From: an uncultured Gammaproteobacteria bacterium
GTDB lineage: Bacteria > Pseudomonadota > Gammaproteobacteria > Magnimaribacterales > Magnimaribacteraceae
Assembly (NCBI GenBank): GCA_913031395.1
Contig: CAJWDT010000005.1
Coordinates: forward strand, 1-58,360
DNA length: 58,360 bases
Direction of reading: 5' to 3'
The notes beneath the pieces are model-generated. The model was not told where the DNA came from and did no database searches. It worked only from the letters and a program-made list of their open reading frames with translations. A program made the translations under genes and the position numbers. How positions within the stretch are numbered: the stretch's first letter is position 1; each line of letters opens with the position of its first letter. Positions 1 to 58,360 of the stretch are shown piece by piece.

Positions 1-55
1 GAGCAGTGGACTCATAATCCATTGGTCGGAGGTTCGAGTCCTCCCGGGCCCACCA
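1..55 (+). tRNA. tRNA-Ile(CAU), 3' portion (5' end outside window)
   Basis: The anticodon stem-loop (6-22) carries anticodon CAT at 13-15. It is followed by the variable loop, a T arm with stems 28-32/40-44 and loop TTCGAGT, the acceptor 3' strand 45-51, discriminator A52 and an encoded CCA at 53-55. The anticodon could mean elongator Met or the lysidine-modified AUA-reading Ile. The G-U pair at the top of the anticodon stem and the TGGTCG variable region match the Ile2 type from my memory of the E. coli genes. The D arm start and the 5' acceptor strand lie upstream of the window. Confidence 0.75.
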
Positions 56-68
56 CTTCAATCTACGC

Positions 69-545
69 TTATTCCCTTACCTCTGCATATACTTTTGTTG
101 TCCCATCTCTGAAATGTATTAATACATCATAAGGGGTAAAACGCCCTTCAACTTCCATGCCAGGGGAGCCTAAAGGCATACCTGGGACCGATAAACCAAT
201 GGCTTTTGGATTACTTTCTTTGAGAAATTTACTAACATATTTGCCAGGAATATGTCCCTCAAAAAAATATCCTTCTGAAGAAACAGCTGTGTGACAAGAT
301 CTAAATTGAGGTTCTATTTTCAAATTGTCCTTTATTTTCAATAGACTTTGATGATCTTGGGTATTTATAGCGAACCCATTATTTTCCATATGATTCACCC
401 ACATTTTGCAACATCCACATGTTGGAGTTTTATGGACAATTAGTTCCATTAGGGGATTCGTCATTTGAGTATTGAGTTGAGACGATTCAGCGGATAAAGC
501 TAGTGTAAATATTAGTAGACTAAGATACTTTTTATGCATAATCAT
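69..545 (-). CDS. DUF411 family metal-binding protein, secreted
   Basis: This 158-residue protein starts with a hydrophobic signal-like segment (about residues 5-20). The DUF411 core follows: a TPTCGCCKMW motif near residue 41 with three closely spaced cysteines, a later SCHT motif, an EGHIPG segment and the closing PGMPLGSPGME block. DUF411 proteins often sit beside copper-resistance genes and are thought to bind metal, so periplasmic copper handling is a reasonable inference, but no copper gene is visible here. It is divergent from the YeiH-type exporter with a 94-bp spacer. Minus-strand TATAAT occurs at 559-564, 13 nt before the start. A second in-frame ATG lies two codons in. Confidence 0.85.
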   Translation of the reverse strand: MIMHKKYLSLLIFTLALSAESSQLNTQMTNPLMELIVHKTPTCGCCKMWVNHMENNGFAINTQDHQSLLKIKDNLKIEPQFRSCHTAVSSEGYFFEGHIPGKYVSKFLKESNPKAIGLSVPGMPLGSPGMEVEGRFTPYDVLIHFRDGTTKVYAEVRE

Positions 546-639
546 ATCTGGATATTACATTATAAATTCACCATTAGAAGGTATTTAAAATAACAAGTGA
601 TATGATTAGTTCCTAGCTTTTTTGAGTATCTCAACATAA

Positions 640-1551
640 ATGATGCCATATTTAATAACTTTATTAATTCTCGCTATAAGTCTGTGGATAGGAAATTCAG
701 CTGTATCATTATTTTTAGGAATGTTACTGGCTTTATTTTATAAGTTGCCAGATGATTTTTTTACACAGAAGTATGGATCAAAGATTTTACAAACAGGCAT
801 AGTTTTTTTAGGAGGTAGTTTAAGTTTAGGAAATGTATACGAAACAAATTCTGATTATTTCTTATGGATTTCTGCTTTTGTTCTTTTGTCTTTTGGTGCA
901 GTTATCTTAATTGGCAGGTTACTAGGAGTATCTAAAAAGCTTACTTTCTTACTAGCATCGGGGACAGCTGTTTGTGGAGGAACAGCTATTGCTTCAGTTG
1001 CTCCCTCAATAAAAGCTAAGCCAGAAGAATTAACTACAGCTATAACGATAGTATTTTTATTAAACGCCATAGCTGTTTTGTTTTTCCCATTAGCTAATGA
1101 GTATTTAGAGTTGAGTGATAGACAGTTCGGAGCTTGGGCTGCACTTGCAATTCATGACACTGCATCAGTAGTAGGCGCTGCTTCTTCTATTGGAGATATT
1201 GCGGTTGAAGTTGCGGCAACGTTAAAAGTTGCCAGAACTGTCTGGATAGTCCCTTTAGTAGTTTTTGCTGGCTGGCTCTATAGAAGTAAATCCGAGGGTT
1301 TTGGACTTCCTCTATTTGTTGTTTTTTTTATCGCAGCAGTTTTCCTTAATTCCCTTATAGAGCCAGATACTCTTACAGTGTCTTACCTTAAAGACATTAA
1401 TAAAATTTGCTTAATGACTGGATTATTTTGTATTGGAACTCAGATTAATAAAGACAGCTTGAAACAAATTACTGTCAGGCCTTCCTTGTTAGCTTGTTCA
1501 GTTTGGTTAATGATAATCCCTATCTCTTTCTGGATAGTTCAGAGTTTCTAG
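640..1551 (+). CDS. YeiH/UPF0324 family putative sulfate exporter
   Basis: This 303-residue polytopic inner-membrane protein has about nine or ten hydrophobic segments spread along its full length. Family marks are the KILQTGIVFLGG segment, the SGTAVCGGTAIAS motif around residue 110, and the WAALAIHDTASVVGAAS block around residue 180. These are typical of the Cons_hypoth698 (YeiH/YadS) family, and length is normal. The sulfate-exporter name is a database convention rather than a proven activity. Two ATGs sit in tandem at 640 and 643, and no clear Shine-Dalgarno is visible. It ends head-to-head at the stop of the minus-strand gene that follows, with no spacer. Confidence 0.85.
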   Translation: MMPYLITLLILAISLWIGNSAVSLFLGMLLALFYKLPDDFFTQKYGSKILQTGIVFLGGSLSLGNVYETNSDYFLWISAFVLLSFGAVILIGRLLGVSKKLTFLLASGTAVCGGTAIASVAPSIKAKPEELTTAITIVFLLNAIAVLFFPLANEYLELSDRQFGAWAALAIHDTASVVGAASSIGDIAVEVAATLKVARTVWIVPLVVFAGWLYRSKSEGFGLPLFVVFFIAAVFLNSLIEPDTLTVSYLKDINKICLMTGLFCIGTQINKDSLKQITVRPSLLACSVWLMIIPISFWIVQSF

Positions 1552-2157
1552 TTAAAACTTTCTTTCTTGTTTCTCGCAGTTTCCTTTAGCCAAGATTTCT
1601 ATTTTAGGATCTTTACCTCTTTTTCCATCAACTCTTTTAAGCCATATATCGCCTTTAATTTTGGCTTTACCAGTAAACCAATTTATTTCATTACTGAGTC
1701 TATAGATATCAACTTTATATTCTGGGTAACCAGGATGAAGGGAACCATTTTCTATAAAATGGGTAACCAAAATACCAGTTTCTTTTTGTTCTTTATTCCA
1801 GGCACTTTGTGTTATCCATACCGGAGCGGGTTCGATTACATAGTCTAGCTTGAGAAGATCATCGGATGATTCATCTATTGACCAGTACTGAGTAACGTCA
1901 ATCTTATTTTTATCCCAGGCATCTTTATTGAGCGTTTGTTTTGCCCTATTGAGAAAAAAGATAGATTGAGTGGTTGTTACTGCTACATTCTTGGCAATTT
2001 CAACGGCCTCATTAAAATAATTTCGTCTGAAATCTTCATAGGTAATAGAATAATTGCCCTCTAGTTCGCATAAAACTTTCTTGTTTTCTGAAGCAGAAAA
2101 TAGTCCAAAACTAAAAAAGGAGAATAATAGAAATATAAAGAATTTTATATAGATCAT
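1552..2157 (-). CDS. Secreted protein of unknown function
   Basis: This 201-residue protein is not one I recognise. A strongly hydrophobic N-terminus (IKFFIFLLFSFFSFGLFS) and a likely cleavage near FSA-SEN indicate export. The mature part is polar, with cysteines near both ends (KVLCELEG and GNCEKQ) that could pair in the periplasm. I place the start at the ATG at 2157 rather than the GTG one codon upstream. The gene lies 20 bp downstream of the glycosidase gene on the same strand and may be co-transcribed with it. Confidence 0.65.
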   Translation of the reverse strand: MIYIKFFIFLLFSFFSFGLFSASENKKVLCELEGNYSITYEDFRRNYFNEAVEIAKNVAVTTTQSIFFLNRAKQTLNKDAWDKNKIDVTQYWSIDESSDDLLKLDYVIEPAPVWITQSAWNKEQKETGILVTHFIENGSLHPGYPEYKVDIYRLSNEINWFTGKAKIKGDIWLKRVDGKRGKDPKIEILAKGNCEKQERKF

Positions 2158-2177
2158 CACATTAAATATTTTAATTA

Positions 2178-3236
2178 TTAACTTATTTTTTTATCTGAAG
2201 TTATATTTTTTATGAATTCAATCTCACTATCATTAAAAGCAGTTCCATCTTTCCTTAAAATATCATGGAACCAAACCTCAGGTTCTGGAATATCCTCACC
2301 TTCTAAGATGTAATCTCCTTCATCTTTTTTCTTTTTAAGGTCAAGTATCGTAGACCATCCAAAATGAGTCTGGCTTTTTCCTGCAACTAAACCCCAATTA
2401 AAGCAACCAACATTGTTGGTTTTAAAGATTGGCAGACTAAATTCAAAGGTAGATCCAAATTCTCTTGCCATATATTCAGTACAAATCAAAGGCCTTCCAT
2501 AACTGCGCAATTTATCTATCGTCTCCTGAAGCTTCTCACCTTCATAAGTATGAAAAGTGATGATGTCTGAGTTTAGTGCGTTAAGTGCTATGATTTCGTC
2601 CCCAACTGAGCCATCTAAACATGATGTGAGAGGTTGAGACGGTCTAACTTCTAAGGCCCATTCCCATACAAAATTTAATAAAGTAATAGATTTATCTCCC
2701 ACGCCAAACTGTCCAGGTTCGTTATATAAGTCCCATATTAGAATTCGATCATCGTCTTTAAATTCAGTGAGTATTTCTTTTACATACCTTTTAATTCTCG
2801 GCAGTTCAACGTGTTCAGGGTTTTCATTTATTTCATGAACTAAAGCCATTCCGGGACTCTGCTTCCAGCCTGAATTATGCACACCCCTAACAGGTAGAGG
2901 TTGTTTTCCAAGTTTCGGATAGGGTCGATGGCAATCATCAAACAGTACTAGCATTGGCTTGATGTCTAAGGACTCACATATTCCTAAGAAATCATTAAGA
3001 TTTTTCTTAAAATTCTTGGAGTCTTCCCACAGTAAATCATGCAGATAAACTCTTACGGTATTAAATCCTAATTCTTTAGCCCAAGTGAGTTCTCTTTTAT
3101 TCGTTTCTGTATCATAACTTTCTGATTGAAACATTTCTAACTGGTTAATGGCATTACTAGGAAGATAGTTGCAGCCTACTATCCAGTCATTACTTTCGTA
3201 CCAATTGAATGATTTATCTTTAGTCCACAAAGTCAT
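2178..3236 (-). CDS. Glycoside hydrolase, clan GH-A (GH5/cellulase-like)
   Basis: This 352-residue TIM-barrel glycosidase has the two clan GH-A carboxylates: acid/base E173 in WDLYNEPGQ and nucleophile E254 in LICTEYMAR. FNTVRVYLHD (residues 58-67) is typical of an early barrel strand. No signal peptide is seen, so it is probably cytoplasmic and acts on imported oligosaccharides. The substrate cannot be told from sequence, and annotation pipelines often call relatives cellulase or 1,4-beta-xylanase. The start codon overlaps the stop of a 71-codon secreted-protein gene in an ATGA arrangement, suggesting translational coupling. The unknown secreted protein lies downstream. Confidence 0.8.
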   Translation of the reverse strand: MTLWTKDKSFNWYESNDWIVGCNYLPSNAINQLEMFQSESYDTETNKRELTWAKELGFNTVRVYLHDLLWEDSKNFKKNLNDFLGICESLDIKPMLVLFDDCHRPYPKLGKQPLPVRGVHNSGWKQSPGMALVHEINENPEHVELPRIKRYVKEILTEFKDDDRILIWDLYNEPGQFGVGDKSITLLNFVWEWALEVRPSQPLTSCLDGSVGDEIIALNALNSDIITFHTYEGEKLQETIDKLRSYGRPLICTEYMAREFGSTFEFSLPIFKTNNVGCFNWGLVAGKSQTHFGWSTILDLKKKKDEGDYILEGEDIPEPEVWFHDILRKDGTAFNDSEIEFIKNITSDKKIS

Positions 3237-3448
3237 AATTCATCATTCCTTAGGCATTTAGTCATACCTTTAAGGAATATGCCTTGTCGAGCAATTTCGC
3301 ATTGTTCTTTCAAACGAAAGGGTTGCGGATAGATAATCCAGGTGCAACTTTTACAAGTCTTGATAAGTAAATTGAACTCATTGGAAGAAGATGCAACTGG
3401 AGCGATTATTAAAAAAATAGATATTATTGAAATATAAGCCTTTTTCAT
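3233..3448 (-). CDS. Small secreted cysteine-containing protein
   Basis: This 71-residue protein has a clear N-terminal signal sequence (MKKAYISIISIFLIIAPVAS), then a short mature domain of about 50 residues with four cysteines (C32, C35, C50, C64) in KTCKSC, EQCEI and TKCLR contexts. I do not recognise a family, but the cysteine pattern suggests a disulfide-stabilised or metal-binding periplasmic peptide. Its stop overlaps the glycosidase start by 4 bp, which supports it as a real gene. It is divergent from the alpha/beta hydrolase with a 33-bp spacer. Confidence 0.6.
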   Translation of the reverse strand: MKKAYISIISIFLIIAPVASSSNEFNLLIKTCKSCTWIIYPQPFRLKEQCEIARQGIFLKGMTKCLRNDEL

Positions 3449-3467
3449 ATTTTGTGTTTCTTTAATT

Positions 3468-3473
3468 TATACT
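3468..3473 (+). promoter_or_regulatory. Candidate -10 hexamer (TATACT) for the 3482 gene
   Basis: TATACT ends 8 nt before the ATG at 3482. If used, transcription would start about 1-3 nt before the start codon, giving a near-leaderless mRNA. No convincing -35 hexamer is seen at 16-18 bp spacing, so this rests on the hexamer and on the same geometry at other genes in the window. Confidence 0.3.
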
Positions 3474-3481
3474 AGAGGCGC

Positions 3482-4282
3482 ATGACCATTATAAGCACAA
3501 AAGAACTTAATATATATTTTGAAAAGAGTGCATACAAAACAAATGGACCTCTTTTATATATAGGAGGAACAGGCGGAGATCTAAGAAATCAACCCAACCA
3601 ATTACATTCTCCTTTATCAGATGCATTTGAAGTTTTAAGTTATGACCAGAGAGGTCTTGGGCAAACATCGAAACCCACTGGTGATTATTCAATGCAACAA
3701 TATGCCGATGATGCAGCAGACCTTCTTGACGAGCTGTCTATTGAAGCTATCCCGGTTATGGGAGTTTCATTTGGAGGGATGGTTGCTCAAGAATTAGTAA
3801 AAAGACATCCCTCTAGGGTAAGTAAACTAGTCCTTGCTTGTACTTCATCGGGTGGTGCTGGAGGGTCCTCTTATCCTTTAGATGAATTGGAGGACTTAAG
3901 TGAAGATGAAAAACTAGAACTTAGCATTAAAATTAATGATTTAAGAATTACCGATGATTGGATTGAGGAAAGTACAGAAGCATGGAATTCTATTAAAGAT
4001 AATGCCAAAACAAGGTTGGCCCATAAACCAGATTCTAAAAATCTTCTTAAACAGCTTATAGCCAGGAAGGAGCATAATACTTACGAAAGTTTATCTAGTA
4101 TTGCTATACCAGTATTTTTATTAGGTGGAAAATATGATGGCATAGCCCCTGTAGAAAATATGGAAGCCATGCATAGTCAAATTACAGACAGTAAATTAGA
4201 ATTTTATGAAGGAGGGCATCTTTTTCTTATTCAAGATAAAAGGGCCTTTAAAGATATAGTAAATTGGTTACTTCATAACTAA
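3482..4282 (+). CDS. Alpha/beta hydrolase fold protein
   Basis: This 266-residue cytoplasmic hydrolase has no signal peptide. The nucleophile elbow is GVSFGG with Ser96. An oxyanion-loop-like GGTGGD lies near residue 28. The acid is probably the Asp in GKYDGIAP near residue 217, and the general base is the His in EGGHLFL near residue 248. Length and motif order fit the AB hydrolase_1 family (esterases, C-C hydrolases, lactonases), but the substrate is not predictable. It may be co-transcribed with the DUF3429 gene 11 bp downstream. Confidence 0.82.
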   Translation: MTIISTKELNIYFEKSAYKTNGPLLYIGGTGGDLRNQPNQLHSPLSDAFEVLSYDQRGLGQTSKPTGDYSMQQYADDAADLLDELSIEAIPVMGVSFGGMVAQELVKRHPSRVSKLVLACTSSGGAGGSSYPLDELEDLSEDEKLELSIKINDLRITDDWIEESTEAWNSIKDNAKTRLAHKPDSKNLLKQLIARKEHNTYESLSSIAIPVFLLGGKYDGIAPVENMEAMHSQITDSKLEFYEGGHLFLIQDKRAFKDIVNWLLHN

Positions 4283-4293
4283 ATAAGAATCTT

Positions 4294-4722
4294 ATGAATC
4301 TAAAGACAAAAAAAATATTAGGATATTTAGGCGTGATACCTTTTTTCGTATTTTCTTTTTTACCTTTACTCAGCACCTTTCCTGAAGGATATGTTTTTAC
4401 TCTTCTTCTGTCTTTTTATGGTGCAGTGGTACTTTCATTTTTAGGAGGAATTACTTGGGGATGGGAGAATGCTTATAACCATAAATTCTCTTTAATAATA
4501 GGCATTTTCTTTTCTTTAATTGGATTTTTTATTATCTCGATTTCTAATATGTTTCTTTATTACAGCCTCTGTTTAGGTCTGGTAAGCTTCTTAGGTTTTT
4601 ATTTATTTGAACTTAGAGTGTCTGATCAAATGCAAGATAAAGGCTATAGGTCATTAAGAACATTACTTACTTTCCTTGTAACCATTTGTTATCTAAATAG
4701 TATTATCACTTTTAGTTGGTAG
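4294..4722 (+). CDS. DUF3429 family membrane protein
   Basis: This 142-residue inner-membrane protein has four or five transmembrane segments. The diagnostic DUF3429 stretch is SFYGAVVLSFLGGITWGWE around residues 40-58. A polar loop (LRVSDQMQDKGYRSLR) precedes the last segment, as is usual for this family. The function of DUF3429 is unknown. It is 11 bp downstream of the alpha/beta hydrolase on the same strand. Confidence 0.8.
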   Translation: MNLKTKKILGYLGVIPFFVFSFLPLLSTFPEGYVFTLLLSFYGAVVLSFLGGITWGWENAYNHKFSLIIGIFFSLIGFFIISISNMFLYYSLCLGLVSFLGFYLFELRVSDQMQDKGYRSLRTLLTFLVTICYLNSIITFSW

Positions 4723-4769
4723 ATAAAATTATCTCCAAATTTATCAATTAATCGAGAGACTATTTTTGT

Positions 4770-5195
4770 ATGAGTGTTAAGGAAGACATAGAGAGGACAT
4801 ATGAAAAGTTTAAGGTAATTTTTTCTGAGGAAAACGGAGAGTCATTGGAGCATTTAGAAATGTCTCAAGTTAGAGATCAATTTAAGCAATGGATCGATAT
4901 AAAAAGTAAAATTTTTACTGATGTTATTAATGCAGAGGATACTTTTCTTTATATTTATCATTTTACTGAACTTCAGGAGATAAAAAGAAAGTCCATTTAT
5001 CTGCAAGAGCTAAGGGATCAAAAAAATTTTTATAGATTTATGCAAGAGTTCTTTGATGATAACTCTCCATCTGGTTTACAAGAACTTAAAGTCCATCAGA
5101 TAAATAATGAGTCAGATAAGATATGGTACGGAAAAGGGGAATCAAATGACATTATTCAAGAATGGAGAAAAGAGCGTTTTAAGAATTATCTTTAG
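4770..5195 (+). CDS. Hypothetical cytoplasmic protein
   Basis: This 141-residue protein is not recognised. It is charged, probably mostly alpha-helical (for example DQFKQWIDIKSKIFTDVI), has no signal peptide or membrane segment, and ends in a basic tail (WRKERFKNYL). Initiation is at ATG 4770 and no strong Shine-Dalgarno is evident. Its last 17 bp overlap the 3' end of the convergent PsiE-family gene, as is common in this window. The composition and open length support a real gene. Confidence 0.6.
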   Translation: MSVKEDIERTYEKFKVIFSEENGESLEHLEMSQVRDQFKQWIDIKSKIFTDVINAEDTFLYIYHFTELQEIKRKSIYLQELRDQKNFYRFMQEFFDDNSPSGLQELKVHQINNESDKIWYGKGESNDIIQEWRKERFKNYL

Positions 5196-5631
5196 CCTGT
5201 TCTTTATCAATATTGTCTTTTAGCTTGTCTAAGCTCATTTTATCTTTCATGCTCATCAGATATGCTGCTCCCGATAAAATTAAGATTGCAAGCGATTCCC
5301 ACATCACCATCATTCCATCCATATCTTTTGATTGCATGATTATGAGACGGCATAGAGCAGTTATAGCAACAATGATAGGTAATGTAACTGGAATACGATT
5401 TGTACTATAGAAAGCTCCTACCATGGCTAATATTTCTGCATAAATAAACAGCATGAATAAGTCGGCTAACTCTATTCTTTGATTTATGAGCATCTCATAA
5501 AGATAGTTAGCAGAAGCAACGCAAGTTGATATGCCAATCAAGGCTAAAAGTAGCTTTTCACTTGCTACCGTAGTCCAACTAAGACCTCTGTTGACACCTT
5601 TATTAAGAAACTTATTGAATTTATCTTTCAT
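5179..5631 (-). CDS. PsiE-like (phosphate-starvation-inducible) membrane protein
   Basis: This 150-residue protein has four predicted transmembrane helices in the arrangement of the PsiE family. ELADLFMLFIYAEILAMVGAFY and the RIPVTLPIIVAITALCRLII segment are typical. The cytoplasmic tail is acidic and lysine-rich. I use the ATG at 5631 rather than a TTG four codons upstream. PsiE members are induced under phosphate limitation in E. coli, but no Pho box was identified here. It lies downstream of the penicillin-acylase gene, separated by 24 bp. Confidence 0.78.
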   Translation of the reverse strand: MKDKFNKFLNKGVNRGLSWTTVASEKLLLALIGISTCVASANYLYEMLINQRIELADLFMLFIYAEILAMVGAFYSTNRIPVTLPIIVAITALCRLIIMQSKDMDGMMVMWESLAILILSGAAYLMSMKDKMSLDKLKDNIDKEQAKDNS

Positions 5632-5655
5632 GATCGACTGCAAAAATTATAACTA

Positions 5656-7758
5656 CTAAGGAACATAATACGACTCAGCGGTATTATTTGCTAAATCTTT
5701 TTGATCAAAGAAGGTTGGCTTATATTTCTCTCCAACATACAAGTCCATTTGATCGCTGTAGTGCTTGGAATCAGAATCTTGTGTCGAACTTCCGTACTGA
5801 TGAATACTTTTAGAGTTTTGAAGGCCATTTTTATCCCAGCTCACATGGATATAAAGACCATCTCCACCAGCTGCACTTAAGTCTCCTGAGTCATCATTTC
5901 TTCCATATATGGCCCTTAGAACATCTGGACCTCCCTGAACTGATATCTTCTTGTCACCCCTCACTATGAAATTTCTTTCAGACCAAAGCGGGTCTACTTT
6001 TCCATATGTATTTGATAGCTCTTCAACACATTCTTTAAAAGAAATTTCAGGCTCTTGGGGGATTCTTTGTCCTTGTTCAGATATCCATTCGCTTGATAAA
6101 ACACATACGCCAAGTGCGGCTGAAGTATTCTCAAGATTAGTCCCTAAATCCCATTCTCTAAGGACATCTCTTGCTTGGTTTAAAATATCAGAATCAAAAT
6201 CTTGCTCAAACAGCTCTGAAATATACTTATAAGATCTAGATTGCTTTGAATATTTATTATCAAACTTAATTAAGTCAAAAGTTTCTTCGGTGACCTTTTC
6301 ATACTCATTAAATAACTCTATTGACCTATGGGCACGATTGGTCATCCTTGTCTGCAATCCAAGGGTAGGAGAATAGTTTTTTGGGTTTAAGTTATCTTCT
6401 GAACCTGTAACCTTAAATGGATCCTGATTAGTACTAGCAATCCACCCTGAAGAAGGATTTGTAATTTGAGGAATATCTTCAAAATCAACATACTTATTCC
6501 ATATCAAATCAGATCGTGTGCCATCAATTGTATTACTCCAATCAACTCCTTCCATACGAAGAGGAGAGGAAGAGTTGTGGAGGAAAAATATATTATCTTC
6601 CTTATCTGCATAAACTCCATTAAATGAAATTATAGATCTCATCCTCATTGCCTTTTTCCATTCTTGAAGCGAATTTGATTTATTCATCGCAAACCACTGA
6701 TTTACCTGCTTGATATCCTCCATACCTGAAAACTTTAGAGCATATTGTTTGTCTCCAACTTCGAGTACAGGACCATGAGCAGAGAATTTAGCTTCTCTTT
6801 TAACAGTCCACCTAATGGGTCCAAATATCTTTATTGGCAGTTCAATTACTTCTTTTTCAAAATCTTGCCAAGACCCATCTAGCAGATATTGATCATCATT
6901 CTCTGGATTAATTTCAAGTAGATAACTATCTGATAGATCGGGTTTATTTACAGTAAATCCCCAGGCAATATTTTCATTGAAACCTACAAAGACAAATGGA
7001 GATCCAGGGAAGAGACCTCCCATCATATTCCATCCTTCATCACTTCTAATATGCGCTTCGTACCAAGCCAGAGGTCCATCTAGAGGCTGATGAGAATTAA
7101 TTATTATCCTTGTTGATTCATCTATGGTTTTGTTCGAGTTGACTGCTAAAACATTTGAGCCAGTTACAAACTGTTCATTTCTATATAGCTTTGTATATTC
7201 CTCTTTTATATCCGATTCCCTTTGTAGCTTCTCTATGGAACTTACCACGCCTGAAAAGAATAGATTTTGTATAGAAAATCCAGCCACAATATCTTCTGCA
7301 GTTAATGGAAAGAAGTGGTTATATTTATTATCAGGATTTTTGATCATCCAATAATTTATTCCTGCTGCATAGGCTTCTATAACTTTTTTTACGTCTTCAT
7401 TTACCTCTGTAATATATTTTTCTTTAATTCTTTCTCTTATCTTAAGAACTTTTATTAAGTAATCTTGAACTGCACCACTAGCTCCTTCCTTTAAACCCAT
7501 TTGGGCTCTATAGAGATACATATTTTCTGCTGTATTTAGAAAGTCGTCTTCAGCATGAGCATAAGCAAGACCGAATGCAGCATCAGCATCTGTTTTTCCA
7601 TAAACATGCGGAACACCCCAAGTATCTCGAGTAATTTCTGCTTTGTATGTGTTTGCTTTTTCGAGATATAAATCTATCTCAGTTTTATCTGTTGATTGGC
7701 ATGATATTAAAGACAGTATAAACATTGAGGAGAGAACAAATCGTATTTTCATATTCAT
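5656..7758 (-). CDS. Penicillin/AHL acylase-family Ntn hydrolase, lipoprotein
   Basis: This 700-residue S45-family N-terminal-nucleophile amidohydrolase is made as a single precursor. The signal peptide ends in a lipobox (LISC, Cys20), so the protein should be membrane-anchored in the periplasm. The alpha-subunit start TRDTWGVPHVYGKT (43-56) and AYAHAEDDF are typical. The predicted self-cleavage site is G200/S201 in VTGSNVLAVN, making Ser201 the beta-chain N-terminal nucleophile. Family substrates include N-acyl-homoserine lactones, beta-lactams and other acyl amides, and specificity cannot be assigned here. The length matches PvdQ/QuiP-type acylases. Confidence 0.88.
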   Translation of the reverse strand: MNMKIRFVLSSMFILSLISCQSTDKTEIDLYLEKANTYKAEITRDTWGVPHVYGKTDADAAFGLAYAHAEDDFLNTAENMYLYRAQMGLKEGASGAVQDYLIKVLKIRERIKEKYITEVNEDVKKVIEAYAAGINYWMIKNPDNKYNHFFPLTAEDIVAGFSIQNLFFSGVVSSIEKLQRESDIKEEYTKLYRNEQFVTGSNVLAVNSNKTIDESTRIIINSHQPLDGPLAWYEAHIRSDEGWNMMGGLFPGSPFVFVGFNENIAWGFTVNKPDLSDSYLLEINPENDDQYLLDGSWQDFEKEVIELPIKIFGPIRWTVKREAKFSAHGPVLEVGDKQYALKFSGMEDIKQVNQWFAMNKSNSLQEWKKAMRMRSIISFNGVYADKEDNIFFLHNSSSPLRMEGVDWSNTIDGTRSDLIWNKYVDFEDIPQITNPSSGWIASTNQDPFKVTGSEDNLNPKNYSPTLGLQTRMTNRAHRSIELFNEYEKVTEETFDLIKFDNKYSKQSRSYKYISELFEQDFDSDILNQARDVLREWDLGTNLENTSAALGVCVLSSEWISEQGQRIPQEPEISFKECVEELSNTYGKVDPLWSERNFIVRGDKKISVQGGPDVLRAIYGRNDDSGDLSAAGGDGLYIHVSWDKNGLQNSKSIHQYGSSTQDSDSKHYSDQMDLYVGEKYKPTFFDQKDLANNTAESYYVP

Positions 7759-7869
7759 TAATTAAAACTTATTTTTTGCATCATCTTATCTAAAACAAAA
7801 CTCATGCAGAGTGTTATCTTTATAATTAATAGGTTATATTATTTTTTCATAAACAAAAGGAGATTAAAT

Positions 7870-8622
7870 ATGAAATCTACTCGTTCTATAATTACTATTA
7901 CATTCTTATCACTAGCAATGAATAGTTTATTCGCTGGTCATCATGAATCAGGCTCTTCTCATTCAAATGAAATGACAGCTCAAAACTGGATTCAGGCTTC
8001 CTATACTGGCAAGCAAGAAATGATAGCCACAATAAAAGAGAATATGGCGGAAGAGGGACTTAATTATCCCGGAAGATTTGTTGGATTTGGTTTTAATTGG
8101 AACCCCGACCTTGGTGAAGGAAGAATGGTAATTCAAAGAGTGATAGCCAATAGTCCAGCAGAAGGCATATTAAAACCTGGAGACGAATTTGTTTCAGTTG
8201 AGGGAGTTGAAGTAAACCAAAAAAATATAGATGATGAGAAGCTTGCATTTTCTGGTCAACCAGGGAAAGCAGTAAATGCAGTAATTTTGAGAGATGGTAA
8301 AAGAAAGAATATTTCTGTTACTAGAGGAATTGTTAACTCTTCTAATACAAAGGCTCAAGTCTTAGAGAATTTAACCGAAGCCGACGAAGATAACTGGACT
8401 ACTATTGAGCATAGAATAAATGAAGTTGCTTCCAATAAAGAAGAAAACTTAGTGTATGTCTGGCATTGGCATAAGAGTCTGAATACAACTTTTGATCTGG
8501 AGTTCGAGCAAAATGTTGTGACTAGGTTTCAATTCAATAAGGCTGGTCAGGTCCTAGCTAGAGGAGATCTTTCAGAAGAAAGACTCGTTCAAAGCCAACT
8601 TGGGTTTTCTCTCACAAGATAA
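7870..8622 (+). CDS. Secreted PDZ-domain protein
   Basis: This is a 250-residue protein when started at ATG 7870, which has a good Shine-Dalgarno (AAAGGAG at about 7857-7863). An ATG 66 bp upstream is open but lacks such a site and would spoil the signal peptide. The signal sequence runs to FAG-HHES. A PDZ-like domain lies at about residues 70-150, with the carboxylate-loop region GFGFNW, then SPAEGILKPGDEFVSVEGVEV and LRDGKRKNISVTRG. The C-terminal domain is unknown. No protease domain is present, so it is probably a periplasmic scaffold or adaptor. Confidence 0.8.
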   Translation: MKSTRSIITITFLSLAMNSLFAGHHESGSSHSNEMTAQNWIQASYTGKQEMIATIKENMAEEGLNYPGRFVGFGFNWNPDLGEGRMVIQRVIANSPAEGILKPGDEFVSVEGVEVNQKNIDDEKLAFSGQPGKAVNAVILRDGKRKNISVTRGIVNSSNTKAQVLENLTEADEDNWTTIEHRINEVASNKEENLVYVWHWHKSLNTTFDLEFEQNVVTRFQFNKAGQVLARGDLSEERLVQSQLGFSLTR

Positions 8623-8635
8623 CTAATAAAGAAGT

Positions 8636-8660
8636 AAAGCGGTTCGTTATGGACCGCTTT
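8636..8660. terminator. Intrinsic terminator between convergent genes
   Basis: An 8-bp perfect stem AAAGCGGT (8636-8643) / ACCGCTTT (8653-8660) with a 9-nt loop lies just after the PDZ gene stop. It is followed by T on the plus strand and flanked by A on the 5' side. It can serve the PDZ gene and, read from the other strand, the lipoprotein gene ending at 8678. Confidence 0.65.
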
Positions 8661-8677
8661 TACCTTCTAAAAGATTT

Positions 8678-9169
8678 TTATTTAATCCCAGAAGGAGAAA
8701 CTCTTGTTTTCCCTTTAGTAGTTATAACCTCTACTAAATCGCCTATAGAAAATTTATAACTCCCAACCTCCTGCACGACAGAGATGGTTCGACCATCATC
8801 CATGTTTAGAGTAAGTTGTATCCCATCGCTGGATTGAAGATTTTTAGACAAATTTCCGCCTATCGTTGCCCCTATCGCTCCACCTAAAACAGCTCCGATT
8901 TCTGATTCTGGTTTTGAATCGCTTACGTTACTACCTGTTGCTGCACCCACTAAACCACCCACAATACTGCCTGAAGTAGTGCTCCCCTCAATTACAACAT
9001 TCTTTAAAGAAACTACTTCTCCATATAATACATTGGAAATTTTTTGAACTGAAGATCGATCATAAGTATCTGGTTGAAGTGAAGAATTTGCACAACCACC
9101 CAAAAAAAGAAAAAGAAAAATAATTAAAAATTTATTTAGTTTATTCTTATTTGAAAGTATGGTTTTCAC
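8678..9169 (-). CDS. Glycine-zipper (SlyB/Pcp-like) outer-membrane lipoprotein
   Basis: This 163-residue lipoprotein has the lipobox LGGC (Cys26). A glycine-zipper hairpin follows: SGSIVGGLVGAATGS and EIGAVLGGAIGATIGGNL (residues about 66-108). A small beta domain with LTLNMDDGRTISVVQE follows, as in the 17 kDa/SlyB family. Such proteins sit in the outer membrane and are linked to envelope integrity. The start is GTG at 9169; the gene follows the acyl-CoA dehydrogenase stop by 2 bp, so it appears to be the last cistron of that operon, an unusual partnership. Confidence 0.8.
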   Translation of the reverse strand: MKTILSNKNKLNKFLIIFLFLFLGGCANSSLQPDTYDRSSVQKISNVLYGEVVSLKNVVIEGSTTSGSIVGGLVGAATGSNVSDSKPESEIGAVLGGAIGATIGGNLSKNLQSSDGIQLTLNMDDGRTISVVQEVGSYKFSIGDLVEVITTKGKTRVSPSGIK

Positions 9170-9171
9170 GA

Positions 9172-10299
9172 TTAAAGGTTTGTAAATTTATCAAGATGGA
9201 AATCAGCATTTCCGAACTGAGAATCTATAACTAATAATCTTTTAAAAAAGTGACCTATTCTGAGTTCTTCAGTAACCCCCATTCCGCCATGAAGCTGTAC
9301 AGCACTCTCTCCGACAAATATCCCAGACTTACCTATTAAATGTTTAAGAGCATGTACGGTTCTTTGGGCAAGGTCAGGGTCTTCTACAGTTTCTAGTGTA
9401 GCTCTAAATAAGAGGGATTTGCATTGTTCATATTCCATGAACATATCTACCATTCTGTGTTGGAGCACCTGGAAGTCTGATAATGCATGATCAAATTGTT
9501 CTCTTTGTTGTGTGTATTCAACCGTATCTTTATAGAGCACTTCCATGGCACCTACAGCCTCTGCAGATAAAGCAAGAATCGCATCATTTACAACTGCTTG
9601 GAGTATTTTGAATCCTTTATCTTTTTCCCCAACCAAAGCTTCTGAAGAAACTTTTACATCTTCAAAAGTAATCTCAGATGCTCTCAATCCATCTACTGTA
9701 GGAAAATTTTGCTTTTCGACACCTTCAGAGGAAGCATCGACGATGAACAAAGAAATCCCATTCTCATCAACTTGACTACCACTAGTTCTTGTAACAACAA
9801 TAATCTTATCTGCTGATTCAGCATTTAAGACCATCGACTTTTTGCCATTGATAATAAATCCCCCATCTTCTTCTCGAGCGGCTGTAGCGACATCTTCAAT
9901 ATCAAATCGACTTTGTTCTTCAGCATAAGCAAGTGTTATCTGTAACTTTCCTTCCATTAAGCTTGGAATAATTGATTCTTTAATTGCAGGCGAAGCGGCT
10001 CTTTTGATTATTCCTCCTCCTAGGACTATGTTGGCTAGAAAGGGTTCTAGGACTAATCCTTTACCAAATTGCTCCATCAGAACTAATGTGTCTATTTGAT
10101 TACCACCAAATCCTCCATCCTCCTCATCAAATGCTAGACCCAACCAACCTAGATCAGCCATAGAGCCCCAGTATTCTTTGCTATAACCAGGATCTTCAGA
10201 GCTGATTTTGACTCTATTGGTAAGATCATAATTTTCTTGAACAAAGCGTTCAACGCTTTGCTGAATCATTTTTTGTTCTTCTGACAATTCAAAATTCAT
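9172..10299 (-). CDS. Acyl-CoA dehydrogenase, second subunit of a pair
   Basis: This 375-residue FAD-dependent acyl-CoA dehydrogenase has the N-terminal domain start FELSEEQKMIQQSVERFV, the middle-domain FTFEDVKV-like strand (ITFEDVKVSSEALVGE), and the C-terminal QLHGGMGVTEELRIGHFFKR motif. The usual C-terminal catalytic YEGT/YGGT segment is absent; the protein ends LLVIDSQFGNADFHL. Loss of that segment together with tight coupling to another dehydrogenase resembles heteromeric FadE pairs described in sterol and bile-acid catabolism. Its start overlaps the partner gene's stop by 4 bp (ATGA). Confidence 0.85.
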   Translation of the reverse strand: MNFELSEEQKMIQQSVERFVQENYDLTNRVKISSEDPGYSKEYWGSMADLGWLGLAFDEEDGGFGGNQIDTLVLMEQFGKGLVLEPFLANIVLGGGIIKRAASPAIKESIIPSLMEGKLQITLAYAEEQSRFDIEDVATAAREEDGGFIINGKKSMVLNAESADKIIVVTRTSGSQVDENGISLFIVDASSEGVEKQNFPTVDGLRASEITFEDVKVSSEALVGEKDKGFKILQAVVNDAILALSAEAVGAMEVLYKDTVEYTQQREQFDHALSDFQVLQHRMVDMFMEYEQCKSLLFRATLETVEDPDLAQRTVHALKHLIGKSGIFVGESAVQLHGGMGVTEELRIGHFFKRLLVIDSQFGNADFHLDKFTNL

Positions 10300-11468
10300 T
10301 TTGAACTTCCCTTCGTTAACCCAAGAACTTTCTTCGCAACTATGTCTTTTTGAACTTCGCTTGCTCCACCATATATAGTGAAGTATCTACTATTAAGGTA
10401 TCCGGCAGTACCTCCTTTAGCAAATGCAGGTCCGGCACTTTTATCACCCCATGCAGAAGAATAAATACCACTAGCTTCAACTGTTAACTTTGCAATACGC
10501 TGTTTTATTTCTGTGCCTTTCAATTTCAAGATAGAAGATTCTGGACCAGGTTCACCGCCAGCTGCAGCAGAAGCTAAGCTTCTTAATTCTGTAAATTCTG
10601 TTGCCAATAAGTCTATTTCGAGTTCTCCCACTTTTGATTTATAGCTTGAATCATCCATAAGATTTCCATTCCCTCGTTGTACAGACCTTGCATTGTCTTT
10701 TAGTTGTTCTAGCTCAACTAATGATTTTGAGAGACCGGCTAGGCCAGTTCTTTCATGCTCTAGCAAGCCTTTGGCATAAGTCCAACCTTTGCCTTCTTCT
10801 CCAATCATATTTTCAACTGGAACTTTTACGTCTGTAAAATGTACTGTATTTACTGTATGCGAACCTCCTAAAGTAATGATGGGCTTGACCTCTATCCCTT
10901 CTTGTTTCATTGGGAAAAGTAAGAAAGTTATCCCTTGTTGTTTTATGCCCGAATCATCAGTTCTGGTAAGACAAAAAATCCAATCTGCAACATGAGCTAA
11001 TGTAGTCCAAATTTTGGAGCCATTTACTATATAGTGTTTACCATCTTCTGAAAGAACAGCTTTGGTTTTTAAATTTGCTAAATCAGATCCAGCTCCTGGC
11101 TCAGAGTAACCCTGACACCAATTCACTTTCCTATCTCGAATATCGGGCATGAATCGTTTTTGTTGTTCTTCATTCCCATAATTCATCAGAATAGGAGCTA
11201 ACATACCTAATCCAAAAGGGAGATCAAATGGTATATTTGCTTTTGCAGTTTCTTGCTCCCAAATATAGTGTTGGGTAGGTGTCCAACCAGGTCCGCCAAA
11301 TTTTTCAGGCCATTTTGGAACATCCCAGCCACCTTTCTCTCTGGCTTTTTCGAACCATCCTAGCCTCCAGGAGAAGTAATCCTCTCCAGCTTTTATTTTA
11401 TTTTCTTCAAAGAAAGACCTTACGTCATCCCTAAATGCGAGGTCATCACTGCTTAGATTTATATGCAT
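10296..11468 (-). CDS. Acyl-CoA dehydrogenase, first subunit of a pair
   Basis: This 390-residue enzyme starts at the ATG at 11468 (MHINLSSDDLAFRDDV); the longer upstream reading to 11546 adds a hydrophobic non-family stretch and is not used. Domain marks are the CQGYSEPGAGSDLANLKTKA FAD/substrate motif, NGSKIWTTLAHVADW, and the C-terminal YFTIYGGASEVQKDIVAKKVLGL segment. The architecture matches FadE-type subunits that form alpha2-beta2 complexes with a neighbouring dehydrogenase. Membership in a two-dehydrogenase operon suggests oxidation of a bulky acyl-CoA (steroid or branched), which is inference. Confidence 0.87.
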   Translation of the reverse strand: MHINLSSDDLAFRDDVRSFFEENKIKAGEDYFSWRLGWFEKAREKGGWDVPKWPEKFGGPGWTPTQHYIWEQETAKANIPFDLPFGLGMLAPILMNYGNEEQQKRFMPDIRDRKVNWCQGYSEPGAGSDLANLKTKAVLSEDGKHYIVNGSKIWTTLAHVADWIFCLTRTDDSGIKQQGITFLLFPMKQEGIEVKPIITLGGSHTVNTVHFTDVKVPVENMIGEEGKGWTYAKGLLEHERTGLAGLSKSLVELEQLKDNARSVQRGNGNLMDDSSYKSKVGELEIDLLATEFTELRSLASAAAGGEPGPESSILKLKGTEIKQRIAKLTVEASGIYSSAWGDKSAGPAFAKGGTAGYLNSRYFTIYGGASEVQKDIVAKKVLGLTKGSSK

Positions 11469-11594
11469 ATTTTTTGTATTGAAATTAGTGAAAATGAAAG
11501 TAAATATTAATATTTTTTTGCTTCTTAAGCCAGCAAAATAAAGCATTTCAAGCTATTGTCATGACACAAGTGTGACGGTTTTCAAATCTTAAGA

Positions 11595-11624
11595 TTGCTA
11601 TCGTCATTAATTTTCTCTTATGAT
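11595..11624 (+). promoter_or_regulatory. Candidate sigma-70 promoter for the 11634 thioesterase
   Basis: TTGCTA (11595-11600) and TATGAT (11619-11624) are spaced 18 bp apart. The predicted start site falls about 3 nt before the ATG at 11634, so the leader would be extremely short. This is the best -35/-10 pair among the near-leaderless promoters noted in the window. Confidence 0.45.
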
Positions 11625-11633
11625 GAAGGCATC

Positions 11634-12044
11634 ATGGAAGAAAGATTAAAAAAATTTAACAAAGAATTCTTTGGCCCATCCATGGAATTTTTCAATTTGA
11701 AGTTTGAATCTATTGAATACGAGAAAATTAAGTTTTCTTGTATATTTAACAATCAATGCGGAAATCCTATGGGTTTTGTACAGGGAGGTATGATCTCTGC
11801 GGCTTTGGATGATGCAACTTCAGCGGCAATGATTTCTGGCTATGAAGAAAGAAAAGCTCCTATGACTACGGATTTACATATTTTGTTTCATAGGCCTCTT
11901 CAAATTGGAAAGGCTTATATGGAAGTAAAGATTATAAAGCTAGGGCAAAGAAGTGCTACTTCGGAAGGTAGAATGTATAACTTAGAAGGAAAATTAGTTG
12001 CAACTTTAATGCATACTGCTCAACCAGTAGATACTTCAAGTTAA
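11634..12044 (+). CDS. PaaI-like hotdog thioesterase
   Basis: This 136-residue hotdog-fold protein starts at ATG 11634, which has GAAGG a few bases upstream and fits the family start; a TTG at 11595 would add 13 residues inside the promoter. The catalytic helix region NPMGFVQGGMISAALDDATSA is typical of the PaaI/4HBT group (G-G-x-x-x-x-x-x-D/E). It hydrolyses acyl-CoA thioesters in the cytoplasm. It is divergent from the acyl-CoA dehydrogenase pair and is followed after 18 bp by the SDR gene, which suggests a CoA-linked pathway. Confidence 0.8.
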   Translation: MEERLKKFNKEFFGPSMEFFNLKFESIEYEKIKFSCIFNNQCGNPMGFVQGGMISAALDDATSAAMISGYEERKAPMTTDLHILFHRPLQIGKAYMEVKIIKLGQRSATSEGRMYNLEGKLVATLMHTAQPVDTSS

Positions 12045-12062
12045 AGATAAAGGAGAAATATT

Positions 12063-12845
12063 ATGAAACCAGTATGTTTAGTTCTAGGCGCAGGAGCTGG
12101 AATCGGAGGAACTGTAGCTAAAAAATTTGCAAGTGAAGGCTATCATTCTTTCTTGTGTAGACGATCTGATCAGGAAGGACTGGATAGGCTTATAGGAGAT
12201 ATAGAAAATTCTGGAGGGTCTGCCTCAGGCCAATTGATCAATGCTATAGAAGAAAATGTTCTCGAAGAGTTAATTAATAAAGTTGAAACTGAAGTGGGTC
12301 CCATTGAAGTAGTTGTTTATAACCTGGGCGCTCAAACTGGCATGAAACTTCTCAGTCAAACAAGCTATAAAGAATTTGAGTGGGGGTGGAAAATGGCAAG
12401 CTTTGGTTTGTTTAGAGTAGCTAAAGTTCTATGTCCGCTTATGGTCGACAGGGGGAAGGGCACTATTCTTGTAACTTCAGCAACTGCAGCTATGAGGGGT
12501 AATGCAACACAGCATTCACATGCTGCTGCAATGGCCGGAAGAAGAATGCTATGCCAATCATTAAATGCTGAATTTTCTTCCAAAGGTATACATGTTGCTC
12601 ATATTATTGTCGATGGAGCTGTAGACGCACCTGATACGTTAGGAAAAATGCTTGGTGCCGAAATGTATCAGCAATTAAGAGAAACAAAGGGAATGGAGCA
12701 CGACGGATTGCTTTTACCAGAAGAGATAGCGAAAACTTATTACCATCTGGCTCAGCAACATCGCTCTGCCTGGACGCACGAACTTGATCTTAGAGCCTTT
12801 TCGGATCTAGCTTGGTGGAATCACGCCACTATGCTTGAGGATTAG
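12063..12845 (+). CDS. SDR-family protein lacking the catalytic Tyr/Lys pair
   Basis: This 260-residue Rossmann protein has the nucleotide-binding GAGAGIGG (residues 9-16), the NxGA-type motif at YNLGAQ (Asn87) and the catalytic-position Ser139 in VTSATA. At the place where classical SDRs carry YxxxK (or FxxAK in an atypical branch) the sequence reads HSHAAAMAGRR, so Tyr is replaced by His153 and Lys by Met157. It may therefore be catalytically altered, or be a binding or regulatory homologue. The Shine-Dalgarno AAAGGAG is strong. The last 17 bp overlap the convergent oxygenase gene. Confidence 0.82.
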   Translation: MKPVCLVLGAGAGIGGTVAKKFASEGYHSFLCRRSDQEGLDRLIGDIENSGGSASGQLINAIEENVLEELINKVETEVGPIEVVVYNLGAQTGMKLLSQTSYKEFEWGWKMASFGLFRVAKVLCPLMVDRGKGTILVTSATAAMRGNATQHSHAAAMAGRRMLCQSLNAEFSSKGIHVAHIIVDGAVDAPDTLGKMLGAEMYQQLRETKGMEHDGLLLPEEIAKTYYHLAQQHRSAWTHELDLRAFSDLAWWNHATMLED

Positions 12846-13788
12846 AGATCTTAAAATTAGATATTTGAATATCGTCCTGCCCTAAATCTTTATAGTTATC
12901 ATCAATCCTACCTTGAATATATTGTTTCCAAGTGAAGGGCCTATAAATAGGATTTTCTTTAGAAATCTCCGGAATAGGCTCAATAATTGATTCACTTTTG
13001 GGATTGAAAAAAAACGGAGTGCTATACCTAGGATCGGATGTTCTTTTAACGACTCTGTGGATGGCAGCAACATAATTATCGTTTGTCCATACCTGCATAG
13101 CATCTCCAAGATTTACTACAATCGAATTCTTCTCTGGAGGAATATCAATCCATCCATGCTCTTTGGACTTGGCTTGCAGGCCTCCCGTCATATCCTGTAA
13201 GAGTAATGTGAGTATTCCTGGATCGGTATGGTGATGTAAGGCCATATCCCCAAGCTCATTAACCTTATTTTTTTCTAAATCGCTTAATGGATCATTGACT
13301 GGATAATAATTTAACCTTGCATTGCTTGTTCGGGAGTCTCCGAAAACGTAATTATTTTCAGGTAGGCCCAAGCAAGTTAAGATTAGATCCAAAGTTTTAT
13401 TTGCGACTCCCGAAGACTTGATAAAAAAATCTTGCATAGAATTCTTAAAAGAACCTTCTTTAGGCCATTGGTTGATATCGTGCTCTGTTCGAGTCTCCAT
13501 AAAATCAAAAACCTCTTTGAGATCTCTTTTTTGTTTAGTGAGCTCTCTATCATAAAATCCTAAGGGAATTTCTTCTGATCTTAATAGTTTCAGTTTATCT
13601 TTTCTGTCTTGTGAGAAGAACCACTCTGATAGTTTCCACATATGATCAATTTGGTTTTGCATGCCATGATTTTTGAGAATAAAGAATCCATGGTCTCTGC
13701 ATGCCGCATCCAGCAGCTGTATCTGCTTTTCATCATTTGAAGCATTTTTTAGATCTATAATAGGAACGTTAGGTGCCTTCATGGCCAT
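12829..13788 (-). CDS. 2-oxoglutarate/Fe(II)-dependent oxygenase (isopenicillin N synthase-like)
   Basis: This 319-residue protein has the DIOX_N start VPIIDLKNAS and DHGFFILKNHG. It then has the iron facial triad H187-x-D189 (HHTDPG) and H244 (AAIHRV), and the 2-oxoglutarate-binding R254-x-S256 (RYSTPFF). This is the IPNS/plant-hormone-oxidase fold and length. The substrate is unknown; family members hydroxylate or oxidise small molecules. The 5' end overlaps the amidase gene by 20 bp, indicating a two-gene operon. A second in-frame ATG lies two codons downstream of the chosen start. Confidence 0.85.
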   Translation of the reverse strand: MAMKAPNVPIIDLKNASNDEKQIQLLDAACRDHGFFILKNHGMQNQIDHMWKLSEWFFSQDRKDKLKLLRSEEIPLGFYDRELTKQKRDLKEVFDFMETRTEHDINQWPKEGSFKNSMQDFFIKSSGVANKTLDLILTCLGLPENNYVFGDSRTSNARLNYYPVNDPLSDLEKNKVNELGDMALHHHTDPGILTLLLQDMTGGLQAKSKEHGWIDIPPEKNSIVVNLGDAMQVWTNDNYVAAIHRVVKRTSDPRYSTPFFFNPKSESIIEPIPEISKENPIYRPFTWKQYIQGRIDDNYKDLGQDDIQISNFKISNPQA

Positions 13789-15175
13789 TAGCTCTTTCCG
13801 AGAAATTGATCACCTTTTCAAAAGCATACATCGCTTGTAGGACATCTATATCTTTTCTTTGTCCTCCTATTATTTGGATTGATGCAGGCAGCCCTGAATT
13901 AAGAACAGATATTGGAATTACTCCAGCTGGATTTCTAGTCATATTTATTCCCATGGTGAAATCAACCCATGCAGGTGTTTCGTTACCATTTACGAATCCA
14001 TCTCCTTCAAGTTTAGGAGCATGCCCGCAGGTTGCTGGAGTGATAATCAAAGGAGATTCTTCAAGCGTTTGTTGAAGTTTAAAACCTAATTTATGGCAAG
14101 CATCAATAGAAGACGCATAAGAAGCAGCATCCATAGAAGTTCCCATTTCTATAAAATATCTTAGAAGAGGATCTATTTTTTCATATTCTTTAGTTCCTAT
14201 GAGGTGTTGTTGTCTTCTTGCACATGCCGCAGCCCAAAAAACCATCCAAGCATCTACAGGATTTTCTTCCCATATATCTTCCTTTTCTATTATTTCTACT
14301 CCAGCATTTGCTAAAGAGTTTATTACCCCCTCACAAGCAGCTAGCACCTCTTTATCGACAGTTGAAAACCCCATTGTGGATGACCAAATAGCAGTTTTTG
14401 GTAAATCTTCATTTAACTGATCGAACCAATTAGTATTGTCCTCCTCAAGCGAAAAAATATCTGTGGGATGAGGCCCTACGGTAGCATCTAAGGCTAACGC
14501 ATTATCTTTTGTGGTATTTGCCATAGGCCCTTTTACAGTTAATAAGCCTGATCCAGGAGGAGTATCACCTCCAATCGGAATTCTTCCTTGAGAGGTTTTA
14601 ATTCCTGCCAGACCTCCTAAGGCAGCAGGGATTCTGATAGAGCCACCCCCATCTGAACCAGTTCCAAGTGGAATCATACCTGAAGCTAAAGCAGATGATG
14701 TTCCACCTGAAGAACCACCTGAAGAATTCTCAAGATTCCAAGGGTTTTTTGTTGAACCAAAAGGAATGTTATCTGTCTTTCCTTTATGTCCAAATTCAGG
14801 TGTATTAGTTTTGCCGAGTATTACACATCCTTGATCCCGCATTCTTTGGACTAAAATTGAATCTGCTTTTGCAACAGGATCATTCACATGTAGTTCAGAA
14901 CCAAAAGTAGTCACAAAGCCTTTAGCATCCTCAAGATCTTTAACCCCAATGGGGATACCTGCAAGTTTTCCTACCTTTTCACCTTTTCCTATAAGTGAGT
15001 CTATATATTCAGCTTGTAGTAATGCATCCTCATGATTGACAGCACAAAAAGCATTTAATTTAACGTCATATCTATCAATATTATCCAGAGCCGCTTGAGT
15101 CATTTCTTTAGCAGATATTTCTTTAGTTTGAATCTTATTTGCTAATTCCTTTAAGGAATAATCTCTGAAATCCAT
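13769..15175 (-). CDS. Amidase signature family enzyme
   Basis: This 468-residue amidase has an intact Ser-cisSer-Lys triad: K79 (GVKDLEDAKG), cis-Ser155 in SSGGSSGGTS, and nucleophile Ser179 in GSDGGGSIRIPA. The length is typical of stand-alone amidases. GatA is unlikely because no gatB/gatC neighbour exists and the C-terminus matches general amidases. The Shine-Dalgarno GGAG precedes the ATG at 15175. It is upstream of, and overlaps, the oxygenase, so an amide may be hydrolysed and then oxidised (or the reverse), which is inference. Confidence 0.87.
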   Translation of the reverse strand: MDFRDYSLKELANKIQTKEISAKEMTQAALDNIDRYDVKLNAFCAVNHEDALLQAEYIDSLIGKGEKVGKLAGIPIGVKDLEDAKGFVTTFGSELHVNDPVAKADSILVQRMRDQGCVILGKTNTPEFGHKGKTDNIPFGSTKNPWNLENSSGGSSGGTSSALASGMIPLGTGSDGGGSIRIPAALGGLAGIKTSQGRIPIGGDTPPGSGLLTVKGPMANTTKDNALALDATVGPHPTDIFSLEEDNTNWFDQLNEDLPKTAIWSSTMGFSTVDKEVLAACEGVINSLANAGVEIIEKEDIWEENPVDAWMVFWAAACARRQQHLIGTKEYEKIDPLLRYFIEMGTSMDAASYASSIDACHKLGFKLQQTLEESPLIITPATCGHAPKLEGDGFVNGNETPAWVDFTMGINMTRNPAGVIPISVLNSGLPASIQIIGGQRKDIDVLQAMYAFEKVINFSERANGHEGT

Positions 15176-15239
15176 AGTATTTTCTCCAATAGTTAAATTG
15201 ATGTTATCATTTTTTTATTAATAAAATTTCTATTTAATT

Positions 15240-16451
15240 ATGAACTTTGAACACACTGACAAAACTAAAGAGATCATCAGCCTTGTTTCAAACTTTATTG
15301 ACACAAGAGTTAGGCCAAGAGAGAAAGAATATAATGACGCAATGGCAACTTTTCGAGAATCTGGAGATCCTTGGCAAGTGCCTCAAGTACTCTATGAATT
15401 AAAGAAAGAAGCGAAAGATCTTGGGTTATGGAATTTTTCTTTGACCGGGGATTTGGGCTATGGTCTAACTAATCTTGAATTTGCACCTCTAGCAGAAATA
15501 ATGGGTGTCGGATGGACTTCAGAGGTGTTTAATTCTTCAGCTCCAGATGCAGGTAATATGGAAGTCTTGGATAAATATGGAAGCGATCACCAGAAAGAAA
15601 AGTGGCTTACGCCCTTACTTAATGGAGAAATAAGATCAGCATTTGCCATGACTGAGCCTAATGTGGCGTCGTCTGATGCAACAAATATTTCGAGCACTAT
15701 CACCCTTGAAGGTAACGAGTACGTAATAAATGGAGAAAAATGGTGGACTTCAGGCTATGGAAGACCTGATTGTGAATTTATGATTTTTATGGGAGTTTCA
15801 AGTCCTGATGCACCTAAACATCAAAGACAGTCTCAAATTATTATTCCAAAGGATTCAGAAGGCATAACGCTTAAGAGAATGTTGACAGTTTATGGATCCG
15901 ATCATGCTCCTAACGGCCACGCTCATCTAACTTTTAATAATGTCCGTGTTCCTAAAGAAAATATAATTTTAGGTGAAGGTAGAGGATTTGAAATAGCTCA
16001 AGGTCGTTTAGGGCCTGGAAGGATTCATCACTGTATGAAGATAATTGGAGCTGCAGAACTAGCCCTAGAACTTTTATGTAAAAGGGCTTCTTCCAGAAAA
16101 GCATTTGGAAAGGCATTGGCTGAGCTGGGAGGAAACTATGATGTTATAGCCAAGTGCCGTAACGAGATAGAAATGTGCAGACTTTTAACGCTTAAGGCAG
16201 CATATATGATGGATACCTTAGGCAATAAAAAAGCTAAGAGTGAAATTGCTCAACCTAAAGTAGAAGTTCCTAGTATGGCAGTAAGGGTGATAGAAAGGGC
16301 TATTCAGATTCATGGCGGCGCGGGAGTTTCTCAAGATACCCCTCTGGCTAGTCTTTATAGTTCTATAAGGTATTTAAGAATAGGCGATGGTCCTGACGAA
16401 GTGCATCTTAGGACAATAGCAAAGGAAGAACTTGGAAAGTATTTAGATTAA
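15240..16451 (+). CDS. Acyl-CoA dehydrogenase, ACAD10/11-like
   Basis: This 403-residue flavoprotein begins [16 protein letters not shown] and contains [30 protein letters not shown] and the C-terminal [17 protein letters not shown] followed by [19 protein letters not shown]. The GDGPDEVH ending is characteristic of the ACAD10/ACAD11 dehydrogenase domain. In human ACAD10/11 and the Pseudomonas Lva pathway this domain partners a kinase of the APH fold acting on 4-hydroxyacyl-CoA. A candidate kinase occurs at 29114-30118 in this window. The gene is divergent from the amidase and overlaps the next convergent gene by 4 bp. Confidence 0.85.
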
Positions 16452-16717
16452 GAGTGAATATCTAATGTCTTCTCTTCGGTCCTTTTGGAGACCATTTTTT
16501 TAGCAAACTCCATCTCTTTTTTTGCATTAAACTTATTAAGTTTAAACTGTTCAGAATCTTGGGTAGCGATAATCAACCTTCCAGAATCTGTATCAAGTCT
16601 TATGCTATCAGATACAAATATCTTATTCTTTTTAGAGATTACAATAGCCTCTAGTTCATTATTGAGATCTTCAACATGACAACCATCGATAAGTTTTTTT
16701 AATTCTTTTATTTTCAT
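16448..16717 (-). CDS. Hypothetical small cytoplasmic protein
   Basis: This 89-residue protein is not recognised. It has no signal peptide or membrane helix. The sequence is lysine/glutamate-rich with a possible beta-strand core ([18 protein letters not shown], then [10 protein letters not shown]) and a helical C-terminus. It lies 2 bp downstream of another hypothetical gene on the same strand, so they are probably one operon and may act together. Its stop overlaps the ACAD10/11-like gene end by 4 bp. Confidence 0.5.
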
Positions 16718-16719
16718 TT

Positions 16720-17109
16720 TTATAATTGTTTAGCTAATTCTTTAATTACTGATGTATTGATTTCTTTTGATTTAAGATTGTAGTGCGGATGATTTACCCC
16801 TGCATACATCATTTTGGTCATCTTAAAATCGTCGATCATAATATTGTCTAGATCAAATAATAATTCATTTTGAGAGTCATTATCTTTATCAGCTTTTCTT
16901 CCAAAAACTCTGATATTTTCTCCTATTTGTATCCATACTTTGTCTTCGAGATCTAATTGTATAGATTCTTGAGGCTCAATTATCAGAGTTGCTGCAAGCA
17001 CTTTACTTGAACTGTTAGGTTTTTTAGATTGATCAAAAAGTATTGAGACTTTATCGCCAATATTTATTTGTATATTTGTATTCTCGTCTGAAATCTCAGA
17101 AAAAGTCAT
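16720..17109 (-). CDS. Hypothetical cytoplasmic protein
   Basis: This 129-residue protein is not recognised. It is beta-rich in appearance, with NIGDKVSILFDQSKK near residue 16 and DKVWIQIGENIRVFGRK near residue 60 giving two similar strand-turn-strand units. An acidic linker (DKDNDSQNE) and a C-terminal segment with HPHYNLKSKEI follow. There is no export signal. It is upstream of and nearly adjacent to the 89-residue hypothetical gene, and divergent from the thiamine-regulated TonB receptor locus. Confidence 0.5.
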   Translation of the reverse strand: MTFSEISDENTNIQINIGDKVSILFDQSKKPNSSSKVLAATLIIEPQESIQLDLEDKVWIQIGENIRVFGRKADKDNDSQNELLFDLDNIMIDDFKMTKMMYAGVNHPHYNLKSKEINTSVIKELAKQL

Positions 17110-17237
17110 TAAAGATTAGATATGTATTTTTATTTGGAGAGCGTAGACGTAAATGATACATTTTTTACTTCTAGAAAACTATCTCTGATTTGTTTTAATT
17201 GTTTATTAAAGGCTGTAGTTTGATAAGATATCTTCAA

Positions 17238-17325
17238 CTGCAAAGGGGCGGCTATAAGCCTGAGATCTTAAAAATTTAAGAAACTCTTTGAACCTGATCC
17301 ATACAATAATGGCGGAGGAATTGCA
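17238..17325 (+). promoter_or_regulatory. TPP riboswitch (THI element) with embedded ribosome binding site
   Basis: Conserved THI blocks are visible in order: AAGGGGCGG (17243-17251), the CCTGAGA block (17259-17265), the CTCTTTGAACCTGATC core (17284-17299), and GGCGGAGGAA (17311-17320). Closing helix P1 can form between TGCAA (17239-17243) and TTGCA (17321-17325), the last base being the A of the start codon. GGAGG at 17314-17318 is both the conserved 3' aptamer block and a well-placed Shine-Dalgarno 6 nt from ATG 17325. Thiamine pyrophosphate binding should therefore hide the RBS directly, switching off translation. The rest of 17110-17237 shows no gene. Confidence 0.92.
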
Positions 17326-19418
17326 TGCTAAAACAAAAATATCTATTTCTTATACTTTCCTTTTTTTACCTATCTCTTCAGGCTGAAACAATTGAAGAGA
17401 TAACCGTTAATGGTGACTGGCGAGAGTCTAGTTTAAGCCAGGTAGGAGCAAGCCTTGTCTTGATTACTGATGAGCAAATCGAAAAGAAACAATATAAGCA
17501 TTTTGAGGACATCGCTTATTCTGTACCAAATTTAAATTTTGCAGCCAGTGACTCTAGACCAAGATACTTTCAGATCAGGGGAATAGGAGAGCGCTCTGGA
17601 TATGAAGGAACTCCAAACTCTTCTGTTGGATTTCTTATCGATGATATCGATTTCTCTGGTCAGGGGGGGATAGCATCTACATACGATATAGATCAAATCG
17701 AAGTTTATAGAGGACCTCAAGGCTCACGTATGGGCGCAAATGCTTTAGCAGGAATGGTTTATATCAAAACCAAAGATCCAGAAGATCTCTTTGAACTTAA
17801 AGGCGGAGTGATTTTGGGAGACTTTGGTAGAAAAGACATAAGGGCACTAATCAATTTCCCAATAAATGACGATATTCAATCTAGATTGACTTTCAACAAA
17901 GAAGATTTCGAGGGCTTTAGAAAAAATCTATTTCTTAATAAATCAGATACTTCAAGGAAAGATGAGCAGTCTTTAAGGTTTAAAACTAAATGGAATTTTG
18001 CGGACAATGCATTACTTAATTTAGTGTATTTCAGAAATGATTTTGATGACCCCTCAGATATCTGGACCATTGACGGTTCTTTGAATACTCTTTCGGATAG
18101 ACCGGGAATGGACTCACAAGTCTCTGATGCCTTTGGATTAAATCTTCAATTTGAAAATGCTAATAATTCATATCAGTTATTATTTTCAGAAACTGATACT
18201 GATGTAGTGTTTAGTTATGACGCAGACTGGGGTAATGCTCAATCACATGATCCATATATATATGACTATTTCTCGGAAACTTTAAGAAATAGAGAGACAT
18301 CAAATATAGAGTTCAGGCTATTATCGAATCCAGAGTATAACGATCAAGTTAGGGAAATTAATTGGGTTTTAGGATTCTCAGTTTCTGAAGTAGATGAATC
18401 AAATCAAAAAAAAGATGATGGAATGTATGGTGATCCTTTTGATGGATATGGGATTTTCAGTAGCGAATCTCTTTTTTCCAGCAATTACTTCTCAAAAAGC
18501 AAATCAATATTTGGTAATATTGATTATTCCTTTAACGAGAATATCAAACTATCTTTTGGACTTAGATGGGAAAATTGGAAGGCGAGATATTCTGATTCAA
18601 ACAGAGAAGTCTTTAGTCCCTCTGATAATATGAACGGGGGCAAGATTACTCTAACTAATAGAGTTTCAGAAAATACAAGTCTTTATACGAGTATTGCAAA
18701 AGGATATAAACAGGGCGGTTTTAACTTAGGGACAGGACTAAATGGCTCCAGTTTTTTAGATATAATTAATTATTCTCCTGAGTATCTAATAAATTACGAA
18801 ATTGGATTAAATAAATTCTTTGTTGATTCAAGGACTTATATTGATTTGGCTTTCTTTTACTCCGATAGGAAAGATCAACAAGTTCTATCTTCTTCGCAAG
18901 TGGATCCTCAAGATCCTAATACTTTCCTATTCCTTAAACGCAATGCTGCTGAGGGAATCAATTACGGTGTTGAGCTCAGCCTGAATAGTGAAATATCTGA
19001 TAATTTAAATTTCTTCTTGAACATTGGTCTCTTAGAGACTGAAATTAAGAATTACACTACCAGACCAGACCTTGAAGGAAGGGAGCAGGCACATGCCCCG
19101 AGTCATAGCTTTTCAGCAGGCTTAGGATGGAGCTTTACAGAAAAGCTTGAAGTGTTAATTGATTTTACTGGAAAAAGTGATTTTTATTATTCAGACTCAC
19201 ATGACAATCAGTCTGATGATTATATTTTGACTAATTTGAACCTTGTATATGAGGAAAATAATATTACTTATAACTTTTGGATAAGAAATCTATTTGATGA
19301 ATATTATTCTCTAAGAGGTTTCTATTTCGGAAATGAACCACCTAATTTTGTAGATACTTTATATGAAAGGCATGGAGATCCAAGACATTTTGGATTCTCC
19401 TTATCGTATGAATTTTAA
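17325..19418 (+). CDS. TonB-dependent outer-membrane receptor, TPP-riboswitch controlled
   Basis: This 697-residue protein has a signal peptide (MLKQKYLFLILSFFYLSLQA) and a plug domain at about residues 30-150: EEITVNGDW near the N-terminus, YFQIRGIGERSG, DIDQIEVYRGPQGS and GANALAGMVYIKTKDP. A 22-strand-type beta barrel follows and ends in LSYEF with a C-terminal Phe. The overlapping TPP riboswitch and the downstream PnuC-like transporter point to thiamine (or a phosphate ester or precursor moiety) as ligand, uptake being powered by TonB-ExbB-ExbD encoded elsewhere. The family alone would not reveal the substrate. Confidence 0.92.
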   Translation: MLKQKYLFLILSFFYLSLQAETIEEITVNGDWRESSLSQVGASLVLITDEQIEKKQYKHFEDIAYSVPNLNFAASDSRPRYFQIRGIGERSGYEGTPNSSVGFLIDDIDFSGQGGIASTYDIDQIEVYRGPQGSRMGANALAGMVYIKTKDPEDLFELKGGVILGDFGRKDIRALINFPINDDIQSRLTFNKEDFEGFRKNLFLNKSDTSRKDEQSLRFKTKWNFADNALLNLVYFRNDFDDPSDIWTIDGSLNTLSDRPGMDSQVSDAFGLNLQFENANNSYQLLFSETDTDVVFSYDADWGNAQSHDPYIYDYFSETLRNRETSNIEFRLLSNPEYNDQVREINWVLGFSVSEVDESNQKKDDGMYGDPFDGYGIFSSESLFSSNYFSKSKSIFGNIDYSFNENIKLSFGLRWENWKARYSDSNREVFSPSDNMNGGKITLTNRVSENTSLYTSIAKGYKQGGFNLGTGLNGSSFLDIINYSPEYLINYEIGLNKFFVDSRTYIDLAFFYSDRKDQQVLSSSQVDPQDPNTFLFLKRNAAEGINYGVELSLNSEISDNLNFFLNIGLLETEIKNYTTRPDLEGREQAHAPSHSFSAGLGWSFTEKLEVLIDFTGKSDFYYSDSHDNQSDDYILTNLNLVYEENNITYNFWIRNLFDEYYSLRGFYFGNEPPNFVDTLYERHGDPRHFGFSLSYEF

Positions 19419-19427
19419 TAAAATCTA

Positions 19428-19982
19428 ATGGAAATAATTGCTGTTTCTTCAGCCATAATTTATCTTCTATTGGCTGTTAGACAGAATATTTTTTGTTGGT
19501 TGGCGGCGGGCGTTAGCTCTATTCTTTACTTCTTTATAATGTACTCTGCCGGTTTGTATATGGAGGCATACCTCCAAATATTTTATTTATTTATGGCCTT
19601 CTATGGCTGGTCACAATGGAGAACTAACGATGTCTTGGTAGTGCAAACTTGGAACAAGAAAAATCACTTAATAGCATTACTTTTAATAATACTACTCACA
19701 TTGACCTCGGGATATATTCTAGAAAATTATACAGATGCAGCGCTACCTTTCATTGATGCTTTAACAACTTGGGGAGCTATTGTAGCCACTTATATGGTTG
19801 CTAAGAAACTGATAGAAAATTGGATTTATTGGTTTGTAATAGACTTCATATCTGTGTTTTTGTTCATGTCCAGAGATCTTTTTCTCACCAGTCTATTATT
19901 TATTGGTTACTTAGTAATTATCTTTTTTGGATATAGGTCTTGGAACAACATACTACAAGACAAAAAAAAGGACTATTGTTAA
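19428..19982 (+). CDS. pnuT: PnuC-family transporter, probable thiamine transporter PnuT
   Basis: This 184-residue inner-membrane protein has about seven hydrophobic segments. The PnuC fold is shown by RQNIFCWLAAGVSSILYFF, YMEAYLQIFYLFMAFYGWSQW and the C-terminal NWIYWFVIDFISVFLFMSRD. PnuC proper imports nicotinamide riboside, while the PnuT branch imports thiamine and is typically under TPP riboswitches. Position 9 bp after a TPP-regulated TonB receptor favours PnuT. The two proteins would carry the vitamin across outer and inner membranes. The last codons form the left arm of the terminator. Confidence 0.85.
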   Translation: MEIIAVSSAIIYLLLAVRQNIFCWLAAGVSSILYFFIMYSAGLYMEAYLQIFYLFMAFYGWSQWRTNDVLVVQTWNKKNHLIALLLIILLTLTSGYILENYTDAALPFIDALTTWGAIVATYMVAKKLIENWIYWFVIDFISVFLFMSRDLFLTSLLFIGYLVIIFFGYRSWNNILQDKKKDYC

Positions 19983-19999
19983 TCAACAATAGTCCTTTT
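19966..19999. terminator. Bidirectional intrinsic terminator overlapping the pnuT stop
   Basis: A perfect 15-bp inverted repeat (19966-19980 and 19985-19999) encloses a 4-nt loop AATC. The flanking A-tract and T-tract make it usable from both strands. The left arm contains the final codons and part of the stop of pnuT. The right arm lies 10 bp from the katG stop, so one hairpin probably ends both transcripts. Confidence 0.85.
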
Positions 20000-20009
20000 A
20001 TATAATTTT

Positions 20010-22160
<2,151 letters not shown>

Positions 22161-22331
22161 TTAAAAAATGTGGTTCCGCGCAGTAGTTAGATAGTAAATT
22201 ATTTTCTTACTCTAGTCTATAATCCATACCCCAAAGATTTCATAATAATAAGTCCTTTTTAATATTTTAAATCCGTGATTATGAGATTAATTAAGTTATG
22301 TGAGAGAATATATTTGTTAAAGGAGTAAATT

Positions 22332-22811
22332 ATGGCTAAAGCATTATATCCGGGTACTTTTGATCCTATTACACTGGGTCATATTGATATCATAGAAAGA
22401 GCTTTACATCTTTTCGATGAAGTGACTATTGCTATAGCAACTAGCGCTTCTAAAAAACCTATCTTTACCCTTGAAGAAAGAATAGATCATATTGAAAGAA
22501 TATTCGAAGGCAATGATAGAGTTAAAGCTATTGGTTTTACTGGACTGGTAGTAGATTTGGCAAAAGAACAAGAATCCAATATTCTCATTAGAGGCCTCAG
22601 GGCAGTATCTGATTTTGAATATGAATTTCAACTTGCCAATATGAATAGAGCTATGTCCCCTGACCTAGAGAGTATTTTCTTAACGCCTAAAGCAAAATTC
22701 TCTTTTTTATCTTCGACTCTGGTTAGAGAAATTGCATCTATGGGCGGAAAGATAGATTCTTTTGTAGACCCAATAGTGAAAGATGCTCTAAGAGAAAGAT
22801 TTAAAAAATAG
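22332..22811 (+). CDS. coaD: Phosphopantetheine adenylyltransferase
   Basis: This 159-residue enzyme forms dephospho-CoA from ATP and 4'-phosphopantetheine, the penultimate CoA step. It has the nucleotidyltransferase signature [15 protein letters not shown] at residues 6-20, the [12 protein letters not shown] segment near residue 90 and the SSTLVREIA motif near residue 128. The length is standard. A strong Shine-Dalgarno (AAAGGAG) is 7 nt upstream of ATG. The final 11 bp overlap the convergent mutM gene. Confidence 0.95.
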
Positions 22812-23619
22812 ATTGGCAGTTAGGGCAGTATGCACTCGCTCTCTGACCAATGCGTTGGCCTTTTATTTCAAAAGAACAGTCATAACAATCTTCTCCCTCT
22901 CTCCCATAAACCTTTAGACTTTGTTTGAAGTAACCTGGTTGATTGTTTCCTCCAACAAAATCTCTTAGAGTTGTCCCGCCTTGTTTTATTGATTCTCTAA
23001 GGAGTTTTACTATTTCTTGTGCCAGCAGATCATATTTCTTTCTAGGTACTCTTCCTGCTTTGCATGAAGGTCTAATTTTTGCCGCAAATAATGCTTCGCT
23101 AGCATAAATATTTCCAACACCTACAACAATCTTTGAATTCATTATGAAGTTTTTTATTGGCATTTTTCTTTTACGCGACAGAGCAAAAAGATGTTCTCCA
23201 TTGAAGTGATTGCCAAGTGGTTCTGGTCCTAAATCTTTCAATAAAAAGTGGGTATCAGGATTCTCTGTCCATAAAAAACATCCAAACCGCCTCGGATCAC
23301 AATATCTAAGGATCGTTCCATCAGAAAAACAAATATCTATGTGGTCATGTTTTTTTAAATCCTCTTCTTTAGAAATTCTTAAGCTACCTGACATGCCAAG
23401 ATGTATTATTAGGCTTTCCTGAGAGCTTTGTAATAATAGATATTTACCCCGTCTTGTAATTCCAGAGAATGTATTTTTAACCAATTTTTTTTGAATTAAG
23501 TTAGTCGGTACAGACCATCTCAGAGAAGGTTGTCTAATATTAACTGAGGTTATTTCTTTATTAAGTATATGGGGTTCTATTCCTCTAAGGGTTGTCTCTA
23601 CTTCAGGTAATTCTGGCAT
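22801..23619 (-). CDS. mutM: Formamidopyrimidine-DNA glycosylase
   Basis: This 272-residue base-excision repair enzyme removes 8-oxoguanine and Fapy lesions. I place the start at 23619 so that the protein begins MPELPEVE, exposing catalytic Pro after Met removal; an ATG two codons upstream would bury it. [10 protein letters not shown], the NIYASEALF helix-two-turn-helix segment, and the C-terminal zinc finger CYDC with CPNC are all present. The convergent overlap with coaD recalls the mutM-coaD neighbourhood common in gammaproteobacteria. Confidence 0.95.
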
Positions 23620-23752
23620 TTGCAATAAGTGTGTTTAACTTTTAGAAGTTTCAATAAATAATTTCACCTCCTTAGTTTAAATATTTAAAGTTAGCATATA
23701 AAGTAGGAACAATATTCTTTTAAATCATTGAATACGTATAGGAGCATTTTTT

Positions 23753-24700
23753 ATGAAATCAACTAAGCACTTACTGCATCCCGAATTACAAGTAATGGCA
23801 GAAGCATCAATTATCACAGAAATCAACGATGAAAATCTTCAAGGCATAAGAGAAACTCTTGATGGTTTGAGGCCTCCATTGGAAGACGAAAAATCTTATA
23901 ACGTAACAAGAAAAGAAATTTTTATACCCCAAGATAATGCACCAGATGTCCGCTGTCTTCTTTATATCCCTGATGATAGAACAGAAGCATCAGGTCCTGG
24001 TTATCTTCATATACATGGTGGAGGCTATATCATAGGTTCACCAGAAGGGTCAGATACTCAGAATCTACTATTAGCTTACGAGATCGGTGCTGTGATTATT
24101 TCTGTTGATTATCGCTTGGCTCCTGAGCACCCAATACCAGCGCCTCTAGATGATTGTTATGCTGCTCTCGGTTGGTTCCACGAAAACTCAGAAGAACTTG
24201 GGATTGATCGAGCACGAATAGGAATAGGAGGAGAAAGTGCTGGAGGAGGTTTGGCAGCTGCTTTGGCAATTAAAGCAAGAGATGAAGGCAAGTATCAAAT
24301 TTGCTGGCAATCACTAACTTATCCAATGTTAGATGACAGGACGGGAGATGATAAAAACCCTGGAGATCCTTTAGTTGGTGAATTTGTTTGGACAAGGGAA
24401 TTTAATCAATATGCTTGGAATTCTTACCTTGCTGATGCTAAAAGAGAAGCTCCCCAAGCACCAGGAAGATTAGAAGATTTTAAAGGACTCCCTCCAACAT
24501 GGATGTTCACGGCGTCACTTGATTTATTCAGGGATGAAAATATAGATTACGCGCAGAGATTAATGAGTGCAGGAGTGTCTTGTGACTTGGTTGTCTATCC
24601 TGGGGCATGTCATGCCTTTCAGCAGATAGAAACATCTGAGTTAGCACAACGTTTCAGGGAAGATTTTACTGCAGCTTTAAAGCGAGGACTGAGAGGTTAA
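23753..24700 (+). CDS. Alpha/beta hydrolase, hormone-sensitive-lipase (family IV) esterase
   Basis: This 315-residue esterase has the HSL oxyanion motif HGGGYIIG (residues 88-95). Nucleophile Ser162 lies in GGESAGGG, Asp258 in TASLDLF and His288 in GACHAF, giving a complete triad. SVDYRLAPEHPIPA is typical of the family. There is no signal peptide, so it acts in the cytoplasm on short acyl esters or a secondary metabolite. A Shine-Dalgarno (AGGAG) lies 8-9 nt upstream. Its stop overlaps a small minus-strand open frame by 4 bp. Confidence 0.87.
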   Translation: MKSTKHLLHPELQVMAEASIITEINDENLQGIRETLDGLRPPLEDEKSYNVTRKEIFIPQDNAPDVRCLLYIPDDRTEASGPGYLHIHGGGYIIGSPEGSDTQNLLLAYEIGAVIISVDYRLAPEHPIPAPLDDCYAALGWFHENSEELGIDRARIGIGGESAGGGLAAALAIKARDEGKYQICWQSLTYPMLDDRTGDDKNPGDPLVGEFVWTREFNQYAWNSYLADAKREAPQAPGRLEDFKGLPPTWMFTASLDLFRDENIDYAQRLMSAGVSCDLVVYPGACHAFQQIETSELAQRFREDFTAALKRGLRG

Positions 24701-24852
24701 TTTGAGACTGTTTTTCCTTCAATAAAGTCAACAATGATCTGAGCCAATTCTGGCCCTACCTCTTCTCGTAAAGAATATGTCCATCTCGTGTTATGCAGAA
24801 AATAAAAAAGATAAATATGCTGAGAGGGAAGTGTTTTTAAGAAATCTTTAAT
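24697..24852 (-). CDS. Possible 51-residue small protein with AUU start
   Basis: An open frame of 56 codons (24697-24867) occupies the otherwise empty gap after tolC. It lacks ATG, GTG or an early TTG, but AAGGAAG on the minus strand lies 5 nt upstream of an ATT at 24852, a rare start used for infC in E. coli. The product would have a hydrophobic/aromatic part (HIYLFYFL) and a charged C-terminus (LREEVGPELAQIIVDFIEGK) that looks protein-like. Its stop overlaps the convergent esterase by 4 bp, the usual geometry here. No family is recognised; a gene remnant is the alternative. Confidence 0.35.
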   Translation of the reverse strand: MKDFLKTLPSQHIYLFYFLHNTRWTYSLREEVGPELAQIIVDFIEGKTVSN

Positions 24853-24862
24853 GATAACTTCC

Positions 24863-26197
24863 TTACTTCATTTGACTGCTGATATTAATCAGATCATTTG
24901 GATTTAGTGATCCAACTGACGCTTTCAGCCTCAACATAGAAATAATATATTCGTATCTAGAGCTTGCATAATCTCTCTGTGCTTGAAAGAGTCTCTTTTG
25001 TGCATCAAGTAAATCGACAGTATTTCTTGTTCCTACTTCATATCCTACTTCAGTAGCTTTTAGAGCTGATTCTGCTGATGCTAGAGCTTGTTTTCTAGCA
25101 GTTACATTTGCAACTTGCGTCTGAACACCAAAATGATTAGATCTAACATCTCTTATGGTAGATCTTTCAGTATAGATGGCTTGTTCTTTAGATCGATCGT
25201 AGTTAGCGTAAGCTTGCCTTCTAGCTGAACTAATAGCACCGCCGGCATATAAGGGCAGATTAAATTGTATTGAATATTGCCTTGTATCTTGTTCAATTCC
25301 AAATAATGGGTTTTGAATGAAACCACCAAATTTTCCTTGTTTGGATGTGCTTTGAGAGATCCTTCCTACAAGATCTATTTGCGGAAGATGATTTGAAGCT
25401 GAGGCCCTAGCAGATGCTTGAGCTGCATCTCTCTGAAGCTTTGCAGATTTTAATTGATAATTATTTTTCAAGCCTAGCGATACCCAGCTTTCTCGGTCCA
25501 GTGGATCGGGGAGAGATATCTCAAAATCATCAGCAAGGGGAGAAAGAAGCGTAATATCTCTACCTATAATGGAGGTTAATGTTTCTTGAGCAGAATCGAG
25601 TTGAGCTTGACGGGCAATTCTCGATACTATCGTTAAATCGTATGCAGCCTGAGTTTCTTGTACTTCAGTGATTGCTGCGAGACCCACATCAAATCTTTTT
25701 TTAGCTAAATCTCTTTGTCTCTGTATAGCTTTCTCTTCAGCTTCTGCTGCATTGAGATTATCGAAAGAATTCAGGACGTTAAAATAGGCCGAAGCCACTC
25801 TAATCATCGTTTCTTGTTGCTGGTATGCAAATTCTGCTTCAGCACTTTCTGATAAGGCAGTCCCTCTTTCAAATTGGAACCATTTATCTAATCTGAATAT
25901 AGGTTGATTTATGTTTCCATAGTAGGAATTCGAATTATATTGATCTTGCAACTGCTCTTCGATCCTATATTCATTCCAGTTTGTACTACCTCCGATACTA
26001 AGTGTAGGTAGGAGACCGGCAATTCCTTGAGCTTTATTTTCTTTTCCAGCTCTGTAAGTTGCTTCTGCCGCTCTTAATAGAGGATCATTTTTTAAAGCTA
26101 GCTCGTATACATCAGAAAGATTTTCACTTTTTAAAGAACCAGTAAAGCTTATTAAAATTAGATAAAGGCTTATGGAAAAGTTTTTTAGTAAATACAT
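24863..26197 (-). CDS. tolC: TolC-family outer-membrane efflux channel
   Basis: This 444-residue protein, started at ATG 26197 rather than a TTG two codons upstream, has a signal peptide and two tandem OEP domains. LSDVYELALKNDPLLRAAEATYRAGKEN begins the first, and the repeat starting VSLGLKNNYQLKSAKLQRDAAQ begins the second. The C-terminal GTRNTVDLLDAQKRLFQAQRDYA helix is the TolC hallmark. It forms a trimeric outer-membrane duct for RND or ABC exporters and type I secretion, whose partner genes are not in the window. Length is slightly shorter than E. coli TolC. Confidence 0.92.
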   Translation of the reverse strand: MYLLKNFSISLYLILISFTGSLKSENLSDVYELALKNDPLLRAAEATYRAGKENKAQGIAGLLPTLSIGGSTNWNEYRIEEQLQDQYNSNSYYGNINQPIFRLDKWFQFERGTALSESAEAEFAYQQQETMIRVASAYFNVLNSFDNLNAAEAEEKAIQRQRDLAKKRFDVGLAAITEVQETQAAYDLTIVSRIARQAQLDSAQETLTSIIGRDITLLSPLADDFEISLPDPLDRESWVSLGLKNNYQLKSAKLQRDAAQASARASASNHLPQIDLVGRISQSTSKQGKFGGFIQNPLFGIEQDTRQYSIQFNLPLYAGGAISSARRQAYANYDRSKEQAIYTERSTIRDVRSNHFGVQTQVANVTARKQALASAESALKATEVGYEVGTRNTVDLLDAQKRLFQAQRDYASSRYEYIISMLRLKASVGSLNPNDLINISSQMK

Positions 26198-26267
26198 ATT
26201 CAAATTATTAAGGTGTATTAGTCTACTATAACACCTCTATGATTCGCAACAAATTTAATTCTTAGCC

Positions 26268-26273
26268 TATAAT
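26268..26273 (+). promoter_or_regulatory. Candidate -10 hexamer (TATAAT) for the peroxiredoxin operon
   Basis: A consensus TATAAT lies 22 nt before ATG 26296, leaving room for a leader with the Shine-Dalgarno TAGGAG. The -35 region is weak. It may drive peroxiredoxin and, by read-through across a 2-bp gap, the P450 gene cluster. Confidence 0.4.
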
Positions 26274-26295
26274 AAGATTTTATTTAGGAGAAAAA

Positions 26296-26778
26296 ATGAC
26301 AATACAAGTAGGAGATACTTTACCTTCAATTAATTTAACAACTATGACGGCTGAAGGTCCAAAGCCTGTTTCACTGACTGAAATTTCGGCAGGAAAGAAA
26401 ATGGTTCTATTCGCCGTTCCTGGAGCATTCACGCCAACATGTAGTGCTCAACATCTGCCAGGCTTTATTGAAAAAAATAAAGATTTAAAAGAAAAGGGTA
26501 TTGATATAGTGGCATGTGTTTCTGTTAATGACCCCTTTGTAATGAATGCTTGGGGTGAAGATAGAAATGTAGGAGAGGATGTTTTAATGCTTTCAGATGG
26601 TAATGGTGATTTTACAGCTGCTATCGGACTAGAAATGGATGGCAGTGGATTTGGATTGGGAACTAGATCACAACGATACGCAATGATTATTGATGACGGT
26701 GTTGTGTCGGCTTTAAATGTCGAATCCGGACCTGGTTTAGATGTTAGCTCAGCAGAAACAATTTTAGGACAGCTTTAA
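26296..26778 (+). CDS. Peroxiredoxin, Prx5 subfamily
   Basis: This 160-residue thiol peroxidase has the Prx5 active-site motif VPGAFTPTCSAQHLPGF, with peroxidatic Cys49, and the conserved VSVNDPFVMNAWG segment. A later cysteine, C69 in IVACVSVND, lies in the usual Prx5 core strand. It reduces H2O2 and organic hydroperoxides in the cytoplasm with glutathione/glutaredoxin or thioredoxin. TAGGAG precedes the ATG. It is 2 bp upstream of the P450 gene, so detoxification of lipid peroxides beside the oxygenase is plausible, but shared transcription is not proven. Confidence 0.92.
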   Translation: MTIQVGDTLPSINLTTMTAEGPKPVSLTEISAGKKMVLFAVPGAFTPTCSAQHLPGFIEKNKDLKEKGIDIVACVSVNDPFVMNAWGEDRNVGEDVLMLSDGNGDFTAAIGLEMDGSGFGLGTRSQRYAMIIDDGVVSALNVESGPGLDVSSAETILGQL

Positions 26779-26780
26779 AA

Positions 26781-28019
26781 ATGACAAAACCCATTTATGA
26801 CATTGGTCAAATCTGCGAGCTAGATAAATGGGAGAGCTTTATCGATGGTCAACCTTATGATTTATTCAAAAGATTGCGCCATGAAGCACCGATATATTGG
26901 CATGAAGAAAGTTTAGACTTTGAGCCAGGGTTTTGGGCTTTAACAAAACATGAAGATATCGTTAGGGTATCCAAAGATCCTCTAACTTTTTCTTCAGCAG
27001 CTGGTGGGCATTTAATGTCTATGGGCGACCCCAAAGTTGTAGATCCTTCCGCAGTTGCAGCAATCATAGGAAATATGATTGGGATGGACCCGCCTGATCA
27101 TCAAATTTATAGAAAAATGGTTGCTCCTAGTTTTACTCCAAAAGCTATAAGAAATCTTGAAAGTGATATGCGTCAGAAAATTAGAGATCTTTTAGAAAAT
27201 GTTGAGGGTAAAGGTGAATTTAATTTTGTGACAGAGATATCCGAGCAACTTCCCCTATGGGTTTTATGTGAGATGATGGGTATACCTGAATCAGATCGAC
27301 CAAAAATAAGAGATTTAGTCAATAATCTGACTGATGCCTCAATCCAACAAGATCCAGAAAATTCTTTTCAAATATGGGTCAATTATATGGAGCTTTTCAA
27401 GATGGGAAGGGACATGATTGAAGAGCGCAGAAAGAATCCGACTGACGACTTGATGAGTGTTGTGGCTAATACAAGAGTTGAAGGTGGTGAATTACCTCCA
27501 GAACTTTTAGATGGGTTTTTCTTACTAATGGTCATAGCAGGAAATGAGACCACAAGAAATACACTTACTGGCGGCCTTATGGCTCTTACAGAAAATCCGG
27601 AGGAGAGGGCTAAGCTACTTCAAGACCCAACCTTAATATCCAATGCTACTGATGAAATGTTGCGGTGGGTTACATCGGTTATATACTTTAGAAGAACTGC
27701 AATGAAAGATACTAGTATTAGGGGTCAAGACATTAAAGCAGGCGATAAAGTAGTTATGTGGTACGGTTCAGCTAATAGAGATGAAGATATCTTTCCTGAT
27801 GGACATCTGTTCAGAGTGCAAAGAGAAAATGCCAAAAAGCATCTTGCTTTCGGTGCAGGAGAGCATTTATGTCTTGGCAATAGATTAGGTCATATGCAAA
27901 TTAGAATATTATTTGAAGAACTTCTTGCTCGTTTTCCTAATATTCACTCAACTTCAAATCCTGTACGTATCCCTTCAAATTTTTTAGCTGGCATTTCTGA
28001 ATTAAAGGTAAGTTTATAA
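26781..28019 (+). CDS. Cytochrome P450 (CYP125/142-like bacterial class)
   Basis: This 412-residue soluble P450 has a complete core. The I-helix oxygen-activation motif is AGNETT (253-258), the K-helix ExxR is E292-R295 in DEMLRW, and the haem loop is FGAGEHLCLGNRLG with thiolate Cys364. MDPPDHQIYRKMVAPSFTP is typical of bacterial class I enzymes. Similarity of the N-terminus and of FWALTKHEDIVRVSKDP to sterol/fatty-acid omega-hydroxylases is a pattern judgement. Redox partners are not in the window. It is the first gene of a tight four-gene set. Confidence 0.92.
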   Translation: MTKPIYDIGQICELDKWESFIDGQPYDLFKRLRHEAPIYWHEESLDFEPGFWALTKHEDIVRVSKDPLTFSSAAGGHLMSMGDPKVVDPSAVAAIIGNMIGMDPPDHQIYRKMVAPSFTPKAIRNLESDMRQKIRDLLENVEGKGEFNFVTEISEQLPLWVLCEMMGIPESDRPKIRDLVNNLTDASIQQDPENSFQIWVNYMELFKMGRDMIEERRKNPTDDLMSVVANTRVEGGELPPELLDGFFLLMVIAGNETTRNTLTGGLMALTENPEERAKLLQDPTLISNATDEMLRWVTSVIYFRRTAMKDTSIRGQDIKAGDKVVMWYGSANRDEDIFPDGHLFRVQRENAKKHLAFGAGEHLCLGNRLGHMQIRILFEELLARFPNIHSTSNPVRIPSNFLAGISELKVSL

Positions 28020-28020
28020 T

Positions 28021-29109
28021 ATGATTTCTAAAGGCGATGATTATCCAATACATCAACTACCTACCCCAGTTGCTGAAGTTGGTTCCGAAAGGAATTTTTA
28101 TGATAGATATTTCTTCAATGGTTATAGCCAAGATGGCAATATCTTTTTTGCTGCCGCGTTTTGTGTATATCCAAATTTGAATGTTAAAGATGCAAGCTTT
28201 GTCTTGGTTCTAAATGGAGTTCAACATAATTTCAGGTATTCAGATGTGCTCAATCAAGAAAGACTCAACACAGAAGTAGGAAATTTCAGAATAGAAATAA
28301 TCCAACCTCTCAAAGAGCTAAAAATAACTTTAGATGATAAGGATAAAGAAATCTCAGTTGATCTAAATTTCCTTGGAAAATTTGAGCCTATGGAAGAACC
28401 AAGAATGACAATAAAAAATGGTTCTAGGGTATATATGGACTCAACCCGAATGACTCAGCATGGCTCTTGGACTGGATCAATACAATTTAAGGAAGAGAAG
28501 ATTCCAATTTCACCAGAAGACTATTGTGGAACTAGAGATAGATCTTGGGGAGTCAGGCCTGTAGGTTTACCTGATGCTCAAATAATGCCACCAATGAAGC
28601 TCCCACAATTCTATTGGTTATGGGCTCCCGCAAACTTTCTAGATCAATCATCCCATCTTTACTTCGTTGATGATGAGAACGGTAGAGCAACTAATAGCCA
28701 TTGTGTCCAACAAAGTAAATCACAAAGCTTAAAACTCCATAACTTACAGAAAAAAATTGAGTATCAACCAAACTCAAGAAGGATAATGAAAGCAGATTTT
28801 GAGGCTGAAAAAGAAGACGGTGTAATTGTCACTTGGTCGTTAATGCCAAAATATCACATGTATATGTGTGGCTTAGGCTATATGCACCCAGACTGGGGCC
28901 ATGGAATTTTTCATGGAGAAAACCAATCTCTATATGACTCTTATGATCTTAGCCAAGACCCCCATGATCCTCCTTTTCTTCATATACAAGCAATTTGCAA
29001 CTTTGTGATGCAAGATGGTGATACCAAAACTCAAGGTATAGGCGTCTTAGAGCAGCTACTAATTGGCCCTCACTTTCCAAGTGGCTTTGAAGGTCTTCTA
29101 GACGGATAA
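28021..29109 (+). CDS. Conserved protein of unknown function between P450 and kinase
   Basis: This 362-residue protein has no signal peptide or transmembrane helix. It is beta-strand and tryptophan rich, and its best mark is CGTRDRSWGVRPVG near residue 180, followed by FYWLWAPANF. I recall similar proteins beside P450 and CoA genes in actinobacteria and marine gammaproteobacteria, with a lipocalin-like CrtC/AttH-type fold as one possibility, but I cannot confirm it. Its start is 1 bp after the P450 stop and the kinase follows after 4 bp, indicating co-expression and possibly a shared lipid substrate. Confidence 0.6.
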   Translation: MISKGDDYPIHQLPTPVAEVGSERNFYDRYFFNGYSQDGNIFFAAAFCVYPNLNVKDASFVLVLNGVQHNFRYSDVLNQERLNTEVGNFRIEIIQPLKELKITLDDKDKEISVDLNFLGKFEPMEEPRMTIKNGSRVYMDSTRMTQHGSWTGSIQFKEEKIPISPEDYCGTRDRSWGVRPVGLPDAQIMPPMKLPQFYWLWAPANFLDQSSHLYFVDDENGRATNSHCVQQSKSQSLKLHNLQKKIEYQPNSRRIMKADFEAEKEDGVIVTWSLMPKYHMYMCGLGYMHPDWGHGIFHGENQSLYDSYDLSQDPHDPPFLHIQAICNFVMQDGDTKTQGIGVLEQLLIGPHFPSGFEGLLDG

Positions 29110-29113
29110 GCAA

Positions 29114-30118
29114 ATGTCTGAAGAACTTTCCTCAAAGTTTATTAGTTATTATTCAAGCTTTTCGAACAAAGACTATTCTTTAGTTAGTTTTGAAAGAATC
29201 TTTGGCGGTGCAAGTAGAGAAACATACAAGATTGAAGTTAAAGGAGACACAGTTGAAAGATTAATTCTCCGTGTTACTCAAGATAGTTCACTTATTGAGA
29301 CCGAGCAAGAAACAGAGTATTTGGCCTACTCAGCGTTTCAAAACTCCGCGGTCCCCGTGCCAGACTTATTAGATATGTCCGAAGATAAAAATATCTTGGG
29401 TGCTCCATTTATGTTGATGAAAGAACTAAAAGGAGAAGCTGCCAGTCCTTTTACTCCTGGTGTTTATTCACCAAATGAAAAAAAATTGGGCTACCAATTT
29501 TGGTCTATTCTTGGAGAGATAGCTAAAAAAGATATCAATAAAGATATCTTTGAGACTCTTGCTGAAGAGTTATCTTCACCAAGCTGGAAGAACGAGCTCG
29601 ATAAGTGGGTCAAAGTAATTCATGAAGACTCGATTAGTATAGAACCTATATTAGAAGCAGGCATAAGAACTTTATATAGAAACCCTCCCAAGGAACCTGA
29701 GAGGCTCTCTATAGTTCATGGAGATTATAGGAGCGGAAATTTCCTTTTTCTGAATGATCAAATTACAGGGATACTTGATTGGGAAATGGCCCATATTGGA
29801 AACCCTCTGGAGGATTTAGGCTGGGCACTCTCACCCATTTGGAGTTGGCAAGACAGAAAACGTCCTGGTTATTTAATTCAAAAGGAAGAAGCATTGAAAG
29901 TCTGGGAAAGTTCTAGCAACATTAAAGTGGATCCTGTGGAACTTAAATGGTGGGAATTATTCGCAGCTGTAAAAGGCATGGCTATTTGGATTTCGGCCGG
30001 CAATGAATTTAAATCTGGTAAGAATATTGATCCTATAAATCTATTCTCTGCATGGATACCTGGAGACATTCATCTTGAAGTAATTCTTGATATTTTAGAG
30101 GACAACAATGAAGCCTGA
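29114..30118 (+). CDS. APH-fold phosphotransferase (LvaA / ACAD10-11 kinase-domain-like)
   Basis: This 334-residue kinase-like protein has the glycine-rich loop FGGASRETYKIEV (residues about 35-47), the catalytic HGDYRSGNFLF segment (Brenner motif HGDxxxxN) near residue 200, and the metal-binding DWEMAHIGNPLEDLGW. Homologues include the kinase domain of ACAD10/11 and Pseudomonas LvaA, which phosphorylate 4-hydroxyacyl-CoAs. Antibiotic resistance is unlikely given this context. It overlaps the downstream DUF6285-like gene by 11 bp, as a kinase and helper would. Confidence 0.85.
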   Translation: MSEELSSKFISYYSSFSNKDYSLVSFERIFGGASRETYKIEVKGDTVERLILRVTQDSSLIETEQETEYLAYSAFQNSAVPVPDLLDMSEDKNILGAPFMLMKELKGEAASPFTPGVYSPNEKKLGYQFWSILGEIAKKDINKDIFETLAEELSSPSWKNELDKWVKVIHEDSISIEPILEAGIRTLYRNPPKEPERLSIVHGDYRSGNFLFLNDQITGILDWEMAHIGNPLEDLGWALSPIWSWQDRKRPGYLIQKEEALKVWESSSNIKVDPVELKWWELFAAVKGMAIWISAGNEFKSGKNIDPINLFSAWIPGDIHLEVILDILEDNNEA

Positions 30119-30545
30119 TATAAATGAAGCATTACTTAATGCGGCTCAAGAGATTATCGGAAGATTTAGCCCTCTTATTGAGGATGAGTATGAGAGATCT
30201 AGATTAGGATCTTGGGGGGCCTTAATTCTTATATCTGCTATGAAGTTTAATGATGCTGGATCGGCGCTATATAAAGAAAATGAAGATATAGTTTTATGGT
30301 TGAGAGATTACACCAACCTAGACTCCGAAGAATTAACAAATTTAGATATAAAAGCATATCAAGATGTAAGCACCGTTGACAAAATCAATCAGGAATTGAG
30401 AGAGTTGCTTAACCGAGAGTTTATGGCACTTGAAGATTCGGGAGACAAAGTCGGTATTAGGTCAGGATTAGTGTTAATGAGGACCATGCATCAAAGAAGG
30501 AAGGTGAGCGACTTAATTGGTTTATTACAAGTTCCAGAGGATTAG
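30108..30545 (+). CDS. DUF6285-like small protein, possible LvaB-type kinase partner
   Basis: This 145-residue, largely helical protein has no export signal. It begins MKPDINEALLNAAQEIIGRF and contains YERSRLGSWGALILISAMKF, which resembles the DUF6285 proteins encoded after APH-type kinases. In the Pseudomonas levulinate pathway the small LvaB is needed for LvaA activity; I infer an equivalent accessory role here. The 11-bp overlap with the kinase gene supports co-translation. Assignment to the DUF is from memory of the pattern, not from a search. Confidence 0.65.
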   Translation: MKPDINEALLNAAQEIIGRFSPLIEDEYERSRLGSWGALILISAMKFNDAGSALYKENEDIVLWLRDYTNLDSEELTNLDIKAYQDVSTVDKINQELRELLNREFMALEDSGDKVGIRSGLVLMRTMHQRRKVSDLIGLLQVPED

Positions 30546-30661
30546 CTTGTCCACTGAACTAGAGAAATAAAGCCGTAGGCTCCTAAAAACATAGGTGCAA
30601 GGTACAGAGTTGGTAGTATGACTCCAGTTACTTTTTTTACTTTTCGTTCTATTTTTTTCAT
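30542..30661 (-). CDS. Possible 39-residue single-pass membrane peptide
   Basis: An ATG-initiated frame of 39 codons begins with a strongly basic stretch (MKKIERKVKKV). It continues as a hydrophobic helix (TGVILPTLYLAPMFLGAYGF, about residues 12-31) and ends QWTS, the layout of a small inner-membrane protein with a cytoplasmic basic N-terminus. Its stop overlaps the convergent DUF6285-like gene by 4 bp, matching gene-end geometry in this genome. No clear Shine-Dalgarno is visible. I do not recognise a named family. Confidence 0.5.
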   Translation of the reverse strand: MKKIERKVKKVTGVILPTLYLAPMFLGAYGFISLVQWTS

Positions 30662-30758
30662 TATATTAGTTGTACGTTAAAAACGCCTGCATACTATCAT
30701 TTAAAATTATATATGTATATAAATATAATGAATATATTAAGAAAACCTTAAGAAATGT

Positions 30759-31814
30759 CTATTTTTCTGAAATTTTTAACGAAAATTCTACTATTCCTAT
30801 ACCGTTTTCTCCTCGAATCGAGTAAAGAAGGTAATTTTTACCATTTTCTGAATAAATAGCTGGATCTCTCAGTTGGTTAACTGGGATATTGATTGCACTT
30901 TCTATAGATTTATAAAGAGGCAATGAAGCACCTTCCCACTCTCTTTCAGGTTTCAAAACTTCGATAGGTTTAGATGATGTCCATAGATGTAAGGGCATAG
31001 TAAGATCCAATGTGCTTAATAGGATCCTTTCAGGAGAATCTCCTTTTCTTGTGAAAAAAATAAATAATTTATTATCATTAACCAACACAGCTGAATGTCT
31101 GGTATTTTCTTCCATAACCTGATTTACAATTCTGAAATCTTCTATATCGCCGTTATTTTTATAAATAACCCCAGGCATCGAGAGCGCGTAGTTAATATCT
31201 TTATAGGAAAATCTTCTAAAATAAGGCCAACCTACAATTTTTTTTCTAGCTATAAAATTAATACCATCCTCGGATGTGGCTACCCTAGTTTTTTGAAGCC
31301 CGAATTCGTCTAAGCCATGATAATACATAATTATTCTTTCATTAGAATCATCTACATGAGCATCTGGTGACGCAATATGTGGAATTGTAAGATCATCTAT
31401 CTTTTTTGGTATGTAATTAATGAGATCTGGATGGGCATTTCTTGTTCCTAGAGTCTCAAGATCAAAATTTTCAGGAATATCTGGCATCTCTTTAAGAAAA
31501 TATGAATCTTGAAGGTTTAATGTTCCTCCAGGATGTATTGTCCAGGGTCCTGTTAATTTATCAGCAAAGGCTAATTTAATCCTGTCCCCTTTATGATCCG
31601 CAAAGTATAAATAATACTTTCCTAGAGGATCTTTTAACCAGGCCGGGGCTCTAATTAAGGATGGGCCTTGTACATTTTCTCCAATCTCTTCTAAAAGAAG
31701 AGGAGGGATAATTGGTTCATCAATAATACGAATAATTTCTATTTGCACATTTGTTTCTCTTTCGCTGCATCCAAATACTAAAGTCAAAATGATCAATAAA
31801 AAATATCTATTCAT
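30759..31814 (-). CDS. Lipoprotein with glycosidase-like beta-propeller (GH43-type fold)
   Basis: This 351-residue protein has a lipoprotein signal ending LVFGC (Cys16). The body has repeated strand motifs typical of five-bladed-propeller glycan enzymes: SLIRAPAWLKDPLGKYYLYFADHKGDRIKLAFADKL-like first blade features, AHPDLINY, SPDAHVDDSNERIIMYYHG, and LRDPAIYSENGKNYLLYSI. Catalytic carboxylates cannot be assigned securely, so activity on a polysaccharide is inferred from the fold only. It would be anchored in the periplasm or outer membrane. It is divergent from parE with a 66-bp spacer. Confidence 0.65.
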   Translation of the reverse strand: MNRYFLLIILTLVFGCSERETNVQIEIIRIIDEPIIPPLLLEEIGENVQGPSLIRAPAWLKDPLGKYYLYFADHKGDRIKLAFADKLTGPWTIHPGGTLNLQDSYFLKEMPDIPENFDLETLGTRNAHPDLINYIPKKIDDLTIPHIASPDAHVDDSNERIIMYYHGLDEFGLQKTRVATSEDGINFIARKKIVGWPYFRRFSYKDINYALSMPGVIYKNNGDIEDFRIVNQVMEENTRHSAVLVNDNKLFIFFTRKGDSPERILLSTLDLTMPLHLWTSSKPIEVLKPEREWEGASLPLYKSIESAINIPVNQLRDPAIYSENGKNYLLYSIRGENGIGIVEFSLKISEK

Positions 31815-31837
31815 TTTTAGTTTTATTTTGATTTCTA

Positions 31838-31868
31838 GTAACTCAGTTTAGTTACCACAGGTTATAAT
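31838..31868. promoter_or_regulatory. Dyad plus -10 hexamer in the parE divergent spacer
   Basis: A 6-bp perfect inverted repeat GTAACT (31838-31843) / AGTTAC (31850-31855) lies just upstream of a consensus TATAAT (31863-31868). TATAAT ends 12 nt before the parE ATG, so the leader would be about 5-7 nt. The dyad could be an operator for parE or the divergent lipoprotein gene; no factor can be named. Confidence 0.35.
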
Positions 31869-31880
31869 AGCCAAAACCAC

Positions 31881-33767
31881 ATGGCTAGAGAATATACTGC
31901 AAAGTCAATTGAAGTCCTATCAGGGCTTGATCCGGTCAAAAAGAGGCCAGGAATGTATACGGAAACTTCCAGGCCTAATCATTTAGCATTAGAGGTTATA
32001 GACAACAGCATTGATGAAGCCTTGGGTGGATATGCTTCAAAAATTGATGTGTGCCTAAATAAAGATGGGTCCTTAAGTGTAGAGGATGATGGCAGAGGCA
32101 TGCCTGTTGATATTCATCCTGATGAAGGGGTTCCCGCAGTAGAGCTTATTTTTACTCGTCTTCATGCAGGGGCAAAATTCTCTAATGAGGATTACAAATT
32201 TTCAGGAGGACTCCATGGTGTTGGAGTTTCTGTTGTTAACGCTTTATCTATTAATTTAGAAGCAGAGATTAAAAGAGATGGAAATAAGTATTCTATTAGA
32301 TTTGAGAATAGCGAGAAGAAGGGAGAATTAAAATCGATAGATAAGGTTGGACAAAAAAATACTGGAACAAAAGTAACTTTTCTTCCGGATCCTCAATATT
32401 TTGATAATGCTAGAATCTCAGTTTCTCAACTTACAGCAGCATTAAAAGCAAAAGCTGTTCTTTCTCCTGGGCTCACAATCTCATTTAAAGACGAGAACAC
32501 TGGTAATTCTGAAACTTGGTGTTATTTAGAAGGTCTCGCTTCTTATCTTAAATCTTCTAACAAAGGTGGAGAGGTTGTTCCCGTTGATCCTTTTGAGGGC
32601 GAGTACTTATCAGATGAAGGAGGTTTAACTTGGGCCTTACAATGGGTAGAAGGAATATCTGATCCTATTTCGGATAGTTACGTTAATTTGATACCTACTT
32701 CTCAAGGTGGGACACATGTCAACGGCACGAGATCTGGTTTGACCGAAGCGCTTAAAGAATTTTGTGATTTTAGAAACTTAATTCCAAGAGGAGTGAAGCT
32801 TACAGCTGATGATATTTGGTTAAATTGTAGCTCAATAATTTCAGCTAAAGTAAAAGATCCACAATTTACTGGTCAAACGAAAGAGAGGCTTTCTTCAAAA
32901 GAATTTAGTAGCGTTTCTTCGCAGATCATTAAAGATTCTTTTAGTTTATGGCTAAATCAGCACACAGAAGAAGGAGAGACAATTGCTGGAATTTGTATTT
33001 CTAATGCTCAAGCCAGACAGAAAAGTAATAAAAAAGTAGATCGGAAAAGAATTATCTCCGGTCCAGCATTACCAGGAAAGTTGACTGACTGTACGAGCAA
33101 TGACCCTGAAGTAGGAGAATTATTTTTAGTTGAAGGTGAGTCGGCAGGTGGATCTGCAAAAAGAGCTAGAGACAGAACATTTCAGGCTATTCTTCCTCTA
33201 AAGGGAAAGATTATGAATACGTGGGAAGTAGATGTAAGTGAGGTTTTAGCTTCTCAAGAAGTTAATAATATTGCAATTGCATTAGGTGTGGAACCAGGTA
33301 GTAATAACCTCGAAGGATTAAGATATGGAAAGGTATGTATATTGGCAGATGCTGATTCTGATGGATTACATATAGCTACACTTCTATGTGCTCTTTTTCT
33401 AAAACATTTCAGGCCTTTAGTTGAAGACGGAAGAGTTTATGTATCTATGCCTCCACTTTATCGGATTGATCAAGGTAAGGACGTTCATTACGCTCTTGAT
33501 GATCCTGAAAAAGATAAACTTGTAGAGGATTTACAGAAAAAAAATAAAAGAACAAAGATAGAGGTTCAGCGCTTTAAAGGTCTAGGTGAAATGAATGCAT
33601 CTCAACTAAGAGAAACTACTATGCTCCCAGGAGCTAGAAGATTAGTTCAGTTAACTATTCAGAATGGTGATAAATCTTCTCAGATGGTTGATATGCTTTT
33701 ATCTAAGAAAAGATCGCAAGATCGAAAAGAATGGCTTGAAGATAAAGGGAATTTAGCAAATGTCTGA
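31881..33767 (+). CDS. parE: DNA topoisomerase IV subunit B
   Basis: This 628-residue ATPase subunit has GHKL motifs [21 protein letters not shown] and [14 protein letters not shown], then the transducer QTKERLSS. The TOPRIM domain has the catalytic Glu in [17 protein letters not shown] and the acidic DADSDG near residue 490. Length fits ParE (about 630) and not GyrB (about 800), and the partner ParC overlaps by 8 bp. With ParC it decatenates replicated chromosomes. No strong Shine-Dalgarno precedes the ATG. Confidence 0.95.
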
Positions 33768-36006
33768 AAAACTTGAACAACAATCATTAAGCCAGTTTAG
33801 CGAAAAAGCCTATCTCGATTATTCAATGTATGTCATTTTGGATAGGGCATTACCTCATATCGGGGATGGATTGAAACCCGTACAAAGACGAATAATTTAT
33901 GCAATGTCTGAACTTGGACTTAGTTCTGCAGCAAAGTATAAAAAGAGTGCAAGAACAGTTGGAGATGTAATCGGTAAGTTTCATCCACATGGGGATACCG
34001 CAGCTTATGAAGCTATGGTTTTACTGTCGCAGTCTTTCTCTACAAGATATCCACTAATAGATGGCCAAGGTAATTGGGGGTCAATAGATGATCCAAAATC
34101 TTTTGCTGCAATGAGGTATACAGAGTGTAGGCTCTCTCCATATGCAAAAAGTCTTCTTGAAGAGCTTGGCCAAGGAACGGTTGACTGGACTAGCAACTTT
34201 GATGGAACACTTTTAGAGCCATCTGTTCTTCCTGCTCGTTTACCAAATCTCCTGTTAAATGGCGCAACTGGAATTGCAGTAGGTATGGCTACGGATATAC
34301 CTCCCCATAACTTAAATGAAATTGTTAATGCTTGTATTAAAATTTTAGATGAACCAAAAGTTTCTGTTGAAGAGTTATATAAAATTATTCCAGGACCAGA
34401 TTTTCCTACAAAGGCAGAAATAATTTCTTCTGAAGAAGATCTTAAAGAAATTTATCAATCTGGGAGAGGCTCTATAAGAATGAGATCAACTTATGAAGTA
34501 GAAAATGGAGAGATAGTAATAACCGCCTTACCTCATCAGACTTCAAGCTCTAAAATATTAGAGCAAATTGCTTCACAAATGGATGGGAAGAAACTTCCAA
34601 TGATTGTCGATTTAAGAGATGAAAGCGACGAAGAGAATCCTACCAGATTGGTATTAGTTCCTAAGTCTAATAGAGTAGATAAAGATGCAGTGATGAATCA
34701 TTTATTTGCAACAAGTGACCTCCAGAAAAATTATAGAGTCAATATGAATCTGATAGGTCTTAACGGAAAGCCTCAGACTCGAGATATAAAGCTGGTTCTT
34801 AAAGAGTGGCTAACTTTTAGATTACAAACTGTAACAAGAAGACTTCAATATAGACTCGACTGGGTCCTTGATAGGCTTCATATTTTAGAAGGTCTCTTAG
34901 TGATTTATCTAAATATAGATGAAGTTATTAGTATTATTCGAAATGAAGAAGAACCAAAAAAAGTCTTACAGAAAAAATTTAAATTAAGTGTTGTCCAGGT
35001 TGATGCAATTTTAGAAATTAGATTAAGGCAGCTTGCTAAGCTTGAAGAAATCAAAATCACAGAAGAGCAGGGAACTCTAGACTCTGAAAGAAAAGAATTA
35101 GAAAAGTTATTAGGCTCTAAGGCACGTTTAAAAACTTTAATAAAGAAAGAGCTCATAGCAGATGCAGAAATCTATGGAGACGAAAGAAATAGCCCTATAG
35201 TCTCTAGAGAAGAAGCAACAGCTTTTGACGAAACAGAGCTCATATCGTCAGATCCAGTAACAGTTGTTCTTTCAGAAAGAGGATGGGTCAGAGCTGCTAA
35301 AGGACATGATATAGATCCAGAATCCTTAAATTATCGAGAAGGGGATAGTTTCTTTGCCTCAGTTTCTTCAAGAAACAATCTGAATGCCATTTTCTTTGAT
35401 TCAACTGGTAAAGCGTATACCTTACCATGTCATTCATTGCCGTCCGCAAGAGGACAGGGGGAGCCGTTAACTGGAAAATTAAATGCCGAGTCAGGAGAAA
35501 CTTTCTTAGGCGTAACATCGGGACCCAATGAAACAAAAATCATATTAGCCACATCGTCTGGTTATGGATTTATAGCAAATTTAGGTGATCTTCAGACAAA
35601 GAATAAGTCAGGAAAAGCTGCAATTAAAGTTCAAGAAAATGCCAAAGTCCTTTCCCCGAGTATTATTAAAGAAGAACAAGATGTTATAGCTGCTATAACT
35701 AACCAAGGCAGAATGTTAGTTTTTCCTTACTCAGAATTACCACAGCTCGCAAGAGGTAAGGGTAATAAAATTATTGGAATACCTAAGCCTAACTTCGAAT
35801 CTGGTGAAGAGTTCTTACAAGAAGTCGCTGTAATGGGTCAAGGAAGAGAGCTTAAGTTAATAAGTGGCAAAAGGCATTTCACAATCAAACTTAAGGATCT
35901 AGAAAACTTCTCAGGTAATCGTGGTAGGAGAGGAAATTTCTTACCAAAAGGTTTTAGGAAAGTTGATCGAGTAGAGGTAATCTCTTCTGAGAATCCACCA
36001 AATTAA
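33760..36006 (+). CDS. parC: DNA topoisomerase IV subunit A
   Basis: This 748-residue subunit carries the winged-helix breakage-reunion domain, with catalytic Tyr120 in [10 protein letters not shown], and a C-terminal beta-pinwheel. The quinolone-determining region reads [15 protein letters not shown]. Residue 80 is Thr where E. coli ParC has Ser, and Glu84 is retained. IGIAVGMAT-type sequence ([18 protein letters not shown]) follows. The length fits ParC, and the pinwheel lacks the longer GyrA-box arrangement. It overlaps parE by 8 bp, so the two are probably co-translated. Confidence 0.95.
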
Positions 36007-36041
36007 TATATTTAAAATTATTTTATTTAAAGGAGTAAGTA

Positions 36042-36503
36042 ATGAGAGATAAATTCCCTTATATTGGAAATGACGTTTTAATTACTCAAGAGATGTGCGA
36101 CCTAAATGGTCATATGAATGTGATTTATTATGCAAAAATATTTGAGGATGAATTTCCTTTTTATTCATCATTAGGCTTTTCCTCCGATTATTTTAAAAAA
36201 GGTTTTTCTTTCTTCACTCTAGAGATGAACATCAGATATCTTAAAGAAATGAAAAAAGGTGAATACGCTTCACCATGTTTTAGATACTTTGCTGTAAAAC
36301 CGAAATTAATCCATTACGGTGGCGTGATCTTGAATGAAGCTGGAGATATTTCAGCCATAACGGAAAATGTACTGATTCATGTCGATATGAATACAAGAAG
36401 ATCATGTGAGATGAGTGATGAAACAATCAGCCACCTCCAGAATATGGTAGAAGATCACTCTTCAACTGGGCCAATAGATTTTGATTTGAGACTAAAAATC
36501 TAA
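36042..36503 (+). CDS. 4HBT-type acyl-CoA thioesterase
   Basis: This 153-residue hotdog protein has the YbgC/FadM-like active-site segment DLNGHMNVIYYAKIFEDEF (residues 19-37), where Asp19 and the GHMN motif match the 4HBT signature. MNIRYLKEMKKGE and the strand after it are typical. It hydrolyses an acyl-CoA in the cytoplasm, chain length unknown. A strong Shine-Dalgarno (AAAGGAG) lies 7 nt before ATG, so it has its own initiation even if transcribed with parC. It overlaps the convergent reductase gene by 4 bp. Confidence 0.8.
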   Translation: MRDKFPYIGNDVLITQEMCDLNGHMNVIYYAKIFEDEFPFYSSLGFSSDYFKKGFSFFTLEMNIRYLKEMKKGEYASPCFRYFAVKPKLIHYGGVILNEAGDISAITENVLIHVDMNTRRSCEMSDETISHLQNMVEDHSSTGPIDFDLRLKI

Positions 36504-37468
36504 ACTGATTTTAATTCTTCTTGAATACTTTCATCTAGTAAAGGCAGCACTTCCATACTTCTCAGATTTTCTTCTAATTGGCCTAGCTTAGATGCACCAA
36601 GTATTACGGTTGAAACATTCTTATTTAATAAACACCATGCAATTGCTAGATTAGACATACTGACATTTAGTTTTTCTGCTATCGGAACTAGCGACATTAT
36701 TCGTTTCATCCTACCTTGACCTCTATCAGATTCAACCATACTTTTCTTTAACCATTCATAGCCCTCAAGAGAAGCTCTTGAGCCTTCCGGAATTCCTTCT
36801 AGATATTTACCTGTCAAAGCTCCTGAAGCTAGAGGAGACCAAATTGTTGTTCCTAATCCATATTTTTCATAAAGAGACTCATATTCATTTTCAAATCTAT
36901 CTCTATCAAGCAAATTGTATTGCGGCTGTTCCATGGATGGTGGAGTTAAATGATTTTCGTAGGCAAACTCATAGGCTTCTGATATTTGTTCAGCAGTCCA
37001 TTCAGAAGTACCCCAGTAAAGAACCTTCCCTTGCATAACAAGATTATGCATAGCCCAAACAGTTTCACTTATGGGAGTTTCAGGATCAGCCCTATGACAG
37101 AAGTACATATCAAGATAATCAACTTGCAGCCTCTCCATGGCTTGATGACAAGCCTCTGTGATATGTTTTCTACTTAATCCAATTTGAGTTGGCAGAGGAT
37201 TGGCCTTGGCTCCAAAAAAAACTTTAGATGAAACACAGTATGAATCTCTTGATTTATTGAGTGCTTTAAGCGCTTTGCCCATTACAATTTCAGATTCTCC
37301 CCTTTCATAACCTTCTGCGTTATCAAAAAAATTAATTCCTGCATCCAAACAAGTCCCAAACATTTTTTCTGCAAGACCTGTATCAATCTGCTTATTAAAT
37401 GTGACCCAAGATCCAAACGATAATTCAGATACTTTGAGGCCAGACTTTCCTAAATTCCTATATTTCAT
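36500..37468 (-). CDS. Aldo/keto reductase (Kv-beta / YghZ-like)
   Basis: This 322-residue TIM-barrel NADPH reductase has an intact catalytic tetrad: D49 and Y54 in FFDNAEGYERGESE, K82 in SSKVFF, and H125 in MYFCHRADP. The closing TVILGASKLGQLEENL is the NADPH-binding loop. This group reduces aldehydes such as methylglyoxal or lipid-derived carbonyls. TAGGAG precedes the ATG. It lies 10 bp downstream of argD on the same strand, though a metabolic link is not obvious. Confidence 0.9.
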   Translation of the reverse strand: MKYRNLGKSGLKVSELSFGSWVTFNKQIDTGLAEKMFGTCLDAGINFFDNAEGYERGESEIVMGKALKALNKSRDSYCVSSKVFFGAKANPLPTQIGLSRKHITEACHQAMERLQVDYLDMYFCHRADPETPISETVWAMHNLVMQGKVLYWGTSEWTAEQISEAYEFAYENHLTPPSMEQPQYNLLDRDRFENEYESLYEKYGLGTTIWSPLASGALTGKYLEGIPEGSRASLEGYEWLKKSMVESDRGQGRMKRIMSLVPIAEKLNVSMSNLAIAWCLLNKNVSTVILGASKLGQLEENLRSMEVLPLLDESIQEELKSV

Positions 37469-37478
37469 AACTACACTC

Positions 37479-38672
37479 CTAAAAAACTTGTTTAAGTATT
37501 TCGATTCCTTCTTTTATATCATCATCATTTATATTTAAGGCTGGAGCAAGTCTAAGACAATTAGAGCCTGCAGATACTAGGATTAATCCATTGTCATAGC
37601 ATCTATCTATAACTTTGCTTGATTCTTCATTTATTAAATCACAGCCTATCCATAACCCTTCAGATCTAATCGCAGAGAACACACTTTTTTCTTCGTTAAG
37701 CTCGTTTAGCAGCTTTACAAAAAGTTTTTCCTTTCTCAGTACTTCATCTAGAAATTCTTTATCACTAACTACTGTTAAGACTGTATCTGCTACTGCGCAT
37801 GCCATAGGATTACCACCAAAAGTTGAGCCATGCGTACCAGGCTGCATACTTTCTCCTATTGACCTTGTTGTAAGAGTGGCTCCAATTGGCATTCCACCTC
37901 CCAAGCCTTTAGCTGAGGTTAAGATGTCAGGCTCAATTTCATAATGCATGTATCCATAAAGACTTCCCATTCTGCCAACACCACTTTGCACTTCATCGAC
38001 AATCAATAAAGCTCCATGAATAGACGTCAAAGATCTTAATTTATCCATGAATTCTTGAGTCGCTGAATAAACACCAGCTTCACCTTGAACAGGTTCGATA
38101 ATTACGGCTGCAGTTTTCTCACTTATAAGATTTTCTAGTCCTTTAATATCATTAAATACTCCGTGTTTAATTCCAGGCATTAAAGGTTCAAATCCTTTTT
38201 TATGTAATTCAGTACCACCAAGTGAAATATTTAATAGAGATCTACCATGGAAAGAACCCTCGAAGGATACAATTTCACTTCTTGGACTGTTGTTTGAAGA
38301 GTGATATTTTCTGGCAATTTTAATTGCCGCCTCATTGGCTTCTGAACCAGAATTACTAAAGAAGACACTTTCAGCAAAAGTTAGTTCAGTGAGTTGTTGA
38401 GCTAGCTTAACCGCTGACTCATTTGTGAGATAGTTACTCACATGCCATATTTTTTGAGCTTGTTTTGTTAGGGCATCTATTAAGTCCGGATTAGCATGAC
38501 CTAACGAATTGACAGCTATTCCTCCTCCAAAATCAATATACTCTTTATTATCCTTGTCCCATAATCTGGATCCTTTTGCTGATTCAGGCACAAAGTAAGC
38601 AGGGGCATAATTTGGCAACATCACATCGTCATAAATTTCCCTTAAATGATTATTTTTACTATTTTCTTTCAT
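37479..38672 (-). CDS. argD: Acetylornithine (succinyldiaminopimelate) aminotransferase
   Basis: This 397-residue class III PLP transaminase converts N-acetylglutamate semialdehyde to acetylornithine and probably acts in lysine/DAP synthesis. The cofactor site includes SNSGSEANEAAIKIARKYH (106-124), Asp226 in LLIVDEVQSGVGR and Schiff-base Lys255 in TSAKGLGGG. Length and motif order match ArgD/AstC. Since no ast catabolic genes are nearby, the biosynthetic name is preferred. The gene stands apart from other arginine genes, as is usual in gammaproteobacteria. Confidence 0.9.
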   Translation of the reverse strand: MKENSKNNHLREIYDDVMLPNYAPAYFVPESAKGSRLWDKDNKEYIDFGGGIAVNSLGHANPDLIDALTKQAQKIWHVSNYLTNESAVKLAQQLTELTFAESVFFSNSGSEANEAAIKIARKYHSSNNSPRSEIVSFEGSFHGRSLLNISLGGTELHKKGFEPLMPGIKHGVFNDIKGLENLISEKTAAVIIEPVQGEAGVYSATQEFMDKLRSLTSIHGALLIVDEVQSGVGRMGSLYGYMHYEIEPDILTSAKGLGGGMPIGATLTTRSIGESMQPGTHGSTFGGNPMACAVADTVLTVVSDKEFLDEVLRKEKLFVKLLNELNEEKSVFSAIRSEGLWIGCDLINEESSKVIDRCYDNGLILVSAGSNCLRLAPALNINDDDIKEGIEILKQVF

Positions 38673-38722
38673 TTGATTAAGCCTACAGAGTTAGACAGTA
38701 GTATTATAGGTACCCTTTTTAT

Positions 38723-39205
38723 ATGGTCAAAATTGAAACTAACTCGAAAGAGAACACTCATCGTATTTTACTACGACCCAATCAATCTACGGATTGGAAG
38801 TCGAGCCTTATATTTATTCTAATTATAGCCTTTACGTGCTTAACAATAGGAATTGGATTTGCTTTTGCAGGAGCTACTATGATTTTACCCTTTGCTGGTT
38901 TGGAGGTTCTTTTTGTTGGTATTTGTGTCTATCTGGTTATGAAAAAAACATACAAACAAGAAGTGATAACTTTAACAAAAGAAACTTTAAAGATTGAAAA
39001 AGGTGGAGGCAATATTGATCAAGTCTGGGAATATTTTAGAATGTGGTCTTATGTTTCTGTTGAAAGACCAGATCATCCTTGGTATCCAGCTCACATAATT
39101 GTGACATCTAAGGGTGAGAGAGTTCCTATAGGAGACTTCTTAAATGAAGATGAAAAAGAAGACCTAGTTACTAATTTAGAAAGAATAATCCAAGAATTAA
39201 AATAA
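38723..39205 (+). CDS. DUF2244 family membrane protein
   Basis: This 160-residue protein has two adjacent transmembrane segments (about residues 27-48 and 53-73) followed by a soluble domain. RILLRPNQSTDWKSSL near the N-terminus and ATMILPFAGLEVLFVGICVYL are typical DUF2244 sequence. Family members often neighbour cytochrome oxidase genes, but none is present here. Function is unknown. It ends 1 bp from the stop of the convergent acyl-CoA dehydrogenase gene. Confidence 0.8.
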   Translation: MVKIETNSKENTHRILLRPNQSTDWKSSLIFILIIAFTCLTIGIGFAFAGATMILPFAGLEVLFVGICVYLVMKKTYKQEVITLTKETLKIEKGGGNIDQVWEYFRMWSYVSVERPDHPWYPAHIIVTSKGERVPIGDFLNEDEKEDLVTNLERIIQELK

Positions 39206-40369
39206 CTATTTTCTTTGATTGAACCTTTTGCCAACCATAGCAGAAGCTATATTGATTTTTTGGATATCTATTGTTCCTCCAGCAATTCCCCATCCCCAGA
39301 CATCTCTGTATCTTCTCTCCATGCTGTATTCTTTATTAAATCCGTAGCCTCCCATGAGTTGCATAGCCGAAGCTACCACCTCTCTGGCAGTTTCGTTAGA
39401 AAAGCATTTCCCAACGCTGGACTCAAAAATACTTGGAAAACCTTCTTGTGCATTATGAGCAGCTCTATGTATTAAAAGTCTTGAGGCTTCAACCTTCATA
39501 GCCATTTCTGCTAATTTCATTTGAACTGCTTGGAATTCAACAATTTGTTTACCAAATTGCTCTCTTTCTTGGACATAATCAATAACACTTTCTAGGGCAC
39601 CAGACGCTTGTCCCAGGCACATAATTGCGTTTCCACATCTTTCAAGATCAAATGCCTCCATGAGCTTTTTAAATCCTCCATTAGCTTCGACAATGATATT
39701 TCCTAGAGGAACTTCTACATTATCAAAATAGATATCTGCAGAAGGAATTCCATTCCAGCCCATTAAACTCTCTTGTTGACCAAAGCTTAAGCCATCTGTT
39801 CCTTTTTCAACATAGACAGCACCTATTCCATTAGCTCCAGGGTCATCTGACATCCTGCAATATACGACATATCCTTCTGAATGACCTCCACCAGAACACC
39901 ATCTTTTTGTTCCATTAAGTAAAATTTTATCATCTAGTATTTCTGCTTTTGTGGTTAGATCAGTAAGAGCAGATCCGGCGTTTGGTTCAGACATTGAGAC
40001 TGCTACGACGATATTACCCTTACAAACTTCTGGGATAATTTTATTTTTTAATTCTTCAGAAGCAAAATGTTCTATAGCTTTCACAGGACCAACACAGCTT
40101 TCAAATATTGGAAAAGCAACAGCTGAAGAAATTTTAGCAAACTCCTCCATGACTAATAATGCGTCTAGGTTAGAAAGCCCTAATCCTCCATATTTCTCTG
40201 AAACATTTATACCTAAAAACCCCATATCAGAATATTTTTTTAACCATTCCTTGGATAGAGGCTCACTAGTTTGCTCCATATCATGAGCAACATCGACCAT
40301 TTCATTTTGAGCAAAACTTCTCGCTGTTTGTTGTAATTCTTTTTGTTGATCTGAAAGTTTAAAATCCAT
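39206..40369 (-). CDS. Acyl-CoA dehydrogenase
   Basis: This 387-residue flavoenzyme has the N-terminal SDQQKELQQTARSFAQNEM, the FAD-contact VSMSEPNAGSALTDLTTKA, the middle-domain strand ADIYFDNVEVPLGNII and the C-terminal QLMGGYGFNKEYSMERRYRD. It ends in a WGIAGGTIDIQKINIA segment at the place of the usual catalytic loop. It has an AGGAG Shine-Dalgarno and follows the CoA-transferase gene by 9 bp. That suggests activation of a carboxylic acid as CoA thioester followed by alpha,beta-dehydrogenation. The natural acid is unknown. Confidence 0.9.
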   Translation of the reverse strand: MDFKLSDQQKELQQTARSFAQNEMVDVAHDMEQTSEPLSKEWLKKYSDMGFLGINVSEKYGGLGLSNLDALLVMEEFAKISSAVAFPIFESCVGPVKAIEHFASEELKNKIIPEVCKGNIVVAVSMSEPNAGSALTDLTTKAEILDDKILLNGTKRWCSGGGHSEGYVVYCRMSDDPGANGIGAVYVEKGTDGLSFGQQESLMGWNGIPSADIYFDNVEVPLGNIIVEANGGFKKLMEAFDLERCGNAIMCLGQASGALESVIDYVQEREQFGKQIVEFQAVQMKLAEMAMKVEASRLLIHRAAHNAQEGFPSIFESSVGKCFSNETAREVVASAMQLMGGYGFNKEYSMERRYRDVWGWGIAGGTIDIQKINIASAMVGKRFNQRK

Positions 40370-40378
40370 AATTTTCTC

Positions 40379-41563
40379 CTAGATGATCCTCTCTAATTTA
40401 AATTGTTCTATATCCTCATGGCTATAACCAAGATCAGTTAAGATCTCATGATTATGTTCTCCTAGCTCTGGCGATCTAAGATTTATTTTACCTGGGTTTT
40501 CGGATAGTTCTACAGCAGGCCCAACAACAGAATAGCTTTTTTCCATAGTTGGATAGTTCATTTTTACAAAAGAACCTTTCTCAAGAATATGTCTTTCATT
40601 CAAGGTTTGATTTGCTTTTAGAACTTCACCTACCGGAATTCTAGATTTTTCTAACTCAATTATAGCTTCTTGAGAAGTTTTATCAGAGCACCATTGAGAC
40701 ATTCTTTCACTTATGAGGTGGCCATTTTCACCTCTGCTTAGATCATCTTTAAATTTCTCATCACTTAACCAAGTATCCTCTCCCATTAAATTAGCCCACC
40801 TTTCAAAAAGAGGCTGACCAACAGTCTGAACCAATATCCACCCATCTTTTGTTTGGAATGTATCCGAAGGTCCAGAAGTTTGTGCTCTATTCATTGATGC
40901 AAATCGATTAACATTTAAGATCTCTTGCTCTATTAAAAGACTATTTGTTGTAGTCAATGCGGTTTGTAGTAAGGAGGTTTGAACTCTTTGACCTTTACCA
41001 GTTTTTTGTTTTTCCAAGAAAGCTAACATAGTTCCAAAAGCAGCTAGAGAGGCACTGCAAAAATCTACATAAGGAGCATAAGCTTTAGTTGGTTGTTCAG
41101 AGTCTCCAGTCATATCCATTGCCCCAGACATAGCCTGTGCAACTCCATCAAATCCAACTCTCTCAGCATAAGGGCCGGTAGTTCCAAAAGCTGTGTTAGA
41201 AGTAAGAATTATACCTGGGTTAATTGATCGGAGATTTTCATAATCCAAACCCATAGACTTTAGTGTTGGTTCGGGGAGATTGGCAATTACAATATCGGAA
41301 CGTTCTACTAGCTTTTTGACTATATCCTGACCTTTATCTTTGGTAGGGTTTAGGGTTAAACCAAGCTTATTTCTATTTAGTTGAAGAAACATTGCACCCT
41401 GGCCATCTTCAGATACAGGAGTAACGTACCTATCTTCACTGCCGCTTATTCTTTCAATTCTTATTACCTCCGCTCCGTAATCTGCCAACAAGGCACCACA
41501 AAATGGCCCTGCTATATATCTTCCAAAATCTAAAACCTTTACACCTTCTAATATTCCACTCAT
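40379..41563 (-). CDS. Family III CoA-transferase (CaiB/BaiF type)
   Basis: This 394-residue protein is counted from the ATG at 41563, where AAGGA lies about 10 nt upstream; another ATG at 41572 is almost on top of that site and is also possible. The N-terminus GVKVLDFGRYIAGPFCGALLADYGAEVIRIE is the family signature. The MSGAMDMTGD segment and catalytic Asp167 in APYVDFCSASLA fit formyl-CoA and carnitine-CoA transferases. It moves CoA between carboxylic acids. It is followed by an acyl-CoA dehydrogenase. Confidence 0.9.
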   Translation of the reverse strand: MSGILEGVKVLDFGRYIAGPFCGALLADYGAEVIRIERISGSEDRYVTPVSEDGQGAMFLQLNRNKLGLTLNPTKDKGQDIVKKLVERSDIVIANLPEPTLKSMGLDYENLRSINPGIILTSNTAFGTTGPYAERVGFDGVAQAMSGAMDMTGDSEQPTKAYAPYVDFCSASLAAFGTMLAFLEKQKTGKGQRVQTSLLQTALTTTNSLLIEQEILNVNRFASMNRAQTSGPSDTFQTKDGWILVQTVGQPLFERWANLMGEDTWLSDEKFKDDLSRGENGHLISERMSQWCSDKTSQEAIIELEKSRIPVGEVLKANQTLNERHILEKGSFVKMNYPTMEKSYSVVGPAVELSENPGKINLRSPELGEHNHEILTDLGYSHEDIEQFKLERII

Positions 41564-41618
41564 AACAGTCATTTCCTTAATATTTAAATTTCGCCATTTA
41601 TTTCAAGTCTCTAGGGAT

Positions 41619-41624
41619 TATAAT
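41619..41624 (+). promoter_or_regulatory. Candidate -10 hexamer (TATAAT) for the 41631 gene
   Basis: A consensus TATAAT ends only 6 nt before ATG 41631, which would place transcription initiation at or beside the start codon. The -35 region is poor (TTTATT at 16 bp). It also sits in the spacer divergent to the CoA-transferase. Confidence 0.35.
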
Positions 41625-41630
41625 CAAGGT

Positions 41631-42038
41631 ATGACAGATCAAGAAATACCTGAAGGTTTTAAAGAGCTTAAAATTCCTCAACCTCATATTGAGAATATGG
41701 GTCCCGGATATTACAAAAAAGAAGATAACCAATTATTTATGATTTTTTATGCTAAAGAAGAGCATAGTAATTTTTATGATTCAGCACATGGAGGAGCGCT
41801 TATGGCTCTGGCTGACTTCTGTATGACATCTTCCATGATGCAAGACAGAAACAGCTTGGTTACAACAGTTAGTTTTCATACTGAGTTTGTAGCTCCTGCT
41901 CCCATTGGCAGTAAACTACTTATTCGTTGCAAACCGACTAAAATTGGAAAATCTTTAGGCTTTTCAGAAGGTGACATAACTGTAGATGGGAAAACTATAA
42001 TTAATTTTGGAGGAGTAGGAAAAATACTAAAAACATAA
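41631..42038 (+). CDS. PaaI-family hotdog thioesterase
   Basis: This 135-residue hotdog protein has the catalytic region NFYDSAHGGALMALADFCMTSSM, with the HGG motif and an Asp eight residues on, typical of PaaI/HGG thioesterases. VTTVSFHTEFVAPAPIGSKL is the central strand pair. It would release CoA from an acyl-CoA in the cytoplasm. Its stop shares one base with the next gene's ATG (TAATG), so the downstream reductase is probably translated by re-initiation. It is divergent from the CoA-transferase and dehydrogenase unit. Confidence 0.82.
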   Translation: MTDQEIPEGFKELKIPQPHIENMGPGYYKKEDNQLFMIFYAKEEHSNFYDSAHGGALMALADFCMTSSMMQDRNSLVTTVSFHTEFVAPAPIGSKLLIRCKPTKIGKSLGFSEGDITVDGKTIINFGGVGKILKT

Positions 42039-43216
42039 TGGAAAAAAAATACGAAATAATAGTTTATGGAGCTACTGGATTCACGGGGCAGATATGTTGT
42101 AAGTATTTAAGAGATAATTATAGCGACTTAGTTTGGGCTATTGCAGGTAGAAATGGAGATAAACTAGAGCAAATCAAATCAGACTTTAGTCTGAATTGTG
42201 ATGTAGTTGTTGCTGATGGGGGAGACATAGATTCGTTAAGATCATTGGCAAGTCAAACTAAAGTCGTTTTATCGACCGCAGGACCATTTGCAAGATATGG
42301 ATCTCTACTAGTACAGGCGTGTGTAGAGAATGGAGCTCATTACACAGACATAACAGGTGAAAATCACTGGGTGAGAGGTTTGATAGACAAACATCATGCT
42401 GAAGCAGCTTCAAAAGGAATTAGAATCATTCCTTCGTGTGGCTACGATTCTATACCTTCAGATATTGGAGCATTTTTTACTATCTCTCAATTTGATAAAC
42501 CAGTTTCTAGAGTGGATGTTTACCATCAAGCACAAGGGGGAGCTTCGGGAGGCACTATAGAGACTATTTTTACTATGGACGGACTGACCAAGGAAATGAG
42601 AGACCCTTTTGTTTTAAATCCAGAAGAAACCGTATCAGAAGAGCAAAGACAAAAATCTAAAGATGGATTTATTATCGAACAGGTTGAAGGAATAGAAGGC
42701 TGGAGCGGTATAGGCATGATGGCAGTAGCTAATACTAGAGTTGTAAGGAGATCTGCTGCATTAATGGAGCAGAATCAGAAATCTTACGGAACAAATTTTA
42801 CTTTTGGAGAACATGGATTATTTTCTACTAAAGGAATGGCTAGGTTGGCTTCTTACGGATCAATATTAGCTTTTATCGTAATTGCCACTCCTTTAAAAAG
42901 ACTGGTTAGACGTTTTCTTTTAAAACCAGGCCAAGGACCTAGTCAAGAAACTCAAGATCAAGGCTGGTTTAGGGCGACTTTCGTTGCTTATTCAGAAGAT
43001 AATGAAAGAAAAATATGTTCCATGTTTGGATCTGGAGATCCAGGTTATAAATCTACTGGAAAGATGGTTTGTGAATCTGCTTTAGCTCTTGCTAGGTCTG
43101 ATAATCTTCCGGGCGGTAATGAATATGGAGGAGTGCTTACTTCGGCAGTTGGTTTGGGCAATGTGTTAATAGACCGACTCAAGAGTGCAGAAATAGAATT
43201 TAAAGTTATAAATTAA
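42038..43216 (+). CDS. Saccharopine-dehydrogenase-like reductase (trans-enoyl-reductase type)
   Basis: This 392-residue protein has an N-terminal Rossmann domain (IIVYGATGFTGQICCKYL, residues 7-24) and the TAGPFARYGSLLVQACVENGAHYTDITGE block of SCCPDH-type proteins. A small hydrophobic helix (SYGSILAFIVIATPLKRLV) occurs near residue 280. In actinobacteria relatives act as trans-acting enoyl reductases in lipid synthesis, while eukaryotic relatives sit on lipid droplets; lysine metabolism is unlikely. It is translationally coupled to the thioesterase and overlaps the convergent phosphofructokinase by 4 bp. Confidence 0.82.
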   Translation: MEKKYEIIVYGATGFTGQICCKYLRDNYSDLVWAIAGRNGDKLEQIKSDFSLNCDVVVADGGDIDSLRSLASQTKVVLSTAGPFARYGSLLVQACVENGAHYTDITGENHWVRGLIDKHHAEAASKGIRIIPSCGYDSIPSDIGAFFTISQFDKPVSRVDVYHQAQGGASGGTIETIFTMDGLTKEMRDPFVLNPEETVSEEQRQKSKDGFIIEQVEGIEGWSGIGMMAVANTRVVRRSAALMEQNQKSYGTNFTFGEHGLFSTKGMARLASYGSILAFIVIATPLKRLVRRFLLKPGQGPSQETQDQGWFRATFVAYSEDNERKICSMFGSGDPGYKSTGKMVCESALALARSDNLPGGNEYGGVLTSAVGLGNVLIDRLKSAEIEFKVIN

Positions 43217-44469
43217 ACTTTAAAAGTTTTAAGTTTTTTCTTCACCACCTTATTCTTCAAAGAAGCTGTTTCTATTACGCCATCTTTATAAGGAGGATAC
43301 GCTTCCCCTTGTATCAGAGGTCTTAAATAATTTTTGCAAGCCTCAGTCACTCCAAAACCATCTTTAGTAATGAAGTTTTGGGGAAGTTTTCTCTCTACGT
43401 TAGCTACTTTGGAAAGTTTTACTTTATCTATCTTCCAACTATACGGGTTGGAGCTGACCCTTTTGATTATTGGCATTACTGCATTTTCTCCAGAAAGTGC
43501 AAATCTAACAGCAGCTTTTCCCACCGCATAAGCTTGATCTAAATCAGTTTTTGAAGAAATATGCCTTGCAGCTCTTTGCAGATAATCTGAAACTGCCCAG
43601 TGATATTTGTATCCTAAATTATCTTTGATCATCTCTGCAATCGTAGGTGCAACTCCACCAAGTTGTTTGTGACCAAACGAGTCTACAGTTCCTGCATCTG
43701 CAATAAATTCTCCATTTTTAAAACGAGCTCCTTCAGAAACCACAATTACGCAAAAACCATGTTTTTTTATAGTTTCTTTAACTCTTTTTAAAAACTTAGC
43801 TTTATAAAAAGGTACTTCTGGAAGCAATATAATATGTGGCGCAGAATTATTCTTGTCATGAGCTAATCCTGATGATGCGGCTATCCATCCTGCATGTCTT
43901 CCCATGACCTCCATGATAAAAACTTTAGTAGAGCTCTCAGACATACTCTGAACATCTAAAGAAGCTTCTCTAACTGATGTGGCAACATACTTTGCAACAG
44001 AACCAAACCCTGGACAATTATCTGTATAAGGCAAATCATTATCTACTGTTTTTGGTATACCTATACACTGAACTGGGAATCCTGCATCTATAGTGAATTG
44101 AGAAATTTTATTAGTAGTATCTTGCGAATCTCCGCCACCATTATAAAAAAAGTAACCTATATCATGCGCCCTAAAGACCTCAATCAATCTTTCATATTCC
44201 TTCTTGTTACTGGAGGAATCTTTCAGCTTATGTCGACATGAACCAAAAATTCCTCCTGGTGTATGCTGAAGCTTTTTAATCTCAACGATATCTTCGATAC
44301 TGGTATCTATGATGTCTTCTCTAAGAAGCCCTCGAATACCATTTTTCCCAGCATATAATTTATTGATACGTTTCGACTTTCTAGCTGCTTCAATCACACC
44401 TCCAGCAGTTGCATTGATGACAGAGGTTACTCCTCCAGACTGAGCATATATAGCATTCTTGGCCTTCAT
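43213..44469 (-). CDS. Phosphofructokinase, PPi-dependent type
   Basis: This 418-residue PFK has the PFKA fold: substrate motif GIPKTVDNDLPYTD (Asp143), MEVMGRHAGWIA and VVVSEGARF. Two residues decide the phosphoryl donor. At the ATP-enzyme GGDG site the sequence is GGGDS, placing Asp114 where ATP enzymes have Gly, and Lys140 replaces the Gly of GIPGT. Both indicate pyrophosphate rather than ATP, making the step reversible and energy-saving. It is divergent from mpl by a 61-bp spacer. ATP-type PFK is the alternative, judged unlikely. Confidence 0.88.
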   Translation of the reverse strand: MKAKNAIYAQSGGVTSVINATAGGVIEAARKSKRINKLYAGKNGIRGLLREDIIDTSIEDIVEIKKLQHTPGGIFGSCRHKLKDSSSNKKEYERLIEVFRAHDIGYFFYNGGGDSQDTTNKISQFTIDAGFPVQCIGIPKTVDNDLPYTDNCPGFGSVAKYVATSVREASLDVQSMSESSTKVFIMEVMGRHAGWIAASSGLAHDKNNSAPHIILLPEVPFYKAKFLKRVKETIKKHGFCVIVVSEGARFKNGEFIADAGTVDSFGHKQLGGVAPTIAEMIKDNLGYKYHWAVSDYLQRAARHISSKTDLDQAYAVGKAAVRFALSGENAVMPIIKRVSSNPYSWKIDKVKLSKVANVERKLPQNFITKDGFGVTEACKNYLRPLIQGEAYPPYKDGVIETASLKNKVVKKKLKTFKV

Positions 44470-44475
44470 GATCGC

Positions 44476-44481
44476 ATAATA
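44476..44481 (-). promoter_or_regulatory. Candidate -10 hexamer for the PPi-phosphofructokinase gene
   Basis: On the minus strand TATTAT lies 6 nt before the ATG at 44469. No good -35 is seen. The mpl gene on the other strand has the mirror arrangement 40 bp away. Confidence 0.3.
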
Positions 44482-44519
44482 CTTGAAAACAATTCTATCT
44501 TGTAATCATTCTTGATAGT

Positions 44520-44525
44520 TATAAT
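44520..44525 (+). promoter_or_regulatory. Candidate -10 hexamer (TATAAT) for mpl
   Basis: TATAAT ends 5 nt before the mpl ATG at 44531, so the transcript would begin at the start codon. The nearest -35-like TTGTAA is only 14 bp upstream, which is short. Confidence 0.35.
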
Positions 44526-44530
44526 GATTT

Positions 44531-45886
44531 ATGGCAAAAGATAAAGTCCATATACTTGGTATTTGCGGTACATTTATGGGGGGGCTAGCCCTGTTAGGCA
44601 AGGAAGAAGGAATTGAAATTAGTGGTTGCGATACTAATATCTATCCTCCGATGTCCGATCACCTTAGAGAAATGGGCATTGAAATCATTGAAGGCTATGA
44701 TTCCAACAAATTACCTGATGCAGATATTTATGTAATTGGAAATTCTATATCAAGAGGAAATCCTGCTTTAGAGTATCTTCTTTCCAGTAAAGCAAATCTT
44801 ATTTCTGGACCTGAATGGCTTTATAAGACTATTTTGAAAAATAAAAAAGTAATTGCAGTGTCAGGTACTCATGGCAAAACAACCACTACAGCAATGCTTG
44901 CATATATTTTTGAAAATCAAGGAATAGATGCAGGTTATTTGATAGCAGGAAAACCAAAAGATTTTTCTAAGTCGGCAAGAAAAGGTACAAGCGAAATTTT
45001 TGTAATTGAAGCAGATGAATACGATACAGCATTCTTTGATAAGAGATCTAAGTTCATTCATTACAAACCTGATACTCTAATTATAAATAATCTTGAATAT
45101 GATCATGCTGATATCTTTCCTGACATTTCTTATATTTTTAGAGAGTTTCATCATCTAATTAGAACGTTAAAAGAAGAAGCAAATATTATTTTCCCATCTG
45201 ATGATTCGAATATCACAAAAGTCTTAGATTTAGGCTGCTGGAGTAAATTGATAAGTTATGACTTTAATGGAAAACATGAAAATTCTCTAAACATTCAAGA
45301 TGATGCATTAAAACCTTTATTGAGGATTAGGAATCAGGAAGAATCAATAGATTGGCAAATGTTTGGAGAGCATAACGCAAGAAATGCTATGGTGGCTGTA
45401 CTTGCAGCTGATCAGTATGGAGTTTCTTTAAAAGATTCTATAAGCTCTCTAAAGAAATTTAGAGGTGTTGCTAAACGTCAGGATGTTCTACTTAATACAG
45501 ATGAATTGATCATAATTGAGGATTTTGCACATCATCCTACCGCTATACAAACTACTATCGAGGGTATTAAAAAAAATTATCCAAACCATATACTGACTGC
45601 AGCAATAGAATTACGTTCAAATACTATGAAATCTGGTTTGCATGACGATAGATTGGCTGAGGCTGTAAGTTCAGCCGACAAAGTCTATTGGAAAAGCGAA
45701 GATAGATTTCAAATTAAGAGGTTAGTTGACTCATTACCTAATAAATCAGTGCCACTCAATAATAATAAAAGTTTTATAAATGATTTCGAGTCAATGAATT
45801 CAAAAAAGGATATTCTGATCATTATGTCCAATGGAGACTTCAATGGACTGTCAAGGGACCTTTTAGATAAGTATAGAAATGACTAG
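44531..45886 (+). CDS. mpl: UDP-N-acetylmuramate:murein-tripeptide ligase
   Basis: This 451-residue Mur-ligase-fold enzyme recycles L-Ala-gamma-D-Glu-meso-DAP onto UDP-MurNAc. The N-terminal Rossmann domain starts VHILGICGTFMGGLALL (Mpl-specific, versus the MurC start). The ATP loop is VSGTHGKTTTTAM near residue 113. IEADEYDTAFFDKRSKF and the DFAHHPTAI motif follow. It links to the cell-wall cluster later in the window. It overlaps the next gene by 8 bp and has no strong Shine-Dalgarno. Confidence 0.94.
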   Translation: MAKDKVHILGICGTFMGGLALLGKEEGIEISGCDTNIYPPMSDHLREMGIEIIEGYDSNKLPDADIYVIGNSISRGNPALEYLLSSKANLISGPEWLYKTILKNKKVIAVSGTHGKTTTTAMLAYIFENQGIDAGYLIAGKPKDFSKSARKGTSEIFVIEADEYDTAFFDKRSKFIHYKPDTLIINNLEYDHADIFPDISYIFREFHHLIRTLKEEANIIFPSDDSNITKVLDLGCWSKLISYDFNGKHENSLNIQDDALKPLLRIRNQEESIDWQMFGEHNARNAMVAVLAADQYGVSLKDSISSLKKFRGVAKRQDVLLNTDELIIIEDFAHHPTAIQTTIEGIKKNYPNHILTAAIELRSNTMKSGLHDDRLAEAVSSADKVYWKSEDRFQIKRLVDSLPNKSVPLNNNKSFINDFESMNSKKDILIIMSNGDFNGLSRDLLDKYRND

Positions 45887-46475
45887 ATTAACAACAACGC
45901 CTTTATTCCCTTTAACAATAAACGTTTTACCTGGAGCATACCTTCCTTTACAAATATTTGAACCAAGATATATAGACATGATTAAGAATTGTTTAAGCAA
46001 TTCAGAAGGTTTTTGTATTGTATTGATTAAACCTGAAGATGATCAAGAGCTCGGAGATCTGCCAAATCATCATGACATAGCAACTTATGTGGAAATTGTT
46101 GATTTTAATCAATTAGAAAATGGATTACTTGGAATAACAGTTCAAGGCAAAGAAAAGATCAAGATATCCGAAAGATGGAAACAAACAGATGAGTTGCTCT
46201 TAGGAAAAATTACTAAAGTTCAAGAAGAGGATGATGATTTATCTTTAGATCCTAGATTCTTAGATCTATGGGATATGGTCAAAGAAGTGACTAGTCATCC
46301 GGAGATTAAGAAACTTAATCTAGATCTAGATTTGAATAGTTCAAAAAGCGTTTGCTATATTCTTGCAAGCATTCTTCCTTTAACTCCTCTAGAAAAGCAA
46401 ACTATCCTTGAACTTGATCAAACTGTAGATAAATTAAACTACCTTAAAGATGTAATTAAGAAACTAGGAGGTTAG
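45879..46475 (+). CDS. LON-substrate-binding-domain (Lon N-terminal-like) protein
   Basis: This 198-residue protein consists of a Lon N-terminal domain without ATPase or protease parts. It begins TRLTTTPLFPLTINVLPGAYLPLQIFEPRYIDMI, the standard LON fold entry (P-L-x-x-x-V-L-P-G). A helical C-terminal half includes PLTPLEKQTILELDQTVDKL. Such stand-alone proteins are common in gammaproteobacteria; binding of peptides or unfolded proteins is presumed but unproven. It overlaps mpl by 8 bp and abuts the convergent carotenoid oxygenase stop. Confidence 0.85.
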   Translation: MTRLTTTPLFPLTINVLPGAYLPLQIFEPRYIDMIKNCLSNSEGFCIVLIKPEDDQELGDLPNHHDIATYVEIVDFNQLENGLLGITVQGKEKIKISERWKQTDELLLGKITKVQEEDDDLSLDPRFLDLWDMVKEVTSHPEIKKLNLDLDLNSSKSVCYILASILPLTPLEKQTILELDQTVDKLNYLKDVIKKLGG

Positions 46476-47876
46476 TTAGCCCTGTCTCCAGTTTCCATGA
46501 AATCCATAAGGAATTCTATGAGGTAACATGGCCTTGGCAAGTGGACCGCTCGATATATTTTCTGCATCGAATATCATAAGATCAGATCTATTTTCTTTTC
46601 CAAGATAAGCTAGTGCAATTAAGAAACCCTGTCCTTCATCTGAATTTTTATTCTTGGGAACAAATATAGGTTCACCAACAGCATCAAATTCTGTCAGGGT
46701 GAAACTATCTTTATAACCTGTATCAAAATTATAGCTAGTAACAGTATTAAAACTTACCCCTTTAGGTGATTTACCATCATTAGATGCGTAATAGCCGTAT
46801 TTATATTTAGACATGGCTTTCCTTTCATCAAGTCTTGGAAATTCTCCTATACTGTCATCAAGATATTGCTTTTTAATAGATCCAGAATTTGAACTAAAAT
46901 CTATCTCCCATCGATTCAATCTAGCCTCTCCTTTCTTTAAATCAGGACGAGATCCGTCAAGGTGAGGAAACATCGGTGCTTCTTCAAACTGCATCATGTC
47001 TGCAATTATTTTTCCATCAGCCTCATAAGCATTCATGGGATGAAAAACATAACAAGGGTCGCTTTCTATCCACTTAATGTCATTAATTGAGCCATCCCTA
47101 GGCATGACGCCGATTTGACTAGGCCTATTTGCATCCCAGGCTAGAGGTGATTTGCCCTCAGCAATGAGTTTAAAATCGATAATTAGTGGAAAAATAGGGA
47201 AAATGACATGCTTAGTCGTCACAATAAAATCATGAACCATACTTGAGTAAGGTGTTTCAAATTCGGAATATGTAGTTAGGATACCGTCAGAATTTACTAC
47301 GAAGTAGCTCATTTTATTAACTCCAAAACCGTAACTAAAACTTATCATATCACCAGTAACTGGATCAATTTTAGGATGAGCTGTCATAGCTGAGTTTAGC
47401 TTGCCTTTATAGTCCCAGGCTCCTTTCGATTGCAGTGTTATCGGATCGAGCTCAAAAGGTTTATGGCCTTCTTCAAGGGCTAATAACTTTCCAGAATGAA
47501 AAACTATATTAGTATTGGCAGTTCCATCTTCTCCTTCAAAATTAAATTCAGGGTCAGGCTCCATTGGATTTAAAGAATTAATTAGTGCTCTTCCTGCTTT
47601 CCTCTCTTGTTTCCATTTTGAAGTTTGAGCCCAGCGATTTAAATAAGATATTTTGCCATTTTCAAAGTGAAATGCATGAACCATTCCATCTCCTGCAAAC
47701 CAGTGATAATCTCCTCCCATTGGTGGGAATTGCGGGTCAGGACCATTTCTATAGTAGCTGCCCAATAAATCTCTTGGTACTTCTCCTTCGATTATTAAAT
47801 CTTGAATATCGCACTCCATTCTTAATGGAGCATAGTTGCCTCTTAAATTAGGATGGTCAGGGTACAATTCAGTCAT
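46476..47876 (-). CDS. Carotenoid cleavage oxygenase (RPE65 family)
   Basis: This 466-residue non-haem iron enzyme has a seven-bladed-propeller fold. All four iron-ligating histidines can be placed: H167 (TAHPKID), H215 (MVHDFI), H279 (YVFHPMNAYE) and H460 (GFHGNW). The N-terminus LLGSYYRNGPDPQFPP and HWFAGDGMVHAF are typical. Substrates in this family include carotenoids, apocarotenoids and lignin-derived stilbenes. Retinal supply for a proteorhodopsin is possible but not shown by anything here. It starts inside the last codons of the upstream DedA gene (8-bp overlap). Confidence 0.9.
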   Translation of the reverse strand: MTELYPDHPNLRGNYAPLRMECDIQDLIIEGEVPRDLLGSYYRNGPDPQFPPMGGDYHWFAGDGMVHAFHFENGKISYLNRWAQTSKWKQERKAGRALINSLNPMEPDPEFNFEGEDGTANTNIVFHSGKLLALEEGHKPFELDPITLQSKGAWDYKGKLNSAMTAHPKIDPVTGDMISFSYGFGVNKMSYFVVNSDGILTTYSEFETPYSSMVHDFIVTTKHVIFPIFPLIIDFKLIAEGKSPLAWDANRPSQIGVMPRDGSINDIKWIESDPCYVFHPMNAYEADGKIIADMMQFEEAPMFPHLDGSRPDLKKGEARLNRWEIDFSSNSGSIKKQYLDDSIGEFPRLDERKAMSKYKYGYYASNDGKSPKGVSFNTVTSYNFDTGYKDSFTLTEFDAVGEPIFVPKNKNSDEGQGFLIALAYLGKENRSDLMIFDAENISSGPLAKAMLPHRIPYGFHGNWRQG

Positions 47877-48474
47877 AATTTTTTATATTTTTATTAAAGT
47901 ATCTTACAAGTATAAACAATACTACGATTCCTATCCAAAACCATAATGACTCAAAGGGATTAAGATCTGAAGTCATGGTCTGCGCAGCATAATATCCTGG
48001 AATAGTATAAGCCATAGCCCAAATGAGACAGGAGAATATCTCAATAATAAAGAATTTTCTTAGGCTCATGTCCAGAGTCCCAGCCGTAATTGGAAGTATG
48101 GGTCTTATAGGGCCTATAAACTTACCTACAAACAAACCTAACATTCCATACTTTTTGAAGAAGTTTTTACCTTTACTCAAAAGATCAGGATATTTGGTAA
48201 ATGGCCAAATCTTTTGAATAGATTTTCTCAAACTAAATCCTATGAAAAAGCTAGCGATATCTGAGATTAAACTTGAAAAATAAGCAATCAACACGACTTC
48301 ATAAATACTTAGTGTTGCAGACGCTAAACCAGAAATGATTGCTAGAAGTAAAACTCCAGGAACAATAATACCTATTAGGGCAAATGATTCTATAAAAGAA
48401 GCTCCTACTATTCCAACGGCTATCCATTGAGGATTTTCTTCTAGCCATATAACTATTTCATTAAATTCGATCAT
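47869..48474 (-). CDS. DedA-family membrane protein (VTT domain)
   Basis: This 201-residue protein, started at ATG 48474; a TTG at 48519 would run into proA's start and adds a non-family leader. The VTT core is clear: GASFIESFALIGIIVPGVLLL, LISDIASFFIGFSL, and the GKFIGPIRPILPITAG re-entrant motif (about residues 112-127). DedA proteins support membrane homeostasis and are proposed lipid scramblases or transporters. It overlaps the downstream carotenoid oxygenase gene by 8 bp, which suggests co-expression. Confidence 0.88.
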   Translation of the reverse strand: MIEFNEIVIWLEENPQWIAVGIVGASFIESFALIGIIVPGVLLLAIISGLASATLSIYEVVLIAYFSSLISDIASFFIGFSLRKSIQKIWPFTKYPDLLSKGKNFFKKYGMLGLFVGKFIGPIRPILPITAGTLDMSLRKFFIIEIFSCLIWAMAYTIPGYYAAQTMTSDLNPFESLWFWIGIVVLFILVRYFNKNIKNYD

Positions 48475-48518
48475 CTTTAGTCTTTGAATGCTTAGATACT
48501 TAGGTAGAATATTCCACA

Positions 48519-49787
48519 ATGTCAGAGAGTAAAGAAATAAATCAATATATGGATCAGCTTGGGCACGACGCTAAAGTTGCTTCTAAGGTATTGTCCCAAG
48601 CTTCAGAGGGTAAGAAAAATGAAGCACTTAAAAATATTGCTTTAGAAATAGAAGCGAAAAGAAATGAGATTTTAGAAGAAAATGATAAAGACTTAAAAGC
48701 AGCAAAAGAAAAAGATATTGGATCAGCCTTGATAGATAGACTGGAGCTTAATGACTCAAGAATAGATTCTATGATTTCAGGCTTAAAAGTCGTTTCCGAA
48801 TTGCCCGATCCAGTTGGAGAGATAACTTCTATGGATTCCACTCCATCAGGTATTGGCGTTAGTAAGATGAGAGTTCCTTTAGGTGTTGTAGGAATCATTT
48901 ATGAGTCCAGGCCAAACGTTACTGCAGATGCGGCAGCGCTTTGTCTGAAGTCAGGCAATTCATCTATTTTGCGAGGAGGATCTGAAGCTATAAGATCTAA
49001 TAAAATAATATGGAATTGTTTACAGAAAGGGCTTGAATCGTCAGGACTCCCAAAGGAATGTATCCAGTTGGTTGAAACAATAGACAGAGAGGCTGTTAAA
49101 AATTTATTACATTTAGATGATTACTTAGATGTCATTATTCCAAGAGGTGGAAAGGGGTTAGTAAAATTGATAACAGAAGAATCACGAGTTCCAGTGATAA
49201 AACATTTAGATGGTATTTGTCATGTATATATTGATGAAACTGCTGATTTTGAAAAGGCAATTGATATAGCCTTCAATGCAAAAACCTACAGGTATGGAAT
49301 TTGTGGGGCTATGGAAACTTTGCTTTTACATAAAAAGGTTGCCAAAGATATATTGCCAAGATTAAACACCAAGTTTCTTTCAGAGGGAGTGGAGCTTCGT
49401 GGCTGCAAAGAAACTCTTGAGATCATCAGCGTTATTGAAGCATCTGAAGAAGATTGGTCAACTGAATATCTTGGTCCTGTTTTATCTATAAAGGTAGTAG
49501 AAAGTTTAGATACAGCAATCGAGCATATTGAAAAATATGGTTCTCAGCATACGGACTCGATCGTTGCCGAGGATACTGAAAATGTTAATCATTTCTTTAA
49601 GAATGTAGACTCAAGCTCGGTTATGCATAATCTCCCCACTTGTTGGGCTGATGGTTTCGAGTACGGACTAGGTGCAGAGGTTGGAATATCTACTGATAAA
49701 ATTCATGCTCGAGGCCCCGTGGGACTTGAAGGATTAACTTCTCAAAAGTTTATTGTCAAAGGTAACTCGGAACTAAGAGGAATTTGA
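48519..49787 (+). CDS. proA: Gamma-glutamyl phosphate reductase
   Basis: This 422-residue aldehyde-dehydrogenase-fold enzyme makes glutamate-5-semialdehyde for proline synthesis. Typical motifs are GVVGIIYESRPNVTADAAALCLKSGN (near residue 125), and the catalytic Cys in YRYGICGAMETLLLH (near residue 265). GLGAEVGISTDKIHARGPVGLEGLT closes the protein. Length matches the family. It is the first gene of the long plus-strand cell-wall operon and overlaps nadD by 4 bp. Confidence 0.95.
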   Translation: MSESKEINQYMDQLGHDAKVASKVLSQASEGKKNEALKNIALEIEAKRNEILEENDKDLKAAKEKDIGSALIDRLELNDSRIDSMISGLKVVSELPDPVGEITSMDSTPSGIGVSKMRVPLGVVGIIYESRPNVTADAAALCLKSGNSSILRGGSEAIRSNKIIWNCLQKGLESSGLPKECIQLVETIDREAVKNLLHLDDYLDVIIPRGGKGLVKLITEESRVPVIKHLDGICHVYIDETADFEKAIDIAFNAKTYRYGICGAMETLLLHKKVAKDILPRLNTKFLSEGVELRGCKETLEIISVIEASEEDWSTEYLGPVLSIKVVESLDTAIEHIEKYGSQHTDSIVAEDTENVNHFFKNVDSSSVMHNLPTCWADGFEYGLGAEVGISTDKIHARGPVGLEGLTSQKFIVKGNSELRGI

Positions 49788-50425
49788 AGAAAATTAAAAA
49801 AAAATTAATAGGCATCTTTGGTGGAACATTTGATCCGGTTCATATTGGGCATAAACTTGTTATAGAAAATCTTCTAGAGTTAATACCTCTAGATGAGTTA
49901 ATTGTTATTCCAAATGGAAATCCGCCGCATAAAGAAAAGAGAATTGGCAAAGAAAATAAGCTCCGTATGACTAGATTCGCTTTGGGTCATATAGATAGAG
50001 TAAAAATTGATGATAGAGAGATAAAAAAAGAAAGAGCGTCCTATGCTTTTTTAACATTTAAAGAAATACAGGAAGAAAATCCAAATGATACATTGCTATG
50101 GATCATGGGCTCCGACTCATATTCTAAAATTGATACTTGGTTTAATTACGAAAAATTCTTAGAAGAAGTTAATCTTGTTGTTCTCACCAGACCAGATTGT
50201 CCTATTGAAAAAGATTCTTTTGCCGGAAAAATGTTAGAAAGAAGAAGTATTGATAATGTGAATGAATTTGAGCATCAGAATTGTAAAATCCTTCTTCTTG
50301 ACATAGATCCCATAAAAATTACTTCAACAGATATAAGAAATATGATTTCCAGCAAGAACGATGTATCAGAATCACTAAATCAAGACGTTTATCAATTCAT
50401 CAAAGAAAATAATCTTTACGAGTAA
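49784..50425 (+). CDS. nadD: Nicotinate-nucleotide adenylyltransferase
   Basis: This 213-residue NaMN adenylyltransferase performs the adenylation step of NAD synthesis. The signature GIFGGTFDPVHIGHK lies at residues 10-24, WIMGSDSYSKI near 104, and the closing ITSTDIRNMI near 185. It uses a TTG start whose last bases form the proA stop (TTGA), with AGAGG just upstream; no ATG fits before the nucleotide-binding motif. The TTG start may keep expression low. It is followed after 4 bp by rsfS, the conserved neighbour. Confidence 0.93.
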   Translation: MKKIKKKLIGIFGGTFDPVHIGHKLVIENLLELIPLDELIVIPNGNPPHKEKRIGKENKLRMTRFALGHIDRVKIDDREIKKERASYAFLTFKEIQEENPNDTLLWIMGSDSYSKIDTWFNYEKFLEEVNLVVLTRPDCPIEKDSFAGKMLERRSIDNVNEFEHQNCKILLLDIDPIKITSTDIRNMISSKNDVSESLNQDVYQFIKENNLYE

Positions 50426-50429
50426 AATA

Positions 50430-50750
50430 ATGACCACATCTTTAAAAAATAAAATTATTGCCACCTTAGAAGACATAAAAGCAGTTAATCCTGTAGCTAT
50501 AAATGTAAAAAAAATTAGCTCCCTTACAGATTTTATGGTCATCGCATCTGGAACTTCCGATAGACATATAAATGCAATGAGTGAAAGGGTGATAGAGAGA
50601 TTAAAGAAAGATGTATCCGGCATGAAGATCGAGGGACAAAGCGGGGGCGATTGGTTACTGGTCGATGCGGGTGATGTAATCGTTCACTTGATGTCCTCAG
50701 ATGCCAGAGAATTCTATGATCTTGAAAGTCTCTGGGATCCTGAACTTTAA
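50430..50750 (+). CDS. rsfS: Ribosomal silencing factor
   Basis: This 106-residue RsfS/YbeB/Iojap protein binds ribosomal protein uL14 and blocks subunit joining under starvation. Typical sequence includes LTDFMVIASGTSDRHINAMSERV, EGQSGGDWLLVDAGDVIVHLM and the final REFYDLESLWD. Length is standard. It sits between nadD and rlmH as in most gammaproteobacteria and shares one base (TAATGA arrangement) with rlmH. Confidence 0.94.
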   Translation: MTTSLKNKIIATLEDIKAVNPVAINVKKISSLTDFMVIASGTSDRHINAMSERVIERLKKDVSGMKIEGQSGGDWLLVDAGDVIVHLMSSDAREFYDLESLWDPEL

Positions 50751-51217
50751 TGAAAATAAATATTATTTCTATAGAATCTAGTCGTCCTGATTGGGCCCAA
50801 AAAGCTTTTAATTCATATAAGCAAAAATTTAATAAATCCATAGAAGTTGTATGGATTGGTTGCAAGCCAAGCCAAAGATCTAGGAACTATAATGTCTCTA
50901 GTGTTGTCGAAAAAGAAAGCGCTTCGCTGGTTTCAAAAATTAAAAAAGGAGACTTGATTATTTCGTTGGATAAAGAGGGTATTAATCTAAGTACTGAAAA
51001 ATTAAGATTAAATTTCGATAACTGGGTATCTTCTTCAAGAGATATTTCTTTTATTATTGGAGGCCCAGATGGAATTAGTAAGAGTTTGATAGATAAAAGC
51101 GATTTTTGCTGGGCTTTGTCTAATTTAACTTTTCCTCATTCTGTAGTTCCTGTTCTAGTTATTGAGCAAATATATAGAGTTTGGTCCATGACTCAAAACC
51201 ATCCTTACCATAAATAG
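50750..51217 (+). CDS. rlmH: 23S rRNA pseudouridine-1915 N3-methyltransferase
   Basis: This 155-residue SPOUT methyltransferase modifies helix 69 of 23S rRNA. The trefoil-knot SAM site is visible as LDKEGINLSTEKL and IIGGPDGISK, with the C-terminal LSNLTFPHSVVPVLVIEQIYR and the closing HPYHK. Length and neighbours (rsfS upstream, mrdA 5 bp downstream) are canonical. Confidence 0.95.
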   Translation: MKINIISIESSRPDWAQKAFNSYKQKFNKSIEVVWIGCKPSQRSRNYNVSSVVEKESASLVSKIKKGDLIISLDKEGINLSTEKLRLNFDNWVSSSRDISFIIGGPDGISKSLIDKSDFCWALSNLTFPHSVVPVLVIEQIYRVWSMTQNHPYHK

Positions 51218-51222
51218 TTTTA

Positions 51223-53061
51223 ATGAAGGTCGTCCAGGATTTAAAAAGAGATGAAAGAGAGATTGAATCTCTTAAGGGTAGATCCAAGGTAGTATTTGTT
51301 TTTATAATTTTTTTAATCCTAGCTGGAATTTTTAAGATAATCCAATTAACAGTCCTTGATCAAAATGAATACATTACAGAATCTGATAAAAATAGAATCA
51401 TCAACTTACCTTTATTTCCTTCTAGAGGATTAATACAACTGGAAGATGGCACGATAGTTGCTGAAAATATAGTCCATCAAGGCATTTTTATACGCAGGAA
51501 CATTATTGAAGCATCTAATGATCAATTGGAAGTCCTATACAACAAAATACTCCCAGACAGATCTAAGATTAATTTAACTACTTTAGATCCTAGCCTTGAA
51601 AAGGTTTGGCTGGCTAATGATTTAAATGAAATTGAACTATCTAAATACGAACTTTACAAAAATTCTCTTCCAGACATAAAGCTTGAGACAAGCTTAAGAA
51701 GATTTCTACCGCATAAAAATCTTTTCTCTCATGTTGTCGGGCATCTGGGCAGGATTACTCGAGAAGATGAAATCTATTTTACATCTGAAAAGTACCCCTT
51801 AGATTCATTAATAGGGAAGGTAGGAATCGAAAGAGTCTATGAAAAGCCATTGCGCGGTCTTCCTGGCAAAAGCCAAGTCGAGGTAGATGTATTTGGCAAT
51901 AAAATTAGGCAGCTTAAACGTGATCTTCCTATGAGACCTTTTAACATTACTTTAACTTTAGACCTTGAATTACAATCACTTGCAAGGAAGGAACTAGCGA
52001 ACAGAAGGGGTGCTGTTATTGCTCTGGATCCAAATACTGGGTACGTAAAAGCTCTTGTTAGTTCTCCTGATTATAATCCTAATATTTTAAATGGCTCAGA
52101 GCAGGGGCAGTCATTTGATAATGTTTTTGAGAATCAAGCACCTTTTTTTAATAGGGCCATCTCAGGAGCTTATCCTCCGGCATCAACTATAAAACCTTTC
52201 ATAGGATTACTTGGATTAGAAGAGGGTGTTGTAACACCTAAGACAATAATTGAAGATAAAGGTTTTTTTCAAATTAAAGAAGATGGAAGAAAATATAGAG
52301 GGTGGAAGGAAGAGGGGCATGGGAAAGTTAACTTAAATAAAGCTATTGTAGAATCTTCGGATGTTTACTTTTACGAACTTTCTTCCCAATTAACCATAGA
52401 TAGAATTTCAAATTTTTTATCTCAATTTGGATTTGGAAGTATCACAAAGATTGATCTTTTTAACGAAACTAAAAGTATTTTACCTACTCGAAACTGGAAA
52501 CTAGGAAATATCGGAGAGTCTTGGTTTGTAGGAGACACTGTAAATATTGGCATAGGACAAGGGTACATTACCTCAACACCTTTGCAGCTAGCAGTTGCAT
52601 TATCTGCAATTGTAAACAAAGGAAAAATTTATAAACCACAACTAGTGATTAATTCAGGCCCTAGAGTTTATACCCCTGAAGTTTTAATGGAAGTGCAGAT
52701 AGCAGAAGATAAGTACTGGCAAGTCATTGAAGATGCCATGATCTCAGTAATAAGCTCTTGGAATGGAACTGCTCATAATCTGTACAAAGCTAATGGTATT
52801 AAGATTGCTGGTAAGACCGGAACAGCACAAATTAAGAGTTTAACTGATCAAGACTTAACCGTAAGAGAAGAATACGAGGGCGTTAGAGAGAATATTAAAA
52901 ATAGAGATCATGCTTTATTTGCTAGCTATGGACCTATTCCTAATCCAAATTTAGTTGTCGTTGTAATTATAGAAAATGGTGAATCAGGAAGTGCGGTCGC
53001 GGCTCCAATTGCACAGCAGCTTATAGAGGAATACCAATTAAATATTCATAATAATGAGTAA
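51223..53061 (+). CDS. mrdA: Penicillin-binding protein 2 (elongasome transpeptidase)
   Basis: This 612-residue class B PBP has one N-terminal membrane anchor (about residues 23-43), a dimerisation domain with FPSRGLIQLEDG, and a transpeptidase domain. Active-site motifs are Ser321-x-x-Lys324 in PPASTIKP, SSD in VESSDVYFYEL, and KTG in GKTGTAQI. It cross-links peptidoglycan during side-wall growth with RodA, whose gene overlaps by 8 bp. Rod-shaped or elongating growth is implied. Confidence 0.95.
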   Translation: MKVVQDLKRDEREIESLKGRSKVVFVFIIFLILAGIFKIIQLTVLDQNEYITESDKNRIINLPLFPSRGLIQLEDGTIVAENIVHQGIFIRRNIIEASNDQLEVLYNKILPDRSKINLTTLDPSLEKVWLANDLNEIELSKYELYKNSLPDIKLETSLRRFLPHKNLFSHVVGHLGRITREDEIYFTSEKYPLDSLIGKVGIERVYEKPLRGLPGKSQVEVDVFGNKIRQLKRDLPMRPFNITLTLDLELQSLARKELANRRGAVIALDPNTGYVKALVSSPDYNPNILNGSEQGQSFDNVFENQAPFFNRAISGAYPPASTIKPFIGLLGLEEGVVTPKTIIEDKGFFQIKEDGRKYRGWKEEGHGKVNLNKAIVESSDVYFYELSSQLTIDRISNFLSQFGFGSITKIDLFNETKSILPTRNWKLGNIGESWFVGDTVNIGIGQGYITSTPLQLAVALSAIVNKGKIYKPQLVINSGPRVYTPEVLMEVQIAEDKYWQVIEDAMISVISSWNGTAHNLYKANGIKIAGKTGTAQIKSLTDQDLTVREEYEGVRENIKNRDHALFASYGPIPNPNLVVVVIIENGESGSAVAAPIAQQLIEEYQLNIHNNE

Positions 53062-54178
53062 TAGAAACCCTCTAGATTACACAATTAATAAACCCATCAC
53101 GGGTAGCTTTAACCCTTTCCTGTACGTAGTTAAAGACTCAATTCTCTTCTTTTCTCTTTCTTTAATTTTATCATTTGGCCTTTTCATGCTCTACAGCGCT
53201 AGTGGCCAATCTTTGAATATGGTCTTTAGGCAATTAACCTATATATTTGGAGGCTTGATTCTCATGATGGTAATAGCCCATCTGAGACCAAGCTCCTACA
53301 AGAATTTGCTGATGCATTCTTATTGGCTAGGAATTTTACTTCTGGTTTATGTGCTTATTTTTCCAGCAAAAGGCTATGAAACTAGTAGATGGATTGACTT
53401 CGGTTTCTTTTCTTTTCAGCCTTCGGAGATAATAAGACTTATCCTACCTTTATCTTTAGTAGCATACTTATGTCGAACAGAGAAAAAGCCCCAATTATCT
53501 GATTGGCTTCAAACTTCTGTAGCTTCTTTCATTTGTGCTTATTTGGTATATAAACAACCAGACTTAGGCACGGCAATAATAGTACTAACTTCTGGCCTGA
53601 TACCAATCTATTTAGCCGGACTTCCAACTAGAATAATTATGAGTTATCTGGGCTTAGCGACAATAGTGTCACCGTTCATTTGGTCTAGCTTGAGAGATTA
53701 TCAAAAACAAAGAGTTTTAACATTTCTTGATCCTGATGTTGATCCGTTAGGTACAGGCTGGAATATTGCTCAATCTCAGACTGCGATCGGATCAGGAGGA
53801 ATATACGGTAAGGGTTATCTTGAAGGGACACAAAGTCAACTCGATTTCATTCCTGAAAGTCATTCAGATTTTATTTTTTCTGTTATCGGTGAAGAATTTG
53901 GATTGCTAGGTATAACACTTCTTTTTATTGTGTATGGAATAGTGATTTGGAGAATTTTTAAAATTGGTTTTAGTTCTGAGACTGCATTCGAAAGGCTTGC
54001 GTGCTGTTCTTTAGGTTTCATTTTTCTTTTATTTATTTTAATCAATGTTTTAATGGTTATAGGTATAATCCCGGTTGTTGGCGTCCCTTTACCCCTAATA
54101 AGCCAAGGAGGTACTTCAATAGTTGTACATTTAATGGCATTTGGAGTTATTCTTTCTACTAAGAAATCTCGTTTATGA
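53054..54178 (+). CDS. rodA: Peptidoglycan glycosyltransferase RodA
   Basis: This 374-residue SEDS polymerase has about ten transmembrane helices. Family marks are LILSFGLFMLYSAS, YETSRWIDFGFFSFQPSEI with the conserved Trp-Ile-Asp, KQPDLGTAII, IPESHSDFIFSVIGEEFG, and the closing PLISQGGTSIVVHLMAFGV. It polymerises glycan strands for PBP2. Overlaps on both sides (8 bp with mrdA and 4 bp ATGA with mltB) indicate coupled translation. Confidence 0.95.
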   Translation: MSNRNPLDYTINKPITGSFNPFLYVVKDSILFFSLSLILSFGLFMLYSASGQSLNMVFRQLTYIFGGLILMMVIAHLRPSSYKNLLMHSYWLGILLLVYVLIFPAKGYETSRWIDFGFFSFQPSEIIRLILPLSLVAYLCRTEKKPQLSDWLQTSVASFICAYLVYKQPDLGTAIIVLTSGLIPIYLAGLPTRIIMSYLGLATIVSPFIWSSLRDYQKQRVLTFLDPDVDPLGTGWNIAQSQTAIGSGGIYGKGYLEGTQSQLDFIPESHSDFIFSVIGEEFGLLGITLLFIVYGIVIWRIFKIGFSSETAFERLACCSLGFIFLLFILINVLMVIGIIPVVGVPLPLISQGGTSIVVHLMAFGVILSTKKSRL

Positions 54179-55149
54179 ATTTAAAAAAGTTATTTTTGAT
54201 CTTTTCTTTGGTGTGCACATCTTGTCAGACCATTTATGCAGATTATTCTTCACGTGAAGAAGTAATTGACTTCATTAATTATATGTCCAAGAAGCATGGC
54301 TTCGATGAATCTTATCTTGAATCCATCCTCTTTAAAGCCCTTCCTCAAGAAAGGGTTATAAGAATAATGGATAGACAGCCCGAAGGTACAATGACATGGG
54401 CTCGATATAAAGAAATTATGGTAACTGAATCCAGAATTTCTGCAGGTAAAGAGTTTATAGCTTCACATAAAAGTGACTTAAAAAAAGCTGAAAGAGTTTA
54501 TGGCGTTCCAGCAGAAATTATTGCTTCGATCATAGGAATAGAAACAAGATACGGTAGGATAAAAGGGAATATAAGAGTCATAGATTCTTTATCTACTTTA
54601 GCTTTCGATTATCCGAGAAGATCAAAATTTTTTAAGATTCAGCTAGAAGAATTTTTATTACTCAGCAAGGAAGAGAATTTTAACCCTGAAGAGATAAAAG
54701 GATCTATAGCTGGTGCGATGGGCTATGGACAATTCATGCCTGATAGCTATAGAAAATATGCAGTTGATTTTGATCAAGACGGTATAAGAGACATATTAAA
54801 TAATCCTATTGATGCAATAGGAAGCGTAGCCAATTTCTTGAGTAAAAAGGGGAAATGGAAACCCAATACCCCAATAGCAATTAAAGCTGAAGCCTTAACT
54901 ATCAGTGGGCCAATAAAATCATCCTTCAAGCCTTATATGACTAGTATGGAGTTAAAAGACATGGGTTTAGAAATTTCAGAGAAGATTCCAGGAAATTTAA
55001 AATTTGTTCCTATATCCCTTGATTTAGAGGAAGGTCACGAATATTGGCTTGGTTTTGATAATTACAACTCTATATCAAGGTACAATCGCAGTAAGCTATA
55101 TGTTATGGCTGTGTTTGTATTCAGTAACAAACTATCTCAATACTTATAA
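54175..55149 (+). CDS. mltB: Lytic murein transglycosylase B
   Basis: This 324-residue lytic transglycosylase cleaves the MurNAc-GlcNAc bond. The export signal (MNLKKLFLIFSLVCTSCQTIYA) could be cleaved after YA, or Cys17 could be lipidated, though the lipobox is imperfect. Catalytic Glu123 lies in SIIGIETRYGRIKG. DYPRRSKFFKIQLEEFL and AGAMGYGQFMPDSYRKYAVDFD are standard MltB segments. It sits where many gammaproteobacteria have rlpA/mltB between rodA and dacA, and ends 1 bp before dacA. Confidence 0.93.
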   Translation: MNLKKLFLIFSLVCTSCQTIYADYSSREEVIDFINYMSKKHGFDESYLESILFKALPQERVIRIMDRQPEGTMTWARYKEIMVTESRISAGKEFIASHKSDLKKAERVYGVPAEIIASIIGIETRYGRIKGNIRVIDSLSTLAFDYPRRSKFFKIQLEEFLLLSKEENFNPEEIKGSIAGAMGYGQFMPDSYRKYAVDFDQDGIRDILNNPIDAIGSVANFLSKKGKWKPNTPIAIKAEALTISGPIKSSFKPYMTSMELKDMGLEISEKIPGNLKFVPISLDLEEGHEYWLGFDNYNSISRYNRSKLYVMAVFVFSNKLSQYL

Positions 55150-55150
55150 A

Positions 55151-56317
55151 ATGAAAAACCTTTTAAAATTTATATCGATATTCATTCTATTTAACTCAAT
55201 CTTCGCTAGTCTTCTTTCTGGAGAAGAAAGCTTTATTCCTAAACCTCCCTCACTAAATGCTACAAACTATATTCTCATTGATTCAGTTTCGGGCAGAGTA
55301 TTAGCTGAAAATGGTTCAGATGAAAGGATTGAACCAGCAAGTATCACTAAGGTCATGACCGGTTTTGTAGCCGCCGATCAAATAGCTAAAGGTTTCGTTA
55401 GTCTTGAAGATGAAGTATTGATAAGTGAAAACTGTTGGAGGAAGGGTGGTTCAAAAATGTTTATCAGAGAAGGTACTCGAGTGCTTTTTTCGGATTTAAT
55501 GAAGGGTATGGTTATACAGTCTGGAAATGATGCTAGTTGTGCTATAGCAGAACACGTAGCAATTTCTGAAGAAGGTTTTGTAGAACTTATGCAGCTGTAT
55601 GTAAAAGAATTAGGAATGGAGAACACTCAGTTTAAAAATGTAAGTGGTTGGCCTGATCCTGAGCATTATTCATCGGCAAGAGATTTAGCCTTACTTACTA
55701 AAAATTTAATTGATAGATACCCTGATCATTACAATCTTTATAAAGAAAAGTATTTTACTTATAACGAAATTAAGCAACGCAATAGAAACAGCCTTCTTTG
55801 GCAAGACGAGTCTGTTGATGGGGTAAAAACTGGACACACAGAAAGTGCTGGATATTGTTTAGTCTCTTCAGGAGTAAGAAATGATACGAGATTAATAGCA
55901 GTAACTTTAAGAAGCTCAACTGAAAAGGCAAGACTGACTGATAATAGAAGACTCCTCGATTATGGTTTTAGATATTTCAGAACTAAAAGAGTGCTTGAAG
56001 CAGAATCTGTTCTCATTAGTGAACAGGTGTGGGGTGGTGAGGTCGAAACAGTTAAATTATCTTCTTCAGAAGATTTATATCTTACTCTTTCACCAAGAGA
56101 CTTCCCTAGAGTTGAACCAAGGATTGAACTCAATGATTACCTCCAAGCTCCATTAAATAAGGGGCAAGTGGTAGGCAAAGTAGATCTTATTCTTGACGGA
56201 GACTCTCTAGCATCTATAGACCTTATTGCCATGGAAGGAGTTACGCCTTTAGGTTTTTTTGGAAGGGCTTGGTCGAATATTAAATTATTGACTTATCAGT
56301 TCTTGATGGAAGAGTAA
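55151..56317 (+). CDS. dacA: D-alanyl-D-alanine carboxypeptidase (PBP5/6)
   Basis: This is a 388-residue protein when started at ATG 55151, which begins a proper signal peptide (MKNLLKFISIFILFNSIFAS). An in-frame start inside mltB (55049) would hide it. Active-site motifs are Ser64-x-x-Lys67 (PASITKVM), Ser124-Gly-Asn126 (QSGNDAS), and K226-T-G (GVKTGHTES). The C-terminal PBP5 domain and a tail helix (FFGRAWSNIKLLTYQFLMEE) for membrane docking are present. It trims pentapeptides in the periplasm and follows mltB by 1 bp. Confidence 0.95.
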   Translation: MKNLLKFISIFILFNSIFASLLSGEESFIPKPPSLNATNYILIDSVSGRVLAENGSDERIEPASITKVMTGFVAADQIAKGFVSLEDEVLISENCWRKGGSKMFIREGTRVLFSDLMKGMVIQSGNDASCAIAEHVAISEEGFVELMQLYVKELGMENTQFKNVSGWPDPEHYSSARDLALLTKNLIDRYPDHYNLYKEKYFTYNEIKQRNRNSLLWQDESVDGVKTGHTESAGYCLVSSGVRNDTRLIAVTLRSSTEKARLTDNRRLLDYGFRYFRTKRVLEAESVLISEQVWGGEVETVKLSSSEDLYLTLSPRDFPRVEPRIELNDYLQAPLNKGQVVGKVDLILDGDSLASIDLIAMEGVTPLGFFGRAWSNIKLLTYQFLMEE

Positions 56318-56326
56318 ATTTACTAG

Positions 56327-57157
56327 ATGTGGGCTTATCTCAATGGTCAAATTCTAAAAGAAGACCAAGCATTTATCTCTCCACTAGATAGAGGCTTCAC
56401 TTTTGGAGATGGTGTGTATGAGGTCATCCCTTGTTATGCTGGCAAGCTATTCCTCTTTGAGGATCATTTGAAAAGGTTACAAACCTCGCTAGAAAAAACT
56501 TTTATACCTTTTACAGATGACATTCAAAATCTAGATAAGATCTTACTTGAACTTCAAAAAAGAAATAAATTTTTAAATCAATCTTTCTATATCCAGGTAA
56601 CCAGGGGTACCGACGTTGTCCGATCTCATCAAGCAGAAAAGAATTTGAAGCCAACAGTTTTTATTACTTCTCAAGAACTTCAAGAAAATCCATTTAGGAT
56701 AAATCCTAATAAAAAAGGGATAAAAGTCAGATTAGAGGAAGATATAAGGTGGCATAGGTGTGACATAAAGACTATAGCACTTATGGGAAACACGATGACT
56801 CTCCATGACCCATCTAAGCCCAGTGTTGATGAGATTTTTTTTCATAAAGATGGGATGATTAGTGAAGGATCAAAATCAAATATTTTTGTTTTTTATAAAG
56901 GACAGGTGTTTACGCCTTCACTTCGTCAGAATATCCTTCCTGGGATTACTCGTAGCTATATTATTAAAGAAATGCAGAAAAATAATATTGAAGTAATTGA
57001 GTCTGAAATAAATCTTGAAAAATTGTTGGCTTCAGAAGAAGTCTGGGTATCAAGTTCTAATAAACAAGTTCAGCCTGTTTCAAAAATAAATGAATATATC
57101 CTGCCAATTAAAGAGCCTAAAGATTCAATGTGGTATAAGGTTTTGGAGTTTTTTTAA
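56327..57157 (+). CDS. dat: D-amino-acid transaminase
   Basis: This 276-residue class IV PLP enzyme starts MWAYLNGQILKEDQAFISPLDRGFTFGDGVYEV. It has the Schiff-base Lys148 in RCDIKTIALMGN and the MISEGSKSNIFVF motif with the PLP-contact Glu. These match D-alanine transaminases better than branched-chain (IlvE) or ADC lyase. It converts D-Ala plus 2-oxoglutarate to pyruvate plus D-Glu, so it may supply or recycle D-amino acids for peptidoglycan. Position 9 bp after dacA, whose product releases D-Ala, supports this. Confidence 0.88.
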   Translation: MWAYLNGQILKEDQAFISPLDRGFTFGDGVYEVIPCYAGKLFLFEDHLKRLQTSLEKTFIPFTDDIQNLDKILLELQKRNKFLNQSFYIQVTRGTDVVRSHQAEKNLKPTVFITSQELQENPFRINPNKKGIKVRLEEDIRWHRCDIKTIALMGNTMTLHDPSKPSVDEIFFHKDGMISEGSKSNIFVFYKGQVFTPSLRQNILPGITRSYIIKEMQKNNIEVIESEINLEKLLASEEVWVSSSNKQVQPVSKINEYILPIKEPKDSMWYKVLEFF

Positions 57158-57159
57158 AA

Positions 57160-58131
57160 CTAAAAATCTAAAGCTAATTCTCTTATGGATTGCCAGGGGC
57201 TTTTATCAGATAAACCTTTGATGGCTGCATCAATCTCAGCCACATCCTGAAGTGATTTCTTAATTTTAGATCTAGATAACCTTTTTGCCTTTTCATTGAG
57301 TGAATCTAAATAAAATCTTGGCCCCCATATATTTCTAGTAGATCCCTCCTCTATAACTTTATAGAGGTTAATGATTTCTTTTGATAGGGCCCATAAAATT
57401 AGAGGTGGTTGTGTACCTTCAGCCTTGAGAGTTTCAATTATTCGCACAGTTCTTTTTTTCTCTCCCAATAAGAAAGAATTTGAAAGATCAAAAATACTAT
57501 ATTTAGCAGAGTTAGAAATTGATTTTTTCATATTCTCCATCGACACATTTTGATCAGGAAAGAGTAGTGTTAATTTCATTAACTCTTGTGTGGCAGCTAA
57601 TAAATTTCCCTCCGTTTTCTCTGCTAAAAGAAATATTGCCTCTTTCGATAAATCTATATTGAGGTTTATAGATTTTTCTTTTATCCAGCCCGGCATAGAA
57701 TTTTTATTCACCGGAGGTTCAACTACTAGAGTCCCGTTGGACTCTAAAGCTTTTGCCCACGCACTAGTTTGTTGTTTCTTATCCAGTCGCTCAGCATGAA
57801 TGATAACAAGTTTATTTTGGTCAGGTGATAAACAGTAATCTTTAATTGCCTTAGAACCTTTATTACCAGGACCAATAGCTAAAAGTTTTATTTCAATAAT
57901 TTTTTTAGAACCAAAGAGATCAAAATTTTCATTTTCGGAGCTCAAGAAAGACCAATCAGAATCTTTTGTAATTATATGAGTCTGTTTGTCTTCAAATCCT
58001 TTAGTTTTACCGAGCTTAATGACCCGATCGGTAAAATCAGCTATTTGAATAGATTCTTCTCCAAAGAAAGAATAAATTCCTAGAAGTTCATTCTCTATAT
58101 TTTTTAGGAAGTTGGCCTTACTTAATTTCAT
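57160..58131 (-). CDS. holA: DNA polymerase III delta subunit
   Basis: This 323-residue clamp-loader subunit opens the beta clamp. N-terminal LLGIYSFFGEESIQIADFTDRVIK corresponds to the delta beta-binding wrench region, and EKTEGNLLAATQELMKLTLLFPD plus SISNSAKYSIFDLSNSFLLGE are typical of domain II/III. Length fits HolA. It overlaps lptE by 14 bp, the conserved lptE-holA order. The pair is convergent with the cell-wall operon, unlike E. coli where it precedes nadD on the same strand. Confidence 0.92.
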   Translation of the reverse strand: MKLSKANFLKNIENELLGIYSFFGEESIQIADFTDRVIKLGKTKGFEDKQTHIITKDSDWSFLSSENENFDLFGSKKIIEIKLLAIGPGNKGSKAIKDYCLSPDQNKLVIIHAERLDKKQQTSAWAKALESNGTLVVEPPVNKNSMPGWIKEKSINLNIDLSKEAIFLLAEKTEGNLLAATQELMKLTLLFPDQNVSMENMKKSISNSAKYSIFDLSNSFLLGEKKRTVRIIETLKAEGTQPPLILWALSKEIINLYKVIEEGSTRNIWGPRFYLDSLNEKAKRLSRSKIKKSLQDVAEIDAAIKGLSDKSPWQSIRELALDF

Positions 58132-58360
58132 TTAAATTAGCAGATATAACAAACTCCATATTTCTGATGGCCTTTCGAATAAAATCTTCTTTGGTGATTT
58201 CTTCTTCTCTTTCAAAAGCTAGTAAATCAGATTGATTAAAATCTATATAGCTTATATCTTCGAACGTGTGCTGTGTTTCTCTTGCTCCATTTATCTTCAA
58301 GCTATAGAGAATTTTGTAGTCGAGCCTTACTTGTGTCGTAGTTGCTCCAGGCCCGGCCGA
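58118..58360 (-). CDS. lptE: LPS-assembly lipoprotein LptE, C-terminal part (truncated by window)
   Basis: An open frame enters from the right edge with no start inside the window and codes for 80 residues. The visible part reads RLDYKILYSLKINGARE, then a strand with TFEDISYIDFNQSDLLAFERE and a long final helix (EDFIRKAIRNMEFVISANL). This beta-sheet plus terminal-helix layout and the position immediately upstream of holA match LptE, which plugs the LptD barrel. A shorter start at an internal TTG (58300) is not credible. The signal peptide and lipobox lie outside. Confidence 0.75.
   Translation of the reverse strand, partial: SAGPGATTTQVRLDYKILYSLKINGARETQHTFEDISYIDFNQSDLLAFEREEEITKEDFIRKAIRNMEFVISANLNEIK

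Follow-up and report, generated by a model that had tools for sequence, protein, structure and literature searches.

In Sterolibacterium denitrificans, a 25-hydroxysteroid kinase (25-HSK) forms a 25-phosphosteroid from which phosphate is lost to leave a delta-24 alkene (PMC7411048, PMC8449060, PMC11061730). The hydroxyl group is derived from water via a molybdenum enzyme, the lyase was termed putative as late as in a 2024 paper, and no lyase candidate was located close to the kinase gene (PMC8449060). No publication describing the solved 25-phosphosteroid lyase (25-PSL) enzyme or its gene was found in the literature that we searched. In Mycobacterium tuberculosis, Rv3168 and Rv3169 form an operon in which an APH-type kinase adjoins an Rv3169-family protein and which, as described, includes neither a small protein nor a P450 (PMC5340868). 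A phosphorylate-then-eliminate logic is also found in LvaA/LvaB of Pseudomonas putida and in ACAD10/11, where an acyl-CoA dehydrogenase performs the elimination. LvaB is a protein of about 12 kDa that binds LvaA, and phosphorylation needs both, according to the account of Rand et al. 2017 given in PMC6692424.

The operon described here is related to all of these systems and identical to none. Kinase plus lyase logic is common to it and the Sterolibacterium cascade and the two lyases are clearly homologous, but here the lyase gene lies directly before the kinase gene, the hydroxyl group would presumably come from O2 via a P450, and the kinase belongs to another clade and has an extra small partner. 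The APH-type kinase adjoining an Rv3169-family protein is as in Rv3168-Rv3169, although Rv3168 carries the motif WGDxRxGN and lies on the 25-HSK-like side, whereas the kinase described here has HGDYRSGN. The nearer relatives of this kinase are found among LvaA and ACAD10/11, and as in LvaA/LvaB a small helical protein is encoded directly 3' of it; unlike in those systems, an Rv3169-family lyase takes the place of the acyl-CoA dehydrogenase, the small protein fails the DUF6285 model and the unit lacks a CoA ligase.

Organization and conservation of the operon

The window, i.e. the whole stretch of 58,360 nucleotides that was analysed (contig C5 of an assembly of 1.08 Mb, 81% complete), comes from a SAR86-clade gammaproteobacterium, and the named relatives that share this locus belong to the SAR86 cluster. 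According to a first-pass annotation, the unit has four genes, the first three spaced by 1 bp and 4 bp and the last two sharing an 11-bp overlap, and the kinase carries the Brenner motif HGDYRSGNF. The open reading frames, their spacing and the motif were confirmed (Table 1), whereas the extent of the unit had to be revised to five genes, since a peroxiredoxin gene is located at the 5' end. The gap between the peroxiredoxin and P450 genes is 2 bp, and the two genes adjoin each other in all relatives whose contig extends that far.

Table 1. Genes of the operon, with positions in the window and the evidence for each assignment.
Feature	Position	Strand	Evidence
Peroxiredoxin (Redoxin PF08534)	26296..26778	+	Pfam 138.7 bits; first gene of the unit
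Cytochrome P450, 412 aa	26781..28019	+	Pfam p450; AGNETTRN and FGAGEHLCLG motifs; CYP125/126/124 side
Phosphosteroid-lyase homologue (Rv3169 family), 362 aa	28021..29109	+	NCBIfam Rv3169_fam (NF053593) 354.3 bits, residues 3-348, cut-off 150
APH-fold small-molecule kinase, 334 aa	29114..30118	+	Pfam APH 110.5 bits; HGDYRSGNF and ILDWE motifs
Small all-helical protein, 145 aa	30108..30545	+	Undescribed family; distant DUF6285/LvaB-like profile

The order peroxiredoxin-P450-lyase-kinase-small protein was complete in 27/30 loci of the SAR86 family to which the window belongs (f1), where the locus is flanked by a tolC-like gene and gyrB, and the remaining 3/30 loci were interrupted by contig ends. 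This conservation of gene order is far beyond chance. Rv3169-family carriers, counted as genomes with a match above the NF053593 cut-off of 150 bits, made up 41/61 SAR86-order genomes, with 31/35 in f1, 3/9 in family f2, 7/9 in f3 and 0/8 in f4. No P450 was located beside the lyase in the f2 and f3 loci that were read, and a different kinase then follows the lyase in f3, in one f2 genome and in some marine alphaproteobacterial groups. In most named loci outside the family of the window, the kinase lies directly 3' of the lyase.

A P450 directly adjoining the lyase was rare outside f1 (3 clear cases in about 77 loci). Parvibaculum sedimenti (locus L120) has P450, lyase, kinase and small protein in the same order as the window, a Halieaceae MAG (L100) has a P450-lyase-kinase set, and genome G369 (L210) has all four genes together with the lyase divergent from P450-kinase-small protein. 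A fusion of kinase and small protein in G369, suggested by the length of the open frame, was discarded when translation gave two overlapping genes. A survey of 299 genomes from the phylum gave 12 with the lyase. Four of these 12 also had the small protein, encoded close to the lyase, and no genome had it without the lyase. Co-occurrence of all four genes in relatives, on which the first-pass annotation had made its proposal depend, was thus observed in the f1 loci, in Parvibaculum sedimenti and in G369.

A homologue of 25-phosphosteroid lyase

The gene following the P450 gene, to which no role had been assigned previously, encodes a member of the Rv3169 family. Its only relatives in the PDB were the entries for 25-PSL (9fzn, 9g2i and 9g4c; E 9.5e-42, residues 2-300), with an identity of 39.5% over residues 2-201. 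Within residues 2-201, 52 positions were near-invariant, defined as at least 95% conserved among 79 relatives, and 25-PSL has the same residue at 40 of the 52, those of the RDRSWG.R block among them. Arg and His residues that are conserved in the lyase include R24, R29, R143, R172, R174, R179 and H11. By sequence, this gene product is a homologue of 25-PSL and a candidate for the elimination step. An acyl-CoA dehydrogenase, which had been suggested for this step, is absent from the unit and the nearest one lies more than 8 kb away.

Kinase clades and the small protein

The solved structures nearest to the window kinase were 3dxp, 9o56 and ACAD11. An aminoglycoside or macrolide kinase was rejected on the NCBIfam equivalog/exception cut-offs (APH_3p 33.8 bits against a cut-off of 205, others lower). 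The nearness to ACAD11 agrees with the resemblance to ACAD10/11 stated in the first-pass annotation. Kinases adjoining the lyase fell into three clades, each on one side of a tree branch: the window type (support 98/94), a clade denoted kin3 from other SAR86 families and the PS1/OCS116 groups (100/100) and a sphingomonad-type clade denoted c5 (100/100). The nearest PDB entry to kin3, which carries WGDxRxGN, was 9fsg (E 3.9e-35), followed by Rv3168 (1.2e-31). The entry 9fsg is labelled only 'aminoglycoside phosphotransferase-like', and judging from its size and the neighbouring accession numbers it is probably the Sterolibacterium 25-HSK. The match of the window kinase to 9fsg was weak (E 2e-5) compared with that of the f3 SAR86 kinase (about 4e-35), and given this value, the separate clade and HGDYRSGN instead of WGDxRxGN, the window kinase was not regarded as a member of the 25-HSK/Rv3168 clade. 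By branch length the window-type clade is nearer to the DUF6285-linked (LvaA-type) kinases than to the 25-HSK type, the branching order of the clades not being settled; this agrees with the likeness to LvaA proposed earlier.

The lyase tree united the f1 lyases with those accompanying kin3 (SH-aLRT 100) and the kinase tree did not unite the corresponding kinases. Replacement of the kinase next to a lyase that stayed in place accounts best for this disagreement. Outside SAR86, profile searches located the small-protein family directly after 20/20 kinases of the window type and after no kinase of another type. The lyase is paired with three kinase clades and the small protein strictly with one. 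Given the disagreement of the two trees, kinase and small protein seem to have been swapped jointly while the lyase next to them stayed the same.

The small protein had no significant match in Pfam, NCBIfam or the PDB, and a fold search of its predicted model against the PDB gave nothing at E <= 0.001. Of the earlier suggestion that it is LvaB/DUF6285-like, membership was lost, since the Pfam scan gave no match to DUF6285 (PF19802), and a distant relationship was retained as probable. Alignment with a DUF6285 profile built from short proteins only gave an hhalign E of 1.5e-4 and a probability of 51%, and the score of 22, above the highest value from 60 column shuffles (15.7), came mostly from the N-terminal helix. 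In the models the first two helices are alike (H5-23 and H27-68, 19 and 42 residues; H8-26 and H29-67, 19 and 39 residues in DUF6285). Taken together, profile and helix layout suggest that the small protein is probably a distant relative of DUF6285/LvaB and not a member. Given that LvaB binds LvaA and that both are required, an activator of the kinase would be the natural guess for its role. The sole DUF6285 gene of the genome lies elsewhere, on contig C18. At another locus (L166) a kinase and DUF6285 are fused into one open reading frame.

P450 and substrate context

The best PDB matches of the P450 were CYP125MRCA (332 bits), CYP126 (267), CYP268 (246) and CYP124 (245), with M. tuberculosis CYP125 at about 224 bits, a comparison based on scores and not on a tree of named P450s. 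None of the papers found describes CYP125, CYP126 or CYP124 in an operon with a kinase and a lyase. Across the SAR86 family of the window the P450 is 71-95% identical.

Comparisons of SAR86 genomes, among them an earlier survey of three genomes (PMC4810484), reported that sterol side-chain genes are widespread and ring-cleavage genes present in few genera, with cyp125-like genes in one SAR86 family (PMC11582366). The KshA_C domain was absent from the genome of the window, from its genus and from 32/34 of its family members, and was found in only 4/61 SAR86 genomes. Full steroid-ring degradation is not supported on this ground, and a role restricted to sterol side chains, or another isoprenoid substrate, is likelier. 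The absence of KshA is consistent with the report that SAR86 side-chain genes mostly occur without ring cleavage (PMC11582366). As a core operon at a fixed locus, the unit may act on a house-keeping substrate.

Discussion

The gene relationships suggest that the reaction type is likely to be hydroxylation followed by phosphorylation and phosphate elimination. The P450 would hydroxylate the substrate, the kinase and small protein together (as LvaA with LvaB) would phosphorylate the new hydroxyl, and the Rv3169-family lyase would expel inorganic phosphate, giving an alkene open to oxidation in later steps, while the peroxiredoxin would probably remove peroxide leaking from the P450. Each of these reactions and the sequence in which they occur are inferred, as are the tertiary position and the class of substrate. 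We propose, with a probability of roughly 0.58, that the operon uses O2 and ATP to desaturate, with net dehydration, the side chain of a sterol or other isoprenoid at a hindered and probably tertiary carbon. Of the pathway 'hydroxylate, activate, phosphorylate, eliminate' in the first-pass annotation, this retains three steps, which the presence of a 25-PSL homologue in the unit partly supports, and drops activation. Several observations argue against the proposal. The kinase is outside the 25-HSK clade and appears nearer to kinases acting on 4-hydroxyacyl-CoAs, and a P450 beside the lyase is uncommon outside f1. CYP125-type P450s normally hydroxylate the primary C26 and not the tertiary C25, and this P450 may belong with either CYP125 or CYP126/124. 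The absence of KshA and the possible house-keeping substrate of a core operon count on the same side.

The affinities of the kinase would also fit the same chemistry on a CoA thioester, in which a fatty or sterol acid is hydroxylated by the P450 and activated by a ligase encoded elsewhere, the kinase and small protein phosphorylate the hydroxyacyl-CoA, and the lyase acts in place of the acyl-CoA dehydrogenase. The substrate of LvaA/LvaB and of ACAD10/11 is 4-hydroxyacyl-CoA, the kinase has 3dxp and ACAD11 as its nearest solved relatives and belongs to a clade close to the DUF6285-linked kinases, and the small protein is distantly LvaB-like. However, neither a ligase nor an acyl-CoA dehydrogenase is present in the unit, the only lyase-family member studied uses free 25-phosphosteroids, and a separate acyl-CoA dehydrogenase-kinase-DUF6285 unit on C18 looks suited to that job, and we therefore consider CoA-thioester activation, as originally annotated, unlikely. 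Slightly less probable still is that the operon serves two branches, the P450 being a CYP125-like C26 hydroxylase of the sterol side chain and the other three proteins clearing tertiary (25-OH) sterols that are imported or arise as by-products. The top match to CYP125MRCA, the report of cyp125-like genes from a SAR86 family (PMC11582366) and the occurrence of most kinase-lyase pairs without a P450 would be expected in that case, whereas a tight and conserved arrangement in which the P450 immediately precedes the lyase, and the finding of the four genes together in unrelated bacteria as well, would not.

The fixed chromosomal place in nearly the whole of f1, the lack of KshA and the conservation of the P450, which among close relatives is about that of the gyrase subunits, are compatible with a role in making or maintaining a core isoprenoid (quinone, carotenoid or hopanoid-like lipid) instead of catabolism of dietary sterols. 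Core biosynthesis would not be expected to be missing from one SAR86 family (f4), patchy in another and present in 12/299 genomes of the phylum, as the lyase is, and we regard this explanation as improbable.

A general aerobic route for the desaturation of tertiary carbons, consisting of a P450, a two-part kinase with a new family of helical activators and an Rv3169-family lyase, used by surface-ocean SAR86 on the side chains of algal sterols or isoprenoids and in which the two kinase components are exchanged as a cassette next to an unchanging lyase, is a tentative extension to which we give somewhat less than even odds. ATP-dependent dehydration of a tertiary alcohol via a phosphate ester has so far been shown in one anaerobic sterol degrader. 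Parvibaculum sedimenti, a cultured species carrying all four genes, allows a direct test, and the analysis provides a candidate role for the Rv3169 family and recognises an undescribed family of kinase partners. If the same dehydration does follow a P450, this chemistry would reach aerobes, including one of the most abundant lineages of the surface ocean, and an extension to mycobacteria through Rv3168-Rv3169 would be plausible.

Genes accompanying the predicted phosphosteroid lyase

A zinc-type MDR dehydrogenase was found repeatedly in loci that carry the lyase and a kinase (L092, L095, L106, L107, L120 and L128), and these six loci span two kinase types. The dehydrogenase might serve in alkene reduction.

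In many loci of the SAR86 family of the window, the gene of a lipoprotein-like protein, for which there was no Pfam match, is located between the operon and gyrB. The 344-aa open frame in genome G000, possibly a distant paralogue, has counterparts throughout the SAR86 family. A single genome of another SAR86 family (G039, locus L069) has the lyase gene broken up into two ORFs, perhaps as a pseudogene or through an assembly error.

Features outside the operon
Feature	Location	Coordinates	Strand
ACAD - APH kinase - DUF6285 set	L001, own genome, contig C18	9543-12803	
Fused LvaA-type kinase and DUF6285, single 453-aa protein	L166	1441-2802 (ORF)	-
344-aa open frame, weak Rv3169-family similarity (28 bits)	G000, contig C2	75682-76401	
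Lipoprotein-like protein, 351 aa	Window	30762-31814	-
RPE65-type carotenoid oxygenase	Window	46479-47876	-

The set on contig C18, which is adjoined by SDR genes, is of the ordinary LvaA/LvaB-like kind and separate from the window operon. An acyl-CoA dehydrogenase adjoins the fused ORF in L166. In a Desulfobacteraceae genome (L129), an LvaA-type kinase and DUF6285 on the opposite strand adjoin the lyase, and are a possible further kinase partner for it.
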